Shown here one piece after another: positions 1 to 64,000 of a DNA stretch of 64,000 nt. A program made the translations under genes and the position numbers. The stretch's first letter is position 1; every line of letters begins with the position of its first letter. The DNA is from Pedobacter cryoconitis. Its GTDB lineage: Bacteria; Bacteroidota; Bacteroidia; Sphingobacteriales; Sphingobacteriaceae. Below the pieces are notes generated by a model. The model had not been told where the DNA came from, did no database searches, and saw only the letters and a list, made by a program, of their open reading frames with translations. The stretch covers positions 1,656,888 to 1,720,887 of the forward strand of contig JAAAFW010000015.1 of assembly GCA_019352875.1 (NCBI GenBank), given 5' to 3'.

Positions 1-507
1 ATGGATATTTCCAGAATACAGTCGGGCCATCTGGAACTCAATATGAGTCCATTTATGCTTGATGACCTGATCCGTGAACTGACCGCAGATTTTCAAATAC
101 ATACTTCCAGTCATCATATTACTTTCAAAGCGGGAATCTCTGCTCCGATTTTTGGAGATAAAGTAAGAATGGGACAGGTTATCGAAAACCTGATCAGTAA
201 TGCGATTAAATATTCACCGGTCACTAAAAACATTGAACTTTCGTCCTGGATCAGTGGTGATGAAGCCATTGTCGCAGTAAAGGATAATGGCATAGGGATA
301 GAGCCTAAAAACCAGGAAAAGATCTTTGAAAGATTCTATCGGGCGGCTGATGAAAAAGCAATTAATGCTTCGGGATTTGGTATTGGTTTATACATCTGCG
401 CCGGCATTATTAAAAAACACAATGGCGGTATCTGGCTTAACAGCGAACCAGGTAAAGGAACTACTTTTTATATCAGTCTGCCTGTCTATCAAGAGAAAAA
501 GGATTAA
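1..507 (+). CDS. Sensor histidine kinase, C-terminal part (5' end outside window)
   Basis: Only the 3' part of the gene is present. The first visible residues, DISRIQSGHLEL, are typical of the end of a HisKA dimerisation helix, so the Met at base 1 is internal and the phospho-accepting His lies outside the window. The ATPase domain is complete: N box QVIENLISNAIKYSP (about residues 60-74), G1 box DNGIGI, F box IFERFYR, and G2 region GFGIGLYICAGII followed by GKGTTFYISLP. The family autophosphorylates on His and passes phosphate to a response regulator Asp. A single-domain response regulator follows 93 bases later on the same strand and is the obvious partner candidate. Input domain and signal cannot be seen. 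Confidence 0.93.
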   Translation: MDISRIQSGHLELNMSPFMLDDLIRELTADFQIHTSSHHITFKAGISAPIFGDKVRMGQVIENLISNAIKYSPVTKNIELSSWISGDEAIVAVKDNGIGIEPKNQEKIFERFYRAADEKAINASGFGIGLYICAGIIKKHNGGIWLNSEPGKGTTFYISLPVYQEKKD

Positions 508-600
508 ATCAATCGCGCCACTTAAATATTCAGTCTGGATTTAACAAAAATCTAACACAAAATGCACTTTCAGGTGTTTTGGGTAGAGAAAGAAATAACC

Positions 601-960
601 ATGCAAAAACTCATACAGATCATAGAGGACGATGAAGATATTAGAGATGTGATAGAATTTATCCTCCAGGAATCGGAATATGAAGTTAATGTAGCTTCCA
701 ATGCAAAGGAGTTTAAGATTAATCTGTTTAATACCCTGCCCGATCTTATCGTTATGGATGTCAGATTACCAGATGGCAACGGTCTGCAATTATGCAGGCA
801 GCTTAAACAAAGTATCGAAACCCGCCATATTCCTGTAATTATTATTTCGGCCCATGCGACTGCCGAAGAAGCTAGTAAACAGGCATTCGCAGATGACTTT
901 ATCAGTAAACCATTTGACCTGGAAGAATTGATCAAAAGGATTGAATATCACCTCGCCTGA
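601..960 (+). CDS. Single-domain response regulator (receiver only)
   Basis: A 119-residue CheY-like receiver with no output domain. The acidic pocket is IEDDEDI near the N-terminus, the phospho-accepting Asp lies in VMDVRLPDGNG, the switch Ser in IIISAHA, and the conserved Lys in ISKPFDL. I chose the ATG at 601 because MQKLIQIIEDDEDI is the normal start of a receiver; the reading frame is open from an ATG at 562, but the 13 extra residues look like untranslated leader. It follows the histidine kinase on the same strand and probably receives phosphate from it. Its output must come through protein contacts rather than DNA binding. It closely resembles the receiver at 3444-3821, most clearly in the shared LPDGNG and ISKPFDL segments. 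Confidence 0.93.
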   Translation: MQKLIQIIEDDEDIRDVIEFILQESEYEVNVASNAKEFKINLFNTLPDLIVMDVRLPDGNGLQLCRQLKQSIETRHIPVIIISAHATAEEASKQAFADDFISKPFDLEELIKRIEYHLA

Positions 961-1006
961 TCTTTAATACCCGGCACCGGCAATTTAGCTATTTCTGCGA
1001 CTGGCC

Positions 1007-1837
1007 TTATAACAAAGACTGTTTTTTGAAATCTTCAGGAGAAAAGCCAGTTTGTTTTTTAAAAAAACGGCTAAAATAAGGACGATCGCTGAATCCCAGG
1101 AGATAGGCAATCTCTTTCAGGCTTTGCTCACTATGAATAATCTTTCTTTTCGCCTCGAGAATAATGCGATCATGGATCAACTGCATCGCAGTTTTATCAA
1201 GTTTCTCTTTTAAAATCTGATTGAGTCGTTTCGTGCTGATCCCTATCTGATCTGCATAAAATTCAGCATTCCTTTCCTGCTCGTAGTTCTCTTCCAGCAA
1301 AAGCATAAATTGATATACCCTTTTCTGGTTCAGACTTTGGGCAGTAAAAACATGTTCTTTTACCCTGATCAGCTTAAGCAGAAAAACACGTAGTAAGGCT
1401 TTGGTAATCTGGTCGGCAGCTGGTTTACTTTCATATTCTGCAGCCAGCAAGTCGTATACAGGTCGTAATTCGGTTACATTTTCCGGCGCAAGCGGAAGGA
1501 AAGAAAATTCTCCCTGTATATTAAAGATTTTAAAAAGATCCAGGTAAAACTCCTTATCCTCGTCATCGATAAAATCGCGTTTAAAAGAAAGCAGAATTCC
1601 GTTTTTACCTGCTTTTTTTAGCTGATGAACACGATATGGCGGTATCAGATAAATCCAATCCCCTATCTCGGCTGGTTCTCCTTCTAACACAGTATGCAGC
1701 GGATACTCCTGCTGCAGCCATACAATTTCAAAAAAATCCTTTCTCCAGGGATCATTCAGATATGCCGGCGGGCAGTTCTCCAGATTCCTGATATAGATTA
1801 ATGATTTTTCTAATCCTAAGCCATTATTTGTCTCCAT
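1007..1837 (-). CDS. AraC-family transcriptional regulator
   Basis: A 276-residue protein. The N-terminal part (about 1-150) has the look of a cupin-like sensor domain (for example EIGDWIYLIPPYRVHQLKKAG). The C-terminal hundred residues hold two helix-turn-helix motifs: AEFYADQIGISTKRLNQILKE, then SLKEIAYLLGFSDRPYFSRFFKK ending in the family signature TGFSPEDFK. It is divergent from the hxlB-hxlA pair, with about 209 bases between the two probable starts, so it is a likely activator of those genes and may respond to formaldehyde or a related signal; the ligand is inference. The product ends in KKQSLL. Family assignment is firm, target assignment rests on position only. Confidence 0.92.
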   Translation of the reverse strand: METNNGLGLEKSLIYIRNLENCPPAYLNDPWRKDFFEIVWLQQEYPLHTVLEGEPAEIGDWIYLIPPYRVHQLKKAGKNGILLSFKRDFIDDEDKEFYLDLFKIFNIQGEFSFLPLAPENVTELRPVYDLLAAEYESKPAADQITKALLRVFLLKLIRVKEHVFTAQSLNQKRVYQFMLLLEENYEQERNAEFYADQIGISTKRLNQILKEKLDKTAMQLIHDRIILEAKRKIIHSEQSLKEIAYLLGFSDRPYFSRFFKKQTGFSPEDFKKQSLL

Positions 1838-2046
1838 AGATTCTTTGGATCAAAGATAAAGATACCAAACCTCAGTAATAGGACAATCAGGAAATAAGCG
1901 TGTACTAATAGCTAATCCATCTTTTTTTATGTCATTTCCATGATTTTAAGCGCCCGTTATTTCCAATTAGTCCAACACAATTGGCATATCGTCTAACGCC
2001 ATCGTCTTTCGCCCAACCTATCTTTGAGCCCGTTGAATTACTGCAT
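1838..2046. promoter_or_regulatory. Divergent control region between the AraC-type gene and hxlB
   Basis: This spacer carries a -7 box match TATCTTTG at 2019-2026, 20 bases ahead of the hxlB ATG at 2047, which supports that start rather than the upstream in-frame TTG at 1981. A direct repeat ATTTCCA occurs at 1934-1940 and 1959-1965, 25 bases apart, inside similar A/T-rich surroundings. Direct repeats upstream of a promoter are the usual arrangement for AraC-type activators, so these are candidate binding sites. No clear -33 TTG is seen at the right distance, which would fit an activator-dependent promoter. Confidence 0.4.
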
Positions 2047-2667
2047 ATGGAAACAAAAGCAAATCAGGAAAAATCTGTTCAGCCGGCAGAAATGCCCTTT
2101 TTAAAACAAGCCGGACAGCTAAAAAAAAATCTGAATATGATCTTGTCAGAGCAATTACAGCTGGCTGCTAAATTAGATTACGAGCAGATCGCCAGGATAA
2201 TCCCCGAACTGATGACTGCTGAAAGGATCTTCGTGGCGGGAGCGGGTCGTTCCGGACTATCGATGAAGGCAGCAGCGATGCGACTTATGCACTTTGGCTT
2301 CCAGGTCTACGTGGCCGGAGAAACAACTACACCAGCTATCCGTAAAGGAGACCTTTTACTGGCAGCTTCGGGATCTGGTACAACAACAAGCATCGTAAAT
2401 TCGGCGCAGAAAGCAGTTAATGCCGGAGCAAAAGTAATAGCCTTGAGCGTAACAGCAGACTCACCCCTGGCCGCATTGGCAGAACTGGTATGTATCCTGC
2501 CCGCGGCACAAAAACAGGATCACGGTAAAACAGTGTCTCAACAATATGCAGGCAGCCTTTATGAACAGGGGCTGTTATTACTCACCGATGCCATCTTTCA
2601 AACCCTCTGGGCTATGGAATACAGTCCTGCGGAAACGCTCTGGACCAGGCATGCAAATCTTGAATAA
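2047..2667 (+). CDS. hxlB: 6-phospho-3-hexuloisomerase (SIS domain)
   Basis: A 206-residue SIS-fold isomerase. The family converts 3-hexulose 6-phosphate to fructose 6-phosphate, the second step of the ribulose monophosphate (RuMP) route of formaldehyde fixation. Visible hallmarks are FVAGAGRSGLSMKAAAMRLMHFGFQVYV, the sugar-phosphate loop AASGSGTTTSIVNSAQKA, and a typical C-terminal YEQGLLLLTDAIFQTLW segment. An open frame extends upstream to a TTG at 1981, but the promoter-like box at 2019-2026 lies inside that extension, so the ATG at 2047 is preferred. The synthase gene follows 26 bases later, and the pair surely forms one transcript. SIS proteins are diverse, but the partner gene fixes the assignment. 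Confidence 0.92.
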   Translation: METKANQEKSVQPAEMPFLKQAGQLKKNLNMILSEQLQLAAKLDYEQIARIIPELMTAERIFVAGAGRSGLSMKAAAMRLMHFGFQVYVAGETTTPAIRKGDLLLAASGSGTTTSIVNSAQKAVNAGAKVIALSVTADSPLAALAELVCILPAAQKQDHGKTVSQQYAGSLYEQGLLLLTDAIFQTLWAMEYSPAETLWTRHANLE

Positions 2668-2693
2668 ATAAATAAAAAATAAATATATCTATC

Positions 2694-3326
2694 ATGGCAA
2701 AATTACAAGTAGCAATTGATTTATTAACCACTCAGGATGCATTGGCTTTAGCAGCTAAAATCGCTCCTTATATTGACATTATTGAATTAGGCACGCCGCT
2801 TATTAAAAACGAAGGAATTGCCGTAGTAACCGCAATGAAACAGGCACATCCTGACAAACTGGTTTTTGCAGATTTAAAAACTATGGATGCTGGCGAACTG
2901 GAAGCAGACATCGCATTTAAAGCAGGTGCAGACTTAGTTACTGTTTTAGGCGCAGCCGGAAACGCAACTATTGCCGGAGCAATTAAAGCTGGAAAAGCAC
3001 ATGGTAAAGGTGTAGTAGTAGATACCATTGGCGTTGCAGACCGCGTACAACGTGCTAAAGAAGTTATTGAGCTTGGTGCAGAATTCGTAGAATTACATGC
3101 AGGTCTTGATGAGCAGTGGACTCCGGGATATTCTATCCAGGTTTTAATCGATGAAGCTTCAAGAGCAGGTGTACCAGTATCTGTAGCAGGTGGTGTGAAC
3201 ATTACAAATATTGCTGATGTAATCAGAGCTGGCGCAATCGTAGCTGTTGCAGGCGCAGCAATTTACGGCGCTGAAGACCCGGCTGCTGCTGCAAAAGCAC
3301 TTCGCGAAGCAATTGATGCAGCTTAA
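2694..3326 (+). CDS. hxlA: 3-hexulose-6-phosphate synthase
   Basis: A 210-residue single-domain TIM barrel of the orotidine-phosphate decarboxylase superfamily. The enzyme condenses formaldehyde with ribulose 5-phosphate to give 3-hexulose 6-phosphate. Diagnostic segments are LQVAIDLLTTQDAL at the N-terminus, ELGTPLIKNEG, the catalytic DLKTMDAGELEAD motif (KxxD type), VTVLGAAGNATI, and the phosphate-binding SVAGGVN and VAGAAIYGAEDP loops. A KGPD synthase of the ulaD type shares this superfamily, but the immediate upstream hexuloisomerase points to HPS. The two genes form a formaldehyde detoxification or C1-entry module. Codon use is A/T-rich and regular, with no sign of recent transfer visible by eye. 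Confidence 0.93.
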   Translation: MAKLQVAIDLLTTQDALALAAKIAPYIDIIELGTPLIKNEGIAVVTAMKQAHPDKLVFADLKTMDAGELEADIAFKAGADLVTVLGAAGNATIAGAIKAGKAHGKGVVVDTIGVADRVQRAKEVIELGAEFVELHAGLDEQWTPGYSIQVLIDEASRAGVPVSVAGGVNITNIADVIRAGAIVAVAGAAIYGAEDPAAAAKALREAIDAA

Positions 3327-3443
3327 AATAGATTTCTATCAAAATGTTTAGAAAAAGGTAAAGCGCAATAAGTTAACACCTTAATTTAAACTGGAACAGT
3401 TTTTGATAGTTTTCTGATGCAAAAATCTGCTAATTTCTTGATT

Positions 3444-3821
3444 ATGGTAAAAAGGATACATGTTCTCGAGGACGACAGTGATATCAGGTATATCATTGAA
3501 TACTTATTAAAGGATGAAGGATATGAATTAACATTATCCTCCTCTTTAAGCGAGTTGAAAAGCAAAATCAGAGATGGCATACCAGATTTATTTATCATAG
3601 ATGTAATGCTGCCTGACGGAAATGGTATCGAGATTTGTGACGATCTAAAAAATGACATTTTCACTAAACATATTCCGGTGATTGTCATGTCTGCAAATCC
3701 CAGAAGCAAGCAAATGAGCGCACAGGCATGTGCAGATGATTATATAAGTAAACCATTTGACCTGGATGATGTACTCACCAGGATCAACAGAATACTAGAT
3801 AAAAAAAACACGAAGGTTTAA
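3444..3821 (+). CDS. Single-domain response regulator (receiver only)
   Basis: A 125-residue receiver without output domain. Key residues are the acidic pair in VLEDDSDI, the phospho-accepting Asp in IIDVMLPDGNG, Ser in VIVMSANP, and Lys in YISKPFDLDDV. Two starts are possible: ATG 3417 (nine extra residues, MQKSANFLI) or ATG 3444, chosen because MVKRIHVLEDD is the usual receiver start. It is a paralogue of the receiver at 601-960, and the two bracket the RuMP genes. No kinase gene is adjacent; the kinase at the window's left edge could serve both. The stop codon lies inside the stem of the following terminator. Confidence 0.9.
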   Translation: MVKRIHVLEDDSDIRYIIEYLLKDEGYELTLSSSLSELKSKIRDGIPDLFIIDVMLPDGNGIEICDDLKNDIFTKHIPVIVMSANPRSKQMSAQACADDYISKPFDLDDVLTRINRILDKKNTKV

Positions 3822-3837
3822 CCTTCGTGTTTTTTTT
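3801..3837. terminator. Two-way intrinsic terminator overlapping a stop codon
   Basis: A perfect 11-bp inverted repeat (3808-3818 with 3820-3830, one base between) is preceded by eight A and followed by eight T, so it can end transcription from both sides: the response regulator on the plus strand and lpxB on the minus strand. The response-regulator stop codon TAA (3819-3821) sits at the tip of the hairpin. Confidence 0.9.
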
Positions 3838-3864
3838 GACCGCCGGAATTTTAAATTACTATCC

Positions 3865-4986
3865 CTACTGCGCGGAAACACCGTGTTTAAGATAGTCCAG
3901 AATTAAGCTTGCTGTGCGGGCAGAAGCACCTGCCTCCCCCATCTTTTCCGCAAGCTCAGCATAATCTTCTTCCATCTTTATCCTGGCGGGACCTTCGATC
4001 AGCCGCCTAAGTTCCGACTCTATATTTTTAGGATTACAATCTTCCTGAATCAATTCGGTGACTACTTTACGATCCATAATCAGATTAACCAGAGAGATAA
4101 ACCGAATCTTCACCAGCATTCTGGCTATGGCAATTGAGATCCTGCCACCTTTGTATAAGACTACCTGCGGTACCCGGAATAAAGCAGTTTCCAGCGTTGC
4201 AGTTCCGGAGGCAACTAAAGCGGTATGGGCATGATGAAGCAAATCGTAAGTTTTGCCAAAGACCAGCGAAACGTTTTTACCCTCAGTAAACTGCTCATAA
4301 TAATCAGCCTGAAAACCAGGTGCCGCCGCTATAGCAAACTGCTGATCCGGAAAATCGGCTGTAACACTTAACATAACTGGCAACAGACGCTCTATCTCCT
4401 GCTTTCGGCTACCCGGCAGTAAAGCTACCAATTGCTGATTACCGAAACCATAAGCTGCCGCAAACCCAGGATCGGGCTTGTAAGCAGCCTGCTCATCCAG
4501 CAATGGATTACCGACATAATGCACGTCCATTCCCCAGCTTTTATAAAATTCTACCTCAAAAGGCAAAATGCAATATAATTGGTCGACGACTTTTTTAATT
4601 TTAAGCACCCTTTTCTGATTCCATGCCCAGACTTTGGGAGATATGTAATAACAAACCTTTATTCCCTGTGCTTTTGCAAATTCAGCTATTTTAAGGTTGA
4701 AGCCAGGAAAGTCTATCAGGATCAGTACTTCAGGACGGGTTGCAAGGATATCCTCCTTGCATGTTTTCATGTTCCTTAAGATAGTCCGGAGATTTAACAC
4801 CACTTCAGTAAAGCCCATAAAAGCCATATCTGCATAATGCTTCACCAGTGTTCCACCTTCTGCTTTCATTTTATCCCCGCCGAAATAACGGAAGTCCGCT
4901 TCAGTATCCAGTACTTTGATTGCCTTCATCAGGTTTGCACCATGCAGGTCTCCGGAAGCTTCCCCAGCCACAAGATAATATTTCAT
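3865..4986 (-). CDS. lpxB: Lipid-A-disaccharide synthase
   Basis: A 373-residue GT19 glycosyltransferase that joins UDP-2,3-diacylglucosamine and lipid X to make the lipid A disaccharide at the inner membrane. Seen are the start MKYYLVAGEASGDLHGANL, the FMGFTEV segment, YYISPKVWAWNQKR, VHYVGNPLLDE and the donor-site LLPGSRKQEIERLLP. Length is normal for the family. It lies 41 bases downstream of surE on the same strand, so surE-lpxB is a probable operon, as in other Bacteroidota. The 3' end faces the two-way terminator at 3801-3837. Confidence 0.97.
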   Translation of the reverse strand: MKYYLVAGEASGDLHGANLMKAIKVLDTEADFRYFGGDKMKAEGGTLVKHYADMAFMGFTEVVLNLRTILRNMKTCKEDILATRPEVLILIDFPGFNLKIAEFAKAQGIKVCYYISPKVWAWNQKRVLKIKKVVDQLYCILPFEVEFYKSWGMDVHYVGNPLLDEQAAYKPDPGFAAAYGFGNQQLVALLPGSRKQEIERLLPVMLSVTADFPDQQFAIAAAPGFQADYYEQFTEGKNVSLVFGKTYDLLHHAHTALVASGTATLETALFRVPQVVLYKGGRISIAIARMLVKIRFISLVNLIMDRKVVTELIQEDCNPKNIESELRRLIEGPARIKMEEDYAELAEKMGEAGASARTASLILDYLKHGVSAQ

Positions 4987-5027
4987 CAGCTCATTATTTT
5001 TAAGGTAATTATCTTCTAAAATAGATT

Positions 5028-5807
5028 TTAAGCATTAAAATCCCAGGAATTTAACAATGGGATAGCGTGGTGAGCTGTTAGATCGAACTGAACGGGTACA
5101 ACGGAAACATAACCATTCTCCAGTGCCCATACGTCTGTATCTTCACCCTTATCATTATTCTGAAAAACACCCGTAAGCCAATAGTAAGGGCGGCCATGCG
5201 GATCTTTACGTTCATCAAATTCTTCTGCCCATTTTGCATTGGCCTGACGGCAAATTTTAATCCCTTTCAGATCTGCACCGTTCGGAAAGTTCACATTCAG
5301 TAAAGTTGCCTGAGGCAGGCCATGTTCCAGCACCTCTGCACTGATTTTGGTCACAAACTTAAGGCAATGACTGAAATCTGCTCCTTCCGTAAAGTCATCC
5401 AGTGAAAACCCAATTGAAGGAATGCCCTCAATCGCTCCTTCTACCGCAGCAGACATTGTTCCGGAATAGATCACATTAATAGAGTTATTCAGCCCGTGAT
5501 TAATTCCTGAAACACACAAATCTGGCTTTTTACCCTTAAAAATTTTATTCACCGCCAGTTTAACACAATCTACGGGTGTTCCTGAGCATTTGTACATCTC
5601 CACGCCCTCATAAAGGTTCACGCGATCAAACCTCAATGGTTTACCGATTGTAATGGCATGTCCCATACCTGATTGCGGACCGTCAGGAGCAACAACGACA
5701 ACGTCCCCCAATTCCTTTACAGCATCGATCAGGTTTTTAATACCGGGTGCTGTAACTCCATCATCATTAACTACCAGAATCTGAGGTCTGTTTGACTGCT
5801 TTTTCAT
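5028..5807 (-). CDS. surE: 5'/3'-nucleotidase SurE
   Basis: A 259-residue metal-dependent survival-protein nucleotidase that dephosphorylates nucleoside monophosphates. The metal ligands are visible: Asp15 and Asp16 in VVNDDG, Ser46 in GPQSGMGHAIT, and Asn103 in SGINHGLN. Further family segments are YSGTMSAAVEGA and LLNVNFPN. It is the first gene of a probable two-gene minus-strand unit with lpxB and is divergent from the M16 peptidase gene, with a 197-base spacer. Confidence 0.97.
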   Translation of the reverse strand: MKKQSNRPQILVVNDDGVTAPGIKNLIDAVKELGDVVVVAPDGPQSGMGHAITIGKPLRFDRVNLYEGVEMYKCSGTPVDCVKLAVNKIFKGKKPDLCVSGINHGLNNSINVIYSGTMSAAVEGAIEGIPSIGFSLDDFTEGADFSHCLKFVTKISAEVLEHGLPQATLLNVNFPNGADLKGIKICRQANAKWAEEFDERKDPHGRPYYWLTGVFQNNDKGEDTDVWALENGYVSVVPVQFDLTAHHAIPLLNSWDFNA

Positions 5808-5929
5808 GTATATATTATTTTATGCGATAATTTTATGCTGAGCGCAGGGACTATAGACATCTAACTAATCCCTGATCGTAAAAGTACAAGAATATCATCT
5901 CATTCTATGAAAATTTCGTTTTACAAAAG

Positions 5930-5937
5930 TATATTTG
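5930..5937 (+). promoter_or_regulatory. Candidate -7 box for the M16 peptidase gene
   Basis: TATATTTG matches the Bacteroidota housekeeping -7 consensus TAnnTTTG and would give a leader of roughly 60 bases before the ATG at 6005. No convincing -33 TTG stands about 20 bases upstream. Confidence 0.4.
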
Positions 5938-6004
5938 ATGAGTAAGATGCTCTCGATAGCATTAAAAAATACGCTCAATCAGAAAATATACTAACTATAA
6001 AAAA

Positions 6005-8944
6005 ATGCTAATGAAATCTAAATTTATCATGCTATCCTGCTTCCTCCTTACCGGGACGGGTCTGATGGCACAAACCGAGTTTCAGTGGAAAACTGCAACT
6101 TCAGGTGGTTACAGTTATAAATACGTGACTAATGATCCAACAAAAGCACGCTTCTATACTTTGAAAAATGGTCTGTCGGTTATTTTGTCTGAAAATGCGA
6201 AAGAACCGAATATTGAATACCGTATGGCAGTACGTGCCGGAAGTAATACAGATCCCCGCAATGCAACTGGACTCGCCCATTACCTGGAACACTTACTGTT
6301 TAAAGGAACAGATCGTTTCGGTACGATGAATTATGCGAAAGAAAAGCCCCTGCTGGATAAAATTGAAGCTCTTTACGAAAAATACCACGCCACTACAGAT
6401 CCGGCAAAACGTAAAGAGATCTATGCCGAAATAGACAAAACATCTGGCGAAGCCTCAAATTATTCTATCGCGAATGAATACGATAAAATGATGAAATCTA
6501 TTGGCGGACAGTCTACCAATGCACATACCTGGTATGAGGAGACGGTTTACAACGAAGATTTCCCTAGTAATGCAACAGATAAATTCCTGGCATTACAGGC
6601 AGAGCGTTTCCGTAACCCGGTCTTTCGTATTTTCCATACCGAACTGGAAGCTGTTTATGAAGAAAAAAACAGAGGTCTGGATAATGATGCCTGGAAGATT
6701 AGCGAGAAGCTGAACGACTTACTTTATCCAACCCATAATTACGGTCAGCAAACAACAATCGGTACTATTGAGCACCTGAAAAATCCATCTCTGGTTGAGA
6801 TCAGAAAATACTACAACAAATATTATGTACCTAATAATATGGCCGTTGTATTATCCGGTGATTTCAAGGCAGATGAAATGATCAAAAAAGTAGATCTTGC
6901 TTTTAGTTATATGAAAGCAAAACCACTGGAGCTTTATCAGCCGGCACCAGAGAAACCTTTAACTAAAGTACAGGTTGCAGATATCTATGGCCCAAGTGCA
7001 GAAGTTGTGCGTATCGGTTACCGTGGTTTTGCGGAAAACACCAAAGAAAGTATGCTGCTGGATTTAATTTCAAGCATCCTGTCTAATGGTAAAGCAGGTT
7101 TAATGGACATAAACCTGAATAAGGCACAAAAAGTATTAAATGCAGCAGCCGGTTATCAGCAAATGAAGGATTACGGTACATTCATTATGCTGGCTACTCC
7201 TAAACAAGGACAGTCACTGGATGAGGCGAAACAATTGGTTCTGGATCAATTGGCTTTATTAAAAAAAGGTTCTTTTGATGAAAGCCTGATTAAAGCAACT
7301 GTCGCCAACAGCAAGCTTAGCTTACTGGAAAATTTTGATAACAATGGTTTCCGTGTAGAGGCGATTACCAATGAGTTTATCATGAACCGCGGTACTAAAT
7401 GGGATCAGTCACTGAATACACCTGATGCCATGGCTAAAGTAAGTAAAAAGGAAATTGTAGATTTTGCTAATAAATTTTTTAGCAATGATTATGTAGTAAT
7501 CCTGAAACATAAAGGTGAGGATAAAAACATTGCAAAAGTCGACAAACCGGCTATTACGCCTGTGAAGACCAATACTAATGAAACCTCTCCTTTCACGCAG
7601 CAATTACTTGCCCGCACAACCAAACCTATCGAAGCGAAATTTCTGGATTATCAGAAAGATCTGAACTTTGGTAAAGTAGGCGTTGCTGATGTAGTAACTA
7701 TTGAAAACAAAGAAAACAGTATTTTTAATTTAACTTACCGTTATGATCTGGGTTCATGGAATTCTAAACTGGCTCCTTACGCGGCAAGATACCTCACGTT
7801 TCTGGGTACAGATAAATACACAGCTGAAGAGATTAGCAAGCAGTTCTATAATATCGCCTGCAGCTATTCATTTACAGTAAACAATGACGTGACCACTATC
7901 AGAATTTCCGGTCTTCAGGAAAATTTTGACCAGGCAGTAAAATTGGTTGAACATGTTTTTGCAAATTGCAAGCCGGATGAGCAAGCGCTGAAAGAAATGA
8001 AAAGCAGCGTACTGAAATCAAGGGAAAATAATAAGCTGAACAAGGCTGCTATTTTATCTGGTCTAATGAGCTACGCACAATATGGCGCTCAGAACCCATT
8101 CAATTATGCGCTGACCAATGCAGAAGTTGAACAGATGACTTCGGCCGAATTACTGGAGATCCTGCATAATATAAACAACCTGAAACACAGTATCAATTAT
8201 TACGGCCCGCAGACACTGCAGGCATTTACTGGTGACATTGCAAAAATCCACGTTCTTCCTGCTTCTTTTATGGAAGCTCCGGCTGCACAGAAATTCAACT
8301 TTACGCAGACCACAGACAACCAGGTTTATTTTGCTGATTATGACATGGTACAGGCAGAAATTCGCTGGTTAAGAAATGATGGCGTGTTCAATGCTGCTGA
8401 TGCAGCTAAAATAAACCTGTTCAACAGTTATTTTGGTGGCGGTATGGGTTCAATTGTTTTCCAGACTATCCGTGAATCAAAAGCACTGGCTTACTCTACC
8501 TACGCATTTTACTCTACGCCTGATAAAGCAGGTAAAGACAACTCCATGATTGCCTATGTGGGTACACAAGCCGATAAAATGAATGAGGCTGTGGCAGGTA
8601 TGAACGAATTACTGAATGTACTGCCGGAATCTGAAAAGAATTTCGAGTCTTCCAAATCAAATTCACTAAATGCGCTGGAAACATCACGTGTGACCAAATT
8701 TGATGTTATTAACCATTATTATGCAGACAAAAGACTAGGTCTGGAGCAAGATTCAAGAATCGCAGAATTCAACGGAATAAAACCTTTAAAATTTAGCGAT
8801 ATCAAATCTTTTCATGACAGTAAAGTATCTAATAAGCCATTCAGCTATTGTATAGTAGCCTCGAATAAAAATGTTAAAACTGCTGACATGGAGAAATTCG
8901 GGAAACTGAATACCTTAAGCCTGGAGCAGATTTTCGGTTATTAA
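6005..8944 (+). CDS. M16 family zinc metallopeptidase (two-lobed, secreted)
   Basis: A 979-residue insulinase-type peptidase. It begins with a signal peptide (hydrophobic residues 7-20, probable cleavage after LMAQ), so it is periplasmic or outer-membrane associated. The inverted zinc motif HYLEH occurs at residues 92-96, with the distal Glu in ELEAVYEEKNR. The inactive C-terminal half follows, with a SIVFQTIRESKALAYSTYAFYS segment characteristic of the family's second lobe. Two close ATGs exist, 6005 and 6011; both leave a good signal peptide. The gene stands alone between surE (divergent) and a strong terminator. Substrate is unknown; the family cleaves unstructured peptides in a closed chamber. 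Confidence 0.94.
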   Translation: MLMKSKFIMLSCFLLTGTGLMAQTEFQWKTATSGGYSYKYVTNDPTKARFYTLKNGLSVILSENAKEPNIEYRMAVRAGSNTDPRNATGLAHYLEHLLFKGTDRFGTMNYAKEKPLLDKIEALYEKYHATTDPAKRKEIYAEIDKTSGEASNYSIANEYDKMMKSIGGQSTNAHTWYEETVYNEDFPSNATDKFLALQAERFRNPVFRIFHTELEAVYEEKNRGLDNDAWKISEKLNDLLYPTHNYGQQTTIGTIEHLKNPSLVEIRKYYNKYYVPNNMAVVLSGDFKADEMIKKVDLAFSYMKAKPLELYQPAPEKPLTKVQVADIYGPSAEVVRIGYRGFAENTKESMLLDLISSILSNGKAGLMDINLNKAQKVLNAAAGYQQMKDYGTFIMLATPKQGQSLDEAKQLVLDQLALLKKGSFDESLIKATVANSKLSLLENFDNNGFRVEAITNEFIMNRGTKWDQSLNTPDAMAKVSKKEIVDFANKFFSNDYVVILKHKGEDKNIAKVDKPAITPVKTNTNETSPFTQQLLARTTKPIEAKFLDYQKDLNFGKVGVADVVTIENKENSIFNLTYRYDLGSWNSKLAPYAARYLTFLGTDKYTAEEISKQFYNIACSYSFTVNNDVTTIRISGLQENFDQAVKLVEHVFANCKPDEQALKEMKSSVLKSRENNKLNKAAILSGLMSYAQYGAQNPFNYALTNAEVEQMTSAELLEILHNINNLKHSINYYGPQTLQAFTGDIAKIHVLPASFMEAPAAQKFNFTQTTDNQVYFADYDMVQAEIRWLRNDGVFNAADAAKINLFNSYFGGGMGSIVFQTIRESKALAYSTYAFYSTPDKAGKDNSMIAYVGTQADKMNEAVAGMNELLNVLPESEKNFESSKSNSLNALETSRVTKFDVINHYYADKRLGLEQDSRIAEFNGIKPLKFSDIKSFHDSKVSNKPFSYCIVASNKNVKTADMEKFGKLNTLSLEQIFGY

Positions 8945-8990
8945 CCGACCTTGCTAAGGGCATCTGATTTTGGGTGCCTTGCCATGAAAT

Positions 8991-9028
8991 CCCGTTATCT
9001 TTTTTAGAAGGTAACGGGTTTTTTTTTC
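8991..9028 (+). terminator. Intrinsic terminator after the M16 peptidase gene
   Basis: A ten-pair stem (8991-9000 with 9009-9018, one G-U pair) is followed by about nine T. It starts 46 bases after the stop codon. Confidence 0.9.
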
Positions 9029-9152
9029 TTGAGTGCTCAAGGTTTTGTTCGGGTCTTGTTCGGGTCACGTTCGGGTGCGGTACTGTTCAACTAGTACCAG
9101 AACCCACAATATACCCACAGCTAACCCACACATACCCCACATAGAACCCACA
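9028..9152. repeat. 11-bp-periodic interrupted palindrome (two repeat arms around a hairpin)
   Basis: This non-coding stretch has a small palindrome at 9028-9041 (CTTGAG-TG-CTCAAG), three GTTCGGGT units at 9047, 9058 and 9069 (exactly 11 bp apart), a hairpin with stem 9079-9084 / 9093-9098 (GGTACT / AGTACC), then five (A/C)CCCACA units at 9102, 9113, 9124, 9135 and 9146 (again exactly 11 bp apart). The GGGT cores of the left arm and the ACCC cores of the right arm are mirror-placed about one centre near 9089, so the whole forms a long hairpin of 4-bp helices separated by 7-base loops. It encodes nothing I can support. From memory, similar tandem GTTCGGGT arrays occur in other Pedobacter-like genomes, but I cannot check that here. 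Confidence 0.75.
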
Positions 9153-9227
9153 AAGTAGTGTTCAATATATGCGTATCTGTATAGATTAGTATTTAAGACG
9201 AAAGCAAGACCAGCAGCATACTCCAAT

Positions 9228-9257
9228 AAAAAAGCTATACTCCTTTCGGAATATAGC
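9228..9257 (-). terminator. Intrinsic terminator after the CsbD-like gene
   Basis: On the minus strand a ten-pair stem (9248-9257 with 9234-9243, one G-U pair) closed by a GAAA tetraloop is followed by six T. It lies 24 bases past the CsbD-like stop codon. Confidence 0.88.
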
Positions 9258-9281
9258 CTGCTACGTTTAATTATATGGTAA

Positions 9282-9467
9282 TTACAGTGACTTGATCCAG
9301 TCTACCAGCTCATCGCGGCTTTTCCCGGTCTTTTGCTGTAATCTTCCATACAGTTCATCATCTTTTCCTTCTTCATATTTCAGATCGTCATCGGTTAAGT
9401 CGCCGTAAGCTTGTTTAACTTTACCTTTTAACTCGTTCCATTTTCCTTTTAATTCTAATTTGTCCAT
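9282..9467 (-). CDS. CsbD-like general stress protein
   Basis: A 61-residue, very hydrophilic protein: [19 protein letters not shown], then [15 protein letters not shown] and a C-terminal helical DELVDWIKS. This is the CsbD family (PF05532), small helical proteins induced by general stress in many bacteria but without a known biochemical activity. The gene is monocistronic, with its own terminator at 9228-9257, and is divergent from the thioredoxin-fold lipoprotein gene. The spacer holds two palindromes that could be regulatory. Confidence 0.93.
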
Positions 9468-9543
9468 GGTATTTGTTTTTTGTTTCTAAATTGAACTGAT
9501 AAAAGAACAACGCTAATTAAAAAAAGTTTGGAGTGTTACCTTT

Positions 9544-9592
9544 CGAATTATTAATTCGTCTATAATCTAGATGGACAGCTATTAATATAGCT
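9544..9592. promoter_or_regulatory. Palindromes between the divergent CsbD-like and lipoprotein genes
   Basis: A perfect 7-1-7 inverted repeat (CGAATTA-T-TAATTCG, 9544-9558) and a second one, AGCTAT-TAAT-ATAGCT (9577-9592), stand in the 155- to 167-base spacer. They are candidate operators or transcript hairpins; function is inference. Confidence 0.35.
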
Positions 9593-9634
9593 CCGGATAA
9601 ATTACTGCTAACGATAAATCAAATGAATATGCCG

Positions 9635-10336
9635 ATGAAAAAAATTTACTGGTGCTTTTTATTGCTGCCCCTGATGTTATGTGCTTCCTGCACGATGATG
9701 GTGAAGACAATTGCCAAATCTGCTGCGAAGAATTATGATGACCATGTTGATCTTCAGATTAACCAGCTGAAACTCGTGGATACCCTGGGAAAAACAGCTT
9801 CCTTTGAACAACTGTATGCTGGAAAAACAGTGTATCTCTATCTCTGGAAATCTCCTATTCTTCTCCCTCCTGACGACAAGGATCCCCTTTATAAAGGATT
9901 AAAAGACCGCTTTACAAAATACGACGATGTTGTTTTTATCAATCTTTATACCGGAAGTAAAGAAGAGGACTGGAAGCTTATCCACGGATTACAGCAAAAA
10001 AATGTGAAAGCTTTTCATTTAGCAGAAGACCCAGCCAATACAGCATTTCGTGAGTTATACGGTATCTCTACTTCACCACAAATTGTGAGTAAAGACGGAC
10101 ATATCCTGGGTTTCAAAGGTCCCTTACCATCTGATAAACTTGTCGTTGACTATGCCTTATATCAGGCGAGAAATGGAATGAATGCAACTGCCTCGACTAA
10201 GATTTTGATTAAAGGAGTTAATAAAGAAGAGCGTCTGAGTACTGATGAGCTGAAGAGTTGGTATAGTGCTCATTTCGGGAAAGACCCTAATGAAAAGATC
10301 AATGCCAGCATTTCTAATAAAGGTGCTGATAATTAA
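9635..10336 (+). CDS. Thioredoxin-fold lipoprotein lacking a CXXC active site
   Basis: A 233-residue product if started at the ATG at 9635 (an in-frame ATG at 9623 adds four residues). MKKIYWCFLLLPLMLCASC is a signal peptide ending in a lipoprotein-like Cys. The mature part reads like a TlpA/AhpC-type domain: a KTVYLYLWKSP strand where such proteins normally carry WCxxC, then VVFINLYTGSKEEDWK, AFRELYGISTSPQIVSKDG with the conserved cis-Pro position, and HILGF. Since the two redox cysteines are replaced (WKSPI), it is unlikely to be an oxidoreductase. It ends at a shared terminator with acs. Role unknown. Confidence 0.75.
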   Translation: MKKIYWCFLLLPLMLCASCTMMVKTIAKSAAKNYDDHVDLQINQLKLVDTLGKTASFEQLYAGKTVYLYLWKSPILLPPDDKDPLYKGLKDRFTKYDDVVFINLYTGSKEEDWKLIHGLQQKNVKAFHLAEDPANTAFRELYGISTSPQIVSKDGHILGFKGPLPSDKLVVDYALYQARNGMNATASTKILIKGVNKEERLSTDELKSWYSAHFGKDPNEKINASISNKGADN

Positions 10337-10377
10337 AAAAAGGCCCTTTCTGCAATTGCAGAAAGGGCCTTTTTTTA
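10335..10377. terminator. Two-way terminator between convergent lipoprotein gene and acs
   Basis: A 30-base perfect palindrome (10341-10370) is flanked by A residues on the left and T residues on the right, so it can stop transcripts from both converging genes. Confidence 0.93.
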
Positions 10378-10385
10378 TTGTGTAA

Positions 10386-12281
10386 TTATTGACTTTTCGC
10401 TTTCTCAATGATTTCATCGACTACTGCAGGATCCTGCAGCGTACTGGTATCTCCCAGGTTAGTATAGTCGCCTTCTGCAATTTTCCGAAGGATCCTTCTC
10501 ATAATTTTACCGGATCTGGTTTTAGGAAGGCCTGGTACAAAAAGAATCTTATCTGGTTTAGCTATCGCTCCGATAACCCGGGTTACTGTCTGGAGAATAT
10601 CTTTCTTACTCAGCTCTCCTTCAGTATGCAGGTTCGGGTAAATGACAAATGCATAAATGCCCTGGCCTTTTACCTCATGGGGGAAGCCTACAACTGCGCT
10701 TTCCACAACGCCGGCATGCATATTAATGGCATTTTCTACTTCTGCAGTTCCGATTCGGTGCCCGGAAACATTAATTACATCGTCTACGCGGCCTGTAATT
10801 TTATAATAACCATCTTCATCACGCATACAGCCGTCACCTGTAAAATACAGATCCGGATAAGTAGAGAAATAGGTTTGTTTACAACGTTCGTGATCTCCAT
10901 AGGTTGTACGGAGCATTCCCGGCCAAGGAAATTTAATACATAAATTTCCACTTACGCCATTTCCTTCGATAACAGCTCCGTTCTCATCTACGAGCACTGG
11001 TTGTACGCCTGGTAATGGTAAGGTTGCACAAGCCGGCTTTAAAGGAGTGACGAACGCAATTGGAGAGATCATCAGCCCGCCTGTTTCAGTCTGCCACCAG
11101 GTATCTACAATCGGGCAATTACCATGGCCAACTTCTTCATCGAACCAATGCCATGCCTCTTCATTGATAGGCTCTCCTACTGATCCCAGCACACGCAGAC
11201 TGCTCAGATCTGCACCTTCTACCGGCTCTTTACCAAAACTCATTAGTGAGCGGATCGCAGTAGGCGCGGTGTACAGTATATTAACTTTGTGCTTGTCCAC
11301 TACTTCCCAGAGACGGGACGGTGTCGGATAGGTAGGTACACCTTCAAACATTAAAGTTGTTGCTCCTTGTGAAAGCGGACCGTAAACTATATAAGAATGA
11401 CCGGTAATCCAGCCGATATCTGCTGTACAGAAAAAAACTTCATCCGGCTGATAATTAAATGCATTGCTAAAGGTATAACCTGCATATACCATATACCCGC
11501 CAACGGTATGTACAACGCCTTTCGGCTTACCGGTAGAACCAGATGTATACAAGATAAATAACATATCTTCTGCATCCATTTCTTCTGCAGGACAGTGTGT
11601 ATCTACCAGTTTTATTTCGTCTTCGAACCACAGGTCTCTGCCTTTCAGCATGGAAACCGGCGTACGTGTATGCGTCAAAACAATAACTTTTTCTACTGTT
11701 GGACAAGCGATCAATGCATCATCAATTACTTCTTTGAGCTGAATCTGCTTTGCTCCGCGAAAAGATCCGTCGGCGGTAATTACCAGTCTGCAGGCAGAAT
11801 CATTAATCCGGTCTGCAATAGATTTGGCAGAAAAACCACCGAAAATTACTGAATGCACAGCCCCGATCCTCGCACAGGCCAAAACGGCTACAGCAAGCTC
11901 AGGCACCATTGGCATATAAATGCAGATCCGGTCTCCTTTTTTAACACCATTTTTCTTTAGCACATTCGCAAACCTGCAAACCTGTTCATGCAGAATACGG
12001 TAAGTTAGCGTTACACTTGGTTTTTCCGGATCATTCGATTCCCAGATTATCGCTGGTTTATCTCCGTTCTTCTCCAGGTGTCTGTCCAGACAATTTTCTG
12101 TAATATTTAGTTTAGCACCTTCAAACCATTTGATTTTAGGTTCGCTAAAGTTCCAGGACAATACATTGTCCCATTTCTTTTTCCACAGGAAGTTGTCGGC
12201 TATGTCCGCCCAGAACTGTTCAGGCTGCTCAACACTGCGCCTGTAGGTTTCTTCGTATTCGGCTATAGATTTAATTTGCAT
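10386..12281 (-). CDS. acs: Acetyl-CoA synthetase (acetate-CoA ligase)
   Basis: A 631-residue ANL-superfamily enzyme forming acetyl-CoA from acetate, ATP and CoA through an acetyl-adenylate. Visible are the N-terminal ACAS segment ending in NITENCLDRHLEKNGDKPAI, the P-loop-like LYTSGSTGKPKGVVHT, VDTWWQTETGG, DLYFTGDGCMRDEDGYYKITGRVDDVINVSGHR in pieces typical of the family, and the C-terminal PKTRSGKIMRR that carries the catalytic and acetylation-prone Lys. Length is slightly short of the usual 650 but all domains are present. It is monocistronic and ends at the shared terminator. Confidence 0.97.
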   Translation of the reverse strand: MQIKSIAEYEETYRRSVEQPEQFWADIADNFLWKKKWDNVLSWNFSEPKIKWFEGAKLNITENCLDRHLEKNGDKPAIIWESNDPEKPSVTLTYRILHEQVCRFANVLKKNGVKKGDRICIYMPMVPELAVAVLACARIGAVHSVIFGGFSAKSIADRINDSACRLVITADGSFRGAKQIQLKEVIDDALIACPTVEKVIVLTHTRTPVSMLKGRDLWFEDEIKLVDTHCPAEEMDAEDMLFILYTSGSTGKPKGVVHTVGGYMVYAGYTFSNAFNYQPDEVFFCTADIGWITGHSYIVYGPLSQGATTLMFEGVPTYPTPSRLWEVVDKHKVNILYTAPTAIRSLMSFGKEPVEGADLSSLRVLGSVGEPINEEAWHWFDEEVGHGNCPIVDTWWQTETGGLMISPIAFVTPLKPACATLPLPGVQPVLVDENGAVIEGNGVSGNLCIKFPWPGMLRTTYGDHERCKQTYFSTYPDLYFTGDGCMRDEDGYYKITGRVDDVINVSGHRIGTAEVENAINMHAGVVESAVVGFPHEVKGQGIYAFVIYPNLHTEGELSKKDILQTVTRVIGAIAKPDKILFVPGLPKTRSGKIMRRILRKIAEGDYTNLGDTSTLQDPAVVDEIIEKAKSQ

Positions 12282-12594
12282 AATTTGGTTAGGGTGTAAA
12301 TTGGCTGATTTAATAGGTGTAAGGTAACAAATTCCATATTAATTATCCACATTCGCCTGAATATTACCGCTCTGTGATGTCCTCAGGGCCACTTTGTAAA
12401 ATTGCCCTCTCTCATGAACCAAAGACGTTCGCTTTATGACGTAATTTTTATAGCTTTGCAGTTCGAGAGAAAGACTGATTACTACTATTTTGAAAAATAA
12501 TAACATGTAGTATTGATCGTTACAAATATTTTAGTGATATTTGCACACTCTTAAAAAATTAAGCGAAGAACAATTAACAATATATATTAAAGGC
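12282..12594. promoter_or_regulatory. Intergenic control region between acs and rpmB
   Basis: No gene seen. For rpmB the best promoter is TTG at 12513-12515, 20 bases, then GATATTTG at 12536-12543 (one mismatch to TAnnTTTG), giving a leader of about 45 bases. A second exact -7 match, TAGCTTTG, is at 12451-12458. An inverted repeat AGGGC / GCCCT occurs at 12385-12389 and 12404-12408. The frame upstream of rpmB is open back to a TTG at 12541, but that overlaps the promoter. Confidence 0.45.
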
Positions 12595-12828
12595 ATGTCT
12601 AGAGTTTGTGATTTAACCGGAAAAAAGGCTATGAGTGGTTTTAATGTTTCTCACTCAAACGTTAAAACTAAACGTAAGTTTTATCCCAACTTACAACTTC
12701 AGAAATTTTATATTCCTGATGAAGACCGTTGGATAACACTGAAAGTTTCTACTTCAGCTATCAAAACCATCAATAAAATTGGTATTACTGAAGCGATCAA
12801 TCGTTTCGTAAAAAAAGGATTTTTGTAA
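12595..12828 (+). CDS. rpmB: 50S ribosomal protein L28
   Basis: A 77-residue ribosomal protein: [21 protein letters not shown], then [11 protein letters not shown] and a C-terminal [14 protein letters not shown] typical of Bacteroidota bL28. The start is set by homology; an upstream in-frame TTG at 12541 would add 18 residues not found in the family. It heads a cluster with rpmG, the DUF4295 gene and ftsY, a standard order in Bacteroidota. Confidence 0.97.
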
Positions 12829-12867
12829 AAACATTGTTGATGTGAATCAACTAAATTATTAATAGAA

Positions 12868-13050
12868 ATGGCAAAAAAAGGTAACAGAGTACAAGTTATT
12901 CTAGAATGTACAGAGCATAAAACTAGCGGCATGCCTGGTATGTCTAGATATATCTCTACAAAAAACCGTAAAAACACTACTGAGCGTTTAGAATTGAAAA
13001 AATTCAATCCAGTGTTGAAGAAAGTAACTGTACATAAAGAAATTAAGTAA
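12868..13050 (+). CDS. rpmG: 50S ribosomal protein L33
   Basis: A 60-residue bL33: [42 protein letters not shown], ending VHKEIK. Only one Cys remains (in LECTEH), so this is the zinc-free (C-minus) type. It lies 39 bases after rpmB and 25 bases before the DUF4295 gene. Confidence 0.97.
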
Positions 13051-13075
13051 TACATACCAATAATCTATTTAGATC

Positions 13076-13237
13076 ATGGCAAAAAAGGTAGTTGCAACCC
13101 TTAAGACGGGTAAAGGAAAAGAATATTCAAAAGTTATCACAATGACTAAATCACCAAAAACTGGTGCATATTCTTTCAGTGAAGTTATCGTGCATAACGA
13201 TCATGTTAAAGATGCTATTGCTGGAACAGGCAAGTAA
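13076..13237 (+). CDS. DUF4295 small protein, probable Bacteroidota-specific ribosomal protein
   Basis: A 53-residue, Lys-rich basic protein starting MAKKVVATLKTGKGKEYSK and ending KDAIAGTGK. It is recognised as the DUF4295 family, found next to rpmG in Bacteroidota. To my recollection, ribosome structures from Flavobacterium assigned this family as a clade-specific large-subunit protein (bL38); I could not check that here. Position in a ribosomal protein cluster and the MAKK start fit a ribosomal role. A terminator follows 23 bases after its stop. Confidence 0.88.
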   Translation: MAKKVVATLKTGKGKEYSKVITMTKSPKTGAYSFSEVIVHNDHVKDAIAGTGK

Positions 13238-13259
13238 TTTTAATATTTAATCATATTAA

Positions 13260-13294
13260 AGCCGTCCCTTCATTATTGGGGAGGGCTTTTTTTG
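13260..13294 (+). terminator. Intrinsic terminator after the small ribosomal protein genes
   Basis: A nine-position stem with one mismatch (13260-13268 with 13279-13287) is followed by about eight T, separating the ribosomal genes from ftsY. Confidence 0.85.
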
Positions 13295-13310
13295 TTTCAT
13301 CTACATTTAT

Positions 13311-14273
13311 ATGGGATTATTTGATTTTTTCAAGAAAAAGGAAACTGCACCTGAAGCTCAGGAAGCCCTGAGTAAAGGTTTAGAAAAAACTAAAGAAGGA
13401 TTCCTGAGTAAACTCACCAAAGCAGTCGCCGGAAAATCGACTGTAGATGATGATGTACTGGATAACCTGGAAGAAGTCCTGGTTACTTCTGATGTTGGTG
13501 TTTCTACCACGCTTAAAATAATTGAGCGTATCGAACAGCGTGTAGCACGGGATAAATACCTGTCTACTTCTGAGCTGAGCCATTTACTGAGAGATGAAAT
13601 TCAACTCTTATTAGCTGAAAACAATAGTAACGATTTTCGCAAATTCGAATACGGTGACCACAAGCCTTATGTGATTATGGTCGTTGGCGTAAACGGTGTG
13701 GGTAAAACTACCACAATCGGTAAACTGGCCCATAAACTGAAAGCCGAAGGGCTTAAAGTTGTTCTGGGTGCTGCAGATACTTTCCGTGCCGCAGCTGTGG
13801 AACAGATTAAATTATGGGGTCAACGTATAGACGTCAGAGTGGTTGCACAGGCGATGGGTTCAGATCCTGCCTCTGTTGCTTTTGATACCATTCAATCTGC
13901 TGTTGCCAATGGTGAAGATGTCGTAATCATAGATACTGCCGGCCGTTTGCATAATAAGATCGGCCTGATGAATGAATTAGGCAAGATCAAAAAAGTAATG
14001 GAAAAGGTAATTCCGGGTGCACCGCATGAAATATTGCTTGTACTGGATGGCTCAACCGGTCAGAATGCATTCGAACAATGCAAGCAATTCACTGAAGCAA
14101 CTGATGTAAATGCATTAGCCATCACTAAACTGGATGGTACTGCCAAAGGTGGTGTGGTTATCGGAATTTCAGATCAGTTTAAAATCCCCGTTAAATATAT
14201 TGGCGTGGGTGAGGGTGTAAATGACCTTCAGTTATTTGACAAAAAAGCTTTTGTAGACGGTCTTTTTAAATAG
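13311..14273 (+). CDS. ftsY: Signal recognition particle receptor FtsY
   Basis: A 320-residue SRP GTPase. It has a short N-terminal amphipathic stretch (MGLFDFFKKKE), the helical N domain, and the NG GTPase domain with GVNGVGKTTTIGKL (P-loop), GAADTFRAAAVEQ, DTAGRLHNK, and TKLDGTAKGG. The long acidic N-terminal A domain of the enteric protein is absent, as usual in Bacteroidota. The family docks ribosome-SRP complexes at the membrane translocon. It sits only 17 bases past the terminator, so its promoter must overlap that hairpin or it depends on read-through. rimO follows 29 bases later. Confidence 0.97.
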   Translation: MGLFDFFKKKETAPEAQEALSKGLEKTKEGFLSKLTKAVAGKSTVDDDVLDNLEEVLVTSDVGVSTTLKIIERIEQRVARDKYLSTSELSHLLRDEIQLLLAENNSNDFRKFEYGDHKPYVIMVVGVNGVGKTTTIGKLAHKLKAEGLKVVLGAADTFRAAAVEQIKLWGQRIDVRVVAQAMGSDPASVAFDTIQSAVANGEDVVIIDTAGRLHNKIGLMNELGKIKKVMEKVIPGAPHEILLVLDGSTGQNAFEQCKQFTEATDVNALAITKLDGTAKGGVVIGISDQFKIPVKYIGVGEGVNDLQLFDKKAFVDGLFK

Positions 14274-14302
14274 ACTCCGGAAAAGCATAGATATAAAATA
14301 TA

Positions 14303-15637
14303 ATGAATACCAAAACAACTTCCAGGATCATCCCCCTGAAAAAACCTAAGATTAACGTAATTACACTGGGTTGTTCCAAAAACATTTACGATTCTGAAGT
14401 ACTGATGGGTCAACTGAAAGGAAATAACCTGGATGTAGTCCATGAAGCCTCCACTATGGGCAAAGATGATATCGTAGTCATTAACACCTGCGGCTTTATC
14501 GACAATGCAAAACAGGAATCAATTGATACAATACTGCAGTACAGCCAGTTGAAAGAAGCTGGAAAGCTAAGTAAGGTTATTGTAACAGGATGTCTTTCTG
14601 AACGTTATAAACCAGAGCTGGAATCTGAAATCACTAATGTTGATGCTTTTTTCGGTACTAATGACCTGCAAAACATTCTGCATTCATTAGGTGCAAATTA
14701 TAAGCATGAATTAATTGGTGAGCGTTTACTGACTACACCTTCACACTTTGCCTATTTCAAAATTGCAGAAGGCTGTAACCGTCCCTGCTCTTTCTGTGCA
14801 ATTCCACTGATGCGTGGTAAACATGTTTCTACGGAAATAGAAGCCTTGGTTAAGGAAGCTAAAATCCTTGCTGCCAATGGAACAAAAGAACTCATTCTTA
14901 TCGCCCAGGATCTGACCTATTACGGTCTTGACATCTATGGTAAAAGAAACCTCGACGAATTGTTAAGAAGACTTTCTGATATCAATGGTATCGAATGGAT
15001 CAGATTGCAATACGCTTACCCTTCTGGTTTTCCAATGGAAATTCTGGATGTGATGAATGAAAGGGAGAATATCTGTAATTACCTGGATATGCCTTTACAG
15101 CATATTACTGATCCGATGCTGAAATCAATGAGACGTGGTATCACTAAACAAAAAACTATTGATATCGTAAACCAAATCCGTGATAAGGTACCTAATATTG
15201 CTATGCGTACTACATTAATCTGTGGCTACCCTGGCGAAACAGAACAGGATTTTGAAGAAATGCTGCGCTGGGTGGAAGATACACGTTTTGACAGATTAGG
15301 CTGCTTCACTTATTCACACGAGGAAAAAACTCACGCACACCAGCTGGTGGATGATGTACCTGATGAAGTGAAACAGGAACGTGTAGATGCCATCATGGAA
15401 TTACAACAAGGTATATCTTATGAAATTAACCAGGATAAAATTGGTCAGACATTCAAAGTTCTGGTAGACCGCAAAGAAGGAGATTTCTTTATCGGACGTA
15501 CAGAATTTGATTCACCTGAAGTGGATAATGAGGTCCTGATCGATGCTAAAACTGGTTATGCGGCCATCGGAAGCTTCGTTAATGTAGCTATCGACCGTGC
15601 TGAGGATTTCGATCTCTATGGACAAATTGTCAAATAA
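14303..15637 (+). CDS. rimO: Ribosomal protein S12 methylthiotransferase RimO
   Basis: A 444-residue radical-SAM methylthiotransferase that modifies an Asp of ribosomal protein S12. The three N-terminal cluster cysteines are in TLGCSKN, NTCGFID and VTGCLSE. The radical-SAM cluster is CNRPCSFC (CX3CX2C). A C-terminal TRAM-like RNA-binding domain ends the protein (GQTFKVLVDRKEGDFFIGRT, then SFVNVAIDRAEDFDLYG). MiaB is the main alternative but SKN at the first Cys and the length favour RimO. It lies in a run with ftsY upstream and bshC downstream. Confidence 0.95.
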   Translation: MNTKTTSRIIPLKKPKINVITLGCSKNIYDSEVLMGQLKGNNLDVVHEASTMGKDDIVVINTCGFIDNAKQESIDTILQYSQLKEAGKLSKVIVTGCLSERYKPELESEITNVDAFFGTNDLQNILHSLGANYKHELIGERLLTTPSHFAYFKIAEGCNRPCSFCAIPLMRGKHVSTEIEALVKEAKILAANGTKELILIAQDLTYYGLDIYGKRNLDELLRRLSDINGIEWIRLQYAYPSGFPMEILDVMNERENICNYLDMPLQHITDPMLKSMRRGITKQKTIDIVNQIRDKVPNIAMRTTLICGYPGETEQDFEEMLRWVEDTRFDRLGCFTYSHEEKTHAHQLVDDVPDEVKQERVDAIMELQQGISYEINQDKIGQTFKVLVDRKEGDFFIGRTEFDSPEVDNEVLIDAKTGYAAIGSFVNVAIDRAEDFDLYGQIVK

Positions 15638-15683
15638 ATGATGCAGGTAGAGAATTGCGGATTATTAACTTAATTTAGTGCCA

Positions 15684-17270
15684 ATGCAGGCCAAGTACAT
15701 CTCTTACCAACAAACAAATTCATTTTCAGGTATCGTTTTGGATTACCTGAATGAAGATCAGAAACTGGAGTCCTTTTATCGGTACACTCCTACTATTGCC
15801 GGCTTTGAAAAAGCCATTGCGGAACGGAAATTTTCCGGTGACCGGGATCTTCTCGTTCGCTGCCTGCAGGAACAATATAAGGCAATTAATCCTGGAGCTG
15901 AAACGCTCCATCAAATAGAATTACTAGCTGATGACCGGACGTTTACCATAACAACCGGTCATCAGCTTAATATATTTACAGGCCCTCTTTATTTTATTTA
16001 TAAAATTGTCACAGCTATCAATCTGGCTGCTGAACTGCAACAGCATTTTCCGGATTACCGGTTTGTACCGGTTTACTGGATGGCTACTGAAGACCATGAT
16101 TTTGAAGAGATCAACCACCTTAGCCTGGAGGACAAAAAATTAAGATGGGACACTGTAGCAGCCGGAGCTACGGGAAGGCTTGATACAAGCAGCCTTGCAG
16201 AGACTTTACTAGCCTATAAAGGTTACCTGGGGATCAGTGAAAATGGCATTGAGTTGGCCGAATTTGCAGAACAGGCGTACAGCGGTTCCCAATCACTTTC
16301 TGCAGCAACCCGTAAACTTGTACATGCTTTATTCGGAAAAAAAGGACTGATATGTGTAGATGCAGACGACAGCCGTTTAAAGGCACAGTTTGCTTCTGTA
16401 GTTTACCAAGATATTACCGGAGAACACAGTTTTAAAAACATAAGCCAGAGCAATGCCGGGCTGGAAGATCTGGGATACAAACCACAGGTTAATCCAAGGG
16501 AGATAAATTTCTTCTACATGGATGATAAACTGCGTGAACGGATCGTTTTTGAAAACGGACAGTACCAGGTAATGCATACCGACATCAGTTTTACAAATGA
16601 AAGTCTGCTGACCGAAATACAATCTCACCCGGAGAAGTTTAGCCCGAATGTCGTAATGCGCCCACTTTATCAGGAAATAATCCTGCCTAATCTGGCTTAT
16701 ATCGGCGGTGGAGCTGAAGTGACTTACTGGCTACAGCTCAAATCTAATTTTGACTTTTACCAGGTGCCTTTCCCGGTACTTGTACTGAGAAACTCGGCCT
16801 TGGTTATAGATAGCCGTGCGGCAAGAAAAATGCATATTCTGGGAATTGACCAAATCAGTCTATTCCTGGATAATGAACAAATCAAAAACCAGTGGGTTAG
16901 AACTAATGTGGGTGATTCTCTACGTTTGGATGACGAGCAACGTGCTATACGTGCAGTTTTCGATCAGATTAAACTCAATGCATATAAAATAGACAAAACG
17001 CTTTCAATGTCCGCTGATGGCGCGAAAACCAAAGCGCTGAAACTGGTCACTAATCTCGAAAAGAAAATGCTGCGTGCCGAAAAACGCAGGCATAACACTT
17101 CTCTGCTCCAAATCGACAAATTAAAGAACGAATTATTTCCCTCTGGCGTACTACAGGAAAGGGTATTAAATATCGCGCCTATGTATATCAGCTATGGTGA
17201 TGATTTTATCAATAGTCTTTGCGCCACCTTCAAACCACTCGATAAACAATTCACGATCCTATACGAATAA
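15684..17270 (+). CDS. bshC: Bacillithiol biosynthesis cysteine-adding enzyme BshC
   Basis: A 528-residue product from the ATG at 15684; a GTG two codons earlier (15678) is the alternative. BshC adds Cys to glucosaminyl-malate in the last step of bacillithiol synthesis. Family features seen: the Rossmann-like start with TTGHQLNIFTGPLYFIYKI, YWMATEDHDFEEINH, MRPLYQEIILPNLAYIGGGAEVTYWLQLK, and a C-terminal Lys/Arg-rich coiled coil (TNLEKKMLRAEKRRHN). The organism should therefore use bacillithiol as a low-molecular-weight thiol; bshA and bshB are not in the window. The Ldh-family gene starts only 8 bases after its stop. Confidence 0.95.
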   Translation: MQAKYISYQQTNSFSGIVLDYLNEDQKLESFYRYTPTIAGFEKAIAERKFSGDRDLLVRCLQEQYKAINPGAETLHQIELLADDRTFTITTGHQLNIFTGPLYFIYKIVTAINLAAELQQHFPDYRFVPVYWMATEDHDFEEINHLSLEDKKLRWDTVAAGATGRLDTSSLAETLLAYKGYLGISENGIELAEFAEQAYSGSQSLSAATRKLVHALFGKKGLICVDADDSRLKAQFASVVYQDITGEHSFKNISQSNAGLEDLGYKPQVNPREINFFYMDDKLRERIVFENGQYQVMHTDISFTNESLLTEIQSHPEKFSPNVVMRPLYQEIILPNLAYIGGGAEVTYWLQLKSNFDFYQVPFPVLVLRNSALVIDSRAARKMHILGIDQISLFLDNEQIKNQWVRTNVGDSLRLDDEQRAIRAVFDQIKLNAYKIDKTLSMSADGAKTKALKLVTNLEKKMLRAEKRRHNTSLLQIDKLKNELFPSGVLQERVLNIAPMYISYGDDFINSLCATFKPLDKQFTILYE

Positions 17271-17278
17271 TTCAAAAT

Positions 17279-18364
17279 ATGGCTTTCCATACTTTCCCAG
17301 AAACGCATCTCCGCGACTTTACATACCGGGTTTTTATAGCAATGGGCTGTCCGCCTGCTGATGCAGAGCTGGCTACCGATGTATTACTCCGCTCCGATCT
17401 GCGCGGTATCGATTCCCATGGTGTCGCCCGTTTAAGTGGTTATATCCGTTTATGGAAAAAGAACCGGATCAATGCGGCACCAAATATCAGGATTGTTCAT
17501 GAAACACCGACCACAGCTACTGTAAATGGTGACGGCGGACTTGGCCTTGTGGTAGCGCCTTTTGCAATGAAGATTGCCATAGAGAAAGCAAAAATCTATG
17601 GTTCGGGCTGGGTTTCTGTAACTAATTCCAACCACTTTGGGATTGCGGGTTACCATGCATTAATGGCTGTAGAGCAGGATATGATCGGCATTAGTATGAC
17701 CAATGCCAGCCCTCTGGTAGCACCTACCTATGCAAATGAACGTCTTTTAGGGACAAATCCAATGTGTTATGCTTTTCCTGCTGGAGATTATCCACCAGTT
17801 GTAATTGATATGGCAACAGCGGCTGCAGCTAATGGTAAACTGGAAATTGCACAACGTGCTCAGTTACCGATACCGGAAGGCTGGGCGCAAGACAAAAATG
17901 GAGTCGGTTCCACGGATCCTAATGAATTAAAAGCTGGAGGCTCATTATTGCCTTTGGGCAGCGACAAAGACCATGGCAGTCACAAGGGTTACGGCCTGAG
18001 TGCAGCAGTGGATATTTTGAGTGCCGTTCTTTCAGGTGCGAACTATGGTCCCTGGGTGCCTCCTTTTGTGTCCTTTCTGGAACCGCCTGCAGATCCTGTT
18101 GGAGAAGGGATTGGTCATTTTCTGGGGGCAATGCGCATAGACGGTTTCCGTCCCGCAGCTGATTTTAAACATCATATGGATAACTGGATTACCAGGTTTA
18201 AAGCAGCAAAGACTATAGACCCTGATAAAAAAGTAATTATACCAGGCGAACCAGAATTCGCATTTGAACAGGAAAGAGCGGAGCAGGGAATTCCTTTAAT
18301 AGATGTAGTGGTTAATGATCTGAATGAACTGGCAGATCAGTTACAAATACCACGTCTTTCTTAG
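17279..18364 (+). CDS. Ldh family NAD(P)-dependent oxidoreductase (malate/L-lactate dehydrogenase type)
   Basis: A 361-residue member of the LDH2/MDH2 family, which is unrelated in fold to ordinary lactate and malate dehydrogenases. Visible are SDLRGIDSHGVARLSGYI with the catalytic-site His, VTNSNHFGIAGYHA, GTNPMCYAFPAG, VIDMATAAAANGKLE and the KGYGLSAAVDILSAVLSGA helix. Family members oxidise malate, lactate, ureidoglycolate or sulfolactate and the substrate cannot be told from sequence. It is the last gene of the ftsY-rimO-bshC run and ends at a strong two-way terminator. Confidence 0.92.
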   Translation: MAFHTFPETHLRDFTYRVFIAMGCPPADAELATDVLLRSDLRGIDSHGVARLSGYIRLWKKNRINAAPNIRIVHETPTTATVNGDGGLGLVVAPFAMKIAIEKAKIYGSGWVSVTNSNHFGIAGYHALMAVEQDMIGISMTNASPLVAPTYANERLLGTNPMCYAFPAGDYPPVVIDMATAAAANGKLEIAQRAQLPIPEGWAQDKNGVGSTDPNELKAGGSLLPLGSDKDHGSHKGYGLSAAVDILSAVLSGANYGPWVPPFVSFLEPPADPVGEGIGHFLGAMRIDGFRPAADFKHHMDNWITRFKAAKTIDPDKKVIIPGEPEFAFEQERAEQGIPLIDVVVNDLNELADQLQIPRLS

Positions 18365-18394
18365 AAACTTGTTTTACAACAGCATATCATATAT

Positions 18395-18450
18395 AGCTTA
18401 TAAAAAAAGGCTCCTGTAAATTAATTTACAGGAGCCTTTTTTTATAAGCT
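18395..18450. terminator. 56-bp perfect palindrome acting as a two-way terminator
   Basis: Left arm 18395-18422 and right arm 18423-18450 are exact reverse complements with no spacer. The inner GC-rich stem is flanked by A7 on the left and T7 on the right, so both the Ldh-family gene and lepB end here. It stops 9 bases short of the lepB stop codon. Confidence 0.95.
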
Positions 18451-18458
18451 GAATCCTC

Positions 18459-19655
18459 TTAGTGAATACTATGGAATAATCTGTTCCATCTGATCTTACT
18501 GAAGAAAGAGCCATCTGTATCATAACTCATCCATACAAACAATGCTTTTCCCACAATATGATCTTCTGGTACAAATCCCCAGTAACGCGAATCCAGTGAA
18601 TTGTGACGGTTATCTCCCATCATCCAGTAATAATTCATTTTAAATGTATAACTGTCGGCTTTCTGACCATTGATTAACCATCCGTTTGCCGTTTTCTCCA
18701 GTTTATTACCTTCATAAACTGTAATCGCACGCTGATACATTGGGATAGTCGCACTGTCAAGCTTTACAGTCAGCCCTTCTTTAGGTATCAGTATCGGACC
18801 CCAGTTATCGGCATTCCAATTCCTGTTCGGATCATGAGGAAATACGTTTTCTTCTTTAACACCTGGTTCCGCTGTTCTTACTTTCACTGAGGTAACAAAA
18901 TCAAGCTTTCCTACTTTCGCCATCATCTCCGGAGTTCCCAGGAAATTGTAGGTATCATCTGAAAGGCCCATAATATCACGTTGTATCTTAAAGCCCATTT
19001 CTTCGAAAACCTGGAAGTTTACATCACTGGTTTTGAATTTAACCAGATAGTCAATCTGACCTGTGTTTTCCATTGGTACTGGTTTGCCATTTACAGAAAC
19101 TAATCCGTCTTTCATAGTTAGAACATCACCCGCAATACCAATACAACGTTTAATATAATTTTCACGTTTATCTACAGGACGGCTGATAATCGTATAGGCA
19201 TTATGTACGGCTTCTCTTCCATTGGCTCTGACCATATCATAATAATCTCTGTCTTGTGCTTCAACAGCTACGGTATCACCATCCGGAAAATTAAATACAA
19301 CTACATCATTTCTTTTAATATCCTGAAGTCCGGGTAGTCTTCTATATTTCCATTGAATACCATCATAATAGGCTTTGGTGCCGGTGATAGGCATAGTATG
19401 ATGAGCAAAAGGAAAAGCCACCGGCGTCATCGGAATTCTCGCACCGTAATTCACTTTACTAACGAAAAGGAAGTCACCGATCAGTAATGACCGTTCCATG
19501 GAACCAGTAGGTATGGTATAAGCTTCAATAAAGAACACTCTGATTACAGTAGCAGCAACAACAGCAAATATTACCGCATCTGCCCACTCCCGGCTTTTAG
19601 TCTTTTTTTTCTTGTTTGCTGTGTCCTTATTTTTTTGCCAGAACTTCCAATTCAT
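18459..19655 (-). CDS. lepB: Signal peptidase I
   Basis: A 398-residue membrane serine protease that removes signal peptides. One membrane helix (about residues 25-43) precedes the catalytic Ser52 in IPTGSMERS; the general-base Lys lies in RENYIKRCIGIAGD; box E is MMGDNRHNSLDSRYWG near the C-terminus. The protein is longer than the enteric enzyme because of an insert between the Lys box and box E, which is common in Bacteroidota. It is the last gene of the parA-parB-DUF5683-dapB-lepB run, 9 bases after dapB. Confidence 0.97.
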   Translation of the reverse strand: MNWKFWQKNKDTANKKKKTKSREWADAVIFAVVAATVIRVFFIEAYTIPTGSMERSLLIGDFLFVSKVNYGARIPMTPVAFPFAHHTMPITGTKAYYDGIQWKYRRLPGLQDIKRNDVVVFNFPDGDTVAVEAQDRDYYDMVRANGREAVHNAYTIISRPVDKRENYIKRCIGIAGDVLTMKDGLVSVNGKPVPMENTGQIDYLVKFKTSDVNFQVFEEMGFKIQRDIMGLSDDTYNFLGTPEMMAKVGKLDFVTSVKVRTAEPGVKEENVFPHDPNRNWNADNWGPILIPKEGLTVKLDSATIPMYQRAITVYEGNKLEKTANGWLINGQKADSYTFKMNYYWMMGDNRHNSLDSRYWGFVPEDHIVGKALFVWMSYDTDGSFFSKIRWNRLFHSIH

Positions 19656-19664
19656 ATCTTGTTG

Positions 19665-20405
19665 TTATTTAAAATTAAATATATCGGCTATATTGAAAAA
19701 GCCTTGTTTATGCTGCAGCCACTCAGCAGCAACCACCGCACCTAATGCAAACCCAGCACGGTTATGCGCGGTATGTTTGATTTCAATCTCGTCAACTTCG
19801 GAACTGTAGATAACGGTATGTGTCCCTGGTACATTTTCAATACGCTCTGAGGCTATAAGTAGCTGATCTGCTTTTAGCGGATCTTCAGTAACTGAACCGT
19901 TCAGCTCATTTAACCATTCATTTTTTCTGTCGAGTTGTTCAATAATTCCTTCCGCCAGCGTCATTGCTGTTCCACTTGGAGAATCCAGTTTCTGGGTATG
20001 GTGAATTTCTTCTACCTGCACATCATATGCAGGATAGTTGTTCATCACTTTTGCCAGAACTTCATTAATATGAAAGAATAAATTAACACCTATACTGAAG
20101 TTTGACCCATAAAGTAAACTATTGTTACGGCTAAGGCATTCATTTTTTATTTCCTGCAACTGCCCATACCATCCTGTAGTACCAACTACCAATGGAACGT
20201 TCGCATCAAAGCAGGCATAAATGTTATTTATAGCGGCATCCGGAGTGCTGAAATCGATCGCAACATCGGCCTTCTTCAGGTTAGCAGCAGTCAGGTCTTC
20301 CTGGTTGTCTACACTGATTTTCAGGACAATCTCATGTCCTCTTTCTATCGCAAAACGTTCAATAATCTGACCCATTTTACCATAACCGATTAATGCAATA
20401 TTCAT
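19665..20405 (-). CDS. dapB: 4-hydroxy-tetrahydrodipicolinate reductase
   Basis: A 246-residue NAD(P)H-dependent enzyme of the lysine and meso-diaminopimelate pathway. The nucleotide-binding start is MNIALIGYGKMGQ, followed by DVAIDFSTPDAAI, VGTTGW, GSNFSIGVN, and the active-site signature EEIHHTQKLDSPSGTA. The family's ring substrate Lys is in TQKLDSPSG. It lies between a DUF5683 gene and lepB in a tight minus-strand run, a synteny common in the phylum. Confidence 0.97.
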   Translation of the reverse strand: MNIALIGYGKMGQIIERFAIERGHEIVLKISVDNQEDLTAANLKKADVAIDFSTPDAAINNIYACFDANVPLVVGTTGWYGQLQEIKNECLSRNNSLLYGSNFSIGVNLFFHINEVLAKVMNNYPAYDVQVEEIHHTQKLDSPSGTAMTLAEGIIEQLDRKNEWLNELNGSVTEDPLKADQLLIASERIENVPGTHTVIYSSEVDEIEIKHTAHNRAGFALGAVVAAEWLQHKQGFFNIADIFNFK

Positions 20406-20433
20406 GTTTTATTAGTTTTAAGATTTAGAAGCT

Positions 20434-21054
20434 TTATAGTCTGAAGGCTAATTTTAATGCGGGTGTAAAGGTAGTGTTATACCCATACATGGAACCCGAA
20501 CCGATCACCGTAGGAGAAATCTTCAATGCCAGGTTATTACCTATATCGAAGTATTTAAGTCTTGCATCGACATAGGCTTCGATGATATTTACTGCGTAAA
20601 GTGCTCCAATTGAAAAGATGACCACTTCCCTGTTCCTTCTGTAAATATCTTTAGCAGCAACCAGCCCCGTAGTGGTATACCTTTGCAGCGAACCATCAGG
20701 ATCCGGGTTGTCATTGTGCTCAAGACGATACTGGAGTTCTTTCAGATAGACTTTGTATTGCCTGTTATTGTCCATATAAGACATGACCAGAACGGTGCCA
20801 CCGGCATAGATTGCAGCTATCTTGATACCACGATAGACATTAAGCCCATTGCCATACTGCCCCCAGCCTGGTAACACAGCAGACCTGAAAATTGCTTTTC
20901 TTCCGGCCAACCTGCCTGGGTTTACATACTTAGCAGTATCTGCCGGAGCTGGTGTACGGGTAAGTGTATCACCTTTAACGGTAAAACCTTCCTGTGCATA
21001 GCTCGCACTGATTGCCAGCAAAAAGCCTATGGTTAATAATATATTTTTAAGCAT
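20434..21054 (-). CDS. DUF5683 domain envelope protein
   Basis: A 206-residue protein with a signal peptide (MLKNILLTIGFLLAISASYAQ). The body has the segment KAIFRSAVLPGWGQYGNGLNVYRGIKIAAIYAGG and a C-terminal hydrophobic stretch, VVIFSIGALYAVNIIEAYVDARLKYF in pieces, that match the DUF5683 family of Bacteroidota. Two or three membrane-associating segments are likely. Its start codon overlaps the last base of parB, so it is translated from the same message. No biochemical role is known to me. Confidence 0.88.
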   Translation of the reverse strand: MLKNILLTIGFLLAISASYAQEGFTVKGDTLTRTPAPADTAKYVNPGRLAGRKAIFRSAVLPGWGQYGNGLNVYRGIKIAAIYAGGTVLVMSYMDNNRQYKVYLKELQYRLEHNDNPDPDGSLQRYTTTGLVAAKDIYRRNREVVIFSIGALYAVNIIEAYVDARLKYFDIGNNLALKISPTVIGSGSMYGYNTTFTPALKLAFRL

Positions 21055-21971
21055 TACCAGTCTAATAATTCCAGGATTCTGCTCAGATCGTCATCAGATA
21101 CAAACGGTATTTCAATGGCCCCTTTGCCATTCTCCCCCACTTTGAGTTTTACTTTGGATGCAAAGCGTGATGCCAGATCTTTCTGCAGTTTCTGATATTC
21201 AAATGAAACTCCTGCAGCCTGTTTACCAGACTTAGGTTTTACCTGTAAATTATCAATACTTCTGACGAGTTCTTCGACCTTTCTTACCGATAAGCCTTTA
21301 TCCAGAATCTCCTGATGAATAAATAATTGTTTTTCGGTATCCTCGACACTAATCAGCGCACGGGCATGTCCCATGGAGATTTTCTGATCTCGGATAGAGA
21401 TCTGAATTGCAGGAGGTAATTTCAAAAGACGCAGGTAGTTGGTTACGGTAGACCTGTTCTTACCAACGCGTTCTCCAAGCTGTTCCTGCTTAAGGTTACA
21501 TTCTTCCAGCATACGCTGAAAGCTTAATGCGACTTCTATGGCATTGAGGTTTTCACGTTGTATATTTTCGATCAGCGCCATTTCCAGCATCTGCTGGTCA
21601 TCGGCTTTCCTGATATAAGCAGGAATCTCTGTAAGGCCAGCTATTTTAGTAGCCCGCAGCCGCCTTTCACCTGAAATAAGCTCATAGCCGCCTTGTGCAG
21701 TTTTACGTACTGTGATTGGCTGAATAAGCCCCTGTACCCTGATAGAATCGGCAAGTTCATTTAATGCAACTTCATCAAATGCTGTTCTTGGCTGATATGG
21801 ATTGGTTGATATCTCATGCAAAGGAATCGTTCCGATAGGACCCGACTGTGGCTTCTGTTCCGTCTCACTAACCTGATTGATTTCGTTTCTTGGCGGATGT
21901 GAAGCATCACTATCATCCAAAAGCGCACTTAATCCTCTTCCTAATCCTGTTTTTCGCTGAAAAGATGTCAT
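21054..21971 (-). CDS. parB: Chromosome-partitioning protein ParB
   Basis: A 305-residue ParB/Spo0J protein. The N-terminal tail (RKTGLGRGLSALL) resembles the ParA-stimulating peptide. Next come the CTPase/ParB core (ISTNPYQPRTAFDEVALNEL, then SGERRLRATKIAG and ENIQRENLNAIEVA) and a helix-turn-helix (QLGERVGKNRSTVTNYLRLLKLP). The C-terminal dimerisation region closes the protein. It binds parS sites near the origin and loads condensin. parA is upstream with a 10-base gap. I saw no parS-like sequence in the window. Confidence 0.96.
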   Translation of the reverse strand: MTSFQRKTGLGRGLSALLDDSDASHPPRNEINQVSETEQKPQSGPIGTIPLHEISTNPYQPRTAFDEVALNELADSIRVQGLIQPITVRKTAQGGYELISGERRLRATKIAGLTEIPAYIRKADDQQMLEMALIENIQRENLNAIEVALSFQRMLEECNLKQEQLGERVGKNRSTVTNYLRLLKLPPAIQISIRDQKISMGHARALISVEDTEKQLFIHQEILDKGLSVRKVEELVRSIDNLQVKPKSGKQAAGVSFEYQKLQKDLASRFASKVKLKVGENGKGAIEIPFVSDDDLSRILELLDW

Positions 21972-21981
21972 TCAATAAAAT

Positions 21982-22785
21982 TTAAATGGTTGCAGAACTC
22001 ACATCCCGGATCTCTTTAACAAGTCCGTTCTTACGGACAATTTCGCGGGCAAGGTTCAGATAATTGATTGCTCCCTTACAATTCGCATCATGCATGATTA
22101 CTGATACTCCATAACTCGGGGCTTCGCTTAAGCGGGTGTTTCTCTGTATGATAGTTTCAAATACAAGTTCCTGAAAATGCGTTCTGACTTCTTCTACAAC
22201 CTGATTGGAAAGACGCAGCCTGACATCATACATGGTTAACAGAATTCCTTCAATCTCCAGCGCAGTGTTTAACCTGTTCTGTACAATCTTAATCGTGTTC
22301 AGTAATTTACCCAATCCTTCCAGGGCAAAGTACTCGCATTGAACTGGAATAATTACAGAATCGGCAGCAGTAAGCGCGTTAATGGTAATCAAACCAAGTG
22401 AAGGGGAACAATCGATAATAATAAAATCGTACTGATCTTTAACTTTTTCCAGTACTGCCTTCATTTTATACTCCCGGTTTGTCAGATTGATCATCTCGAT
22501 CTCAGCACCGACAAGGTCGATATGGGCGGGCAACAGATCCAAATTAGGAGTTTCTGTTTTCTGAATAGCTTCAGCAGGTTCTATATCATTGATAATGCAC
22601 TCATAGATGCTGTTTTTAATACTTCTGGGATCGAATCCAATACCAGAGGTGGAGTTGGCCTGAGGATCGGCATCAACCAACAATGTTCTGTACTCTAAAA
22701 CGGCGAGGCTGGCGGCTAAATTGATGGATGATGTTGTTTTACCTACACCACCTTTTTGGTTGGCCAATGCAATAATTTTACTCAT
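21982..22785 (-). CDS. parA: Chromosome-partitioning ATPase ParA
   Basis: A 267-residue Soj-type ATPase. The deviant Walker A motif KGGVGKTT is at residues 11-18, the Walker A' DADPQANST follows, and Walker B is FIIIDCSPSLG. Length indicates a chromosomal Soj type without an N-terminal DNA-binding domain. It is the first gene of the five-gene minus-strand run and is divergent from a flavin reductase gene. Confidence 0.97.
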   Translation of the reverse strand: MSKIIALANQKGGVGKTTSSINLAASLAVLEYRTLLVDADPQANSTSGIGFDPRSIKNSIYECIINDIEPAEAIQKTETPNLDLLPAHIDLVGAEIEMINLTNREYKMKAVLEKVKDQYDFIIIDCSPSLGLITINALTAADSVIIPVQCEYFALEGLGKLLNTIKIVQNRLNTALEIEGILLTMYDVRLRLSNQVVEEVRTHFQELVFETIIQRNTRLSEAPSYGVSVIMHDANCKGAINYLNLAREIVRKNGLVKEIRDVSSATI

Positions 22786-22860
22786 TTATCTTCTTAATAA
22801 TTATCAATTATTTCCTGAGAATTTGTCTATTAGATTGTTCCTGTAAAAAACGCTATTATT

Positions 22861-22874
22861 GCCTATATTTAGGC
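22861..22874. promoter_or_regulatory. Palindrome in the parA / flavin reductase spacer
   Basis: GCCTA-TATT-TAGGC is a perfect inverted repeat lying 75 bases from the parA start and 90 bases from the reductase start. It overlaps a near match to the -7 box (TATATTTA), so it may be an operator, but this is inference from sequence alone. Confidence 0.3.
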
Positions 22875-22964
22875 GCTTTTTAACAATTAGCTAAGATACA
22901 AACTAAATAACAATATTAGTGTTAAACCAATAAGTGTTTTGAACATCTTATTAACAATTCATAC

Positions 22965-23486
22965 ATGATTACTATCGTTTCCGGTACGAACAGACCTGGT
23001 AGCAATACGCTCAAAGTCGCAAAATATTATCAGCAGGCAATGGCAGACAGAGGAATAAATACAAATTTACTTAGTCTTGATTCACTCCCAGAAAACATTA
23101 TCCAAACCGACCTTTACGGAAAACGTACTGATGAATTTAAACCAATATTGGAGCTGGTTAATCAGACCGAAAAATTCGTATTTATAATCCCCGAATATAA
23201 CGGTAGTTTTCCTGGTGTACTTAAGGTTTTTATTGATGCCTGTGAATTTCCCGCCAGCTTTTACGACAAGAAATGCTGCCTGGTTGGTATCTCATCCGGC
23301 AAGTACGGAAACATACGTGGTATAGATCACTTTGGTGGCGTTTGCAGTTATCTGCACCTGAATGTAATGCCGCTTCGCCTGCATATTCCTGCTATTAAAA
23401 CCGAACTGAATGAGCAAAACACGTTCTTCAGGGAAGACACCCTTAAATTTACAACGGAACAGATTGAGAAATTTATCCTGTATTAA
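22965..23486 (+). CDS. NADPH-dependent FMN reductase family protein
   Basis: A 173-residue flavodoxin-like protein of the FMN_red family (PF03358). The FMN phosphate loop is SGTNRPGSNTLKVA, and the isoalloxazine-contacting loop is IIPEYNGSFPGVLKVFID, followed by CCLVGISSGKYGNIRG. Members reduce FMN, azo dyes or quinones with NADPH. It is a single gene, divergent from parA and convergent with an unrecognised gene (9-base gap). The physiological substrate cannot be read from the sequence. Confidence 0.9.
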   Translation: MITIVSGTNRPGSNTLKVAKYYQQAMADRGINTNLLSLDSLPENIIQTDLYGKRTDEFKPILELVNQTEKFVFIIPEYNGSFPGVLKVFIDACEFPASFYDKKCCLVGISSGKYGNIRGIDHFGGVCSYLHLNVMPLRLHIPAIKTELNEQNTFFREDTLKFTTEQIEKFILY

Positions 23487-23495
23487 GGCCGGAAT

Positions 23496-23951
23496 TTAAA
23501 CTGCAAATGACATCCAGGTTTTCCCTTCGTTTCCGAAGATAAAATAGCCTGGATAAAGCATTTCAGCTATATCCTCGAAAGCATCCACCAGAGACTGGGG
23601 ATCGCTGAATGCAGCGGTAGCATCTTCGAAAAGATAAACCTTATTGTATTCTACAGCCGGCCATTCTTTTTGCAGCAACTGCGGAACCTGGCCCATCATT
23701 TCCGGGATTCCTGCATTTGGCTGGTGATAAATAAGAATCCTGGCCTGCATGGGATTATCCTGTACCGCACCGCCCGCAGCTTCCAGTAATTGCTTAAGTG
23801 CAGAATCGACCTGATTATCCAGATTCATGCAAATTACCGGCACCGGTTCCATAAATTTGATCTTATGTAAGATGATATCTACCCGTTCCTGTAAATATTC
23901 CTGGATACTCTCATCTCCGACACTATTAATCACTGCAGTTAAAAAGGACAT
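23496..23951 (-). CDS. Unrecognised 151-residue cytoplasmic protein
   Basis: No family recognised. The product starts MSFLTAVINSVGDESIQEYLQER, has no signal peptide or membrane helix, and mixes predicted helices with short strands (PVPVICMNLDN, ARILIYHQPNAG, KVYLFEDATAAF). The tail PGYFIFGNEGKTWMSFAV is aromatic-rich. Composition and codon use look like a real Bacteroidota gene and the ATG is preceded by a plausible short leader. It is convergent with the flavin reductase gene. The terminator of the next minus-strand gene lies upstream of it, so it needs its own promoter, probably in 23952-23993. Confidence 0.75.
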   Translation of the reverse strand: MSFLTAVINSVGDESIQEYLQERVDIILHKIKFMEPVPVICMNLDNQVDSALKQLLEAAGGAVQDNPMQARILIYHQPNAGIPEMMGQVPQLLQKEWPAVEYNKVYLFEDATAAFSDPQSLVDAFEDIAEMLYPGYFIFGNEGKTWMSFAV

Positions 23952-23993
23952 AATTTGCGTTTTCTTGCCGCAAAAGTAACGAAAGCAGGCCGA

Positions 23994-24024
23994 TAAAAAA
24001 AGGCAGCCTTTAAAAGGCTGCCTT
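23994..24024 (-). terminator. Intrinsic terminator after the outer membrane barrel gene
   Basis: A 12-bp perfect stem (24000-24011 with 24013-24024) is followed on the minus strand by a run of T (A residues at 23994-24001 on the plus strand). It ends the gene at 24047-26464. Confidence 0.9.
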
Positions 24025-24046
24025 CATAAATCTGTAAAGAAATATT

Positions 24047-26464
24047 TTATTGCTGGATACCACCGCCCATACCACCGCCGGTTTCTCCTTGTTTAAGGTC
24101 GTCGTTATTTACCCCTTTTTTCTTTTTGGATGATGGATTGAAATTCATTTTACCGAATTTGTAACTGAAGTTCACCCCAAAAGAACGCAGTGGGTAATAA
24201 ACGTTCGTGCTTTGAAGGAACTGCGGACCGCTATTTTCAGTACGGATATGAAGATCTCTGGAGAATACGTTCAGTACATTGATACCCACGGTCGCTTTCT
24301 TCTTCATAATATCTTTCTTGAACGCCCCACCATAGAATACCATTGCTCCTGTTTCACCCTGGAAAGTTCTTTTTGCCGCATTATACACTGCGAAGATCTC
24401 TGTATTCCAACCTCCTTTAAAGGAGATGGCAGAGCGGCCGAAAACCGTATAGTTTACAAAAAGATCTGTACTCACTTTGGTTTGTGAATTGGTAAGCTTG
24501 TAGGTATTCATACTGAAATTACCCATAAGCGTCCATTTAGGCAAAGGATTATAAGATGCAAAAACATTCGCTCCAAAAGACTCATTTGTACCGATGTTAT
24601 AGTACGAAGTCAATTTCTGATTTGGGTCGAAAAGACTCTCAATTACGTCTCTCGTATTACGGTAAAACACGGAAGCATTAATGACAGATCCTTTGATAAA
24701 CGTCGAGTAACCTAATTCAATCAGATCACTGATCTCAGGCGTCAGATCTGGATTACCCTGGCTTTTGTTTTCCGGGTCGGCCTGGTTAAGGAACGGATTC
24801 AGATAAAACAGACTAGGACGTTGCATCCTTTTGTTATAGCTCAGTTTCAAGGTGCTGTTTCCTTTCAGTGTTTTGGAAAGGATCGCGCTTGGAAACAGGT
24901 TAAAATAGTTATTAGACGAATTAATCGAATTTCCGGATACACTGCTGATATCTGTATACTCAGCACGCAGACCACCTTTTAAATCAAGCGTTTTAGCCAG
25001 TTTAATGTTCAGCACACCGTAAGCGGCGCCAACGTTCTGATTGTAGTCAAAATCCTGGTTTGTATCTTCGTATTTACTTCTGATATTTCTGAAAATACCT
25101 TTCATTCCTGTCTCCAGCTTCAGATCTTTACTGAACGGATAAACGTAATCTGACTGAATTGTATATTCATTATTCTTACCGGTGTTGTTATCGTCCTGTC
25201 TGTCTGAAATAGTTCCGTCTGCTGCCTCCCTGAAAGTATTATATCTCGCCGTATTTCTACCGAAACTCGCTTGTCCGGAAACAGTGAACTCTTCACCTTC
25301 TTTTTTAGAAGTTCTCCTGTAATCGGCACTCCAGTCAATATTACTGAAACCATTGTCGTTATCTGTCGGACGACGATAAGTATCTGATGTCGCACCTAAC
25401 CTTTCCAGCACATCCATAGCACCATTTGTTTTCATTGAAAACTCATTGTATTTAATGTTTGTAGATAAACTGTTATAACCATTAATGTCATAATCCAGTC
25501 CGGCACTGCCGCTAAATCCATAACGTTTGGCTTTTGTGGTACCTATCTGTGAGATGGCTCTGTCTGTTGCGTAGTTATCATTTTGAATTATAACTCTCGT
25601 ATCCTGAGGAATCGCGTACTGTCCCCCAAAATTACTATTAAATCCTAAACGTCCTTTTTTAGCATTTAAACCGAAGTTTGCATTATTCTGTCTGGTTCCT
25701 CCTGCCACACTTGCATTTCCATTAATACCCTGAGCTGTTTTTTTCTTGGTGATAATGTTAATAATACCACCAGAACCTTCTGCGTCATATTTTGCAGACG
25801 GGCTGGTAATGACCTCAACGCTTTTAATTTCTTCAGCAGGAATCATTTTAAGCGCATCCGCCACGCTATTCGACATCGTTCCGGAGGGCTTACCGTTAAT
25901 CAGGACTCGAACTGCAGAGCTTCCGCGCAGTGATGGATTTCCTTCTATATCAACGGTAACCATAGGAACTTTACGCATAACATCCCCGGCATTTCCACCA
26001 GCAGTTGTGACATCCTGCTCTGCGTTATATACAACTTTGTCAATTTTATTCTCAATTAACGGTGTTGTACCTACAATGGCTACTTCTTTTAAGTTACTTT
26101 GAGTACCTGAAATTGATATAGTTCCTGCATTCAGGTCTGGTTTACCTGGTGTAGTCTCCACATCAATCGTTTTACTTTTGTAGCCCATAAAGCCAATACT
26201 CAGCTGATATTTATCTGGTGAGATATTTTGCAGAACAACTTTTCCTTTAGCATCCGTGATAGCACCATTTACGGATTTTTTGTCTTTAATACGAATTAGT
26301 GATACAGTAGCATAATCTATTGGTGTCTGCGTAAGCGAGTCGACAATAACTGCAGTGATTTTACCGGTAATAGTAGATTTCTGAGCACCGCCAAGGCCAA
26401 ACTGAGCACTGGCTGTCTGCTGCATAATGCCGAATATTAATAATAGGAGTAGAAATTTTTTCAT
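24047..26464 (-). CDS. TonB-receptor-like outer membrane beta-barrel protein
   Basis: An 805-residue secreted outer membrane protein. Order of parts: signal peptide ending QTASAQ; a carboxypeptidase-regulatory-like domain (about 33-125, ITGKITAVIVDSLTQTPIDYATV); a plug domain with ENKIDKVVYN, AGDVMRKVPMVTVD and VEVITSPSAKYDAEGSGGIINIITKKK; then the outer-membrane beta-barrel family 3 region to the C-terminus. Unlike SusC it has no adjacent SusD. After the last strand (FGVNFSYKFGKM) the protein carries an unusual tail with four Lys, NNDDLKQGE and a Gly-rich end. Ligand unknown; the class includes siderophore and peptide receptors. Confidence 0.92.
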   Translation of the reverse strand: MKKFLLLLLIFGIMQQTASAQFGLGGAQKSTITGKITAVIVDSLTQTPIDYATVSLIRIKDKKSVNGAITDAKGKVVLQNISPDKYQLSIGFMGYKSKTIDVETTPGKPDLNAGTISISGTQSNLKEVAIVGTTPLIENKIDKVVYNAEQDVTTAGGNAGDVMRKVPMVTVDIEGNPSLRGSSAVRVLINGKPSGTMSNSVADALKMIPAEEIKSVEVITSPSAKYDAEGSGGIINIITKKKTAQGINGNASVAGGTRQNNANFGLNAKKGRLGFNSNFGGQYAIPQDTRVIIQNDNYATDRAISQIGTTKAKRYGFSGSAGLDYDINGYNSLSTNIKYNEFSMKTNGAMDVLERLGATSDTYRRPTDNDNGFSNIDWSADYRRTSKKEGEEFTVSGQASFGRNTARYNTFREAADGTISDRQDDNNTGKNNEYTIQSDYVYPFSKDLKLETGMKGIFRNIRSKYEDTNQDFDYNQNVGAAYGVLNIKLAKTLDLKGGLRAEYTDISSVSGNSINSSNNYFNLFPSAILSKTLKGNSTLKLSYNKRMQRPSLFYLNPFLNQADPENKSQGNPDLTPEISDLIELGYSTFIKGSVINASVFYRNTRDVIESLFDPNQKLTSYYNIGTNESFGANVFASYNPLPKWTLMGNFSMNTYKLTNSQTKVSTDLFVNYTVFGRSAISFKGGWNTEIFAVYNAAKRTFQGETGAMVFYGGAFKKDIMKKKATVGINVLNVFSRDLHIRTENSGPQFLQSTNVYYPLRSFGVNFSYKFGKMNFNPSSKKKKGVNNDDLKQGETGGGMGGGIQQ

Positions 26465-26596
26465 GAATTGTTTTATAGTAGTTTTAGTTCTTATGGGTGA
26501 TTAGTCTCTGCAAATCTATTTTTGTTACAGCTTCGGCAGAATAATATTTATATAAATGACATTTATGCGCCGGTAAACCGTCGTTTACGACCGGTG

Positions 26597-26632
26597 AAAA
26601 AAAATGCCCCGGATATTTTCCAGGGCATTTTT
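26597..26632. terminator. Two-way terminator downstream of leuS
   Basis: An eight-pair stem (26602-26609 with 26623-26630) has eight A on its left, giving a T run on the minus strand after leuS, and five T on its right. Confidence 0.85.
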
Positions 26633-26667
26633 ATTAAAATTTATACCGTTCAGGTTTTATGCCCGTC

Positions 26668-29466
26668 TCAGATAACGATATTGACAATTCTTCCTTTTAC
26701 AATAATAACCTTCTTCGGAGTTTTACCTTCAAGGTATTTTTGAACTGTTTCATCGGCCAACACCAATTCCTCTATTGCAGCAGACTCTAAGGCCAGGCTC
26801 AAATTGAGGTTTGTTCGGGTCTTACCATTAACAGAAACCGGATAACTAAACTCGTCTTCAACCAGGTACTCAGGTTTAAATTCTGGATAAGCTGCTCCGG
26901 AAAGGCTTTCTTTATTTCCTAAAAGAGACCATAACTCCTCTGTAATATGCGGTGCATAAGGACTTAACACGAGTACTAATTGTTCTAGAATTGCTCTCTT
27001 ATTACATTTAAGATCTGTCAGTTCATTTACTGCAATCATAAAGCTCGAAACAGAAGTATTGAAAGAGAAACGTTCGATATCTTCCTGTACTTTTTTGATA
27101 ATTTTATGTAATGCTTTCCATTCTGCTTTTGTCGGTTCGGCATCACTGACACTGAACTCCCACTGATCGTTATGGAACAGGCGCCAGAATTTTCTAAGGA
27201 ATTTAAATACACCTTCGATTCCGTTTGTGTTCCATGGTTTACTTTGCTCTAATGGTCCAAGGAACATTTCGTACATCCGCAGCGTATCAGCTCCGTATCC
27301 GGCTATCAGCACATCAGGATTAACAACATTGAATTTAGACTTAGACATCTTCTCGACCTCTACACCACAGATGTATTTTCCGTTTTCCAGTATAAATTCT
27401 GCATCCGCAAATTCAGGTCTGAATTCTTTAAACTTCGCAATATTCAGTACTTCATTTTCTACAATATTCACGTCGACATGCAAAGCTGCTGTCTTATACT
27501 GATCTTTCAGTCCGTGGGAAACCAATGTCTGGGTGCCTCTTCCGTCTTCTGCGACAACGCGGTAAACAAAATTGCTTCTGCCCTGAATCATGCCCTGATT
27601 AATTAATTTCTTGAAAGGCTCTTCCTCATTCACATGCCCAAGATCCTTCAGGAATTTATTCCAGAACCTGCTATACAATAAATGGCCGGTTGCATGTTCT
27701 GCACCACCAATATAAAGATCTACATCTTTCCAGTAAGCAATCGCATTTTCGGACGCAAAAGCATTTTCATTCTGGTTATCCATATACCGGTACCAGTACC
27801 AACTCGAACCTGCCCAGCCCGGCATGGTACTCAATTCATACTGATATTGCTTTTCATAGGTCCATTCATGTGCACGGCCCAATGGTGGCTCTCCGCTTTC
27901 AGTCGGCAGATACTTATCTACTTCAGGAAGTAATAAAGGCAATTCTTCTTCCTTAATCAGATAAGGTAAACCGTCTTTAAAGTAAACGGGTATAGGTTCT
28001 CCCCAATATCTTTGTCTGCCAAAAATGGCATCGCGCATTCTATAGTTTATTTTTGCCTTACCAACCTGCATTTTCTCCAGCCAATCGTTCAGGGTCGTTG
28101 TTGCTTCCTGATAATGCATGCCATTGATAAATCCAGAATTAATATACTTACCTTCTTTGGTTGAATCTGCCTGCAAAGTAATGTCCTGCTGCGCATCCAG
28201 AATCTGTACTACTGGCAGATTAAAATGTCTGGCAAATAACCAATCGCGCTGATCACCACTCGGCACACCCATTACTGCTCCGGTTCCATAACCAGCAAGC
28301 ACATAATCTGCGATCCAAAGCTGTACTCTTTCTCCGCTGACCGGGTTAATCACATAAGTACCGGTAAATGCACCTGAAACTGTTTTAGTATCAGCCATCC
28401 TGTCCAGTTCAGACTTCTTCTTGGTCTGGATAATATATTGTTCTACCGCAGCTTCCTGTTCCGGTGTGGTTAAAGCGGAAACGAGTTCGTGCTCAGGTGC
28501 AAGAACCAAATAAGAAACACCGAAAATAGTATCAACTCTTGTCGTAAAAACTTCAATCTGATCAGTTGGTATTCCTGCGGGTGGATTTTCTATTTTAAAC
28601 CTTACACTGGCACCGACGCTTTTACCGATCCAGTTTCTCTGCATTTCTTTAATAGGTTCCGGCCAGTCAATGGTATTCAATCCCTGTAACAAACGTTCTG
28701 CATAAGCAGAAATACGCATGCTCCATTGCATCATTTTTTTCTGTTCAACAGGATGCCCGCCTCTTTCAGAAAAACCTTCTTTAACTTCGTCATTAGCCAG
28801 TACCGTCCCCAGGGCAGGACACCAGTTAACTGTAGATTCACGCAAATAAGTCAATCTGTATTTCAGGAGTTCTTTCTCCTGTTCTGTTTCACTTAACTTA
28901 GCCCAGTCACCCGGTGCCAGGTCCAGAATATCTTCGTCGGCCACAGCTTTCAGGCCAGCCGATCCTGCGGTGCTGATTTTCTCAATCAATAAACTAATCG
29001 GTTCAGCTTTATCCGTTTCCAGATTATACCAGGAATTGAACAACTGCATAAATATCCACTGTGTCCAGCGGTAATAATCAGGTTCACTGGTTCTCACTTC
29101 ACGGCTCCAATCAAAAGAAAAACCGATCTGATCAAGTTGCCTGCGGTAAGTATTAATATTTGTTTCGGTTGTAAGAGCCGGGTGTTTACCTGTTTGAATG
29201 GCATACTGTTCTGCCGGCAGACCGAATGAGTCGTAACCCATCGGGTGCAGTACATTAAAGCCTTTCAGCCTTTTGTATCTTGCAAAAATATCTGAAGCAA
29301 TATAGCCTAGTGGATGACCAACGTGCAAACCTGCCCCGGATGGGTAAGGAAACATGTCCAGTACATAATATTTAGGCTTGGCAGAATCCTGCTCTGCTTT
29401 AAATGTTTGATGCGCAGCCCAGAAGCCTTGCCATTTCTGTTCTATTTCTTTAAATTGGTAATCCAT
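26668..29466 (-). CDS. leuS: Leucyl-tRNA synthetase
   Basis: A 932-residue class I synthetase that charges tRNA-Leu. The start [16 protein letters not shown] is the family's; an in-frame ATG 12 codons upstream (29502) is less likely. The HIGH motif appears as HVGH at residues 48-51 in [15 protein letters not shown]; the KMSKS motif is EKMSKSKFN. The CP1 editing domain is present ([20 protein letters not shown]), as is the C-terminal anticodon-binding part ending in GRIVNIVI. A roughly 20-residue Ala/Asp-rich insert near [21 protein letters not shown] is typical of the Bacteroidota enzyme. Confidence 0.97.
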
Positions 29467-29679
29467 TACAGCTAATTCCTTTGTATTGGGCGAAAATAAC
29501 AAATAAAGGCTAGATATACCAATACGGGTATTTTCCCCGTTTAAAAGTATATAATTTATTATTTTGCTTATATTTCCTATTTTCGCAAAACATATCCCTG
29601 AAAACCGGGACCAGTCTGCAAAACGGCGGCAGGTATTTCAGGTTTAAAAACAGCTGTAAAATCACCAAAAAATCGACAC

Positions 29680-30558
29680 ATGGAAGAATTTGAAGTTAGC
29701 GATGCTTCTAAGAAAACTAAAACTATATACATTTCTACTATTTTTAGTATCACGCTGGTATTGCTGATGTTAGGCGTTTTGGGACTGATCCTGGTTCACG
29801 CAAAAAACTTATCGAATTATGTGAAGGAAAATATAGTACTGAATATAATTGTTGATGAAGGTGCTAAAGAAGCAGATGTTCTGCAGTTTCAGAAGGAGCT
29901 GAATGCAAACCCAGCTGTAAAACAAACGCAATATGTAAATAAAGAGCTGGCCGCAAGGAACCTGACGCAGGATCTGGGAGAAGATTTCGTGAATTTCCTT
30001 GGATACAACCCACTACTTTCAACAGTCGATGTTTATCTGAAAGCTGAATATGCAAATATTCAGGGTATAGACACGCTAAAAGCTCAGATTGGTAAAAACC
30101 CAGTGGTAAAGGAAGTAATTTATCAGAGCTCATTAATTGAAATGGTCAACAAGAATATCAACACCATTGGTTTAATTATTCTTGCTTTTGCTGCGATCCT
30201 CCTGGTTATTTCTATTGCTTTAATTAACAATACCATTCGTCTGGCCATTTACTCTCAGCGTTTCCTGATTAAAAGTATGCAGCTGGTTGGTGCGACTAAA
30301 AACTTTATCCGCAAGCCATTTATCCTGCTCGCAATGCTGCACGGCTTAATCGCTTCTATTATTGCAGTTACTTTGCTGATGGGTTTATTATTCTACGCAC
30401 AACGTGAAATACCGGAAATTGTAATTTTGAGAAACTATACTGAATTTGGTATAGTTCTGCTATTCCTGGTTGGAATAGGTATATTTATTACGGCTTTCAG
30501 CACTTCTTTCGCTGTCAGCAGATATTTACGATTAAAAACTTACGATCTTTACAGATAA
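29680..30558 (+). CDS. ftsX: Cell division protein FtsX
   Basis: A 292-residue four-helix membrane permease of the FtsEX complex, which links the divisome to peptidoglycan hydrolases. The first membrane helix is about residues 18-42 (SITLVLLMLGVLGLILVHAKNL), followed by an extracytoplasmic domain to about 155 and three C-terminal helices with the SQRFLIKSMQLVGATKNFIRKPF cytoplasmic loop. Some residues suggest the family DUF and FtsX signature only, but context (uppP, truB) matches Bacteroidota ftsX. ftsE is not adjacent. The stop codon overlaps the next ATG by one base. Confidence 0.94.
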   Translation: MEEFEVSDASKKTKTIYISTIFSITLVLLMLGVLGLILVHAKNLSNYVKENIVLNIIVDEGAKEADVLQFQKELNANPAVKQTQYVNKELAARNLTQDLGEDFVNFLGYNPLLSTVDVYLKAEYANIQGIDTLKAQIGKNPVVKEVIYQSSLIEMVNKNINTIGLIILAFAAILLVISIALINNTIRLAIYSQRFLIKSMQLVGATKNFIRKPFILLAMLHGLIASIIAVTLLMGLLFYAQREIPEIVILRNYTEFGIVLLFLVGIGIFITAFSTSFAVSRYLRLKTYDLYR

Positions 30559-30782
30559 TGACAGAAAAAAGAACTGCTCCTGCAAGCCAGGATAGCAAAA
30601 ATGAAATGGTTTTTACCAAAAAAAATTACCAGTTACTGCTAGTCAGTATTGCCATCGTCGTTGTGGGTTTCCTGCTGATGATCGGAACTACTGATATCTA
30701 CGATGTCAGAAAAACACTGATTGCACCAATGGTCGTTCTTTTTGGATTCGGTTTTGGTATTTATGCCATCTTGAAAAAATAA
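30558..30782 (+). CDS. DUF3098 small membrane protein
   Basis: A 74-residue protein with a hydrophilic N-terminus (MTEKRTAPASQDSKNEM), the family-like VFTKKNYQLLLVSIAIVVVGFLLMIG segment, and a second helix (TLIAPMVVLFGFGFGIYAILKK). Two membrane helices with the N-terminus probably inside. DUF3098 genes lie between ftsX and uppP in many Bacteroidota, which suggests a cell-envelope or division role, unproven. It is translationally coupled to ftsX by a one-base overlap. Confidence 0.9.
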   Translation: MTEKRTAPASQDSKNEMVFTKKNYQLLLVSIAIVVVGFLLMIGTTDIYDVRKTLIAPMVVLFGFGFGIYAILKK

Positions 30783-30788
30783 GCTTAC

Positions 30789-31583
30789 ATGAACTTTCTT
30801 CAGACTATCATTCTCGCCGTTATCGAAGGCCTGACTGAGTTTTTACCGGTTTCATCTACCGGCCACATGATTATTGCCTCATCTTTTATGGGCATCGCAT
30901 CAGATCCTTTTGTTAAATTATTCACTATCGTGATTCAGCTTGGTGCCATTCTCTCTGTAGTGGTACTTTATTTTAAGCGTTTCTTTAAAAGTCTTGATTT
31001 CTACTTTAAATTACTTGTCGCCTTTATACCGGCTGCAGTCTTCGGGCTGCTGCTGAGTGATAAAATCGACGAATTGCTGGAAAGCCCTTTGACAGTCGCT
31101 GTTTCACTAGTTGTCGGTGGTGTTATTTTATTATTCGTAGATAAATGGTTTAATAACCCTGTTATTGACCGCGAAGAGGATATTAATTACCTCACTGCTT
31201 TTAAAATTGGCTTCTTTCAATGCCTGGCTATGATTCCGGGTGTATCCAGGTCCGGTGCAAGTATTGTCGGCGGTATGTCCCTGAAGCTAAGCAGAAAAGC
31301 TGCCGCTGAATTCTCATTCTTTCTTGCTGTCCCAACGATGTTCGCAGCCACTGCGAAGAAACTTTTCGATTTTTATAAGGAAGGTCATACAATCACCACT
31401 CAGGAAATTCAACTGCTTGCAGTAGGAAATATTGTTGCATTCATAGTTGCCCTGCTTGCTATTAAAAGCTTTATCGGCTATCTGAATAAAAACGGATTCC
31501 GCATGTTTGGGTGGTACAGAATTATTGCAGGCCTGATTATTATTGCGCTTATTTACAGCGGACATAACCTGCAAATTATTTAA
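30789..31583 (+). CDS. uppP: Undecaprenyl-diphosphatase (BacA type)
   Basis: A 264-residue polytopic membrane enzyme that dephosphorylates undecaprenyl diphosphate for reuse as lipid carrier. Both signature motifs are visible: [15 protein letters not shown] at residues 13-27 and [14 protein letters not shown] near the middle. About eight hydrophobic segments fit the known fold. It starts 6 bases after the DUF3098 stop in a run ftsX-DUF3098-uppP-truB. Confidence 0.97.
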
Positions 31584-31616
31584 TCCGTAAATTGCGGCTT
31601 TAATTACTATACCGTT

Positions 31617-32357
31617 TTGAGCGTACAAAAATTACAGGAGAGAACCTTCAATTTTGCAGAAGGTGAATTATTACTCATCAACAAGCCCTATAAATGGACT
31701 AGTTTTGATGTGGTCGGCAAAATCAGGAATTCCCTGAAACCGCTTAAACTAAAAGTTGGTCATGCCGGAACGCTGGATCCGCTGGCTACCGGTCTGCTGA
31801 TCTTGTGCACCGGTAAACTGACTAAACAAATTGATACTTTTCAGTCGGAAGACAAGGAATATACCGGAACCATGGTTCTTGGCGCCACAACTCCTTCATT
31901 TGATATGGAGACCGAAGTCGATGCTGAATTTCCACTGGACGCATTAACGGAGGAGGATATCTATGCCGCCGCTATTCCGTTCACAGGCGATATACAACAA
32001 TACCCTCCCGCCCACTCTGCTGTAAAGATAAATGGAGAAAGGCTATATGTAAAAGCAAGACGTGGTGAGGAACAGGAACTGCGCCTGCGCGATGTAACTG
32101 TACATGTATTTGAAATTACACGGATTGCACTGCCCGAAGTAGATTTCAGAATTGCATGCAGTAAGGGAACTTATATCCGTTCTCTTGTTTCGGATTTCGG
32201 AAAATTACTGAATAATGGTGCTTATCTATCTAAACTCACACGTACCCGCAGCGGAAGTTTCCTTCTTGAAGATGCTATCGAAGTTGCTGATATGGTTTCT
32301 TACCTGAAGTTACAACGTGAACTACACACCTTAAATTCTACGGTTGCTAATAGCTAG
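31617..32357 (+). CDS. truB: tRNA pseudouridine synthase B (TTG start)
   Basis: A 246-residue enzyme making pseudouridine 55 in the T loop of tRNAs. The catalytic Asp54 is in GHAGTLDPLATGLLI, preceded by LLINKPYKWTSFDVVGKIR, and the C-terminal SKLTRTRSGSF is typical. No ATG exists in frame between the upstream stop at 31581 and the conserved core; the TTG at 31617, giving a normal-length N-terminus, is the only canonical alternative start. It follows uppP by 33 bases. Confidence 0.95.
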   Translation: MSVQKLQERTFNFAEGELLLINKPYKWTSFDVVGKIRNSLKPLKLKVGHAGTLDPLATGLLILCTGKLTKQIDTFQSEDKEYTGTMVLGATTPSFDMETEVDAEFPLDALTEEDIYAAAIPFTGDIQQYPPAHSAVKINGERLYVKARRGEEQELRLRDVTVHVFEITRIALPEVDFRIACSKGTYIRSLVSDFGKLLNNGAYLSKLTRTRSGSFLLEDAIEVADMVSYLKLQRELHTLNSTVANS

Positions 32358-32360
32358 TTT

Positions 32361-33224
32361 ATGCACAACCACCTGAAAAACAAATCCCTCCGGCACCTTA
32401 AGGACTTTTTTCTTGTTGCATGCGGAATCATTTCTGCTTGTTTCGGACTAAAGAGTTTCCTGATGCCAAATGGTTTTATTGACGGTGGGGTAACGGGAAT
32501 CTCGCTTTTGATCAGCACACTAACGGGGCTTAAGCTTTCTTACCTGATTATCCTGATCAATATTCCTTTTGTCATCCTTGGGTATCACCAGATTGGTAAA
32601 GCTTTCGCAGTTAAGACAGCTTTTGCAATAGCCATACTAGCTACAATGCTCTTCCTGGTTCCCTTCCCGTCTATAACCCATGATAAATTGCTCATTGCGT
32701 TTTTCGGTGGACTTTTTCTGGGTGGCGGTATCGGCCTGGCTATGCGTGGTGGCTGTGTAATTGACGGAACAGAAGTTCTTGCACTCTACATCAGTAAAAA
32801 TAGTATGCTGACGGTTGGCAATATTATTCTCATCCTGAATATTCTCATTTTCGGTGTGGCGGCACTCTTTCTCGGTATAGAAACCGCGATGTACGCGATC
32901 CTAACTTATCTTTCTGCTTCGAAGACAGTAGACTTTGTTGTTAACGGACTGGAGCAGTACATCGGTGTTACGATTATCTCAGAGAAAGCAGAAGAGATCA
33001 AACAGTTTCTGATCAATGATATGAAACGCGGCGTTACTGTTTATAAAGGTGAGGGTGGCTATGGTGAACATAAAGAAATAGATATTCTGTACACTGTAAT
33101 GACCAAACTGGAGATGGGTAAATTATCTTCCGAGATCCGGCAAATGGATCCGGATGCATTTATTGTCCAGCAACAAATTGCAGATATTAAAGGCGGAGTG
33201 GTCAAACGTCAGGCTTTGCATTAA
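32361..33224 (+). CDS. YitT family membrane protein (DUF2179 C-terminal domain)
   Basis: A 287-residue membrane protein with five or six hydrophobic segments: FFLVACGIISACFGLKSFL, the glycine-rich GGLFLGGGIGLAMRGGCVIDGTEVLALYIS with a family hallmark DGTE, and others. A cytoplasmic DUF2179 domain follows (ITIISEKAEEIKQFLINDMKRGVTVYKGEGGYG), ending with KGGVVKR. The family may transport small solutes but no function is established. The gene begins 3 bases after the truB stop and 11 bases before ribF, so it is within the same run. Confidence 0.92.
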   Translation: MHNHLKNKSLRHLKDFFLVACGIISACFGLKSFLMPNGFIDGGVTGISLLISTLTGLKLSYLIILINIPFVILGYHQIGKAFAVKTAFAIAILATMLFLVPFPSITHDKLLIAFFGGLFLGGGIGLAMRGGCVIDGTEVLALYISKNSMLTVGNIILILNILIFGVAALFLGIETAMYAILTYLSASKTVDFVVNGLEQYIGVTIISEKAEEIKQFLINDMKRGVTVYKGEGGYGEHKEIDILYTVMTKLEMGKLSSEIRQMDPDAFIVQQQIADIKGGVVKRQALH

Positions 33225-33235
33225 ATAATGAGATT

Positions 33236-34180
33236 GTGAAAATATATAATAACCTTGCTGAATTTAAGAGACTGGACCATGCAGTCGTAACTATTGGTAC
33301 TTATGACGGTGTGCATTTTGGGCACCGAAAGATTATCAGCAGGCTTTGTGATCTTGCCAGATCAAATGGCGGGGAAAGCGTAATCCTTACTTTCTTTCCG
33401 CACCCAAGGCTTATTATAGATCCCGAAAACCAGGATCTCAAAATGATTAATACCATTGAGGAGAAAGCAGAAATGCTGGAAAAACTTGGTGTAGATCATT
33501 TGATTATTACTCCCTTCACTCGTGATTTCTCCAACCTCAGCCCGGATGAATATATCAGGGAGATTCTGGTAGAGACTATAGGCCTGAAAAATCTGATTGT
33601 AGGTTACGACCACCGTTTTGGTAAAAACCGGGGCGGAGGCATGAAAGAATTACTGGAAAGTGCAACTAAATATGGTTTTGAAGTAGAACAGATAGATGAA
33701 CAGGATATCAACGACGTTGCTGTTAGTTCTACAAAAATAAGAGAGTCTCTTTTAAATGGAAATGTTGCGCTTGCAGCGACTTATCTGGGCTATCCGTTTT
33801 CGCTGTACGGCCCTGTAATTAAAGGTGATAAAATAGGCCGTACAATTGGATTTCCAACTGCAAATATCTTTATCGAACAGGCTTATAAACTAATTCCTTC
33901 GGATGGCATCTATGCAGTAACAATTTCTATGGACGCCCAAAATTACCGGGGTATGGCTTATATCGGTCAGCGTCCTACGATCAATGGAATGACGCGTAAT
34001 ATAGAAGTCAATATATTTGATTTCGACAGGGAGATTTATGGTCAGTATATCAAAATGAACTTTATGGAATTCCTTAGGCATGATGTCAAGTTCACTGGTC
34101 TTGAAGCACTTAAGATACAATTGCAGCAAGATAAGGACGATACCATATCTTATTTTGAAAAGATGGATAATTCCATATAA
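33236..34180 (+). CDS. ribF: Bifunctional riboflavin kinase / FAD synthetase (GTG start)
   Basis: A 314-residue enzyme that makes FMN and FAD from riboflavin. The N-terminal adenylyltransferase has TIGTYDGVHFGHRKII and the SSTKIRESLLNG segment; the C-terminal riboflavin kinase has GDKIGRTIGFPTANI. The start is a GTG at 33236; the only nearby ATG (33228) is in another frame and stops after three codons. It lies in the plus-strand run after the YitT-family gene. Confidence 0.96.
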   Translation: MKIYNNLAEFKRLDHAVVTIGTYDGVHFGHRKIISRLCDLARSNGGESVILTFFPHPRLIIDPENQDLKMINTIEEKAEMLEKLGVDHLIITPFTRDFSNLSPDEYIREILVETIGLKNLIVGYDHRFGKNRGGGMKELLESATKYGFEVEQIDEQDINDVAVSSTKIRESLLNGNVALAATYLGYPFSLYGPVIKGDKIGRTIGFPTANIFIEQAYKLIPSDGIYAVTISMDAQNYRGMAYIGQRPTINGMTRNIEVNIFDFDREIYGQYIKMNFMEFLRHDVKFTGLEALKIQLQQDKDDTISYFEKMDNSI

Positions 34181-34208
34181 CTATCTGTTTCCCGTTCAAA
34201 AACCACCT

Positions 34209-34216
34209 TATTTTTG
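34209..34216 (+). promoter_or_regulatory. Candidate -7 box for the small secreted protein gene
   Basis: TATTTTTG matches TAnnTTTG exactly and stands 14 bases before the ATG at 34230, giving a very short leader. It falls just after the ribF stop codon. Confidence 0.4.
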
Positions 34217-34229
34217 TATATTTACAACA

Positions 34230-34589
34230 ATGAGATTGATTTTAACGGTTTTTTTTCTGCTGTTTATTTTTAATTCATGCTTTGCCGGAAAGCTTGAATC
34301 AGATGCTGCTATTCCAATCTCCCAAAAACACATAACGCCAAAGCTAATCTCTAAATTCAGGACAAGTTCTACTCCTGAAGACAGACATCTTTTTCGCCTG
34401 AACACTACTGAAAACAGGACTTTTAACCGGATCCAGTTCAGTCAGTTTTCACCGGCCAGTATACGCCTTTTTGATGCGGCTGCGATTAAATATTTCAGGG
34501 AACCTAACATCCGTCTATATATCGCCGATCCTGCAATAAATTATAAATTCATATTTCATCTGCTCTACCCCAAGCATGTCTTCTGGTAG
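34230..34589 (+). CDS. Small secreted protein of unknown function
   Basis: A 119-residue product starting at the ATG at 34230, chosen because it gives a clean signal peptide (MRLILTVFFLLFIFNSCFAG); the frame is open further upstream inside ribF but without signal-like residues. The mature part is about 98 residues, basic and rich in Ile, Phe, Arg and Asn, with no recognised domain. The C-terminus is NYKFIFHLLYPKHVFW. It may be a lineage-specific periplasmic or surface protein. Confidence that it is expressed comes from the signal peptide and the promoter-like box. Confidence 0.55.
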   Translation: MRLILTVFFLLFIFNSCFAGKLESDAAIPISQKHITPKLISKFRTSSTPEDRHLFRLNTTENRTFNRIQFSQFSPASIRLFDAAAIKYFREPNIRLYIADPAINYKFIFHLLYPKHVFW

Positions 34590-34640
34590 CTCCCGTGGTC
34601 TTCATTTTAAATTTCACACACACAAATATGATTCTTTTAT

Positions 34641-36869
34641 ATGCTGCATTTACCTGTTTTAATTACTGATCTGGGCTTGATTCTCGCTGCTGCCGGAATC
34701 ACAACTTTACTTTTTAAAAAAATCAAACAACCATTAGTTCTTGGCTATATTCTGGCCGGACTGCTGGTAGGACCACATATTAACTTTATTCCTACTGTTA
34801 CTGACAATGAAAGCATCCATATCTGGGCAGAAATAGGTGTAATTTTCCTGCTGTTTAGTCTGGGGCTAGAGTTCAGTTTCAAGAAACTGGTTAAAGTCGG
34901 GGGCTCCGCCTCCATCACGGCTGTTGTAGAGGTCTTCTTTATGTTGTTGATTGGATTTGTCGCTGGAAAGGCAATGGGATGGACCACCATGGATAGTATT
35001 TTCCTCGGTGGTATTCTCTCTGTATCTTCAACAACAATTATTATCCGGGCTTTTGAAGAACTAGGCGTAAAACATAAGAAATTTGCCGGCCTGGTATTCG
35101 GTGTACTGATTGTAGAAGATCTGGTTGCGATTTTACTACTGGTTCTGTTGTCTACGTTAGCTGTCAGCCAGCAATTCGCTGGAACAGAAATGTTCTTATC
35201 GATTCTTAAACTATGTTTCTTCCTTATCCTCTGGTTTATTGGTGGTATTTTTCTGGTGCCCACTTTCCTGAAGGCAACCAAGAAATTAATGAACGACGAG
35301 ACAATGCTGATTGTATCTATCGCGCTATGCCTGATTATGGTTATGCTGGCGGTAAAGGTTGGCTTCTCTCCTGCCCTGGGCGCATTTATCATGGGTTCCA
35401 TCCTTGCTGAGACTACCCAGGCTGAAAAAATCGAACATCTGACTAAATCTGTAAAGGATTTATTCGCTGCAATTTTCTTCGTGTCTGTAGGTATGATGAT
35501 CGACCCGGGAATTCTATTGGATTATGCCGTTCCAATTCTGGTAATTACCCTGGCTACTATTTTGGGTAAATTCCTGAGTTCCGGCCTTGGTGCACTGGTC
35601 TCGGGACAGCCGCTAAAGACATCGGTACAAACGGGGATGAGTCTTGCCCAAATTGGGGAGTTCTCTTTTATCATCGCGACATTAGGGGTAACGCTTAAAG
35701 TTACCAGTGATTTTCTTTATCCAATCGCTGTTGCAGTATCCGCAATTACCACTTTTACGACTCCGTATCTGATTAAAGCATCAGAACCGTTCTATCTTTT
35801 CCTGGAAAGGATAATGCCTAAGAAATGGCTCGATGCCCTCAACCGTTACAGCTCAAGTACAGCAGGTATTACCACAATGAGCGACTGGAGAGTTCTCCTT
35901 CGTGCTTATACGTTTAACACTATCATCCACCTAGTCATTCTGGTTGCCATTATATTCATCGGATCAAGATACCTGCAACCGTTCATTACAGAAAATATTA
36001 TCAATGGAAATAACGGAACAATGATAAGTCTTATCTTAACATTTATCCTTACAGCACCATTTTTATGGGCCCTGGCTTTACGCAGAATCGAACGCAAAGC
36101 ACATTCTCATCTCTGGCTAAATAAAAAATACACAAGGGGTCCACTGGTCGCATTGGAGGTATTGCGTATTGCATTAGCAATCTTTGCTGTGGGTTTCCTG
36201 ATCTTCCAGTTCTATAATACCCTAGTGGCCCTGGGAATTGCATTCGCCTTGATTCTTCTGGGTATGTATTTCTTCTCAAGGAAGCTACAGCAGTTCTATG
36301 ACAGACTTGAAAATCGTTTCCTGCACAATCTGAATGCACGTGAGGAATTACAAAAGCAACCGGAAATTCTTCCATGGGACACTCACTTAACAGAATTGAG
36401 TATCTCACCTGATTCTCCGCTGGTAGGAAAATCCCTTATTGAGCTTGCCGTCAGAGAGAAATATGGCGTCAACATCGCAATGATCGAAAGGGGCCACCGA
36501 ATGATCCCTACTCCTGGCAGGGATGAAAGACTTTACCCAAATGACAAAGTCATGCTGATAGGTACTGATGATCAGCTGGCTGCGATTACCGAATTGTTTA
36601 AAGGTACTACAGATGAAAATCAGGAAACCAGTTTCCCGAAGAAAGATATGACTTTGCAGAAAATCGTTATCACGAGCTCCTCGCCTGTTTATAACCAAAG
36701 TATACGTGAATCTGGTATAAGGGAAAAAACCCAGGGTTTGGTTGTCGGTATTGAAAGGAATGGCGTACGAATCCTTAACCCGGATTCCAATCTTGTCTTT
36801 GAAAATGAGGACATTGTATGGATTGTAGGTAACACAAAGAAAATACCCGATCTGCTTAAAAAAACATAA
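34641..36869 (+). CDS. Cation:proton antiporter (Kef/CPA2 type) with two TrkA-C domains
   Basis: A 742-residue transporter. Residues 1-385 form a twelve- or thirteen-helix Na+/H+ exchanger domain (LGLILAAAGITTLLFKKIKQPLVLGYILAG at the start, SSTTIIIRAFEELG, and GFSPALGAFIMGSILAET). A second set of hydrophobic helices spans about 425-545. Two TrkA-C-type regulatory domains follow (about 575-650 and 670-742), both with the GxxL and NDKVMLIG / NEDIVWIVG pattern. No TrkA-N nucleotide-binding domain is present. It likely exports K+ or Na+ for protons. Ion preference is not readable. Confidence 0.92.
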   Translation: MLHLPVLITDLGLILAAAGITTLLFKKIKQPLVLGYILAGLLVGPHINFIPTVTDNESIHIWAEIGVIFLLFSLGLEFSFKKLVKVGGSASITAVVEVFFMLLIGFVAGKAMGWTTMDSIFLGGILSVSSTTIIIRAFEELGVKHKKFAGLVFGVLIVEDLVAILLLVLLSTLAVSQQFAGTEMFLSILKLCFFLILWFIGGIFLVPTFLKATKKLMNDETMLIVSIALCLIMVMLAVKVGFSPALGAFIMGSILAETTQAEKIEHLTKSVKDLFAAIFFVSVGMMIDPGILLDYAVPILVITLATILGKFLSSGLGALVSGQPLKTSVQTGMSLAQIGEFSFIIATLGVTLKVTSDFLYPIAVAVSAITTFTTPYLIKASEPFYLFLERIMPKKWLDALNRYSSSTAGITTMSDWRVLLRAYTFNTIIHLVILVAIIFIGSRYLQPFITENIINGNNGTMISLILTFILTAPFLWALALRRIERKAHSHLWLNKKYTRGPLVALEVLRIALAIFAVGFLIFQFYNTLVALGIAFALILLGMYFFSRKLQQFYDRLENRFLHNLNAREELQKQPEILPWDTHLTELSISPDSPLVGKSLIELAVREKYGVNIAMIERGHRMIPTPGRDERLYPNDKVMLIGTDDQLAAITELFKGTTDENQETSFPKKDMTLQKIVITSSSPVYNQSIRESGIREKTQGLVVGIERNGVRILNPDSNLVFENEDIVWIVGNTKKIPDLLKKT

Positions 36870-36880
36870 TGAACTGATCA

Positions 36881-36944
36881 TTGTTTATCCGAATAAACAA
36901 CTAGCTTCGTTTTGGAAGCCGTCTTTTCGGCTTCCAATTTTTTT
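36881..36944 (+). promoter_or_regulatory. Tandem hairpins plus T-run directly before a DUF2157-like gene (terminator or attenuator)
   Basis: Hairpin 1: 36881-36888 with 36893-36900, eight perfect pairs and a CCGA loop. Hairpin 2: 36912-36920 with 36929-36937, nine perfect pairs, followed by seven T (36938-36944). The ATG of the next gene is at 36948, three bases after the T-run. It can end the antiporter transcript, but any transcript for the downstream gene must pass through it, so attenuation is possible. Confidence 0.75.
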
Positions 36945-36947
36945 AAT

Positions 36948-37985
36948 ATGAAAATCGATCAGGACAAAAGTGATTTTTTAGATGAAATGCTGGACACATG
37001 GCAGCAGGAAAACTTATTGTCCGAAGCCGATGTGCAAAAACTAAAAGGTAGCTATGAAGCCAAATCCTTTGACTGGCGCCGGCTTGCTCAATACTCTTTC
37101 TGGATTGCTATGGCTTGCGGAGTTATTTCGCTCGGTGCATTACTAATAGATAATAAGGTTCTTGATTACCTTTATAAACTATATGATACGCCTGACAGTC
37201 TTATCTGTCTTATTTCTGCAGCGGCTGCCGCATACCTGTACTATATCAGCTTTAAAAGAAAAAAGTCCAGGGCAATGGAAGTGTTTAGTAATGATGCCCT
37301 GATCTTCACCGCCGTAATGTTAACCGCAAATGCAATCGCTTATCTGGGTAAAGCGCTGGGAAAAGGTGAGAGTCATTTTTCTCTGCTTATACTTTTTTCT
37401 GTATTGATTTACGGTATCCTGGCGTTTATATTCAAATCCAGATTGATCTGGATCTTTACGATGATATCGTTTGGTGCGTGGTTTGGAACTGAAACTGGTT
37501 ATCTCTCCCGTGACAACCTCTATTTTCTGGGGATGAATTTTCCTCTCAGATTCGTCTGCTTCGGTCTTTTGCTCACGTTAGCAGCTTTACTGTTGCGTAA
37601 GATTAAAGCATTCAGTTTCTTCTATGAGACGACCTATATCGGCGGTATGATTTATCTTTTCGTCTCTTTATGGCTGATCTCTGTATTCGGAAATTTCGGT
37701 ACGCTGGATCAATGGTACGGTATAAGACAGATAAGTTTATTTTATTGGGCCCTGATTTCCATGGGGGCATGCGGTATCAGTATTTTCGCAGGGTTGAAGT
37801 TCAGAGATGATATAGCCAGAGAATTCGGGATCACATTTCTTTTTATAAATCTATACACCCGCTATTTTGAGTATTTCTGGGATACCTGGCATAAGGCTCT
37901 TTTCTTCAGTGTCCTCGCAGCCTCGTTCTGGTTCATAGGCCGAAGGGCCGAGAAGATATGGAACCTGGAGTTTCTCAAAAAATAA
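36948..37985 (+). CDS. DUF2157-like polytopic membrane protein
   Basis: A 345-residue protein. A cytoplasmic N-terminal helical part (LDTWQQENLLSEADVQKLKGSYE) precedes about ten membrane segments beginning at RLAQYSFWIAMACGVISLGALLI. This layout matches the DUF2157 group of membrane proteins, whose function is unknown. The ATG at 36948 lies only three bases after the terminator-like T-run; an ATG at 36987 (MLDTWQQ) would leave more leader and keep the conserved part. No recognised catalytic motif. Confidence 0.82.
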   Translation: MKIDQDKSDFLDEMLDTWQQENLLSEADVQKLKGSYEAKSFDWRRLAQYSFWIAMACGVISLGALLIDNKVLDYLYKLYDTPDSLICLISAAAAAYLYYISFKRKKSRAMEVFSNDALIFTAVMLTANAIAYLGKALGKGESHFSLLILFSVLIYGILAFIFKSRLIWIFTMISFGAWFGTETGYLSRDNLYFLGMNFPLRFVCFGLLLTLAALLLRKIKAFSFFYETTYIGGMIYLFVSLWLISVFGNFGTLDQWYGIRQISLFYWALISMGACGISIFAGLKFRDDIAREFGITFLFINLYTRYFEYFWDTWHKALFFSVLAASFWFIGRRAEKIWNLEFLKK

Positions 37986-38042
37986 GAGAGTTACACCTTT
38001 GAGTACATAAAAACCATTAGCTGAGGACTTCCTCTGAACTCT

Positions 38043-38663
38043 TTATTTAATAAAGTGAATGTAGATCAGTTTAAATATATGATAAGCGGACAAAGCAAAA
38101 AATAAACCGGCTATTGCTTTATTTACGACATAGGTTGTCAGCGTAAATTTTGTCTGTATATATTGAGCGAAACGGGCGAATCCATAAAGTGCTAATCCCG
38201 CGCCTATTCCAGATCCGATACTAAACACGCTCAGTGACACATAACCAATATCAATCCATTCATGTGAAATCAGGTAGGTTCCGACAAACAACCAGAAAGG
38301 AATCTGCATAGGATTTAAAACTCCCAACAGCATGCCATACCGAATACTGTCTTTGTTGGAATAATCTGTTTTAGGCATTTCTTTCCTCGATCGCCAGGTT
38401 GTTATGCCCAATACAAGAAAAAGGACAATCATCACACCATCTATATAATTATCGAACTCGATTTCACTCGATAACCATTGCACAAAACGCATGACACCAA
38501 ATGTAAAAAGGACCTCAATAACGGAGAATGCAGCTATGAAATATAGTGCTTGCTTAATACCCCTGGTAATGGTAAGCTGAACAACCGTGAGGTTGATATT
38601 TCCGGGCGGTATGTATCCCAGGGAGTTGAGAATAACGCCCAGGAAAAAGGTTAGAAAAAGCAT
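38043..38663 (-). CDS. LysE family amino acid exporter
   Basis: A 206-residue membrane protein with six hydrophobic segments: MLFLTFFLGVILNSLGYIPPGNINL with the family's early PPGN/PGP-like motif, then FIAAFSVIEVLFTFGVM, VMIVLFLVLGIT, NPMQIPFWLFVGTYL (family-like NP motif), a GIGAGLALYGFA segment and a last helix. Substrate unknown. The start codon lies in the right arm of a 10-bp hairpin (see 38659-38698). It is convergent with the DUF2157-like gene. Confidence 0.85.
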   Translation of the reverse strand: MLFLTFFLGVILNSLGYIPPGNINLTVVQLTITRGIKQALYFIAAFSVIEVLFTFGVMRFVQWLSSEIEFDNYIDGVMIVLFLVLGITTWRSRKEMPKTDYSNKDSIRYGMLLGVLNPMQIPFWLFVGTYLISHEWIDIGYVSLSVFSIGSGIGAGLALYGFARFAQYIQTKFTLTTYVVNKAIAGLFFALSAYHIFKLIYIHFIK

Positions 38664-38698
38664 CCGCTAATATAAATAAAATTTAGTGAGCGGATGCT
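38659..38698 (-). promoter_or_regulatory. Hairpin sequestering the LysE-family start codon
   Basis: A 10-bp perfect inverted repeat (38659-38668 with 38689-38698) surrounds a 20-base A/T-rich loop. On the minus-strand transcript the right arm reads AGCGGATGCT, whose ATG is the exporter start codon. It could hide the start in RNA or be a protein-binding site on DNA. Confidence 0.6.
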
Positions 38699-38753
38699 GA
38701 ATAACTGTGAATGCTGTTTTTGAATAAAACTAGCTTAAAATGTCAGAAGATTT

Positions 38754-41558
38754 TCAGGCCTTTAAATGATCCTTTAAATATTTACCTGTATAAGAACCTT
38801 TTACTTTGGCCAGATCTTCAGGAGTGCCTTCAAAAACTATATTTCCACCGGCATCTCCTCCTTCGGGACCGATATCAATAACCCAATCTGCAGATTTGAT
38901 CATATCCATATTATGTTCAATAACCAGAATTGTATTCCCTTGTTCAATTAATGTATTCAGGGCAATCAGCAGTTTTTTAATATCATGGAAATGCAGTCCG
39001 GTTGTCGGCTCATCAAAAATGAAAAGTGTTTTGCTCGCATGATTCCCTTTAATCAGGAATGACGCCAGCTTAATCCTTTGTGCTTCGCCGCCGGACAATG
39101 TGTTGGAGGATTGTCCAAGATGGACATAACCCAGACCAACATCAACCAGCGGCTGCAGTTTATTCAGAATCTTGGGCTCCTTGGCGAAGAATGCAACGGC
39201 TTGTTCAATGGTGAGGTCTAATATGTCGGCTACATTTTTATCTTCATAAGTGATGTCTAATACCTGCTGTTTAAATCTTCGTCCATTACAAGCTTCACAT
39301 GGCAAATAAATATCTGCCATAAACTGCATCTCTATCTTCACTTCGCCTTCTCCCTGACAAACGTCACAACGTCCGCCCTCTACATTAAATGAAAATGCTG
39401 CTGGTTTTAAACCTGCTGCTTTCGATGCAGGTAATGCTGCAAAAAGAGCCCTGACATCATCCCAGGCCTTAACATAGGTTACCGGATTAGACCGGGACGA
39501 TCTCCCGATTGGGTTCTGATCGACCATTTCAACCTGACTAACCTGTTCATAATCGCCAAAGATACCATCGTATAAACCTGTTTGCTCACCTGCATAATTC
39601 CCTATCGCCTTTTGTAAAGCAGGAAACAGAATCTTTTTAATCAAACTTGTTTTTCCCGACCCCGAAACACCACTAACTACCGTAAAAACTCCAAGTGGAA
39701 ACTTCACCGCAATATTCTTGAGATTATTTTCTCTGGCTCCCTTAATCAGAATATGACTTGCCCATTTTCTCCTCATGGCCGGAATAGCGATCTTTTCCTT
39801 CCCTGATAAATAAGCTCCGGTAAGACTTTTTTTATCTTTAATGATCTGATCATAAGTACCGCTAAATACCAGATTACCTCCATGCGTGCCTGCCTCAGGA
39901 CCGATATCAATGATATGATCTGCAGCTCGCATCATTTCTTCCTCATGTTCCACGACGATAACCGTATTTCCTACATTACGCAGAGAAACAAGGACTTCGA
40001 TTAATTTATTCGTATCACGTGGATGCAGACCTATACTTGGTTCGTCCAATACATAAATTGAACCGACAAGGCTACTGCCGAGCGAAGTTGCCAAATTAAT
40101 ACGCTGTGACTCACCGCCTGAAAGTGTATTCGACAAGCGGTTCAGTGTAAGATATCCCAGACCAACATTATTTAGATAAAGTACCCTGCTGGTAACCTCT
40201 GCCAATAGTCGTTTAGATATTTTCACATCTGAAGGACTCAGATCCAGGTTATCAAAGAATTCCTGGATACGGGAAAGTGGCATTAAAACAACGTCGATAA
40301 TTGACTTCCCGGCAATTTTCACATAAGATGCATCTTTTCTCAGTCTGGAGCCTTTACAATCCGGGCAGATCGTTTTACCTCTGTACCGTGATAACATTAC
40401 ACGGTATTGAATCTTAAAGGTCTGAGTTTCCAGATCTTTAAAGAATGCATCAAGGCCTTCGAAATATTTGTTCCCCGTCCAGAGCAATCGTTGCTCTTTC
40501 TCGGTAAGTTCACTGTAAGAACGGTGTATAGGAAAATCGAATTTGGAAGCTGCGGCGACAAGTCTGTTCAACCATTCACGCATTTTCTCCCCACGCCATG
40601 GTGCTATAGCATTGTCATAGACACTTTTACTCTTGTCAGGAATAACCAGATCTTCGTCGATACCAATCACATTTCCGTAACCTTCACAGCGTTTACATGC
40701 TCCATAAGGATTGTTGAAACTGAAAAAATTAGGTGTAGGCTCTTCGAAGCGTATGCCGTCAAGTTCAAAACGATCACAGAAATGACTGATTTTACCATCA
40801 TGTTCGACATAGCAGTCACCCTTGCCTTCGAAAAATGCAGTTTGAATAGAATCTGCAAGCCGACTGAGCGTCTCGTCGTCATTATGAAAGACTATTCTGT
40901 CGATTAATATTTTAACTGTGTCTGAGTCCTTCAGCTCTTTGTCTTCAAAGCTCTCGTCTTCCAGTATCGTTTCAATTTTATATATTTTATCATCCAGATA
41001 AATTCGCAAGAAGCCTTTCTGAAGCAATACAGCCAGCTCTTCTTTAATCGACCTGTTATTATGGGGGTGAAGGGGACAGAAAATTGTAGATACATTTTCT
41101 TCTCCTAGTCCGCTGATAAAATCGACAACAGTACTGACAGTATCTTTTTTGACTATTTCCCCGGATTCCGGCGAATAGGTTTTCCCTATCCTGGAAAATA
41201 ATAGTTTCAGGTAGTCATAAATCTCTGTCGAGGTACCTACCGTGGACCTGGGATTTGATGTAATTACTTTCTGCTCTATGGCTATAGCGGGTGCGATACC
41301 TTTAATGTAATCTACATCCGGCTTATTCATCCGGCCCATAAACTGTCTCGCATAAGAGGATAAGCTTTCTACATAACGCCTCTGCCCTTCTGCATATAAG
41401 GTATCGAATGCAAGTGATGACTTACCTGAACCCGACATCCCTGTAATCACAACCAATCTGTTTTTAGGGATGGCTACATCTATGTTTTTCAGATTATGGA
41501 CTCTCGCCCCTTTAATGATGATATTCTGATGTGGATCTTTCTCCGTTTCCTTGCTCAT
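38754..41558 (-). CDS. uvrA: Excinuclease ABC subunit A
   Basis: A 934-residue DNA-damage recognition ATPase of nucleotide excision repair. Two ABC modules are visible: P-loops [14 protein letters not shown] and [14 protein letters not shown], signatures [14 protein letters not shown] and [14 protein letters not shown], and zinc-binding pairs [17 protein letters not shown] and [17 protein letters not shown]. Length is standard. It stands alone on the minus strand, upstream of the LysE-family gene by 90 bases, with a 264-base spacer to the sigma factor gene. Confidence 0.97.
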
Positions 41559-41822
41559 TTACTTCCTTCTGGGATTTGCTAATATAAACCAAAAAACATC
41601 ATGTTGGTTTTCAGGCTGGCTGCAAAAATACAGCACTTTAGCTAATTAATTTTTTTTTAGTATTTTTATTGTTGAATTCTAACAAAAAAATGCTTCTTTT
41701 GAAGTTGTAACAGAAATTTGAAACTCACAATCAAAAACCACATAGGAGAATAGCTATAGAAAAAAACATCTACTCAGTATTTTTTTAGCAAAACAGCAAG
41801 GGAATTAAGTACGGATAATCCT

Positions 41823-42398
41823 ATGAAGTTACAAACCTATAGTGACCAGAATCTGGTTAAATTATATCTAACGGGCGATGAATCAGTCCTGGAAGAGTTA
41901 TTAAGAAGACATAAGTCAAAAATATATACTTCTATTTATTTGCTGGTGAAAGACCAGTACCTTGCGGAAGACATCTTTCAGGATGCTTTTATTAAGGTAA
42001 TCAATACACTGCGCTCTGGCAGGTATAATGAAGAAGGTAAATTTCTGCCGTGGGTAATGCGTATCGCACACAACCTGGTTATTGACTATTTCAGAAAAGA
42101 AAAGCGTGCGCCTGTTATTACCAGCGCAGACGGCAGCGATGTCCTGAATCTTCTTCAGATCCATGAAGAAAATGCAGAAGATAAATTACTGCGTGAGCAG
42201 ACACATACTGATTTAAGAATGCTCATTCAGCTTTTGCCCGATGAACAGAAGGAAGTTCTGATTATGCGCCACTATGCAGACCTGAGTTTTAAGGAAATTG
42301 CAGATCTCACTGACGTAAGTATTAACACGGCTCTCGGACGGATGCGTTATGCACTCAGCAATCTGCGCAAAATGATGAAAGTAAAAGAAGTAACTTGA
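41823..42398 (+). CDS. ECF-family RNA polymerase sigma factor
   Basis: A 191-residue sigma-70 family member with region 2 (about 20-95: LLRRHKSKIYTSIYLLVKDQYLAEDIFQDAFIKV, WVMRIAHNLVIDYFR) and region 4 (about 130-185: LPDEQKEVLIMRHYADLSFKEIAD, INTALGRMRYALSNLRKMM). Regions 1 and 3 are absent, as in ECF sigmas. There is no anti-sigma gene next to it; a 64-residue acidic protein follows. The 264-base spacer upstream holds a GGAG at about 41743, well away from the ATG, and no clear TAnnTTTG box. Confidence 0.95.
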   Translation: MKLQTYSDQNLVKLYLTGDESVLEELLRRHKSKIYTSIYLLVKDQYLAEDIFQDAFIKVINTLRSGRYNEEGKFLPWVMRIAHNLVIDYFRKEKRAPVITSADGSDVLNLLQIHEENAEDKLLREQTHTDLRMLIQLLPDEQKEVLIMRHYADLSFKEIADLTDVSINTALGRMRYALSNLRKMMKVKEVT

Positions 42399-42490
42399 AC
42401 TTACCGAAAATTTCAAAATAATTAATCCAAAAATTTTAAAATAAATTTAAAGTTGTGGCGTTTTATTAGCATATTCAAGAAACAATAAAT

Positions 42491-42685
42491 ATGCGTATGA
42501 TGATAAGCTCTACTCCTGTTACTAACCAGTGCTTTAACCAGCCAGCTGAGAACTCCAATACTGAGTTTTTCAACGAGTCTGATACTGCATTTTACGAAAA
42601 CATTAAGCCTCAGCTGGACCAACTTAAAAAGGATCCGCAAGAGGAAACCATTTCAAGGATTCTGGCTTACTCGAAAAGTCTTTAA
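42491..42685 (+). CDS. Small acidic protein downstream of the sigma factor gene
   Basis: A 64-residue, Asn/Gln/Glu-rich protein: MRMMISSTPVTNQCFNQ, then STEFFNESDTAFYENIKPQLDQLKKDPQEETISRILAYSKSL. The C-terminal half is predicted helical. No family is recognised. It is preceded by a 92-base A/T-rich leader with TTG at 42453-42455 and ends at a terminator 17 bases later, so it is a well-delimited transcription unit. It could be a regulator of the sigma factor, but that is a guess from position. Met codons at 42497 and 42500 are alternative starts. Confidence 0.65.
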   Translation: MRMMISSTPVTNQCFNQPAENSNTEFFNESDTAFYENIKPQLDQLKKDPQEETISRILAYSKSL

Positions 42686-42701
42686 TCTGGTTTAAAAGAA
42701 C

Positions 42702-42728
42702 AAGCTGCCCTCTGAGGCAGCTTTTTTT
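42702..42728 (+). terminator. Intrinsic terminator after the small acidic protein gene
   Basis: An eight-pair stem (42702-42709 with 42716-42723) is followed by seven T at 42722-42728. Confidence 0.9.
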
Positions 42729-42732
42729 GTTT

Positions 42733-42740
42733 TATCTTTG
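42733..42740 (+). promoter_or_regulatory. Candidate -7 box just before nth
   Basis: TATCTTTG matches TAnnTTTG exactly and is four bases from the nth ATG at 42745, so the transcript would be nearly leaderless. No -33 TTG at the usual distance, since that position is occupied by the preceding terminator. Confidence 0.3.
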
Positions 42741-42744
42741 CCTT

Positions 42745-43416
42745 ATGCTAAAAAAAGAACGGTACCAGCGTTTCGTCGAACATTTCTCGGCAAAACAACC
42801 GGATGCAGAAACAGAATTGCATTATAATAATCCTTTTCAACTATTGATTGCAGTAATCTTATCTGCGCAGTGTACGGACAAACGGATTAATCAGATCACG
42901 CCAGCACTTTTTCAACGTTTTCCAACTCCCCGGTCACTTGCAGAAGTTACACCGGACATTGTATTCGATTATATCAGAAGCGTGAGCTATCCAAATAATA
43001 AAGCTAAACATCTGGTTGGCATGGCCAGTATGCTGATGAATGAATTTAACAATGAGGTACCGTCTGATATAGATCAGCTGCAGAAAATGCCAGGAGTAGG
43101 TCGTAAGACTGCAAATGTCATTGCCTCTGTTATTTACAATGCTCCGGCAATGGCTGTTGATACCCATGTATTCCGGGTCTCGAATAGAATAGGACTAACG
43201 ACAGGCAAGACACCACTGGCTGTCGAAAAAGACCTGGTCAAAAACCTTCCAAAAGAAACTATTCATATTGCTCACCATTGGTTAATTCTCCATGGAAGAT
43301 ATGTATGTGTAGCAAGGTCGCCCAAGTGCAAGATTTGTGAGATCACATCATTCTGCAAATATTTTGAAAAACAGAATAAACAAGCAAAAAATCTCTTAGA
43401 ACTTTCGCACAAATAG
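42745..43416 (+). CDS. nth: Endonuclease III
   Basis: A 223-residue DNA glycosylase/AP lyase removing oxidised pyrimidines. The helix-hairpin-helix MPGVGRKTANVI carries catalytic Lys121; Asp139 is in AVDTHVFRV. The 4Fe-4S loop is C-x6-C-x2-C-x5-C (CVARSPKCKICEITSFC). The start at 42745 (MLKKERYQRF) is preferred over an in-frame ATG at 42727, which lies inside the preceding terminator's T-run. Confidence 0.96.
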   Translation: MLKKERYQRFVEHFSAKQPDAETELHYNNPFQLLIAVILSAQCTDKRINQITPALFQRFPTPRSLAEVTPDIVFDYIRSVSYPNNKAKHLVGMASMLMNEFNNEVPSDIDQLQKMPGVGRKTANVIASVIYNAPAMAVDTHVFRVSNRIGLTTGKTPLAVEKDLVKNLPKETIHIAHHWLILHGRYVCVARSPKCKICEITSFCKYFEKQNKQAKNLLELSHK

Positions 43417-43458
43417 TAATATTTTTAGAAAAAACACATTAGATTGAAATATATTACT

Positions 43459-43466
43459 TATTTTTG
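43459..43466 (+). promoter_or_regulatory. Candidate -7 box upstream of recA
   Basis: TATTTTTG matches TAnnTTTG, 72 bases before the recA ATG. A second weaker match, TATATTTA, is at 43513-43520. No sequence resembling a LexA box was recognised. Confidence 0.3.
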
Positions 43467-43538
43467 CTAAAATAATTAGCAGATAAATTACCGTCATAAA
43501 TAATTAATACTTTATATTTACGAGTACAAAGAACAACG

Positions 43539-44552
43539 ATGAATCCAAACGCAGATAAACTAAAAGCTCTTCAACTTACTTTAGATAAGTTAGAAAAATC
43601 TTACGGTAAAGGTGCCGTGATGAAACTAGGTGATACACCTACTGAATCTATTGAGTCAATTTCAACGGGCTCTATCAGTTTAGATATTGCTTTAGGCATT
43701 GGCGGTGTACCAAAAGGTCGTGTCATTGAAATATATGGTCCTGAGTCTTCAGGTAAAACAACTTTAGCTACTCATATTATTGCTGAGGCACAGAAAAAAG
43801 GCGGTGTTGCGGCATTTATAGATGCAGAGCACGCATTCGATAAGTTTTATGCTAAAAAATTAGGTGTTGATGTAGATAATCTATTGATCGCACAGCCAGA
43901 TAATGGAGAACAGGCATTGGAAATTGCTGATAACCTGATCAGATCAGGAGCTATTGATGTAATCGTAATTGACTCGGTTGCTGCTCTGGTTCCAAAAGCT
44001 GAAATTGAAGGTGAAATGGGAGATTCTAAAATGGGTCTTCAGGCACGTTTGATGTCTCAGGCACTGAGAAAATTAACTGGTACAATTGCCAAAACTGGAT
44101 GTTGCTGTATCTTTATTAATCAGTTACGTGAGAAAATCGGTGTTATGTTCGGTAACCCTGAGACTACAACGGGTGGTAACGCATTGAAATTTTACGCATC
44201 TGTACGTCTGGATATCCGCAGAACTTCCCAGATCAAAGATTCTGATGAAGTTTCAGGTAACCGTGTAAAAGTGAAGATCGTTAAGAACAAAGTTGCCCCG
44301 CCTTTCCGTATTGCTGAATTTGATATTATGTTTGGACAAGGCATTTCAAAAGTTGGTGAGATCATCGACCTGGGCGTTGATTTTAACATCATCAAAAAAG
44401 CAGGGTCATGGTTCTCTTATGGCGAAACCAAACTTGGACAGGGAAGAGACGCTGTAAAACAGTTGCTACTGGACAACCCTGAGTTATCTGATGAGATCGA
44501 AGCTAAAATCAGAGCAGAAGTAACCGGAGAAAAACTGGAAGAGTTATTATAA
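43539..44552 (+). CDS. recA: Recombinase RecA
   Basis: A 337-residue homologous-recombination ATPase. Walker A is GPESSGKTT at residues 67-75; Walker B is [12 protein letters not shown]; the DNA-contact loop regions include [23 protein letters not shown] in pieces and [21 protein letters not shown]. Length is slightly short because the acidic C-terminal tail is brief. It is a single gene with its own terminator. Confidence 0.98.
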
Positions 44553-44572
44553 GCGGAAACATTCCGAAAGTA

Positions 44573-44607
44573 AAAGGCGGTATGCAATTGCATACCGCCT
44601 TTTTTAT
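44573..44607. terminator. Two-way terminator after recA
   Basis: A 30-base perfect palindrome (44573-44602) with A residues at its left edge and T residues at its right edge. It stops recA on the plus strand and can also stop the minus-strand tsaD unit, which ends at 44611. Confidence 0.92.
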
Positions 44608-44610
44608 TTA

Positions 44611-44793
44611 CTATTGTGGACTCATGAATTTCAGATCCACGTTAATCGCTACATAGGCCGCAATAATTATCGCAATCGCCAATACGGCCAAACCAATGTA
44701 GTTTTTATTTTTATCCTGTCTGACCAACCAGATCAGAAACAAGACAAAAGGGATCAGCATAAGGCCGAAGAAGAAGAAGCTCATTGCATTCAT
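44611..44793 (-). CDS. Small two-helix membrane protein downstream of tsaD
   Basis: A 60-residue protein with two hydrophobic helices, SFFFFGLMLIPFVLFLIWLV and IGLAVLAIAIIIAAYVAINV, joined by a short basic loop RQDKNKN. The start may be M1 (44793) or M4. It lies 7 bases after the tsaD stop codon on the same strand, so it is co-transcribed. No family recognised; it may be a lineage-specific membrane protein. Confidence 0.7.
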   Translation of the reverse strand: MNAMSFFFFGLMLIPFVLFLIWLVRQDKNKNYIGLAVLAIAIIIAAYVAINVDLKFMSPQ

Positions 44794-44800
44794 AATACGC

Positions 44801-45814
44801 TTATTTTACAGGATTAAATTCCATTCTGGATGCAGGAGCCACATCCTGCCCGACAAACTCCCGTCGCATAAATTTATGGTGGCCGGCAATAGCAATCATC
44901 GCCGCATTATCTGTACAATATTCAAAGGCGGGAATATAGACATTCCAACCGAGTTCAGTTGCCAGCTGTCCTAATGCATTCCTTAAACCTGAATTAGCTG
45001 AAACACCTCCGGCTATAGCAATTTCTTTAATCCCATACTGTTTAGCTGCCTTTTTTAGCTTGTTAAGCAATATTTGAACAATGCTATATTGTACGGAAGC
45101 ACATATATCGTCGAGATTTTCGGCTATAAAATCGGGGTTCTGTTTCTCCTGGGCTCTTATAAAATATAAAATCGATGTCTTAAAGCCACTGAAACTGTAA
45201 TTCAAATCCTTGATCTGAGGTACTGCGAATTTATAGGCCAATGGATTCCCCTTAGCTGCATGCTTATCTATCAGAGGTCCTCCTGGATAAGGAAGGCTTA
45301 GAATCTTCGCAGTTTTATCAAATGCCTCACCAGCCGCGTCGTCTAATGATTCTCCAACGATTTCCATATCAAAATAGTCCTTTACGAGAACAATTTGTGT
45401 ATGTCCTCCTGATACTGTCAGACAAAGAAAAGGAAAAGCAGGTTTTGGTTCATCTATAAAATGGGCCAGTATATGTGCATGCATATGATTAACTGCAATC
45501 AGCGGAAGGTCCAGCGCCAGTGCAAAAGATTTCGCAAATGATACCCCTACCAGTAATGACCCTAATAATCCTGGCCCTCTGGTAAATGCAATTGCATTAA
45601 TATCCTTTTTACTAACTTTGGCATCTGTTAATGCCTGATGAATTACAGGAATAATATTTTGTTGGTGCACCCTGGACGCAAGCTCAGGAATTACGCCTCC
45701 ATAATTTTGATGAATAGTTTGGTTTGCAATAACATTGGCAGTAATTTTGCCGTTGTTACAAATAGCAACAGAAGTTTCATCACAAGAAGATTCGATAGCA
45801 AGTATTACTGACAC
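44801..45814 (-). CDS. tsaD: tRNA N6-adenosine threonylcarbamoyltransferase
   Basis: A 337-residue ASKHA-fold enzyme making t6A37 in tRNAs decoding ANN codons. The start LAIESSCDETSVAI, the metal-binding HMHAH at residues 110-114, GGHTQI, and IAGGVSANSGLRN are all family hallmarks. The start codon is at 45814, only 6 bases from the open frame of the divergent TamB-like gene, so the two promoters must overlap coding sequence. Confidence 0.97.
   Translation of the reverse strand: MSVILAIESSCDETSVAICNNGKITANVIANQTIHQNYGGVIPELASRVHQQNIIPVIHQALTDAKVSKKDINAIAFTRGPGLLGSLLVGVSFAKSFALALDLPLIAVNHMHAHILAHFIDEPKPAFPFLCLTVSGGHTQIVLVKDYFDMEIVGESLDDAAGEAFDKTAKILSLPYPGGPLIDKHAAKGNPLAYKFAVPQIKDLNYSFSGFKTSILYFIRAQEKQNPDFIAENLDDICASVQYSIVQILLNKLKKAAKQYGIKEIAIAGGVSANSGLRNALGQLATELGWNVYIPAFEYCTDNAAMIAIAGHHKFMRREFVGQDVAPASRMEFNPVK
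45742..45749 (+). promoter_or_regulatory. Candidate promoter for the TamB-like gene inside tsaD
   Basis: TAATTTTG matches TAnnTTTG; a TTTG at 45718-45721 is 20 bases upstream. This lies antisense within tsaD and would give a leader of about 90 bases to the probable TamB-like start. Confidence 0.35.
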
Positions 45815-45840
45815 GTTGATTATTATTAAGCTACAAAAAT

Positions 45841-48800
45841 ATCAAAAAACTATTAAAAATACTTCTTTGGATTATTGCATCAATTCTGCTGTTGCTAGCT
45901 GTGGTACTATTCTCACTGCAGTTCCGGCCAGTGCAGACTTTTGTTGCAAAAAAAGCGGCAGCCTATCTTTCTAATGAACTGCAGACAACAATCTCTCTTA
46001 AAAGCATTTACATCAAACCATTCTCATCAGTTGTCCTTGAGGATCTGGTCGTATTGGACCTGCAGAAAGATACATTACTGCATACACCAAAGTTCATTGT
46101 AAACCTCAATCAACTATCTTTTGACAAAAGGATTATTGATATCAATACAGTACAGCTCAATGACGGACTCTTCTTCCTGAAATCTTATAAGGGTAAAGAC
46201 AGTGGAACAAATCTCGATTTTATTATTAACTATTTTGATTCGGGACTGCCTGTTGATACCACGAAAAAGAAAAAATCATACGATATTATTTTCAACAGAG
46301 TCATTTTAAATAATCTTAGTTTGAAGTATAAGGACTACAATGTCGACTCCGTTGTTAACGGTGTAAATTTTGACGATGTTGAACTCCGTAATCTCAACGG
46401 TATTTTCGAGAAGCTAAATACCAAAGATCATTTACTTCAGGCTAGTATAAAGAATCTGACATTCAAAGAAAAAAGCGGCTTTTTCCTTAAAAACCTCACT
46501 GCCGAAACAACAATAGATACCAATCGAATAGAATTGAAAAAACTACGACTCATCACGAACAATAGTAATCTCTCTGATTACTACGAGATGAGGTTTAGCA
46601 AATTCGCTGATTTCAACGACTATATTAAGAAAGTCAGAATGAAGGCCAATTTCAAGAACAGTCATCTTGATGCGCGTGACGTTGCCTATTTCACCCCGGC
46701 CTTGGGACAAATGAAACTGGCACTGGATATAAATGGACAAATCACAGGTCTCGTAAATAATTTAAGAGCCAAAAAACTGGCCATAAAAGCAGGAAAAGCA
46801 ACATATGTTCAAGGAGATTTCAGTGTTAAAGGACTGCCTATACTTAAGGAGACTTTCATGGAATTCAAAGTGGATATGGCATCTTCCAACAAAAAAGATC
46901 TTGATGAAGTTGTCAGTCAGATTACTGGAAACCGGAAAAAAGTTATTCCAGTAATCATGGAAAAATTTGGTGATATCTATTTCAATGGAAACTTCACAGG
47001 ATTTCAAAATGACTTTATTGCATTTGGTGAATTTAAGACGAAGCTGGGCCGCGTTGTATCCGACGTGAATATGAAAATTAATAAGGATGGTATTCCATCT
47101 TATTCAGGCAACGTTAAAACATATGATTTCAGCATCGGGAATTTACTGAATGAACAAACTTTAGGAAAAATATCTGCCTCTGTCTATGTTAAAGGAAGAG
47201 GAACGGAAATTGACGACCTGACCGAGAAAATCAATGGAGACATAAGCTATATTGATTTTAATGGTTATCGGTATTCCAACGTTAAAATTGACGGAACGTT
47301 TGATAAGAAATATTTTGACGGCACCTTAAACATCAGAGATAAAAATGTCTATCTTGATTTTGACGGTGGTGTGAATCTTAACCCCAAACTACCTGAATTT
47401 AATTTCAAGGCGCAGATAAAAAAAGCAAAACTTAAAGCCCTGAATCTAATGCAGGACTCCTTAATGGTGGATGCAAATCTGAGTACTAATTTTAGTGGAA
47501 CAAACCTCAATAATATTCAGGGCAAATTATTAGTGCAGGCAATCGAACTAAACAATGTTAAAGGTATTTACCGCGTTGACTCACTACAGTTACAGGCTCA
47601 GGGTACTGGTGTTGACAGGACACTAAAGATATCTTCCGATGTCGTGGACGCAAGTATACGTGGGCAATATGACCTGAATACACTGCCATCCTATTATAAA
47701 GCACTTGCAAAAACTTACATCCCTTCTCTTCAGGCAGACATTGTGAAGTTCGGCAAACAAGCCTTCCAGTTTAACCTCGATATTAAACGTTTCGAACCCG
47801 TTGCAGAACTACTGGTCCCGGGCTTATCAATTGAAGGACAAGCACAGTTATTTGGGAATTTTGATTCAGAAAAAAACATTGCTACTCTAAACGGATTTGT
47901 AAAAAAACTGACTTATAAAGGTGTTGTTGCTAATAATATAATTATTGATGAAAATACGACAACCAACGCGCTGCAGACCATTATAACCTCAGATCGGGTA
48001 GACCTCAATGACAGTCTTTTTATCAAAAACGTGAATATCTCAAATATCTTGCGAAACGACAGCCTTTCTCTGAACGTGAAACTGTCAAATGCAGAGGATG
48101 ATAATCAACTGGATTTGAACGGCCTGGTGGAATTCGGTAAAGATACAACGGCAAAGATCAGCATACTGCCTTCTCTCCTAAAGATTAATAATGAAGACTG
48201 GACGATCCAGGAAAAAGTCCGAATTAATTTCCAAAAAGGAAAAACAAGGATAAGCAATTTTGATCTGACTAATGGTAAACAAATGCTCACCATAGACGGG
48301 ATTATTTCAGAAGATCAGCTTGACGAACTGATTGTTGGCTTCAAAGATTTCAGTCTGACGACGATCAATCCATTCCTTAAATCAAAAGGTATCAGCCTGG
48401 GCGGAAGACTGAATGGTGAGACGAAAGTATATGGCATACTTAAAGCACCACAGATCGGCGATAATATCAAAATAGATTCCCTCCTGTTTAACGAAACCCT
48501 TATCGGTACACTAACTGATACGTCATCTTATAATCGGTTCACCAACATGACTAATGTATATACGCGTATAAATACCAATGGGAAAGAAACCTTTAAGATT
48601 GACGGTGACCTGGATCTTAAAGAAAAGAAATTGGATCTGACTGTGAAAATGGACGACAGCGAACTGGCTATTCTCACCCCTTTTGTGAGTGAACTTATCT
48701 CCAATCTAAAGGGACGCATATCGGCTGACATTGAAGTTAAAGGGAGTTTTTCTACACCCGAAATCGGTGGCGAACTGAAGCTGGATCAAGCAGAATTAAT

Positions 48801-50325
48801 GGTTAATTATCTTAAAACGACCTACGTGATTTCTGATGAGGTTAAAGTCAAGAATAGCATTATCCAAATTAACAATCTAAATCTTAAAGACACAGGAGGC
48901 AATATTGCTACAGCTAACGGAACTGTAGATCTGAATAAAATCAGCACCCCAACACTAGACGTTTCAATTAAAGCCAAAAATTTCATGGCTTTAAATACCA
49001 CAGCGAAGGATAGTGAACTTTATTATGGGCAAGCATTTGCAACCGGTACATTTGTGTTCCGGGGTCCGACGAATAAAATGTTTATCGGTATTGATGCAAA
49101 GACCGAAAAAGGAACCGTCTTTAATCTCCCGCTTAACAGTTCTGAAACAGTAAGCAGCAAAGATTTTATAACTTTCATCAGCAAGGACACGACCGAAACC
49201 GGTAAGAATGCCGCTAGTTTTGATGGGTTGACTATGAGTTTTAAACTTCAGGTCGACCCAAGCAGCACAGCAAATATATTCACAAATCTTGGGAATCTGA
49301 GTGGAAAAGGAAATGCCGATTTAAACCTGGAGATTAACAGTCTGGGTGATTTTGAAATGTCTGGTGATTATATTATTGAGTCGGGTAGTTTCGACTTTAC
49401 CGCCCAGGAGATCATCAATAAAAAATTCAATATTCGTCAGGGTGGAACAATTCGCTGGACAGGTAATCCAACACAGGCTCAGATACAATTAAAAGCTATA
49501 TATGAACTTCGGGCAGGACTTAAGGACTTGTACCTTGCTGCCAATAGAAGCAAGTCTGCAAATGAGGTGGACACAAGAGTTCCGGTAGAAGTAGAGATGG
49601 GCCTGAGTGGTTTACTCTTAAAACCAGATATCAAGCTTGACATATTCTTTCCGTCCAATCCTGTTGTAAAAGAAGAACTACAAGCCTATTTTAATGATGC
49701 GAACAACCTGAACATGCAGGCGTTCAGTTTAATTATCAGAAGAAGTTTTGCTCCGGGAAATGGAAATGAAGACTTAGGAAGACAGGTTACTTCAGGCGTG
49801 GCAAGTACGGCAACCGAACTTCTCTTTAATCAGTTTAACAACGTCCTTTCGTCGCTGAATCTGGACTTTGTTGATATCAATATCAGGTCATTAAGTGAAG
49901 CGAGTGCTTCGTTTAAGTTTTTCAATGACCGTATTGTAGTGAATGCTGGCGTGGTAGACAGAAGAAGCACCAATGACCTTTCACCTATTGGTTTTAACAG
50001 CGCCAATGTTGGTGGTGAGGTAGAGGTTCTGGCGTTGATCCGCAAAGACGGAACTCTGATAGGTAAGCTGGCTAATAAGCCGCCTACCCAACAAAGTATA
50101 TTTTCAAATGCAGGGATTACCCAGAACGTTAACGTAACCTCACTTGGACTGATTTACAATCAGCAATTTGATAACTTCAGAGAATTCCTTCAACGTTTAT
50201 CTGGTAAATTCCGTCGTGAACAAAAACGGAAAGAGCAAAGCAACCAGCAAGATAAAAAGATGAATCAATCTGTTAATAAGGAGGCTATCATTAATGAAGA
50301 AAAAAGGCTGCAACAACAAAAATAG
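45841..50325 (+). CDS. TamB-like translocation and assembly module protein, start codon non-canonical
   Basis: A giant inner-membrane anchored protein of roughly 1,490 residues, AsmA/TamB type, thought to bridge the periplasm for lipid or outer membrane protein delivery. A C-terminal DUF490 domain is recognisable (FDFTAQEIINKKFNIRQGG, IRWTGNP, LKAIYELRAGLKDLYLAANR in pieces, ending near RRSFAPGNG). The middle is long beta-rich repeats. In-frame coding sequence is open from 45820 and encodes a membrane helix (KKLLKILLWIIASILLLLAV), but there is no ATG, GTG or TTG before it; the first canonical codon, TTG 45892, cuts the helix in half. I place the start at ATC 45841 (giving M-KKLLKILLW) as a best guess; CTG 45886, ATT or ATA are alternatives. 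The last 60 residues are Lys/Gln-rich. It ends 3 bases before convergent ribBA. Confidence 0.85.
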   Translation: MKKLLKILLWIIASILLLLAVVLFSLQFRPVQTFVAKKAAAYLSNELQTTISLKSIYIKPFSSVVLEDLVVLDLQKDTLLHTPKFIVNLNQLSFDKRIIDINTVQLNDGLFFLKSYKGKDSGTNLDFIINYFDSGLPVDTTKKKKSYDIIFNRVILNNLSLKYKDYNVDSVVNGVNFDDVELRNLNGIFEKLNTKDHLLQASIKNLTFKEKSGFFLKNLTAETTIDTNRIELKKLRLITNNSNLSDYYEMRFSKFADFNDYIKKVRMKANFKNSHLDARDVAYFTPALGQMKLALDINGQITGLVNNLRAKKLAIKAGKATYVQGDFSVKGLPILKETFMEFKVDMASSNKKDLDEVVSQITGNRKKVIPVIMEKFGDIYFNGNFTGFQNDFIAFGEFKTKLGRVVSDVNMKINKDGIPSYSGNVKTYDFSIGNLLNEQTLGKISASVYVKGRGTEIDDLTEKINGDISYIDFNGYRYSNVKIDGTFDKKYFDGTLNIRDKNVYLDFDGGVNLNPKLPEFNFKAQIKKAKLKALNLMQDSLMVDANLSTNFSGTNLNNIQGKLLVQAIELNNVKGIYRVDSLQLQAQGTGVDRTLKISSDVVDASIRGQYDLNTLPSYYKALAKTYIPSLQADIVKFGKQAFQFNLDIKRFEPVAELLVPGLSIEGQAQLFGNFDSEKNIATLNGFVKKLTYKGVVANNIIIDENTTTNALQTIITSDRVDLNDSLFIKNVNISNILRNDSLSLNVKLSNAEDDNQLDLNGLVEFGKDTTAKISILPSLLKINNEDWTIQEKVRINFQKGKTRISNFDLTNGKQMLTIDGIISEDQLDELIVGFKDFSLTTINPFLKSKGISLGGRLNGETKVYGILKAPQIGDNIKIDSLLFNETLIGTLTDTSSYNRFTNMTNVYTRINTNGKETFKIDGDLDLKEKKLDLTVKMDDSELAILTPFVSELISNLKGRISADIEVKGSFSTPEIGGELKLDQAELMVNYLKTTYVISDEVKVKNSIIQINNLNLKDTGGNIATANGTVDLNKISTPTLDVSIKAKNFMALNTTAKDSELYYGQAFATGTFVFRGPTNKMFIGIDAKTEKGTVFNLPLNSSETVSSKDFITFISKDTTETGKNAASFDGLTMSFKLQVDPSSTANIFTNLGNLSGKGNADLNLEINSLGDFEMSGDYIIESGSFDFTAQEIINKKFNIRQGGTIRWTGNPTQAQIQLKAIYELRAGLKDLYLAANRSKSANEVDTRVPVEVEMGLSGLLLKPDIKLDIFFPSNPVVKEELQAYFNDANNLNMQAFSLIIRRSFAPGNGNEDLGRQVTSGVASTATELLFNQFNNVLSSLNLDFVDINIRSLSEASASFKFFNDRIVVNAGVVDRRSTNDLSPIGFNSANVGGEVEVLALIRKDGTLIGKLANKPPTQQSIFSNAGITQNVNVTSLGLIYNQQFDNFREFLQRLSGKFRREQKRKEQSNQQDKKMNQSVNKEAIINEEKRLQQQK

Positions 50326-50328
50326 CTG

Positions 50329-51540
50329 TTACCCTTTCATAATCGTGTGCCCCATTTTATCACGTTTGGTTTTAAGGTAAGTCTCATTATGAGAATTACT
50401 GGTAATTTCAATTGGGATATTCTCCACAACTTCTAGACCATAGCCGATAAGTCCAGCCCTTTTTGTCGGGTTGTTAGACATTAGCTTCATTTTGCTCACA
50501 CCTTGTGCACGTAAAATTTGTGCGCCTACCCCATAATCTCTCTCATCGCCCTTAAAGCCTAATTTAATATTGGCCTCAACAGTATCGAATCCTGCATCCT
50601 GCAGATTATAGGCAAGTAATTTATTAACCAGTCCTATTCCGCGACCTTCCTGATTCATATAAACGATAATGCCCTTTCCTTCCTTGTCGATCATTTCCAT
50701 TGCTTTATGCAACTGAGGTCCGCAATCACATCTGCAGGATCCGAAAATATCACCGGTTACACAAGAACTATGTACACGTACGAGAATAGGCTCATCTGCT
50801 GACCACTCTCCTTTACTGAGGGCAAGATGCGTTGCATTATTTTCAAGCTGAGTATAGGCAGTCATTTTAAAATCTCCCCATTCTGTAGGTAGACTGATAC
50901 TAACTTCTTCCCTTATTAAACTTTCTTTGTTCAGGCGATAAGCGATCAGGTCTTTGATAGATACAATTTTCAACTGGTGTTGTGCTGCGATCTTAATCAA
51001 ATCAGGTAGTCTGGCCATTTCACCATCTTCCTTCATAATCTCAACCAGAACGCCGGCGGGTTCCATTCCTGCAAGCACAGCTAAATCGACTGCAGCTTCA
51101 GTATGACCTGCCCGACGGATTACACCTCCATCTTTTGCTCTTAATGGAAAAATATGTCCGGGTCTCCCAAGTTCTTCAGGTTTCGTTTCAGGATTTATTA
51201 ATGCTTTGATTGTTTTTGAGCGATCAGATGCAGAAATCCCTGTCGTACAGCCATGTCCGATTAAATCAACAGAAACTGTAAAGTTTGTTTCGTAGGCAGC
51301 TGTGTTTTTACCAACCATCAGCTCAAGCTCTAACTCATCACAACGTTGCTCAGTAATAGCAGCACAGATCAAGCCCCGACCATAAGTAGCCATGAAATTA
51401 ATAACTTCCGGAGTTGCATTTCCGGCAGCGGTTAGAAAATCGCCTTCATTTTCGCGATCTTCATCATCCACAACGATAACAACTTTACCTTCTTTTATAG
51501 CGGCGATAGCTTCATCTATCGTATTTAATTTAATTTCCAT
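50329..51540 (-). CDS. ribBA: Bifunctional 3,4-dihydroxy-2-butanone-4-phosphate synthase / GTP cyclohydrolase II
   Basis: A 403-residue fusion. Residues 1-200 form the RibB domain ([56 protein letters not shown]) that makes the four-carbon unit from ribulose 5-phosphate. Residues 205-403 form the RibA domain with zinc ligands C-x10-C-x-C ([15 protein letters not shown]) and the [14 protein letters not shown] segments. Together they give both riboflavin precursors. The ribF gene is elsewhere in the window. It is preceded on the same strand by the LptF-type gene, 137 bases apart. Confidence 0.97.
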
Positions 51541-51677
51541 TTTATGCGTTATTCAGTCCGGAAGGTAATACCAAAAGGTACTTTATTCAACAACCAGATA
51601 TACAAAGTTACAACCTTAAAGCAGATAATAAAGTCTGTAAAATCTCATCATTACCAGATTTAAACAAATCGGTTTCA

Positions 51678-53114
51678 TTATAATTTATCCTTCTTTTTCT
51701 TGCCGAACAAGTTTGTTATCAAAGCTTTGTAGGCAGAAATATCAAACAAGGCAGAATCCACCGTTGCTTTATAGGTTAGAAATACCCCGAGCGGGCTGAG
51801 TACAATAATTGACATCCATATTCCAAGCATTGGATTAATATTCCCCTGATTGGCAGATTTCTCAGCAACTGTAGAAATAATATGATAAGCCAGAAAGAAA
51901 ACAATAGCCATAACTACCGGAAGGCCAAGTCCGCCTTTTCTGATAATCGCGCCTAATGGAGCTCCGATAAAAAACAGTAAAATACAAGAAACAGCCAGGG
52001 TAAACTTCCTCTGGTATTCAATTTTGATTCTGATCAAAGCCGTTCTACGGTCTTTATGATCCTGTACTTTCATTTCCAGTGACTGTTTGGCCGACGCGGC
52101 CTGATTTAATGCTTCCTGAACAGCCGAGGCCCTTTTATCTACCGGAATAGCCTGAAGAACCCCTTTGCTGAAAGTTATTGGCTTAATGTCAATCTTAGTA
52201 TACCCTTTGGTGTAACCATTTTGCTTGAGATAAGTTCCCATACTGATTTTAGCAAAACGGTCTATACTATCCAATTCCTTTGTCAATGAATCCTGCTTAT
52301 GCGTCAAACCTTTGAGGTTAAGCATCTGATTATTGGAACGGAAACTATTTTCATCTGTCCTGTTCATTTTGAAACTGGAGAGATCAAACTTCTGCTCGGT
52401 TTCTCCAAAGCGCATTCTGGTGAGCTGCTGCCTCGGATTATAATTTCCACCTTGTCCGCTTGCTTCTTCATACCGGATGCCGTCTTTCAACTTCAGGATC
52501 ATAAACTGCTGATCACTGGTTGTATTCATCGTGCCGCTTTTGGCCATGATTATCTTAGCGACGCCATTATTCCCTGTATGATCGTAAATCATAACCCCTT
52601 CCAGCGAACTGCCATCTCCAACTTTTTTGTCGACCCGGATCGAATATTGAGGAATACTATTGTTGAAAACCCCCTCTTTAATCATAAAACTTAGTTTTTT
52701 ATTACGGACATCCCATAATAAAGAGCCAAATTTCAAATTCGCTTTGGGCAGCATGTATTCTGAAAAAAGGAATGAGGCAAAAGCAATACACATAATAAGT
52801 ACAAGCAAAGGACGCATGGCTTTCTGCAGGGAAACCCCGGCAGATTTGATAGCAACCAGCTCGTAGTTCTCCCCCAGTGTACCGAAAGTCATGATAGAGG
52901 ACAGAAGAATGGCCAGCGGCAGGGCCATAGATACATTCGCAGCTGATGCATAGAACATCAACTCTAAAATAGTATACCACTCAAATCCTTTTCCTATTAA
53001 ATCATCAACGTATTTAAATAGGAAAAGCATCAGCAAAATAAACATCACGATAAAAAAAGTGACGATAAAAGGCCTTATGAATGCTTTAAGAAGGAGTATG
53101 TGAATCTTTTTCAA
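51678..53114 (-). CDS. LptF/LptG-family permease (YjgP/YjgQ)
   Basis: A 478-residue inner membrane protein of the lipopolysaccharide export ABC transporter. Three N-terminal membrane helices (FIRPFIVTFFIVMFILLMLFLFKYVDDLIGKG, then two more to about residue 125) contain MALPLAILLSSIMTFGTLGENYELVAIKSAGVS, a family signature. A periplasmic beta-jellyroll domain follows (about 130-350), then three C-terminal helices (LAVSCILLFFIGAPLGAIIRKGGLG). Distinguishing LptF from LptG needs comparison. It follows a START-like gene by 30 bases and precedes ribBA. Confidence 0.93.
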   Translation of the reverse strand: MKKIHILLLKAFIRPFIVTFFIVMFILLMLFLFKYVDDLIGKGFEWYTILELMFYASAANVSMALPLAILLSSIMTFGTLGENYELVAIKSAGVSLQKAMRPLLVLIMCIAFASFLFSEYMLPKANLKFGSLLWDVRNKKLSFMIKEGVFNNSIPQYSIRVDKKVGDGSSLEGVMIYDHTGNNGVAKIIMAKSGTMNTTSDQQFMILKLKDGIRYEEASGQGGNYNPRQQLTRMRFGETEQKFDLSSFKMNRTDENSFRSNNQMLNLKGLTHKQDSLTKELDSIDRFAKISMGTYLKQNGYTKGYTKIDIKPITFSKGVLQAIPVDKRASAVQEALNQAASAKQSLEMKVQDHKDRRTALIRIKIEYQRKFTLAVSCILLFFIGAPLGAIIRKGGLGLPVVMAIVFFLAYHIISTVAEKSANQGNINPMLGIWMSIIVLSPLGVFLTYKATVDSALFDISAYKALITNLFGKKKKDKL

Positions 53115-53144
53115 TACACAAAGGTAGGTAATGTACCTGAAAAT

Positions 53145-53525
53145 CTATGCACCAATTACACTCAGCAAATAGGTTATCTGGTTATCCCATATCTGGGTTC
53201 TTTCTTTTAAGGTTTCATCAGTTGCAAAATCAGTAATGGCGAGTGCCACATCGTTGGTTAGTTCGTCCTGAACGATTTCCATCTCAAAATAACAGTGAGG
53301 CTCATCGTCAATCCATTTGAATTTAACCATTTTATTCTCTTTAAAGCTAAGCATTTTTGCTTTCTGTACCTCATCATCCCAGGTGAAAGTATATATCTGG
53401 TCTCTAAAAACCACATCGTCAGCAAACCACTGAGAGAGGCCGTTTGGTTCACTGATAAAACTAAACAAAATACGTGGAGACGATTTCAATTCATATTCCA
53501 GGGTAAACTTTTTCTTTTCTGACAT
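53145..53525 (-). CDS. START-like domain protein
   Basis: A 126-residue cytoplasmic protein of the Bacteroidota START-like family (AHSA1/SRPBCC-type helix-grip fold). It begins MSEKKKFTLEYELKSSPRILFSFISEPNGLSQWFADDV and continues with the alternating strands FTWDDEVQKAKMLSFKENKMVKFKW, ending in a C-terminal helix. The ligand is unknown. It is the first gene of a probable unit with the LptF-type gene, 30 bases apart, and is divergent from the tRNA gene. Confidence 0.9.
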   Translation of the reverse strand: MSEKKKFTLEYELKSSPRILFSFISEPNGLSQWFADDVVFRDQIYTFTWDDEVQKAKMLSFKENKMVKFKWIDDEPHCYFEMEIVQDELTNDVALAITDFATDETLKERTQIWDNQITYLLSVIGA

Positions 53526-53595
53526 CTTAAATCGCTTATATCTTGCTATTTGTAAACTATTTTAACTTTTTTTTCTAAAGAAAAGTATTTTATTC

Positions 53596-53603
53596 TATAT
53601 TTG
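53596..53603 (+). promoter_or_regulatory. Candidate -7 box for the tRNA gene
   Basis: TATATTTG matches TAnnTTTG exactly, 26 bases before the first base of the tRNA. Upstream is a T-rich stretch at the -33 position. Confidence 0.5.
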
Positions 53604-53628
53604 CAACTCTAAAAAATACCAACCCCTT

Positions 53629-53702
53629 GGCGGGGTAGCTCAGATGGTTAGAGCGCAGGATTCATAACCCTGAGGTCGGCAGTTCGATTCTGCTCCCCGC
53701 TA
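53629..53702 (+). tRNA. tRNA-Met (CAT anticodon)
   Basis: A 74-base cloverleaf: acceptor stem 53629-53635 with 53695-53701 (pair 1-72 is G-U), D stem, anticodon stem with anticodon CAT at 53663-53665, five-base variable loop, and T arm with TTCGATT. CCA is not encoded. The anticodon stem has A31-C39 unpaired, so it lacks the three G-C pairs of an initiator; it is read as elongator Met, although an Ile tRNA with modified CAU anticodon cannot be wholly excluded. Confidence 0.95.
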
Positions 53703-53707
53703 CTTGA

Positions 53708-53734
53708 AAGCTCATCGAAAGATGGGCTTTTTTT
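53708..53734 (+). terminator. Intrinsic terminator after tRNA-Met
   Basis: A nine-pair stem (53708-53716 with 53721-53729, one G-U) closed by a GAAA tetraloop and followed by seven T. Confidence 0.9.
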
Positions 53735-53849
53735 ATGTCCTTTGCTGTTATTTTCTTCACATTCTCAAAGTACAATAAGATCCTGAACAAAGCAACCAAT
53801 ACTGCCTTTAATATAGGATAATTACTCATTATCACCCAAAATTTGCGCA

Positions 53850-53887
53850 AAGAAAAAGGCTGAACCATATATAATATGATACAGCCT
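53850..53887 (-). terminator. Probable terminator after the GH92 gene
   Basis: On the minus strand a six-pair stem (AGGCTG / CAGCCT, 53882-53887 with 53857-53862) enclosing an A/T-rich, partly self-pairing loop is followed by five T. It is 78 bases past the GH92 stop. Nothing else was seen in 53735-53964. Confidence 0.6.
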
Positions 53888-53964
53888 ATTTATTAGCATA
53901 TTATTCCCTTTATCTATCGCAGGAGTAAGCTCCAAAACCAAGTTGCTTTACCCGACCCGCGGAA

Positions 53965-56286
53965 TTAATTTATTCCCCAGGCCTTATTTGGCAGACTACC
54001 CATTTGCAAAATTAGTTTACCGCCAGCCATAATATCTTTATGATCCATATAAGATTTCAGGTAAGGTTTTCCGTTTAGCGTAGCAGACTGTATATATATA
54101 TTCTCCGGACTGTTACCGTTTGCAATAATACTGAATTCACTTCCTTTTGCGTAGGCAGAATCCAGCTGAATATCTACCTGGTTGAATACCGGGCTCGTCA
54201 ATTCGTACCTGCTACTACCGGGAGTTATTGGATGAAACCCACTCGCAGCCAGCACATACCAGGCAGACATCTGTCCTACATCCTCATTTCCAACCAGGCC
54301 GGTAACCGCATTATGATAAGCCCTGCTGCATATTGCTCTTGTCCATTTTTGAGTAAGCCAGGGGGTGCCGAGCCTGTTAAACAAAAACGGAACATGATGT
54401 ACAGGTTCATTTGCATGATTATAATAGTCATTCCACATCATATCCTCCGGCACATTTTCGAAAAAGCTGGTCAGATCTGCAAGCGTCTTTTCACGTCCCC
54501 CCATTAATTTAATCATCCCGTCAATGTCATGTGGCACAAACCATCCCTGCTGGTAGGGACTGGACTCCATGGCGCCATAACTTTGCTTCATTCTTCCCTC
54601 GGCTGGCCAGGCTTCCCAACTTCCGTCGTCTTTTTTTGGCCGGAACCAGCTATGTTCAGCATCCCAGATATTTTTATAGGACCCGGAACGTTTCAGATAT
54701 TTTTGTTGATCGCCTGTTTTATTCAGGTCCCTGGCCAATTCCGACACACACCACTCTGCATATGCATTTTCCAGTGTATTAGAAATCCCAGCGCCCTGAG
54801 TAGAAAAACCACGTTCACCGTTTCCATTCTTTTCAACCGTACTTACTGCCAGCTGATATCCTCTATTTACATTAAAATTTCTGATGCCCTTCATATAAGC
54901 ATCTGTCATAAGCGAAACAGCAGGGCTACCGATCATACAGCCGCTGTAAGCATTCAAAAATTCCCATCTTTCCAGATAATCTTCCTGCTTTTCACCGGCA
55001 AGGGTAATCAGAGAATTCAACATATCACTTACCAATGATGGATTAATCACTGTTTGTAAAGGCATCTGGCTCCTGAATACATCCCAGCCACTAAAAATTG
55101 TTCTTTTTGTAAATCCCTTCGCCTGATGAATTTCTCCATCGCCTCCTGTATACTTTCCGTCTGCATCTGAAAATATACGCGGGTCTATTTGCGTATGATA
55201 CATAGCAGTATAAAAAACTCTCTTTTCCTGGTCAGTTCCCCCTTTAATCTTAATTTTAGATAATGACTTATTCCATACTGTCCTGGCTGCATTACGCTGC
55301 TCATCAAAATCCCAGTGCTTAATATCGGCGTTCAGATTATTTCTCGCACCTTCTATACTGACAAAAGAAATTCCAGACCTCAGTATCACCTGATCACCGG
55401 GATTGGTGTCGAATTCTGTAAAAAAGCCAAGATGTTTTCCTTGCTTTTCGTTGATGCCGGTCAGAATTTGAGCATCAGCAATCCGTTTCTGATAACGGAC
55501 ACTGGTCACATCTTCCAGCTTTCTTTTCCAGTCATCCGGAATATCAGCTGACCAGAATCCAAACTTTTTAAGTGGCTTGCTAAACTGCGCATAAAAGTAA
55601 ACTGTATAATCCCCCTTACCTGCGCCATTACCCCAACCACCGCCTTCAGGCGTGCACTTCATCCACCCCTCAATGGTGTTGTCATTCACTACTTTCACAT
55701 ACTGAAGCGTCGAGGTCCCTCCGACCCTTCTTGCCAGATCTATCTGGATACGTGCCCGTTGCTTTTCGGGAAATGTAAATCGCAGCATCCCACTTCTCTG
55801 CGCTGCAGTAGCTTCGGCCTTAATATTTCCTTCTACAAGTCTCACCGAATAATATCCGGCTTCGGCCCTTTCTGAACTTTTATCATAAGCTGACCGATAG
55901 CCGCTTTCAGGATCCTCTGCAGTACCCGCACTAGTGCGCAATTTGCCGACTGTTGGCATAACCAGAAAATTCCCCAGATCACCATACCACCCTACACCAC
56001 TCATTTGTGTAAAAGCAAAACCTTCTATACTCGTATGTTCGTCACTATACCCTGATCCATTATCCCCGCCAGTAATTGTATTCGGACTAACCTGCACCAT
56101 ACCATAAGGGGTAGTAGCGCCAGGAAAAGTTTTGCCCAAACCATGATAAACCCCCGCCGCCTTTTCGCTCGTGCTGGCGCCGATCATTGGATTTACATAA
56201 TCTGCTGGAGATAAAGTTTTCTCCTGTCCAAATAAAAATGGGAACACACTAAAATATAGTAGTACTGTGCTAAAAAGTTTTTTCAT
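53965..56286 (-). CDS. GH92 family glycoside hydrolase (alpha-mannosidase family)
   Basis: A 773-residue secreted enzyme from the ATG at 56286 (an in-frame ATG at 56301 adds five residues). The signal peptide is MKKLFSTVLLYFSVFPFLFG. The mature part starts with SPADYVNPMIGASTSEKAAGVYHGLGKTFPGATTPYG, an N-terminal GH92 hallmark, and has GWDVFRSQMPLQT and, near the catalytic centre, GNEDVGQMSAWYVLAASGFHPITPG. GH92 enzymes are calcium-dependent exo-alpha-mannosidases acting on N-glycans or mannan. No lipobox, so it is probably periplasmic. It is divergent from ogt and adjacent to a SusCD/GH43 unit. Confidence 0.95.
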   Translation of the reverse strand: MKKLFSTVLLYFSVFPFLFGQEKTLSPADYVNPMIGASTSEKAAGVYHGLGKTFPGATTPYGMVQVSPNTITGGDNGSGYSDEHTSIEGFAFTQMSGVGWYGDLGNFLVMPTVGKLRTSAGTAEDPESGYRSAYDKSSERAEAGYYSVRLVEGNIKAEATAAQRSGMLRFTFPEKQRARIQIDLARRVGGTSTLQYVKVVNDNTIEGWMKCTPEGGGWGNGAGKGDYTVYFYAQFSKPLKKFGFWSADIPDDWKRKLEDVTSVRYQKRIADAQILTGINEKQGKHLGFFTEFDTNPGDQVILRSGISFVSIEGARNNLNADIKHWDFDEQRNAARTVWNKSLSKIKIKGGTDQEKRVFYTAMYHTQIDPRIFSDADGKYTGGDGEIHQAKGFTKRTIFSGWDVFRSQMPLQTVINPSLVSDMLNSLITLAGEKQEDYLERWEFLNAYSGCMIGSPAVSLMTDAYMKGIRNFNVNRGYQLAVSTVEKNGNGERGFSTQGAGISNTLENAYAEWCVSELARDLNKTGDQQKYLKRSGSYKNIWDAEHSWFRPKKDDGSWEAWPAEGRMKQSYGAMESSPYQQGWFVPHDIDGMIKLMGGREKTLADLTSFFENVPEDMMWNDYYNHANEPVHHVPFLFNRLGTPWLTQKWTRAICSRAYHNAVTGLVGNEDVGQMSAWYVLAASGFHPITPGSSRYELTSPVFNQVDIQLDSAYAKGSEFSIIANGNSPENIYIQSATLNGKPYLKSYMDHKDIMAGGKLILQMGSLPNKAWGIN

Positions 56287-56411
56287 TACTATGATTTTCA
56301 AGACTGGTAAATTTAAACTTATCCTGCTTTAACAGATACAATGATATTAACCATCCATAACATTAAATTGTCATCCATTCTGCATAAACAGAATAATCCA
56401 TAGCAATAAAC

Positions 56412-56450
56412 GGGTTCTATTCTATTCTTAGATCAACTATATTTGAACCC
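56412..56450 (+). promoter_or_regulatory. Promoter and inverted repeat at the ogt start
   Basis: TATATTTG (56438-56445) matches TAnnTTTG and ends five bases before the ATG at 56451, so transcription should begin at or next to the start codon. The inverted repeat GGGTTC (56412-56417) / GAACCC (56445-56450) frames the promoter; GAACCC recurs within the first codons. Confidence 0.5.
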
Positions 56451-57071
56451 ATGAACCCTGTACTTAAAACGGAAGATCAAATTTTTGCTGAAAGATACAG
56501 CTGGATATTTAAGAATAATCCAGAGGATGCGGATAATGATTTTGTGATATACATGACAGAGATTGCTACTCCTCTTGGGCCAATGCTGGCTGGAGCTACA
56601 TTACACGGCCTTTGTTTACTTGAATTCGCTAACCGGATCAGGCTGGAGAAAGAAATCGCGGATCTTCGCATTTTGTTGAAAGGAAGAATTATTCCGGGGA
56701 AAAATCAATTTTCGGCACAAGTTGAGACAGAACTAGGCGAATACTTTCAGGGACTACGTAAAACTTTCTCAGTACCACTTCATACGCCGGGAAACGATTT
56801 TACACAGGCTGTCTGGCAAAACCTCCTGCAAATCCCTTATGGACAGACCTGTACTTACAAAGAGCAGGCGGAGAGAATGAATAATCCTAAAGCAATCCGC
56901 GCAATTGCTTCAACCAACGGCAGGAACAGACTTGCAATTATCATACCTTGTCACCGGGTAATCGGGAGCAACGGAACAATGACCGGTTATGCAGCAGGAA
57001 CGGATAAGAAAAAATGGTTGCTAATGTTTGAAAGAAGTAATAGCATCTCAAAGGAAAACCTGTTGTTTTAG
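56451..57071 (+). CDS. Methylated-DNA--[protein]-cysteine S-methyltransferase
   Basis: A 206-residue O6-alkylguanine alkyltransferase of the Ogt/Ada C-terminal type. The acceptor Cys167 is in IIPCHRVIGSNG, preceded by FTQAVWQNLLQIPYGQTCTYKEQA (recognition helix region) and followed by TGYAAGTDKKKWLL. An N-terminal extension (about residues 1-30) precedes the RNase-H-like domain and resembles the linker of Bacteroidota Ada-like proteins. There is no AraC domain. It lies between GH92 and GH43 genes but has no functional link to them that I can see. Confidence 0.93.
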   Translation: MNPVLKTEDQIFAERYSWIFKNNPEDADNDFVIYMTEIATPLGPMLAGATLHGLCLLEFANRIRLEKEIADLRILLKGRIIPGKNQFSAQVETELGEYFQGLRKTFSVPLHTPGNDFTQAVWQNLLQIPYGQTCTYKEQAERMNNPKAIRAIASTNGRNRLAIIIPCHRVIGSNGTMTGYAAGTDKKKWLLMFERSNSISKENLLF

Positions 57072-57326
57072 CCTCCCGGCAGTCAATGGCAACAAGCATA
57101 ATTCTTAGCCATTTTGAATTTCAACATCGCACTTCTATATTAAATTTCTGATTATCAGGGCTCACCAAAAGTTGAGCTTTTTTGTGCGTACCCTCCAAAA
57201 AGACTTTGCTAAATCGCTTTTTTATCAAAAAGTATATTCAATTAATCAAATTGAACAGGTGGTTTGCCTCCTTAAGCCTTTAGATTTGGATTTCGCTTTT
57301 AGCAATCCAAATATAATTATTCCTTC
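57072..57326. promoter_or_regulatory. Spacer with ogt terminator and GH43 promoter candidate
   Basis: A short stem GCTCA / TGAGC (57160-57164 with 57173-57177) followed by a T-run is a weak terminator for ogt. TAGATTTG at 57281-57288 matches TAnnTTTG and would start a transcript for the GH43-susC-susD unit with a leader of about 35 bases. No gene is present. Confidence 0.45.
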
Positions 57327-58955
57327 ATGACAGGTACATCCAACTTTTTCCAGAAACTGGTATTTTCTATTGGTCTCATTTCTATGAGCATAGTCTCTTC
57401 ATCGGATCTGCAGGCGCAGTCAGGTAAATCAGGGACAAAGACAAAAAAAAACAGCCATACCACAAATAAAGGTTATCAAACTAAAATTCAAAATTTTAAT
57501 AAGGCTGGTGAACAAGTGACACGGTTTAGCACTATGGGAGAAGCCATTGATGCGCATGACGGGGAGATCGCTTTTTTTGAGGGCGTATACTATTTATATG
57601 GCACAAGTTATGGTTGCGGTTTTGAGTGGGGCAAAAAAGAAGCTCCATTCTGCGGATTCAAGACTTATTCATCTACAGACCTTGTTCACTGGACGGACCG
57701 GGGAATGCTATTTGATCCGAAAACTCCGGTTTGGCAATCACGATGTGACGGAAGTACATATGGTTGCTTCAGACCACATGTAATCTTCAATAAAAAGACG
57801 TCAAATTATGTTTTATGGATTAATGTATATGATAATGTCTCTGGCTTTCGTGTATTTACCAGTAAAAGTCCTGTCGGTCCATTTACAGAAATGGCCGAAC
57901 CTAAACTGGCAGTCAATTCCGACGCTCCGGCAGCAGGACTTAACAACGGAGACCACGATACATTCGTAGATCACGACGGCACAGGGTATATAGCCTATAC
58001 CGACTGGAGAACAAAGGGCACTATTGTCATTGAAAAATTAAGTGACGATTATCTCACAGGCACGGGGGAAGTCACAAAAAACATCACACCCGGGAAGACA
58101 GAAGCACCGTCAGTTTTCGAGCGCAATGGAATTTACTATCTTACCTATTCCGATCCAAATTGCGGTTACTGTGCAGGAACCGGAACTTCCTATCGTACTG
58201 CTAAAACTCCCTTAGGACCCTGGTCTGAAGGAATTCAGATCAGCAGTAACTCTTGTGGCGGACAACCCTCCTTCGTCTCACCAATTCAGCTTACCTCAGG
58301 AACAGTCTATATTTATGGCAGTGATCTTTGGAATGACGCTGCAAAAAATGAAGCGCTCGCGAATTTTTACTGGGCACCTTTAGCTTTTGCCGAAGACGGA
58401 TCTATTCTTCCGATGTCCTGCCAGAATGAAGCCGAACTCTCATTGGCTAAGGGCAGCAAAGGTAAACAGGAAGATATCAAAGATCTGGATAATGATGCCG
58501 GCATCAAAAACTTCAAAACTTATGAAGATATCAGTCAGGATATTCAGCGCGGACAAGGTTTTACTGCCACACGCACAGGAATTCTGAATGGCATTTCAGT
58601 TACAACTTTCCAAAACGGCTATCCTGACGCAGATTTGGTGATTATGCTGTATGCTGCAGACGACACCTATTTACCTAAAGGTAAACCATTATATAGTACA
58701 AATATTTCCAGGGACCGCGTGAGCTGGTCACCTTCAAATGTTACTGTTAATCCAAATATCTCTGTGAGTAAAGGAAGTAAATATACCATTGTTCTCAAGT
58801 CTTCATCAAAAAAAGGGATATATGGCTTCATGTATCATGACGAAGGCACTGGACACAATTCAGGCGCTTCATACAGTTCAGACCAGGGTAGAAACTATGT
58901 CATTGAAAAAAACCGCAGAATCAAATTTCGCACCACTATAAAAACCAGATCATAA
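57327..58955 (+). CDS. GH43 family glycoside hydrolase with extra C-terminal domain
   Basis: A 542-residue secreted protein. Signal peptide about residues 1-31 (FFQKLVFSIGLISMSIVSSSDLQAQ). A five-bladed propeller of the GH43 type spans about 55-365: base Asp region AHDGEIAFFEGVYYLYGTSY, CFRPHVIFNKKT, pKa-modulating Asp region TFVDHDGTGYIAYTDW, and acid Glu in KTEAPSVFERNG. The propeller is unusually rich in Cys (GYGC-type GCGFEWGKKEAPFCGF, RCDGSTYGC, CGYCAG). A beta-rich C-terminal domain (about 395-540, QGFTATRTGILNGISVTTF) is unrecognised and may bind carbohydrate. GH43 covers arabinanases, xylosidases and galactosidases; substrate is open. Confidence 0.88.
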   Translation: MTGTSNFFQKLVFSIGLISMSIVSSSDLQAQSGKSGTKTKKNSHTTNKGYQTKIQNFNKAGEQVTRFSTMGEAIDAHDGEIAFFEGVYYLYGTSYGCGFEWGKKEAPFCGFKTYSSTDLVHWTDRGMLFDPKTPVWQSRCDGSTYGCFRPHVIFNKKTSNYVLWINVYDNVSGFRVFTSKSPVGPFTEMAEPKLAVNSDAPAAGLNNGDHDTFVDHDGTGYIAYTDWRTKGTIVIEKLSDDYLTGTGEVTKNITPGKTEAPSVFERNGIYYLTYSDPNCGYCAGTGTSYRTAKTPLGPWSEGIQISSNSCGGQPSFVSPIQLTSGTVYIYGSDLWNDAAKNEALANFYWAPLAFAEDGSILPMSCQNEAELSLAKGSKGKQEDIKDLDNDAGIKNFKTYEDISQDIQRGQGFTATRTGILNGISVTTFQNGYPDADLVIMLYAADDTYLPKGKPLYSTNISRDRVSWSPSNVTVNPNISVSKGSKYTIVLKSSSKKGIYGFMYHDEGTGHNSGASYSSDQGRNYVIEKNRRIKFRTTIKTRS

Positions 58956-59002
58956 ACACTTGCAAACACACCTTATTCAATCTCAAACCATAAACTAAAA
59001 GT

Positions 59003-62000
59003 ATGAAATTTAAAAATCTACCCTACCAAGCTCGATATAAGAGCTTTATGATACTCTTGTATCTGATTTTCAGCAGTACCCTTCTACTTGCCCAGGGAAC
59101 TCCAATTACAGGAAAAGTAACAGATGCTGCAGATAGCAATCCAATTCCCGGAGTATCTGTCCGAGTTAAAAATACAACTACCGGTGCTGTGACCAGCAAT
59201 ACAGGTAATTATAGTATCACAGCTTCCAAAGGGGCAATCCTGGTATTTACATATATCGGATATGGAACTAAAGAAGTAACCGTCGGCGAAAGTTCCAGTG
59301 TTAATATCAGCCTTGCAGCAGCCGGAGATCAGCTAAGTGAAATCGTAGTCATTGGCTATGGTACTCAGCAGAAGAAAGATCTGACAGGTTCTGTCGCCAC
59401 AGTATCGGCTGCACAGATCAAAGATCTTCCTGTGAGTTCAGTTGACCAGAAATTAGTCGGTCAGATTCCAGGAGTCCAGGTCAGTTCACCAACGGGCGCG
59501 CCAGGTGGCGGTACCGGAATAAAAATCAGGGGATCCGGTTCAATCGGTGCGGGTGACAATCCGCTATTTGTAGTCGATGGATTTGCTATTTCCAATACTA
59601 CAGGCCAATCCTATAATCCTTTGAATATGATTAGTCCGGAGGACATAGATAATATTACTGTGCTGAAAGACGCGTCTTCTACCGCGATTTATGGTTCCAG
59701 AGGAGCAAATGGTGTAATCGTAATTACCACTAAAAAAGGTAAAAATGGACCACCGGTAGTTAGTTTAAACACCTATACCGGTATACAGCAGGTTCCGCAG
59801 AAAGGCAGACCAGATGTATTGAACGGAACCGAATATGCACAGTTCAGAAAAGAAAAAATCATTGACCTGTTTTTATCTCAGGGTAAAGTTGCAACTGATG
59901 CAGACATCCCTGTTGAATTCAGAAACCCGGAACAATATGGTAAGGGTACCGATTGGTATGATGAAGTATTGCGCACAGCTATCCAGACAAATGTTGACGC
60001 TAGTATCAGAGGCGGTTCCGATAATACACAATACTCTATCTCGCTAGGCAGATTGGATCAGCAAGGTACAATCAGATATACCGACTACAGCAGATATTCA
60101 GTACAGGCTAACCTTCAGTCCAACCTGGGTAAAAAACTGAAAGTTGGTGTCATGATTGCTCCGACCGGCGGTGTACAGAACCGTAACGATTTTGAAACCG
60201 GACAACGTGATTTATTAACAAGAACCTTGTGGCTAAGCCCGATTGTACCTGTAAATGATGCCAATGGAAACCGTAATGTATTTATTACTTCTCCGGGCGC
60301 AATTGGTGCGGGTAATCCATTAAACACCCTGGAATTTGGCGGAACAAAAGCTAAATATTTCCGTGGACTGGCAAATGCATTTGCAGAATATGAAATCATA
60401 CCAGGATTAAAAGCCAAATACAGTTATAATCTGGATTACTCTCAACAAAGCTCCTTCAGATTTAACCCAAGTTTTGTACTTGGTGAAACAGGAAATCAAA
60501 ATCCTAACCTTGCCATTCCGAACTCAACTACTACAAATTCAAATACAGTTAACTGGCTTTCAGAGTTAGTCCTGAACTACGATAAAAGCTTCGGAAAAGA
60601 TCATAGAATCAGTGCCTTGGTGGGTTATACTGCACAGCAGGAACGTGGTGACGGATATAACTTCAATGCTACCAATTATCCTGACAACCTTATTGAGACC
60701 ATCAACGCGGCCTCTTTGTTAAATGGACAGGGTGCAAGTATAGACAAATGGTCACTGATCTCTTACCTGGCCCGTGTCAATTATACATTTAAAGATCGTT
60801 ATCTGTTAACAGCGACTATTCGTTCCGATGGATCATCCCGTTTTGGAGAAAATGTCCGCTATGGTACATTCCCTTCAGTAGCATTAGGCTGGAGAGTTTC
60901 ACAGGAAGACTTCATGAAAAACGTGTCCTGGATAAGTGATCTGAAACTAAGAGCAAGTTACGGTCGATCGGGTAATTTCAACATTGGAAATTATAATTAC
61001 TCCTCTATTATTTCAGGTGCAAACTATAGTTTTGGCGGACAGTTGGCCAACGGAAGGGTTTCCACCTCACTAAACAATCCGAATTTAACCTGGGAAAACT
61101 CAGACGAGCTGGATCTGGGTATTGATTTAGCCATATTAAACAACCGCGTAAACTTTACTGCAGATTATTATAACAGGATTACAACCGGCATGCTTTACAA
61201 TACAGAGATCCCTTTATCATCGGGATTCGCTAATGCGTTGATCAATGACGGAAGAATCAGAAACAGAGGTTTAGAATTTGGGATTAACACCAAAAATCTT
61301 ACCGGCGCATTCACCTGGTCAACGAATCTGAATATCAGTATCAATAGAAACAAAGTGCTTGCCCTGAATGACAATAATGATCCTATTTACAGTGGAAGAA
61401 GCGGTGGTGGCTTCTTCACGCACAAAACAGAAGTAGGTAAACCGATCGGTCAGTTTTACGGTTATGTACTCGAAGGTATTTACAGAGATCAGGCAGACCT
61501 GGACCGTTATCCGAAAGCCGCATCTTCAGTAATTGGATCTATCCGTTATAAAGATGTAGATGGAAACGGAGTTATTGAAGACCAGAAAGATTTTGATGTT
61601 ATTGGTAACTCTAATCCCGATTTCACCTATGGATTCACCAACTCCTTTAGTTACAAAGGTTTTGACCTGAACGTTATCGTTGTAGGTTCTCAGGGTGGCC
61701 AGATCTTAAATACAGCAAATGAATTCCTGACCAATACTGACGGCGTTTTCAACGTACATCGTAAGGTCCTGAACAGATGGAGATCACCGGAGAATCAAGG
61801 TGATGGTTTTACACCGACTACTAACGGGTCCACTCCGCTTTACAGGGAAATTAATTCTGCCTGGGTAGAAGATGCCAGCTTCCTGAGAATACAGAACGTA
61901 ACACTTGGATACAACTTCACCGGCGGCTTCATTAAAAATTCTAAAACGATTAAGGCCTTACGCCTTTATGGTGGTGTACAAAACCTTGCAACTTTCACTA

Positions 62001-62122
62001 AATACAGTGGTGCAAATCCAGAAGCCAGTACAAATAATTCTTCTGTACTTACACCGGGACGTGACTTCACCAATTACCCGATCCCAAGAATCATGACTTT
62101 AGGCCTAAATGTTACCTTTTAA
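59003..62122 (+). CDS. SusC/RagA-type TonB-linked outer membrane transporter
   Basis: A 1,039-residue outer membrane protein importing oligosaccharides together with its SusD partner. Parts in order: signal peptide ending STLLLAQ; carboxypeptidase-like domain (TGKVTDAADSNPIPGVSVRV); the TonB box region and plug (SEIVVIGYGTQQKKDLTGSVATV, then QKLVGQIPGVQV, PLFVVDGFAI, ITVLKDASSTAIYGSRGANGVIVITTKKG); and a 22-strand barrel to the C-terminal IPRIMTLGLNVTF. It starts 47 bases after the GH43 stop and is followed by susD after 12 bases, so the three genes form one unit. Confidence 0.97.
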   Translation: MKFKNLPYQARYKSFMILLYLIFSSTLLLAQGTPITGKVTDAADSNPIPGVSVRVKNTTTGAVTSNTGNYSITASKGAILVFTYIGYGTKEVTVGESSSVNISLAAAGDQLSEIVVIGYGTQQKKDLTGSVATVSAAQIKDLPVSSVDQKLVGQIPGVQVSSPTGAPGGGTGIKIRGSGSIGAGDNPLFVVDGFAISNTTGQSYNPLNMISPEDIDNITVLKDASSTAIYGSRGANGVIVITTKKGKNGPPVVSLNTYTGIQQVPQKGRPDVLNGTEYAQFRKEKIIDLFLSQGKVATDADIPVEFRNPEQYGKGTDWYDEVLRTAIQTNVDASIRGGSDNTQYSISLGRLDQQGTIRYTDYSRYSVQANLQSNLGKKLKVGVMIAPTGGVQNRNDFETGQRDLLTRTLWLSPIVPVNDANGNRNVFITSPGAIGAGNPLNTLEFGGTKAKYFRGLANAFAEYEIIPGLKAKYSYNLDYSQQSSFRFNPSFVLGETGNQNPNLAIPNSTTTNSNTVNWLSELVLNYDKSFGKDHRISALVGYTAQQERGDGYNFNATNYPDNLIETINAASLLNGQGASIDKWSLISYLARVNYTFKDRYLLTATIRSDGSSRFGENVRYGTFPSVALGWRVSQEDFMKNVSWISDLKLRASYGRSGNFNIGNYNYSSIISGANYSFGGQLANGRVSTSLNNPNLTWENSDELDLGIDLAILNNRVNFTADYYNRITTGMLYNTEIPLSSGFANALINDGRIRNRGLEFGINTKNLTGAFTWSTNLNISINRNKVLALNDNNDPIYSGRSGGGFFTHKTEVGKPIGQFYGYVLEGIYRDQADLDRYPKAASSVIGSIRYKDVDGNGVIEDQKDFDVIGNSNPDFTYGFTNSFSYKGFDLNVIVVGSQGGQILNTANEFLTNTDGVFNVHRKVLNRWRSPENQGDGFTPTTNGSTPLYREINSAWVEDASFLRIQNVTLGYNFTGGFIKNSKTIKALRLYGGVQNLATFTKYSGANPEASTNNSSVLTPGRDFTNYPIPRIMTLGLNVTF

Positions 62123-62134
62123 CCATCAGAAATA

Positions 62135-63643
62135 ATGAAAACTTTATCAAAATATATAATTACCACAATACTCGGCACAACGCTGTTCACAACCAGTTGT
62201 AAGAAAGATTTTTTAGCTCAGCAACCTGAATCGGGACTATTGGGCGCTAACTTTTGGAAGACGGAATCAGATTTGAAACAAGGTGTGGTCGGTTCCTACC
62301 GCTCACTCCGTGACCTGGGATTATTCAGCTATTGGATGTTTGGAGAAATGCGCTCCGATAATACTTCTTTTCAATATAATGCACCTCAGAGGGGGCAGGA
62401 AAACAGGGAGCTGGTAGATCAGTTTCTGGTTACTTCAGCAAATACACTTATTCAGGATTTCTGGCAACAGAGTTATACCGGTATCTCCAGATGTAATGAT
62501 GTATTGAACAATGTCGATCGCATACAGATGTCCAATGAATCAAAAAATCAGGCAATAGGCGAAGTGAAACTGTTACGTGCATTTCATTATTTCAACCTGG
62601 TCAGACAGTTCGGTGGTGTTCCATTACGACTAGAGGTAACTAACTCGCCAGATGATGCCTTGTCGAAAGGCCGTGCATCTGTCGAGGAAGTTTATACTCA
62701 GATTCTATCAGATCTGACGGATGCAGAAACAAAACTTCCGGCAAGCTATGGCTCGGCAGACAAAGGCCGGGTGACAAGCGGAACAGCCAATGCTATTCTA
62801 GGAGAAGTATATATGACTCAGAAGAAATTTCCTGAAGCACTTGCTGCCTTAAAAAAGGTTACTGGTTATAATCTGATGCCGAGTTATGCTGATATCTTTA
62901 TTCCAGCTAATAAAAATAATCAGGAATCAATTTTCGAAATACAGTATTTAGGATCAGTACCTGATCTGGCCAGTAACTTTATGTACCAATTCGCACCTTT
63001 CAATTCAGGTACGGTTGTTACTCAGGATCTTGGAACCAATTTAAGTTTTTCAAGCGGTTGGAATACACCTACTGATGACTTGATGAATGCTTATGAAACT
63101 GGTGATAAACGCAGAAGCACTTCCCTTGCAGAAGGCTTCAATTCTACAGCCGGCTTCGTTGCAGCTCCATACATCAAAAAATACAACCATGGTTTTATCC
63201 AACCTGGCCAAACCAATGTCAATTTTCCTATTATCAGATATGCAGATGTCATGCTGGAAATTGCTGAATGTTTGAACGAATCTGGATTTAGCGCTAACGG
63301 AGAAGCCTTTAATCTGCTTAATAGTGTGAGAACCAGAGCTGGTCTTTCACCAAAAACTGCAGGTAATCCAATTGCCGCATTAAATGTAAATAGCCAGGAA
63401 GCTTTCAGAGAAGCAATCGCACAGGAAAGAAAAGTAGAGCTTGCATTTGAAAACCACCGCTGGTATGACCTGGTAAGAACAGGAAAAGCTATTCCGGTAA
63501 TGCTTGATCATGGAAAAAGAGAAGTTGCTAAGAACAAGGATCTCTACCCTGCCGGTTCTTACCTGATCACAGAAAACAAATTATTACTTCCAATTCCACA
63601 ACGGGAAGTTACGTTAGACAATTTGGTTCAGAATCCACAATAA
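62135..63643 (+). CDS. SusD/RagB-type surface lipoprotein
   Basis: A 502-residue nutrient-binding lid for the SusC transporter. The signal peptide ends at the lipid-carrying Cys22 (TTSCKKDFLAQQPES). SusD hallmarks are the N-terminal tetratricopeptide helices (IQDFWQQSYTGISRCNDVL, EVKLLRAFHYFNLVRQFGGVPLRLE), a C-terminal RKVELAFENHRWYDLVRTGKA, and PIPQREV near the end. Glycan specificity is not readable. A terminator follows the stop codon. Confidence 0.97.
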   Translation: MKTLSKYIITTILGTTLFTTSCKKDFLAQQPESGLLGANFWKTESDLKQGVVGSYRSLRDLGLFSYWMFGEMRSDNTSFQYNAPQRGQENRELVDQFLVTSANTLIQDFWQQSYTGISRCNDVLNNVDRIQMSNESKNQAIGEVKLLRAFHYFNLVRQFGGVPLRLEVTNSPDDALSKGRASVEEVYTQILSDLTDAETKLPASYGSADKGRVTSGTANAILGEVYMTQKKFPEALAALKKVTGYNLMPSYADIFIPANKNNQESIFEIQYLGSVPDLASNFMYQFAPFNSGTVVTQDLGTNLSFSSGWNTPTDDLMNAYETGDKRRSTSLAEGFNSTAGFVAAPYIKKYNHGFIQPGQTNVNFPIIRYADVMLEIAECLNESGFSANGEAFNLLNSVRTRAGLSPKTAGNPIAALNVNSQEAFREAIAQERKVELAFENHRWYDLVRTGKAIPVMLDHGKREVAKNKDLYPAGSYLITENKLLLPIPQREVTLDNLVQNPQ

Positions 63644-63664
63644 AAATTCTGATCCTAAACAAAG

Positions 63665-63695
63665 CGGTTGCCCGGTTATTCCGGGCAGCCGTTTT
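63665..63695 (+). terminator. Intrinsic terminator after the SusD gene
   Basis: An eleven-pair stem (63665-63675 with 63681-63691, one G-U) with a five-base loop and a short T-run of four. It is 21 bases past the stop codon. Confidence 0.8.
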
Positions 63696-63715
63696 CTATT
63701 TTACATAAAAAGTTC

Positions 63716-64000
63716 TTATCTAAAAAAGATAGAGAATGCCGTTAGTCCGTCTGCGGTAGTTTGTAAACTAAATTCAAATCCATGGTTAATCAGAATTTCT
63801 CTCACTAGTGTGAGGCCTATACCCTGGCCGTCTTTCTTAGTCGTAAAGAAGGGACTAAATAAAATTTCATCAGCTCCCCCAGAGAGACCAGATCCATTAT
63901 CTTTTATCACGAGCTTTCTCAGTTCAGGATATAAATTTAGTGAGATCTCACCAGTACCTGATATTGCCTCTATGGAGTTTTTCAATATGTTAAGCAGTGC
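63716..64000 (-). CDS. Sensor histidine kinase, C-terminal part (5' end outside window)
   Basis: The gene runs off the right edge; the visible frame is open from 64000. It holds the ATPase domain: N box LLNILKNSIEAI, DNGSGLSG (G1), the F-box-like ILFSPFFTTKKDGQGIGLTLVREILINHG (G2), ending in SIFFR. The LFSPFFTTK and GQGIGL pattern is that of NtrB-like or orphan kinases without a membrane phosphatase signature. It converges on the SusD gene. Being next to a polysaccharide locus, it could be its sensor, but the input domain is not visible. Confidence 0.9.
   Translation of the reverse strand, partial: ALLNILKNSIEAISGTGEISLNLYPELRKLVIKDNGSGLSGGADEILFSPFFTTKKDGQGIGLTLVREILINHGFEFSLQTTADGLTAFSIFFR

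What the first reader, a model, noticed from the sequence alone, without database searches (positions are those of the whole stretch)
9028..9152. Non-coding 11-bp-periodic mirrored repeat around a hairpin
Three GTTCGGGT units (9047, 9058, 9069) and five (A/C)CCCACA units (9102, 9113, 9124, 9135, 9146) each repeat with exactly 11-bp spacing, and the GGGT and ACCC cores are mirror-symmetric about a hairpin centred near 9089. The element could be a helically phased protein array, a structured RNA or a mobile-element relic. It lies between a strong terminator and the next gene, with no coding potential. The regularity is seen directly; function is inference. My memory of similar arrays in related genomes is unverified.
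Basis: partly seen in the sequence, partly recalled or inferred. Interest (0 to 1): 0.65.

Follow-up and report, generated by a model that had tools for sequence, protein, structure and literature searches.

The report
Dispersed 11-bp phased palindromic repeat array
A short non-coding stretch whose short DNA words recur exactly once per turn of the double helix belongs to a scattered family of such arrays in Pedobacter bacteria, and comparison with a sister species suggests that the words change more slowly than the gaps between them, perhaps because an unidentified protein docks on them.

Summary
It is no singleton: the window's Pedobacter genome has 14 BLAST matches, itself included, and 11 places with three or more CCCACA units at exact pitch. 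Of 8 loci mapped into P. antarcticus, 4 keep the array; there CCCACA cores changed at 3 of 114 bases, spacers at 14 of 57, and length changes are whole 11-bp units. Against this, three other P. antarcticus copies have eroded cores (8 of 90 against spacers 7 of 45, not significant; pooled 11/204 against 21/102, p = 1e-4). Other Pedobacter carry the same pitch with other words: GGTAA in 43 of 144 genomes, TGTG in 24 of 144 with a noisy control, ACACCC in G015. Best reading: REP/MITE-like intergenic palindromes whose arms are helically phased binding arrays for a cooperative DNA-binding protein (inferred, unidentified). Rivals: selfish hairpins, Rho-utilisation sites. No Rfam family, no RAYT hit in this genome, no plasmid or phage match. 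New variant of a known kind.

The parts
6005..8944 (+). Upstream gene, M16 peptidase family (979 aa), used as the anchor for the same locus in other Pedobacter
   Evidence: ORF; Pfam Peptidase_M16 and Peptidase_M16_C
8987..9029 (+). Intrinsic terminator of the M16 gene (15-nt arms 8987-9001/9008-9022, then a T tract); conserved in P. antarcticus, so outside the variable stretch
   Evidence: Inverted repeat I1; alignment L205/L206
9043..9222 (+). Stretch not shared with P. antarcticus at this locus, holding the element (true element ends not known)
   Evidence: BLAST blocks (L205 1-1630 and 1811-3401; L205 position 1 = window 7413)
9047..9076 (+). Left array: GTTCGGGT at 9047, 9058, 9069, 11-bp pitch
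   Evidence: GTTCGGGT-like units 11 bp apart in 14 of 14 neighbouring pairs up to 25 bp in the loci of both species
9079..9098 (+). Central hairpin GGTACT / AGTACC with 8-nt loop, symmetry centre near 9089
   Evidence: RNA fold
9102..9152 (+). Right array: (A/C)CCCACA at 9102, 9113, 9124, 9135, 9146, 11-bp pitch; C-rich, G-poor strand
   Evidence: core divergence at orthologous copies and at further copies; base composition
9282..9467 (-). Next gene, 61-aa ORF convergent to the M16 gene (CsbD-like by recall, not searched)
   Evidence: ORF; conserved in P. antarcticus

Best explanation
The feature is one copy of a dispersed REP/MITE-like palindromic element, intergenic in the copies examined, whose arms are built from 11-bp modules: a short core word (here CCCACA, read TGTGGG on the other strand, and GTTCGGGT) followed by a 3-4 bp free spacer. 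One module spans one turn of (negatively supercoiled) DNA, so all cores of an arm face the same side. Shown: dispersal, phase, slower change of cores than of spacers at orthologous copies, gain and loss in whole 11-bp modules. Inferred: a sequence-specific protein binds the cores of an arm head to tail and cooperatively, on double-stranded DNA, making a short nucleoprotein patch between genes; the two inverted arms would let two such patches face each other. What the patch does (shielding of neighbouring transcription units, nucleoid organisation, or a step of element dispersal) is unknown; my guess is organisation or insulation of intergenic DNA rather than promoter control. Different Pedobacter lineages use different core words on the same pitch.
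For: Orthologous copies, this genome against P. antarcticus, 4 loci: core 3/114 bases changed, spacer 14/57, 120 bp left of the array 80/474, 60 bp right of it 64/229, surrounding DNA 425/3801; core against spacer p = 1.8e-5; CCCA 0 of 76. Adding three more P. antarcticus copies of one subtype: core 11/204, spacer 21/102, p = 1e-4. Spacing of neighbouring intact CCCACA up to 25 bp: 11 bp 39 and 10 bp 9 of 48 in this genome; 11 bp 15 and 10 bp 3 of 23 in P. antarcticus, the other 5 at 21-22 bp, where a mutated unit lies between. Whole-module length changes: one module fewer at L193/L221 and one extra at L202/L225 in P. antarcticus, one missing in 3 of 39 TGTG-type rows (L277, L280, L281). Same pitch with other words in other species. 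None of 54 copies examined lies inside an ORF of 100 aa or more (3 lay at a locus edge); at a 90-aa cut two ORFs of 91 and 93 aa overlap copies at L196 and L202, which I take as chance. Spacers of three orthologous array pairs are 34 of 47 identical, of 21 non-orthologous pairs 37% on average, which speaks against copy-to-copy homogenisation as the general cause of core likeness.
Against: No binding protein was identified. The orthologue test rests on 4 loci and 19 units of one species pair, with units labelled by their G000 sequence; if the spacer count is halved to allow for that, p = 0.017. Three further P. antarcticus copies (L226, L227, L228) have cores changed at 8 of 90 against spacers 7 of 45, p = 0.26. 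By my count, 31 of 44 units are intact in 9 P. antarcticus loci, against 60 of 61 in the G000 loci, which were however found by likeness to an intact array. At 4 of 8 mapped loci the array is absent, elsewhere or replaced in P. antarcticus, so no single copy is essential. 10-bp spacings occur, and the one family with a strict 7+4 site binds a 3-bp spacer about 20-fold worse (PMC4832192). Two G000 copies (L196 first array, L201) share all spacers, so recent copying does occur. In 80 other Pedobacter loci lag 11 is not the commonest repeat period. Several core words within one genome would need several proteins or a relaxed one. Two G083 copies changed a core on both arms at once (L270, L275), which pairing or arm exchange explains more simply.
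Confidence: 0.4

Rival explanations
1. Selfish REP/MITE-like DNA hairpin: the palindrome itself is the unit recognised (as single strand or cruciform) by a transposase supplied in trans; modules expand and contract by slippage, arms are kept alike by fold-back repair, and old copies erode.
For: Dispersed, intergenic, palindromic, lineage-specific copies; near-perfect long arms in several G083 copies, with changes on both arms at once in L270 and L275; in 30 distinct TGTG-type copies arms match slightly more than in row shuffles (554 of 690 cells against a mean of 540, 3 of 1000 reaching it; 18 both-sided cells against 11.3, 5 of 1000; relatedness not controlled); array absent or replaced at 4 of 8 mapped loci; eroding copies in P. 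antarcticus; a transposase element sits in the centre of one palindrome (L278).
Against: Cores change more slowly than spacers at orthologous copies, and the 60 bp to the right of the array, where the fold-back partner lies in several copies, change fastest. Most spacer columns of the TGTG family do not match between arms. No PF01797 (RAYT) hit in this genome or G023. No clean empty site was found, so target-site duplication could not be judged.
Confidence: 0.28
2. Rho-utilisation (rut) site: the C-rich, G-poor strand is transcribed and its regularly spaced CC runs load Rho, giving Rho-dependent termination behind the intrinsic terminator; the inverted arms make it work in both directions or mask it.
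For: 9091-9168 has 27 C against 7 G and C runs every 11 nt; 74 of 127,844 78-nt windows of this 64 kb (both strands) have C minus G as high, overlapping windows of this array among them. A published predictor uses 78 nt, C over G, cytosines every 11-13 nt (PMC6407284, passages seen). By eye the GGTAA, TGTG and ACACCC arrays also have regular C runs on one strand.
Against: Rho is thought to need pyrimidine-C dimers at tolerant spacing (recalled); here the A of CCCA was unchanged in 19 of 19 orthologous units and intact units lie 10 or 11 bp apart. By inspection, where both neighbours point the same way the C-rich strand is antisense to them at L193, L195, L202 and L200 and sense at one L196 copy. 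Convergent placement is only mildly enriched: 13 of 51 against 73 of 537 background gaps of 150 bp or more, p = 0.035.
Confidence: 0.2
3. Structured non-coding RNA whose helices are interrupted by internal loops once per A-form turn (11 bp).
For: L111 folds as 7-bp helices with 3-4 nt loops every 11 nt; of 200 shuffles one folds at least as well as the window array, z -2.33.
Against: No Rfam family; DNA right of the array diverges fastest between orthologues; identical cores along an arm are not needed for pairing.
Confidence: 0.07

Closest known systems
REP / REPIN / BIME elements (TnpA-REP associated; abstracts in listings)
   Same: Short intergenic palindromes dispersed in one species' genome, lineage-specific sequence, IS elements landing in them
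   Different: Larger (125 bp or more), built of 11-bp modules, no RAYT hit in this genome
MITEs carrying tandem repeats, e.g. BrickBuilt of Porphyromonas gingivalis (PMC4596501: abstract and the first part of one section read)
   Same: Bacteroidetes; dispersed intergenic copies (19 in one strain); tandem modules inside an inverted-repeat element
   Different: BrickBuilt has 23-nt units without spacers and IS5-like ends; here 11-bp pitch, free spacers, no ends matched to an IS
OmpR/PhoB-family response-regulator sites (PhoP: 7-bp motif direct repeats with a 4-bp spacer; PMC4832192, passages read)
   Same: 7 + 4 = 11-bp direct repeats; PhoP binds three and four motifs in a row better than two
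   Different: Not in promoters only, up to 5 units, inverted second array; 10-bp spacings occur; regulator unknown
Plasmid centromeres of 11-bp iterons bound by ParR (parC of R1; recalled, not read)
   Same: Clusters of 11-bp direct repeats either side of a centre
   Different: Chromosomal, many copies, inverted arms; par genes not searched
Rho-utilisation sites (PMC6407284, passages read)
   Same: C over G, cytosines every 11 nt
   Different: Strict word and strict spacing; placement not clearly behind co-directional genes

Membership tests
REP elements | Associated REP transposase (RAYT, Y1_Tnp PF01797) in the genome | tested here: not met
   0 matches in G000 and G023; one match with a stop codon in G015
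REP elements | 20-40 bp palindromes (PMC3733652, abstract in listing) | tested here: not met
   Modular arms over about 105 bp from first to last unit here, longer in other copies
MITE | Terminal inverted repeats matching an autonomous IS, with target-site duplication | tested here: inconclusive
   G015 copies have ATATGGC..GCCATAT ends by eye; no clean empty site at L199/L222 or L205/L206
OmpR/PhoB-type tandem site | Direct repeats of a 7-bp motif with a 4-bp spacer | tested here: inconclusive
   11-bp spacing in 39 of 48 (G000) and 15 of 23 (G062); 10 bp in 9 and 3, which a strict 4-bp spacer would not allow; 21-22 bp in 0 and 5. All units of the window copy meet it
OmpR/PhoB-type tandem site | Located in promoters, bound by a response regulator | tested here: inconclusive
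   Placement close to background: 24 tandem, 14 divergent, 13 convergent of 51; binding not testable here
Rho-utilisation site | 78 nt, C over G, cytosines every 11-13 nt | tested here: met
   27 C, 7 G, pitch 11 at the window copy
Rho-utilisation site | Rho-dependent termination of a transcript | not testable with these tools
   No transcript data
Known structured RNA | Match to an Rfam family | tested here: not met
   None over 9028-9152 up to E = 5, apart from weak hits to the terminator that end by 9031; none over the elements in 20 related loci at gathering thresholds
parC-type centromere | Cluster of 11-bp iterons next to parM/parR genes | not tested
   Window neighbours are an M16 peptidase and a 61-aa ORF; par genes not searched

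The most novel reading that the evidence does not exclude
Pedobacter chromosomes carry a genus-wide class of intergenic helical-pitch arrays: inverted arms of one-turn modules in which pitch and palindromic layout persist while the core word changes from lineage to lineage. Each word would be the address of a co-evolving cooperative DNA-binding protein that forms short filaments between genes, a site-specific nucleoid or insulation system not described before.
Probability: 0.17. Interest if true: 0.85.

Novelty: new variant of a known kind. Interest (0 to 1): 0.55.

Why it matters
If the arrays are bound as proposed, the 11-bp pitch with a free spacer gives a direct handle on an unknown DNA-binding system in Bacteroidota, and the changing words give a natural series for specificity. 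It also shows that a repeat class can be missed by sequence comparison when only its pitch is shared.

Tried and rejected
Rfam: no family over the element up to E = 5, and only four tRNAs and one SRP RNA, away from the elements, in 20 related loci. RAYT-driven REP: no PF01797 hit in G000 or G023. Heptamer TAACTGA repeats of Beggiatoaceae (PMC4679880, abstract and one section): direct heptamer repeats, so not the same period. Plasmid or phage origin: no blastn match of the window element to plasmids or phages, nor of a TGTG-type element to plasmids. Hairpin covariation in the TGTG family: small excess, relatedness not controlled (30 distinct of 34 extracted of 39 rows, five rows left out for module loss or full symmetry or not matched). 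The lag scan over 80 Pedobacter loci did not single out lag 11: at threshold 22, lags 7, 14, 15, 21 and 22 give 23, 17, 15, 13 and 10 peaks, lag 11 gives 9. The autocorrelation of the conservation profile in the TGTG family is highest at 11 among lags 5-17 but low, 0.157. The family-wide pattern with variable gaps was too loose: the control is of similar size in many genomes; I draw nothing from it except a note. The TGTG pattern had reversed-control hits, by my count from the table 33 in 15 genomes against 119 real hits in 24 genomes. G000 loci L195 and L203 found no counterpart in G062; L196, L197, L200 and L204 were not mapped.

While checking this report I found eroded arrays in P. antarcticus. 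They weaken the case for selection on the cores, so I lowered the best reading from 0.45 to 0.40, the novel reading from 0.20 to 0.17 and interest from 0.58 to 0.55, and raised the selfish-hairpin rival from 0.25 to 0.28.

Paper searches: looked for such repeats; 58, 60 and 61 for Rho, ParR and PhoB sites. Listings only, apart from the papers named. None of the papers listed was recognisably about an 11-bp modular palindrome in Pedobacter; the listings were capped at 10-15 of up to 502 papers.

Full report
What is there. Three GTTCGGGT units start at 9047, 9058 and 9069, a small hairpin GGTACT/AGTACC lies at 9079-9098, and five (A/C)CCCACA units start at 9102, 9113, 9124, 9135 and 9146. The GGGT and ACCC cores are exactly symmetric about 9089. 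Lag-11 self-matches number 64 in 9028-9152 against 28.5 +/- 4.6 in 20,000 shuffles, none reaching 64. The stretch lies between the intrinsic terminator of an M16 peptidase gene and a convergent 61-aa ORF.

It is a family. The window lies in a 4.93-Mb genome (G000) where the 125-bp stretch has 14 BLAST matches, itself included. Three CCCACA units at exact 11-bp pitch occur as 21 overlapping pattern hits, which I group into 11 places in G000, with none in the other 58 genomes searched and none for the reversed control in G000. The copies share the order GTTCGGGT units, a short centre, 3-5 CCCACA units, and often TGTGGGT and ACCCGAAC units that can fold back on them. A second layout in the same genome has GTTAGNNT, TTGGCCTA or ACCCGA units; neighbouring ACCCGA lie 11 bp apart in 20 of 22 cases up to 25 bp. 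A third word (GGGTA with CAA) occurs at L083. In the window plus ten 20-kb stretches at preset positions (264 kb), strong lag-11 peaks fall at two places, the window array and L083; at threshold 23 there are four lag-11 peaks, none at lags 7-10, 12-14, 16 and 17, and one at lag 15.

The sister species. A protein search with the M16 gene gave 80 loci, nearly all named Pedobacter, 1.72 Mb, the best 80 of at least 578. The nearest is P. antarcticus ATCC 51969 (98% protein identity), which I take to be handle G062: a 100% identical match on a contig of equal length. At the window's own locus P. antarcticus has a related but different element with ACCCGA units in place of the arrays. Seven of nine further G000 loci could be placed in G062. 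Counting the window locus, 4 of 8 loci keep the CCCACA array (L201, L193, L198, L202) and 4 do not: absent or rearranged at L199 and L194, not in place at L192 (a different, eroded array lies a few hundred bases off), replaced at the window locus.

The main result. At the four loci that keep it, substitutions are 3 of 114 in the CCCACA cores, 14 of 57 in the spacers, 80 of 474 in the 120 bp to the left, 64 of 229 in the 60 bp to the right, and 425 of 3801 in surrounding, mostly coding DNA. The first four core positions (CCCA) show 0 of 76 changes; the A/C position before the core differs at 4 of 19. The 60 bp to the right, where the fold-back partner lies in several copies, diverge fastest, so pairing does not easily explain why these cores are kept. 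Spacers of three orthologous array pairs are 34 of 47 identical, against 37% in 21 non-orthologous pairs. Length changes are whole modules: one 11-bp unit fewer at L193/L221 and one more at L202/L225 in P. antarcticus. Intact neighbouring cores up to 25 bp apart lie 10 or 11 bp apart: 9 and 39 of 48 in G000, 3 and 15 of 23 in G062; the remaining 5 of G062 are 21-22 bp apart with a mutated unit between.

The result against it. Not all copies are kept so well. By my count, 31 of 44 units are intact in 9 P. antarcticus loci, against 60 of 61 in the G000 loci, though the latter were found by likeness to an intact array. Three P. antarcticus copies of one subtype without a mapped partner (L226, L227, L228), compared with the G000 copy L201, have cores changed at 8 of 90 and spacers at 7 of 45, p = 0.26. 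Pooled with the orthologue test the contrast stands at 11 of 204 against 21 of 102, p = 1e-4. So selection on the cores is likely at some loci and absent or weak at others.

Other words, same pitch. The reversed control hit G015 by accident (16 hits; one hit in G052) and led to a separate family of about 150-bp elements with ACACCC units (also L153). GGTAA at 11-bp pitch, four units with up to one mismatch, occurs in 43 of 144 Pedobacter genomes; the reversed control hits 2 genomes. TGTG at 11-bp pitch occurs in 24 of 144, in several genomes as two inverted arms whose starts lie 51 bp apart, but here the reversed control also hits 15 genomes by my count. An alignment of 39 TGTG-type rows (some loci are in it twice) shows one architecture in many genomes, with three copies lacking exactly one 11-bp module (L277, L280, L281). 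In 30 distinct copies the TGTG cores are nearly constant, the spacers vary and mostly do not match between arms; arms match slightly more than in row shuffles, and two G083 copies changed a core on both arms together. Against a general claim, in the 80 loci lag 11 is not the commonest period.

Placement. Of 54 copies in six genomes, none lies inside an ORF of 100 aa or more; 24 lie between tandem, 14 between divergent and 13 between convergent ORFs, 3 at a locus edge (the window copy counts as tandem there because the 61-aa ORF is below the cut). Convergent placement is mildly above background gaps of 150 bp or more (13 of 51 against 73 of 537, p = 0.035). This does not point to promoters, nor strongly to terminators.

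Mechanism. A word that changes slowly, a spacer that is free, a pitch of one turn and changes in whole turns are what a protein binding head to tail along one face of DNA would leave behind. OmpR/PhoB-type regulators read direct repeats; PhoP reads 7-bp motifs with 4-bp spacers and can extend beyond a dimer (PMC4832192, passages), and a period near 11 bp is commonly related to the pitch of negatively supercoiled DNA (PMC4132750, abstract). I therefore take the element to be a REP/MITE-like palindrome whose arms are phased protein-binding arrays, about 40% likely. The binding step and its consequence are inferred. The selfish-hairpin reading explains dispersal, arm likeness and erosion but not the slow cores at orthologous copies. 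The Rho reading is attractive because the strand meets a published rut criterion, but the unchanged A and the rigid spacing go beyond what Rho is thought to need (recalled). The RNA reading has only a modest fold (z -2.33) and no Rfam family.

Known or new. The kind (dispersed intergenic palindromes, sometimes with tandem modules) is known: REPs and BrickBuilt are the nearest. The 11-bp modular build with changing words was not seen in the listings, which cover only an open-licence library and show only the top papers. I call it a new variant of a known kind.

Noticed in passing
L278 2080-3780 (genome G083): A DDE transposase element (ends GGCTGTTGCAGAA / TTCTGCAACAGCC) sits in the centre of one TGTG-type palindrome, apparently with a 4-bp duplication ACGT; insertion of IS elements into REPs is known (PMC1525189, abstract).
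   Followed up: partly
L077 8185-10158 (G000 C22): A pair of transposase ORFs (integrase core rve; helix-turn-helix), IS3-like by recall, lies between two copies of the window's element.
   Followed up: partly
L101 12990-13300: P. antarcticus carries a different, related element at the window's exact intergenic spot: replacement of the intergenic stretch without a clean insertion signature.
   Followed up: yes
L226 339-390, L227, L228, L207 (P. antarcticus G062): Several arrays in P. antarcticus have cores with single changes, often C to T, while those found in the window's genome are almost all intact.
   Followed up: partly
L074, L075 (genome G023): A longer repeated element (over 500 bp shared by two copies) holds CGGGTACT-type 11-bp units and, further on, GGACAATTGC-type units of 10 bp.
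   Followed up: no
L101-L180 (80 loci): Self-match peaks at lags 7, 14, 15 and 21 are commoner than at lag 11, suggesting heptamer repeats in these genomes too.
   Followed up: no
G324, G328, G300 (genus g39), G221, G240, G248 (genus g27): Unusually many loose GGTAA-gap-GGTAA-gap-GGTAA hits, far above control, in a few genomes outside Pedobacter; period not determined.
   Followed up: no
window 10331-10379: A strong inverted repeat on both strands gives many sub-threshold Rfam hits; probably a bidirectional terminator between the two convergent ORFs.
   Followed up: no
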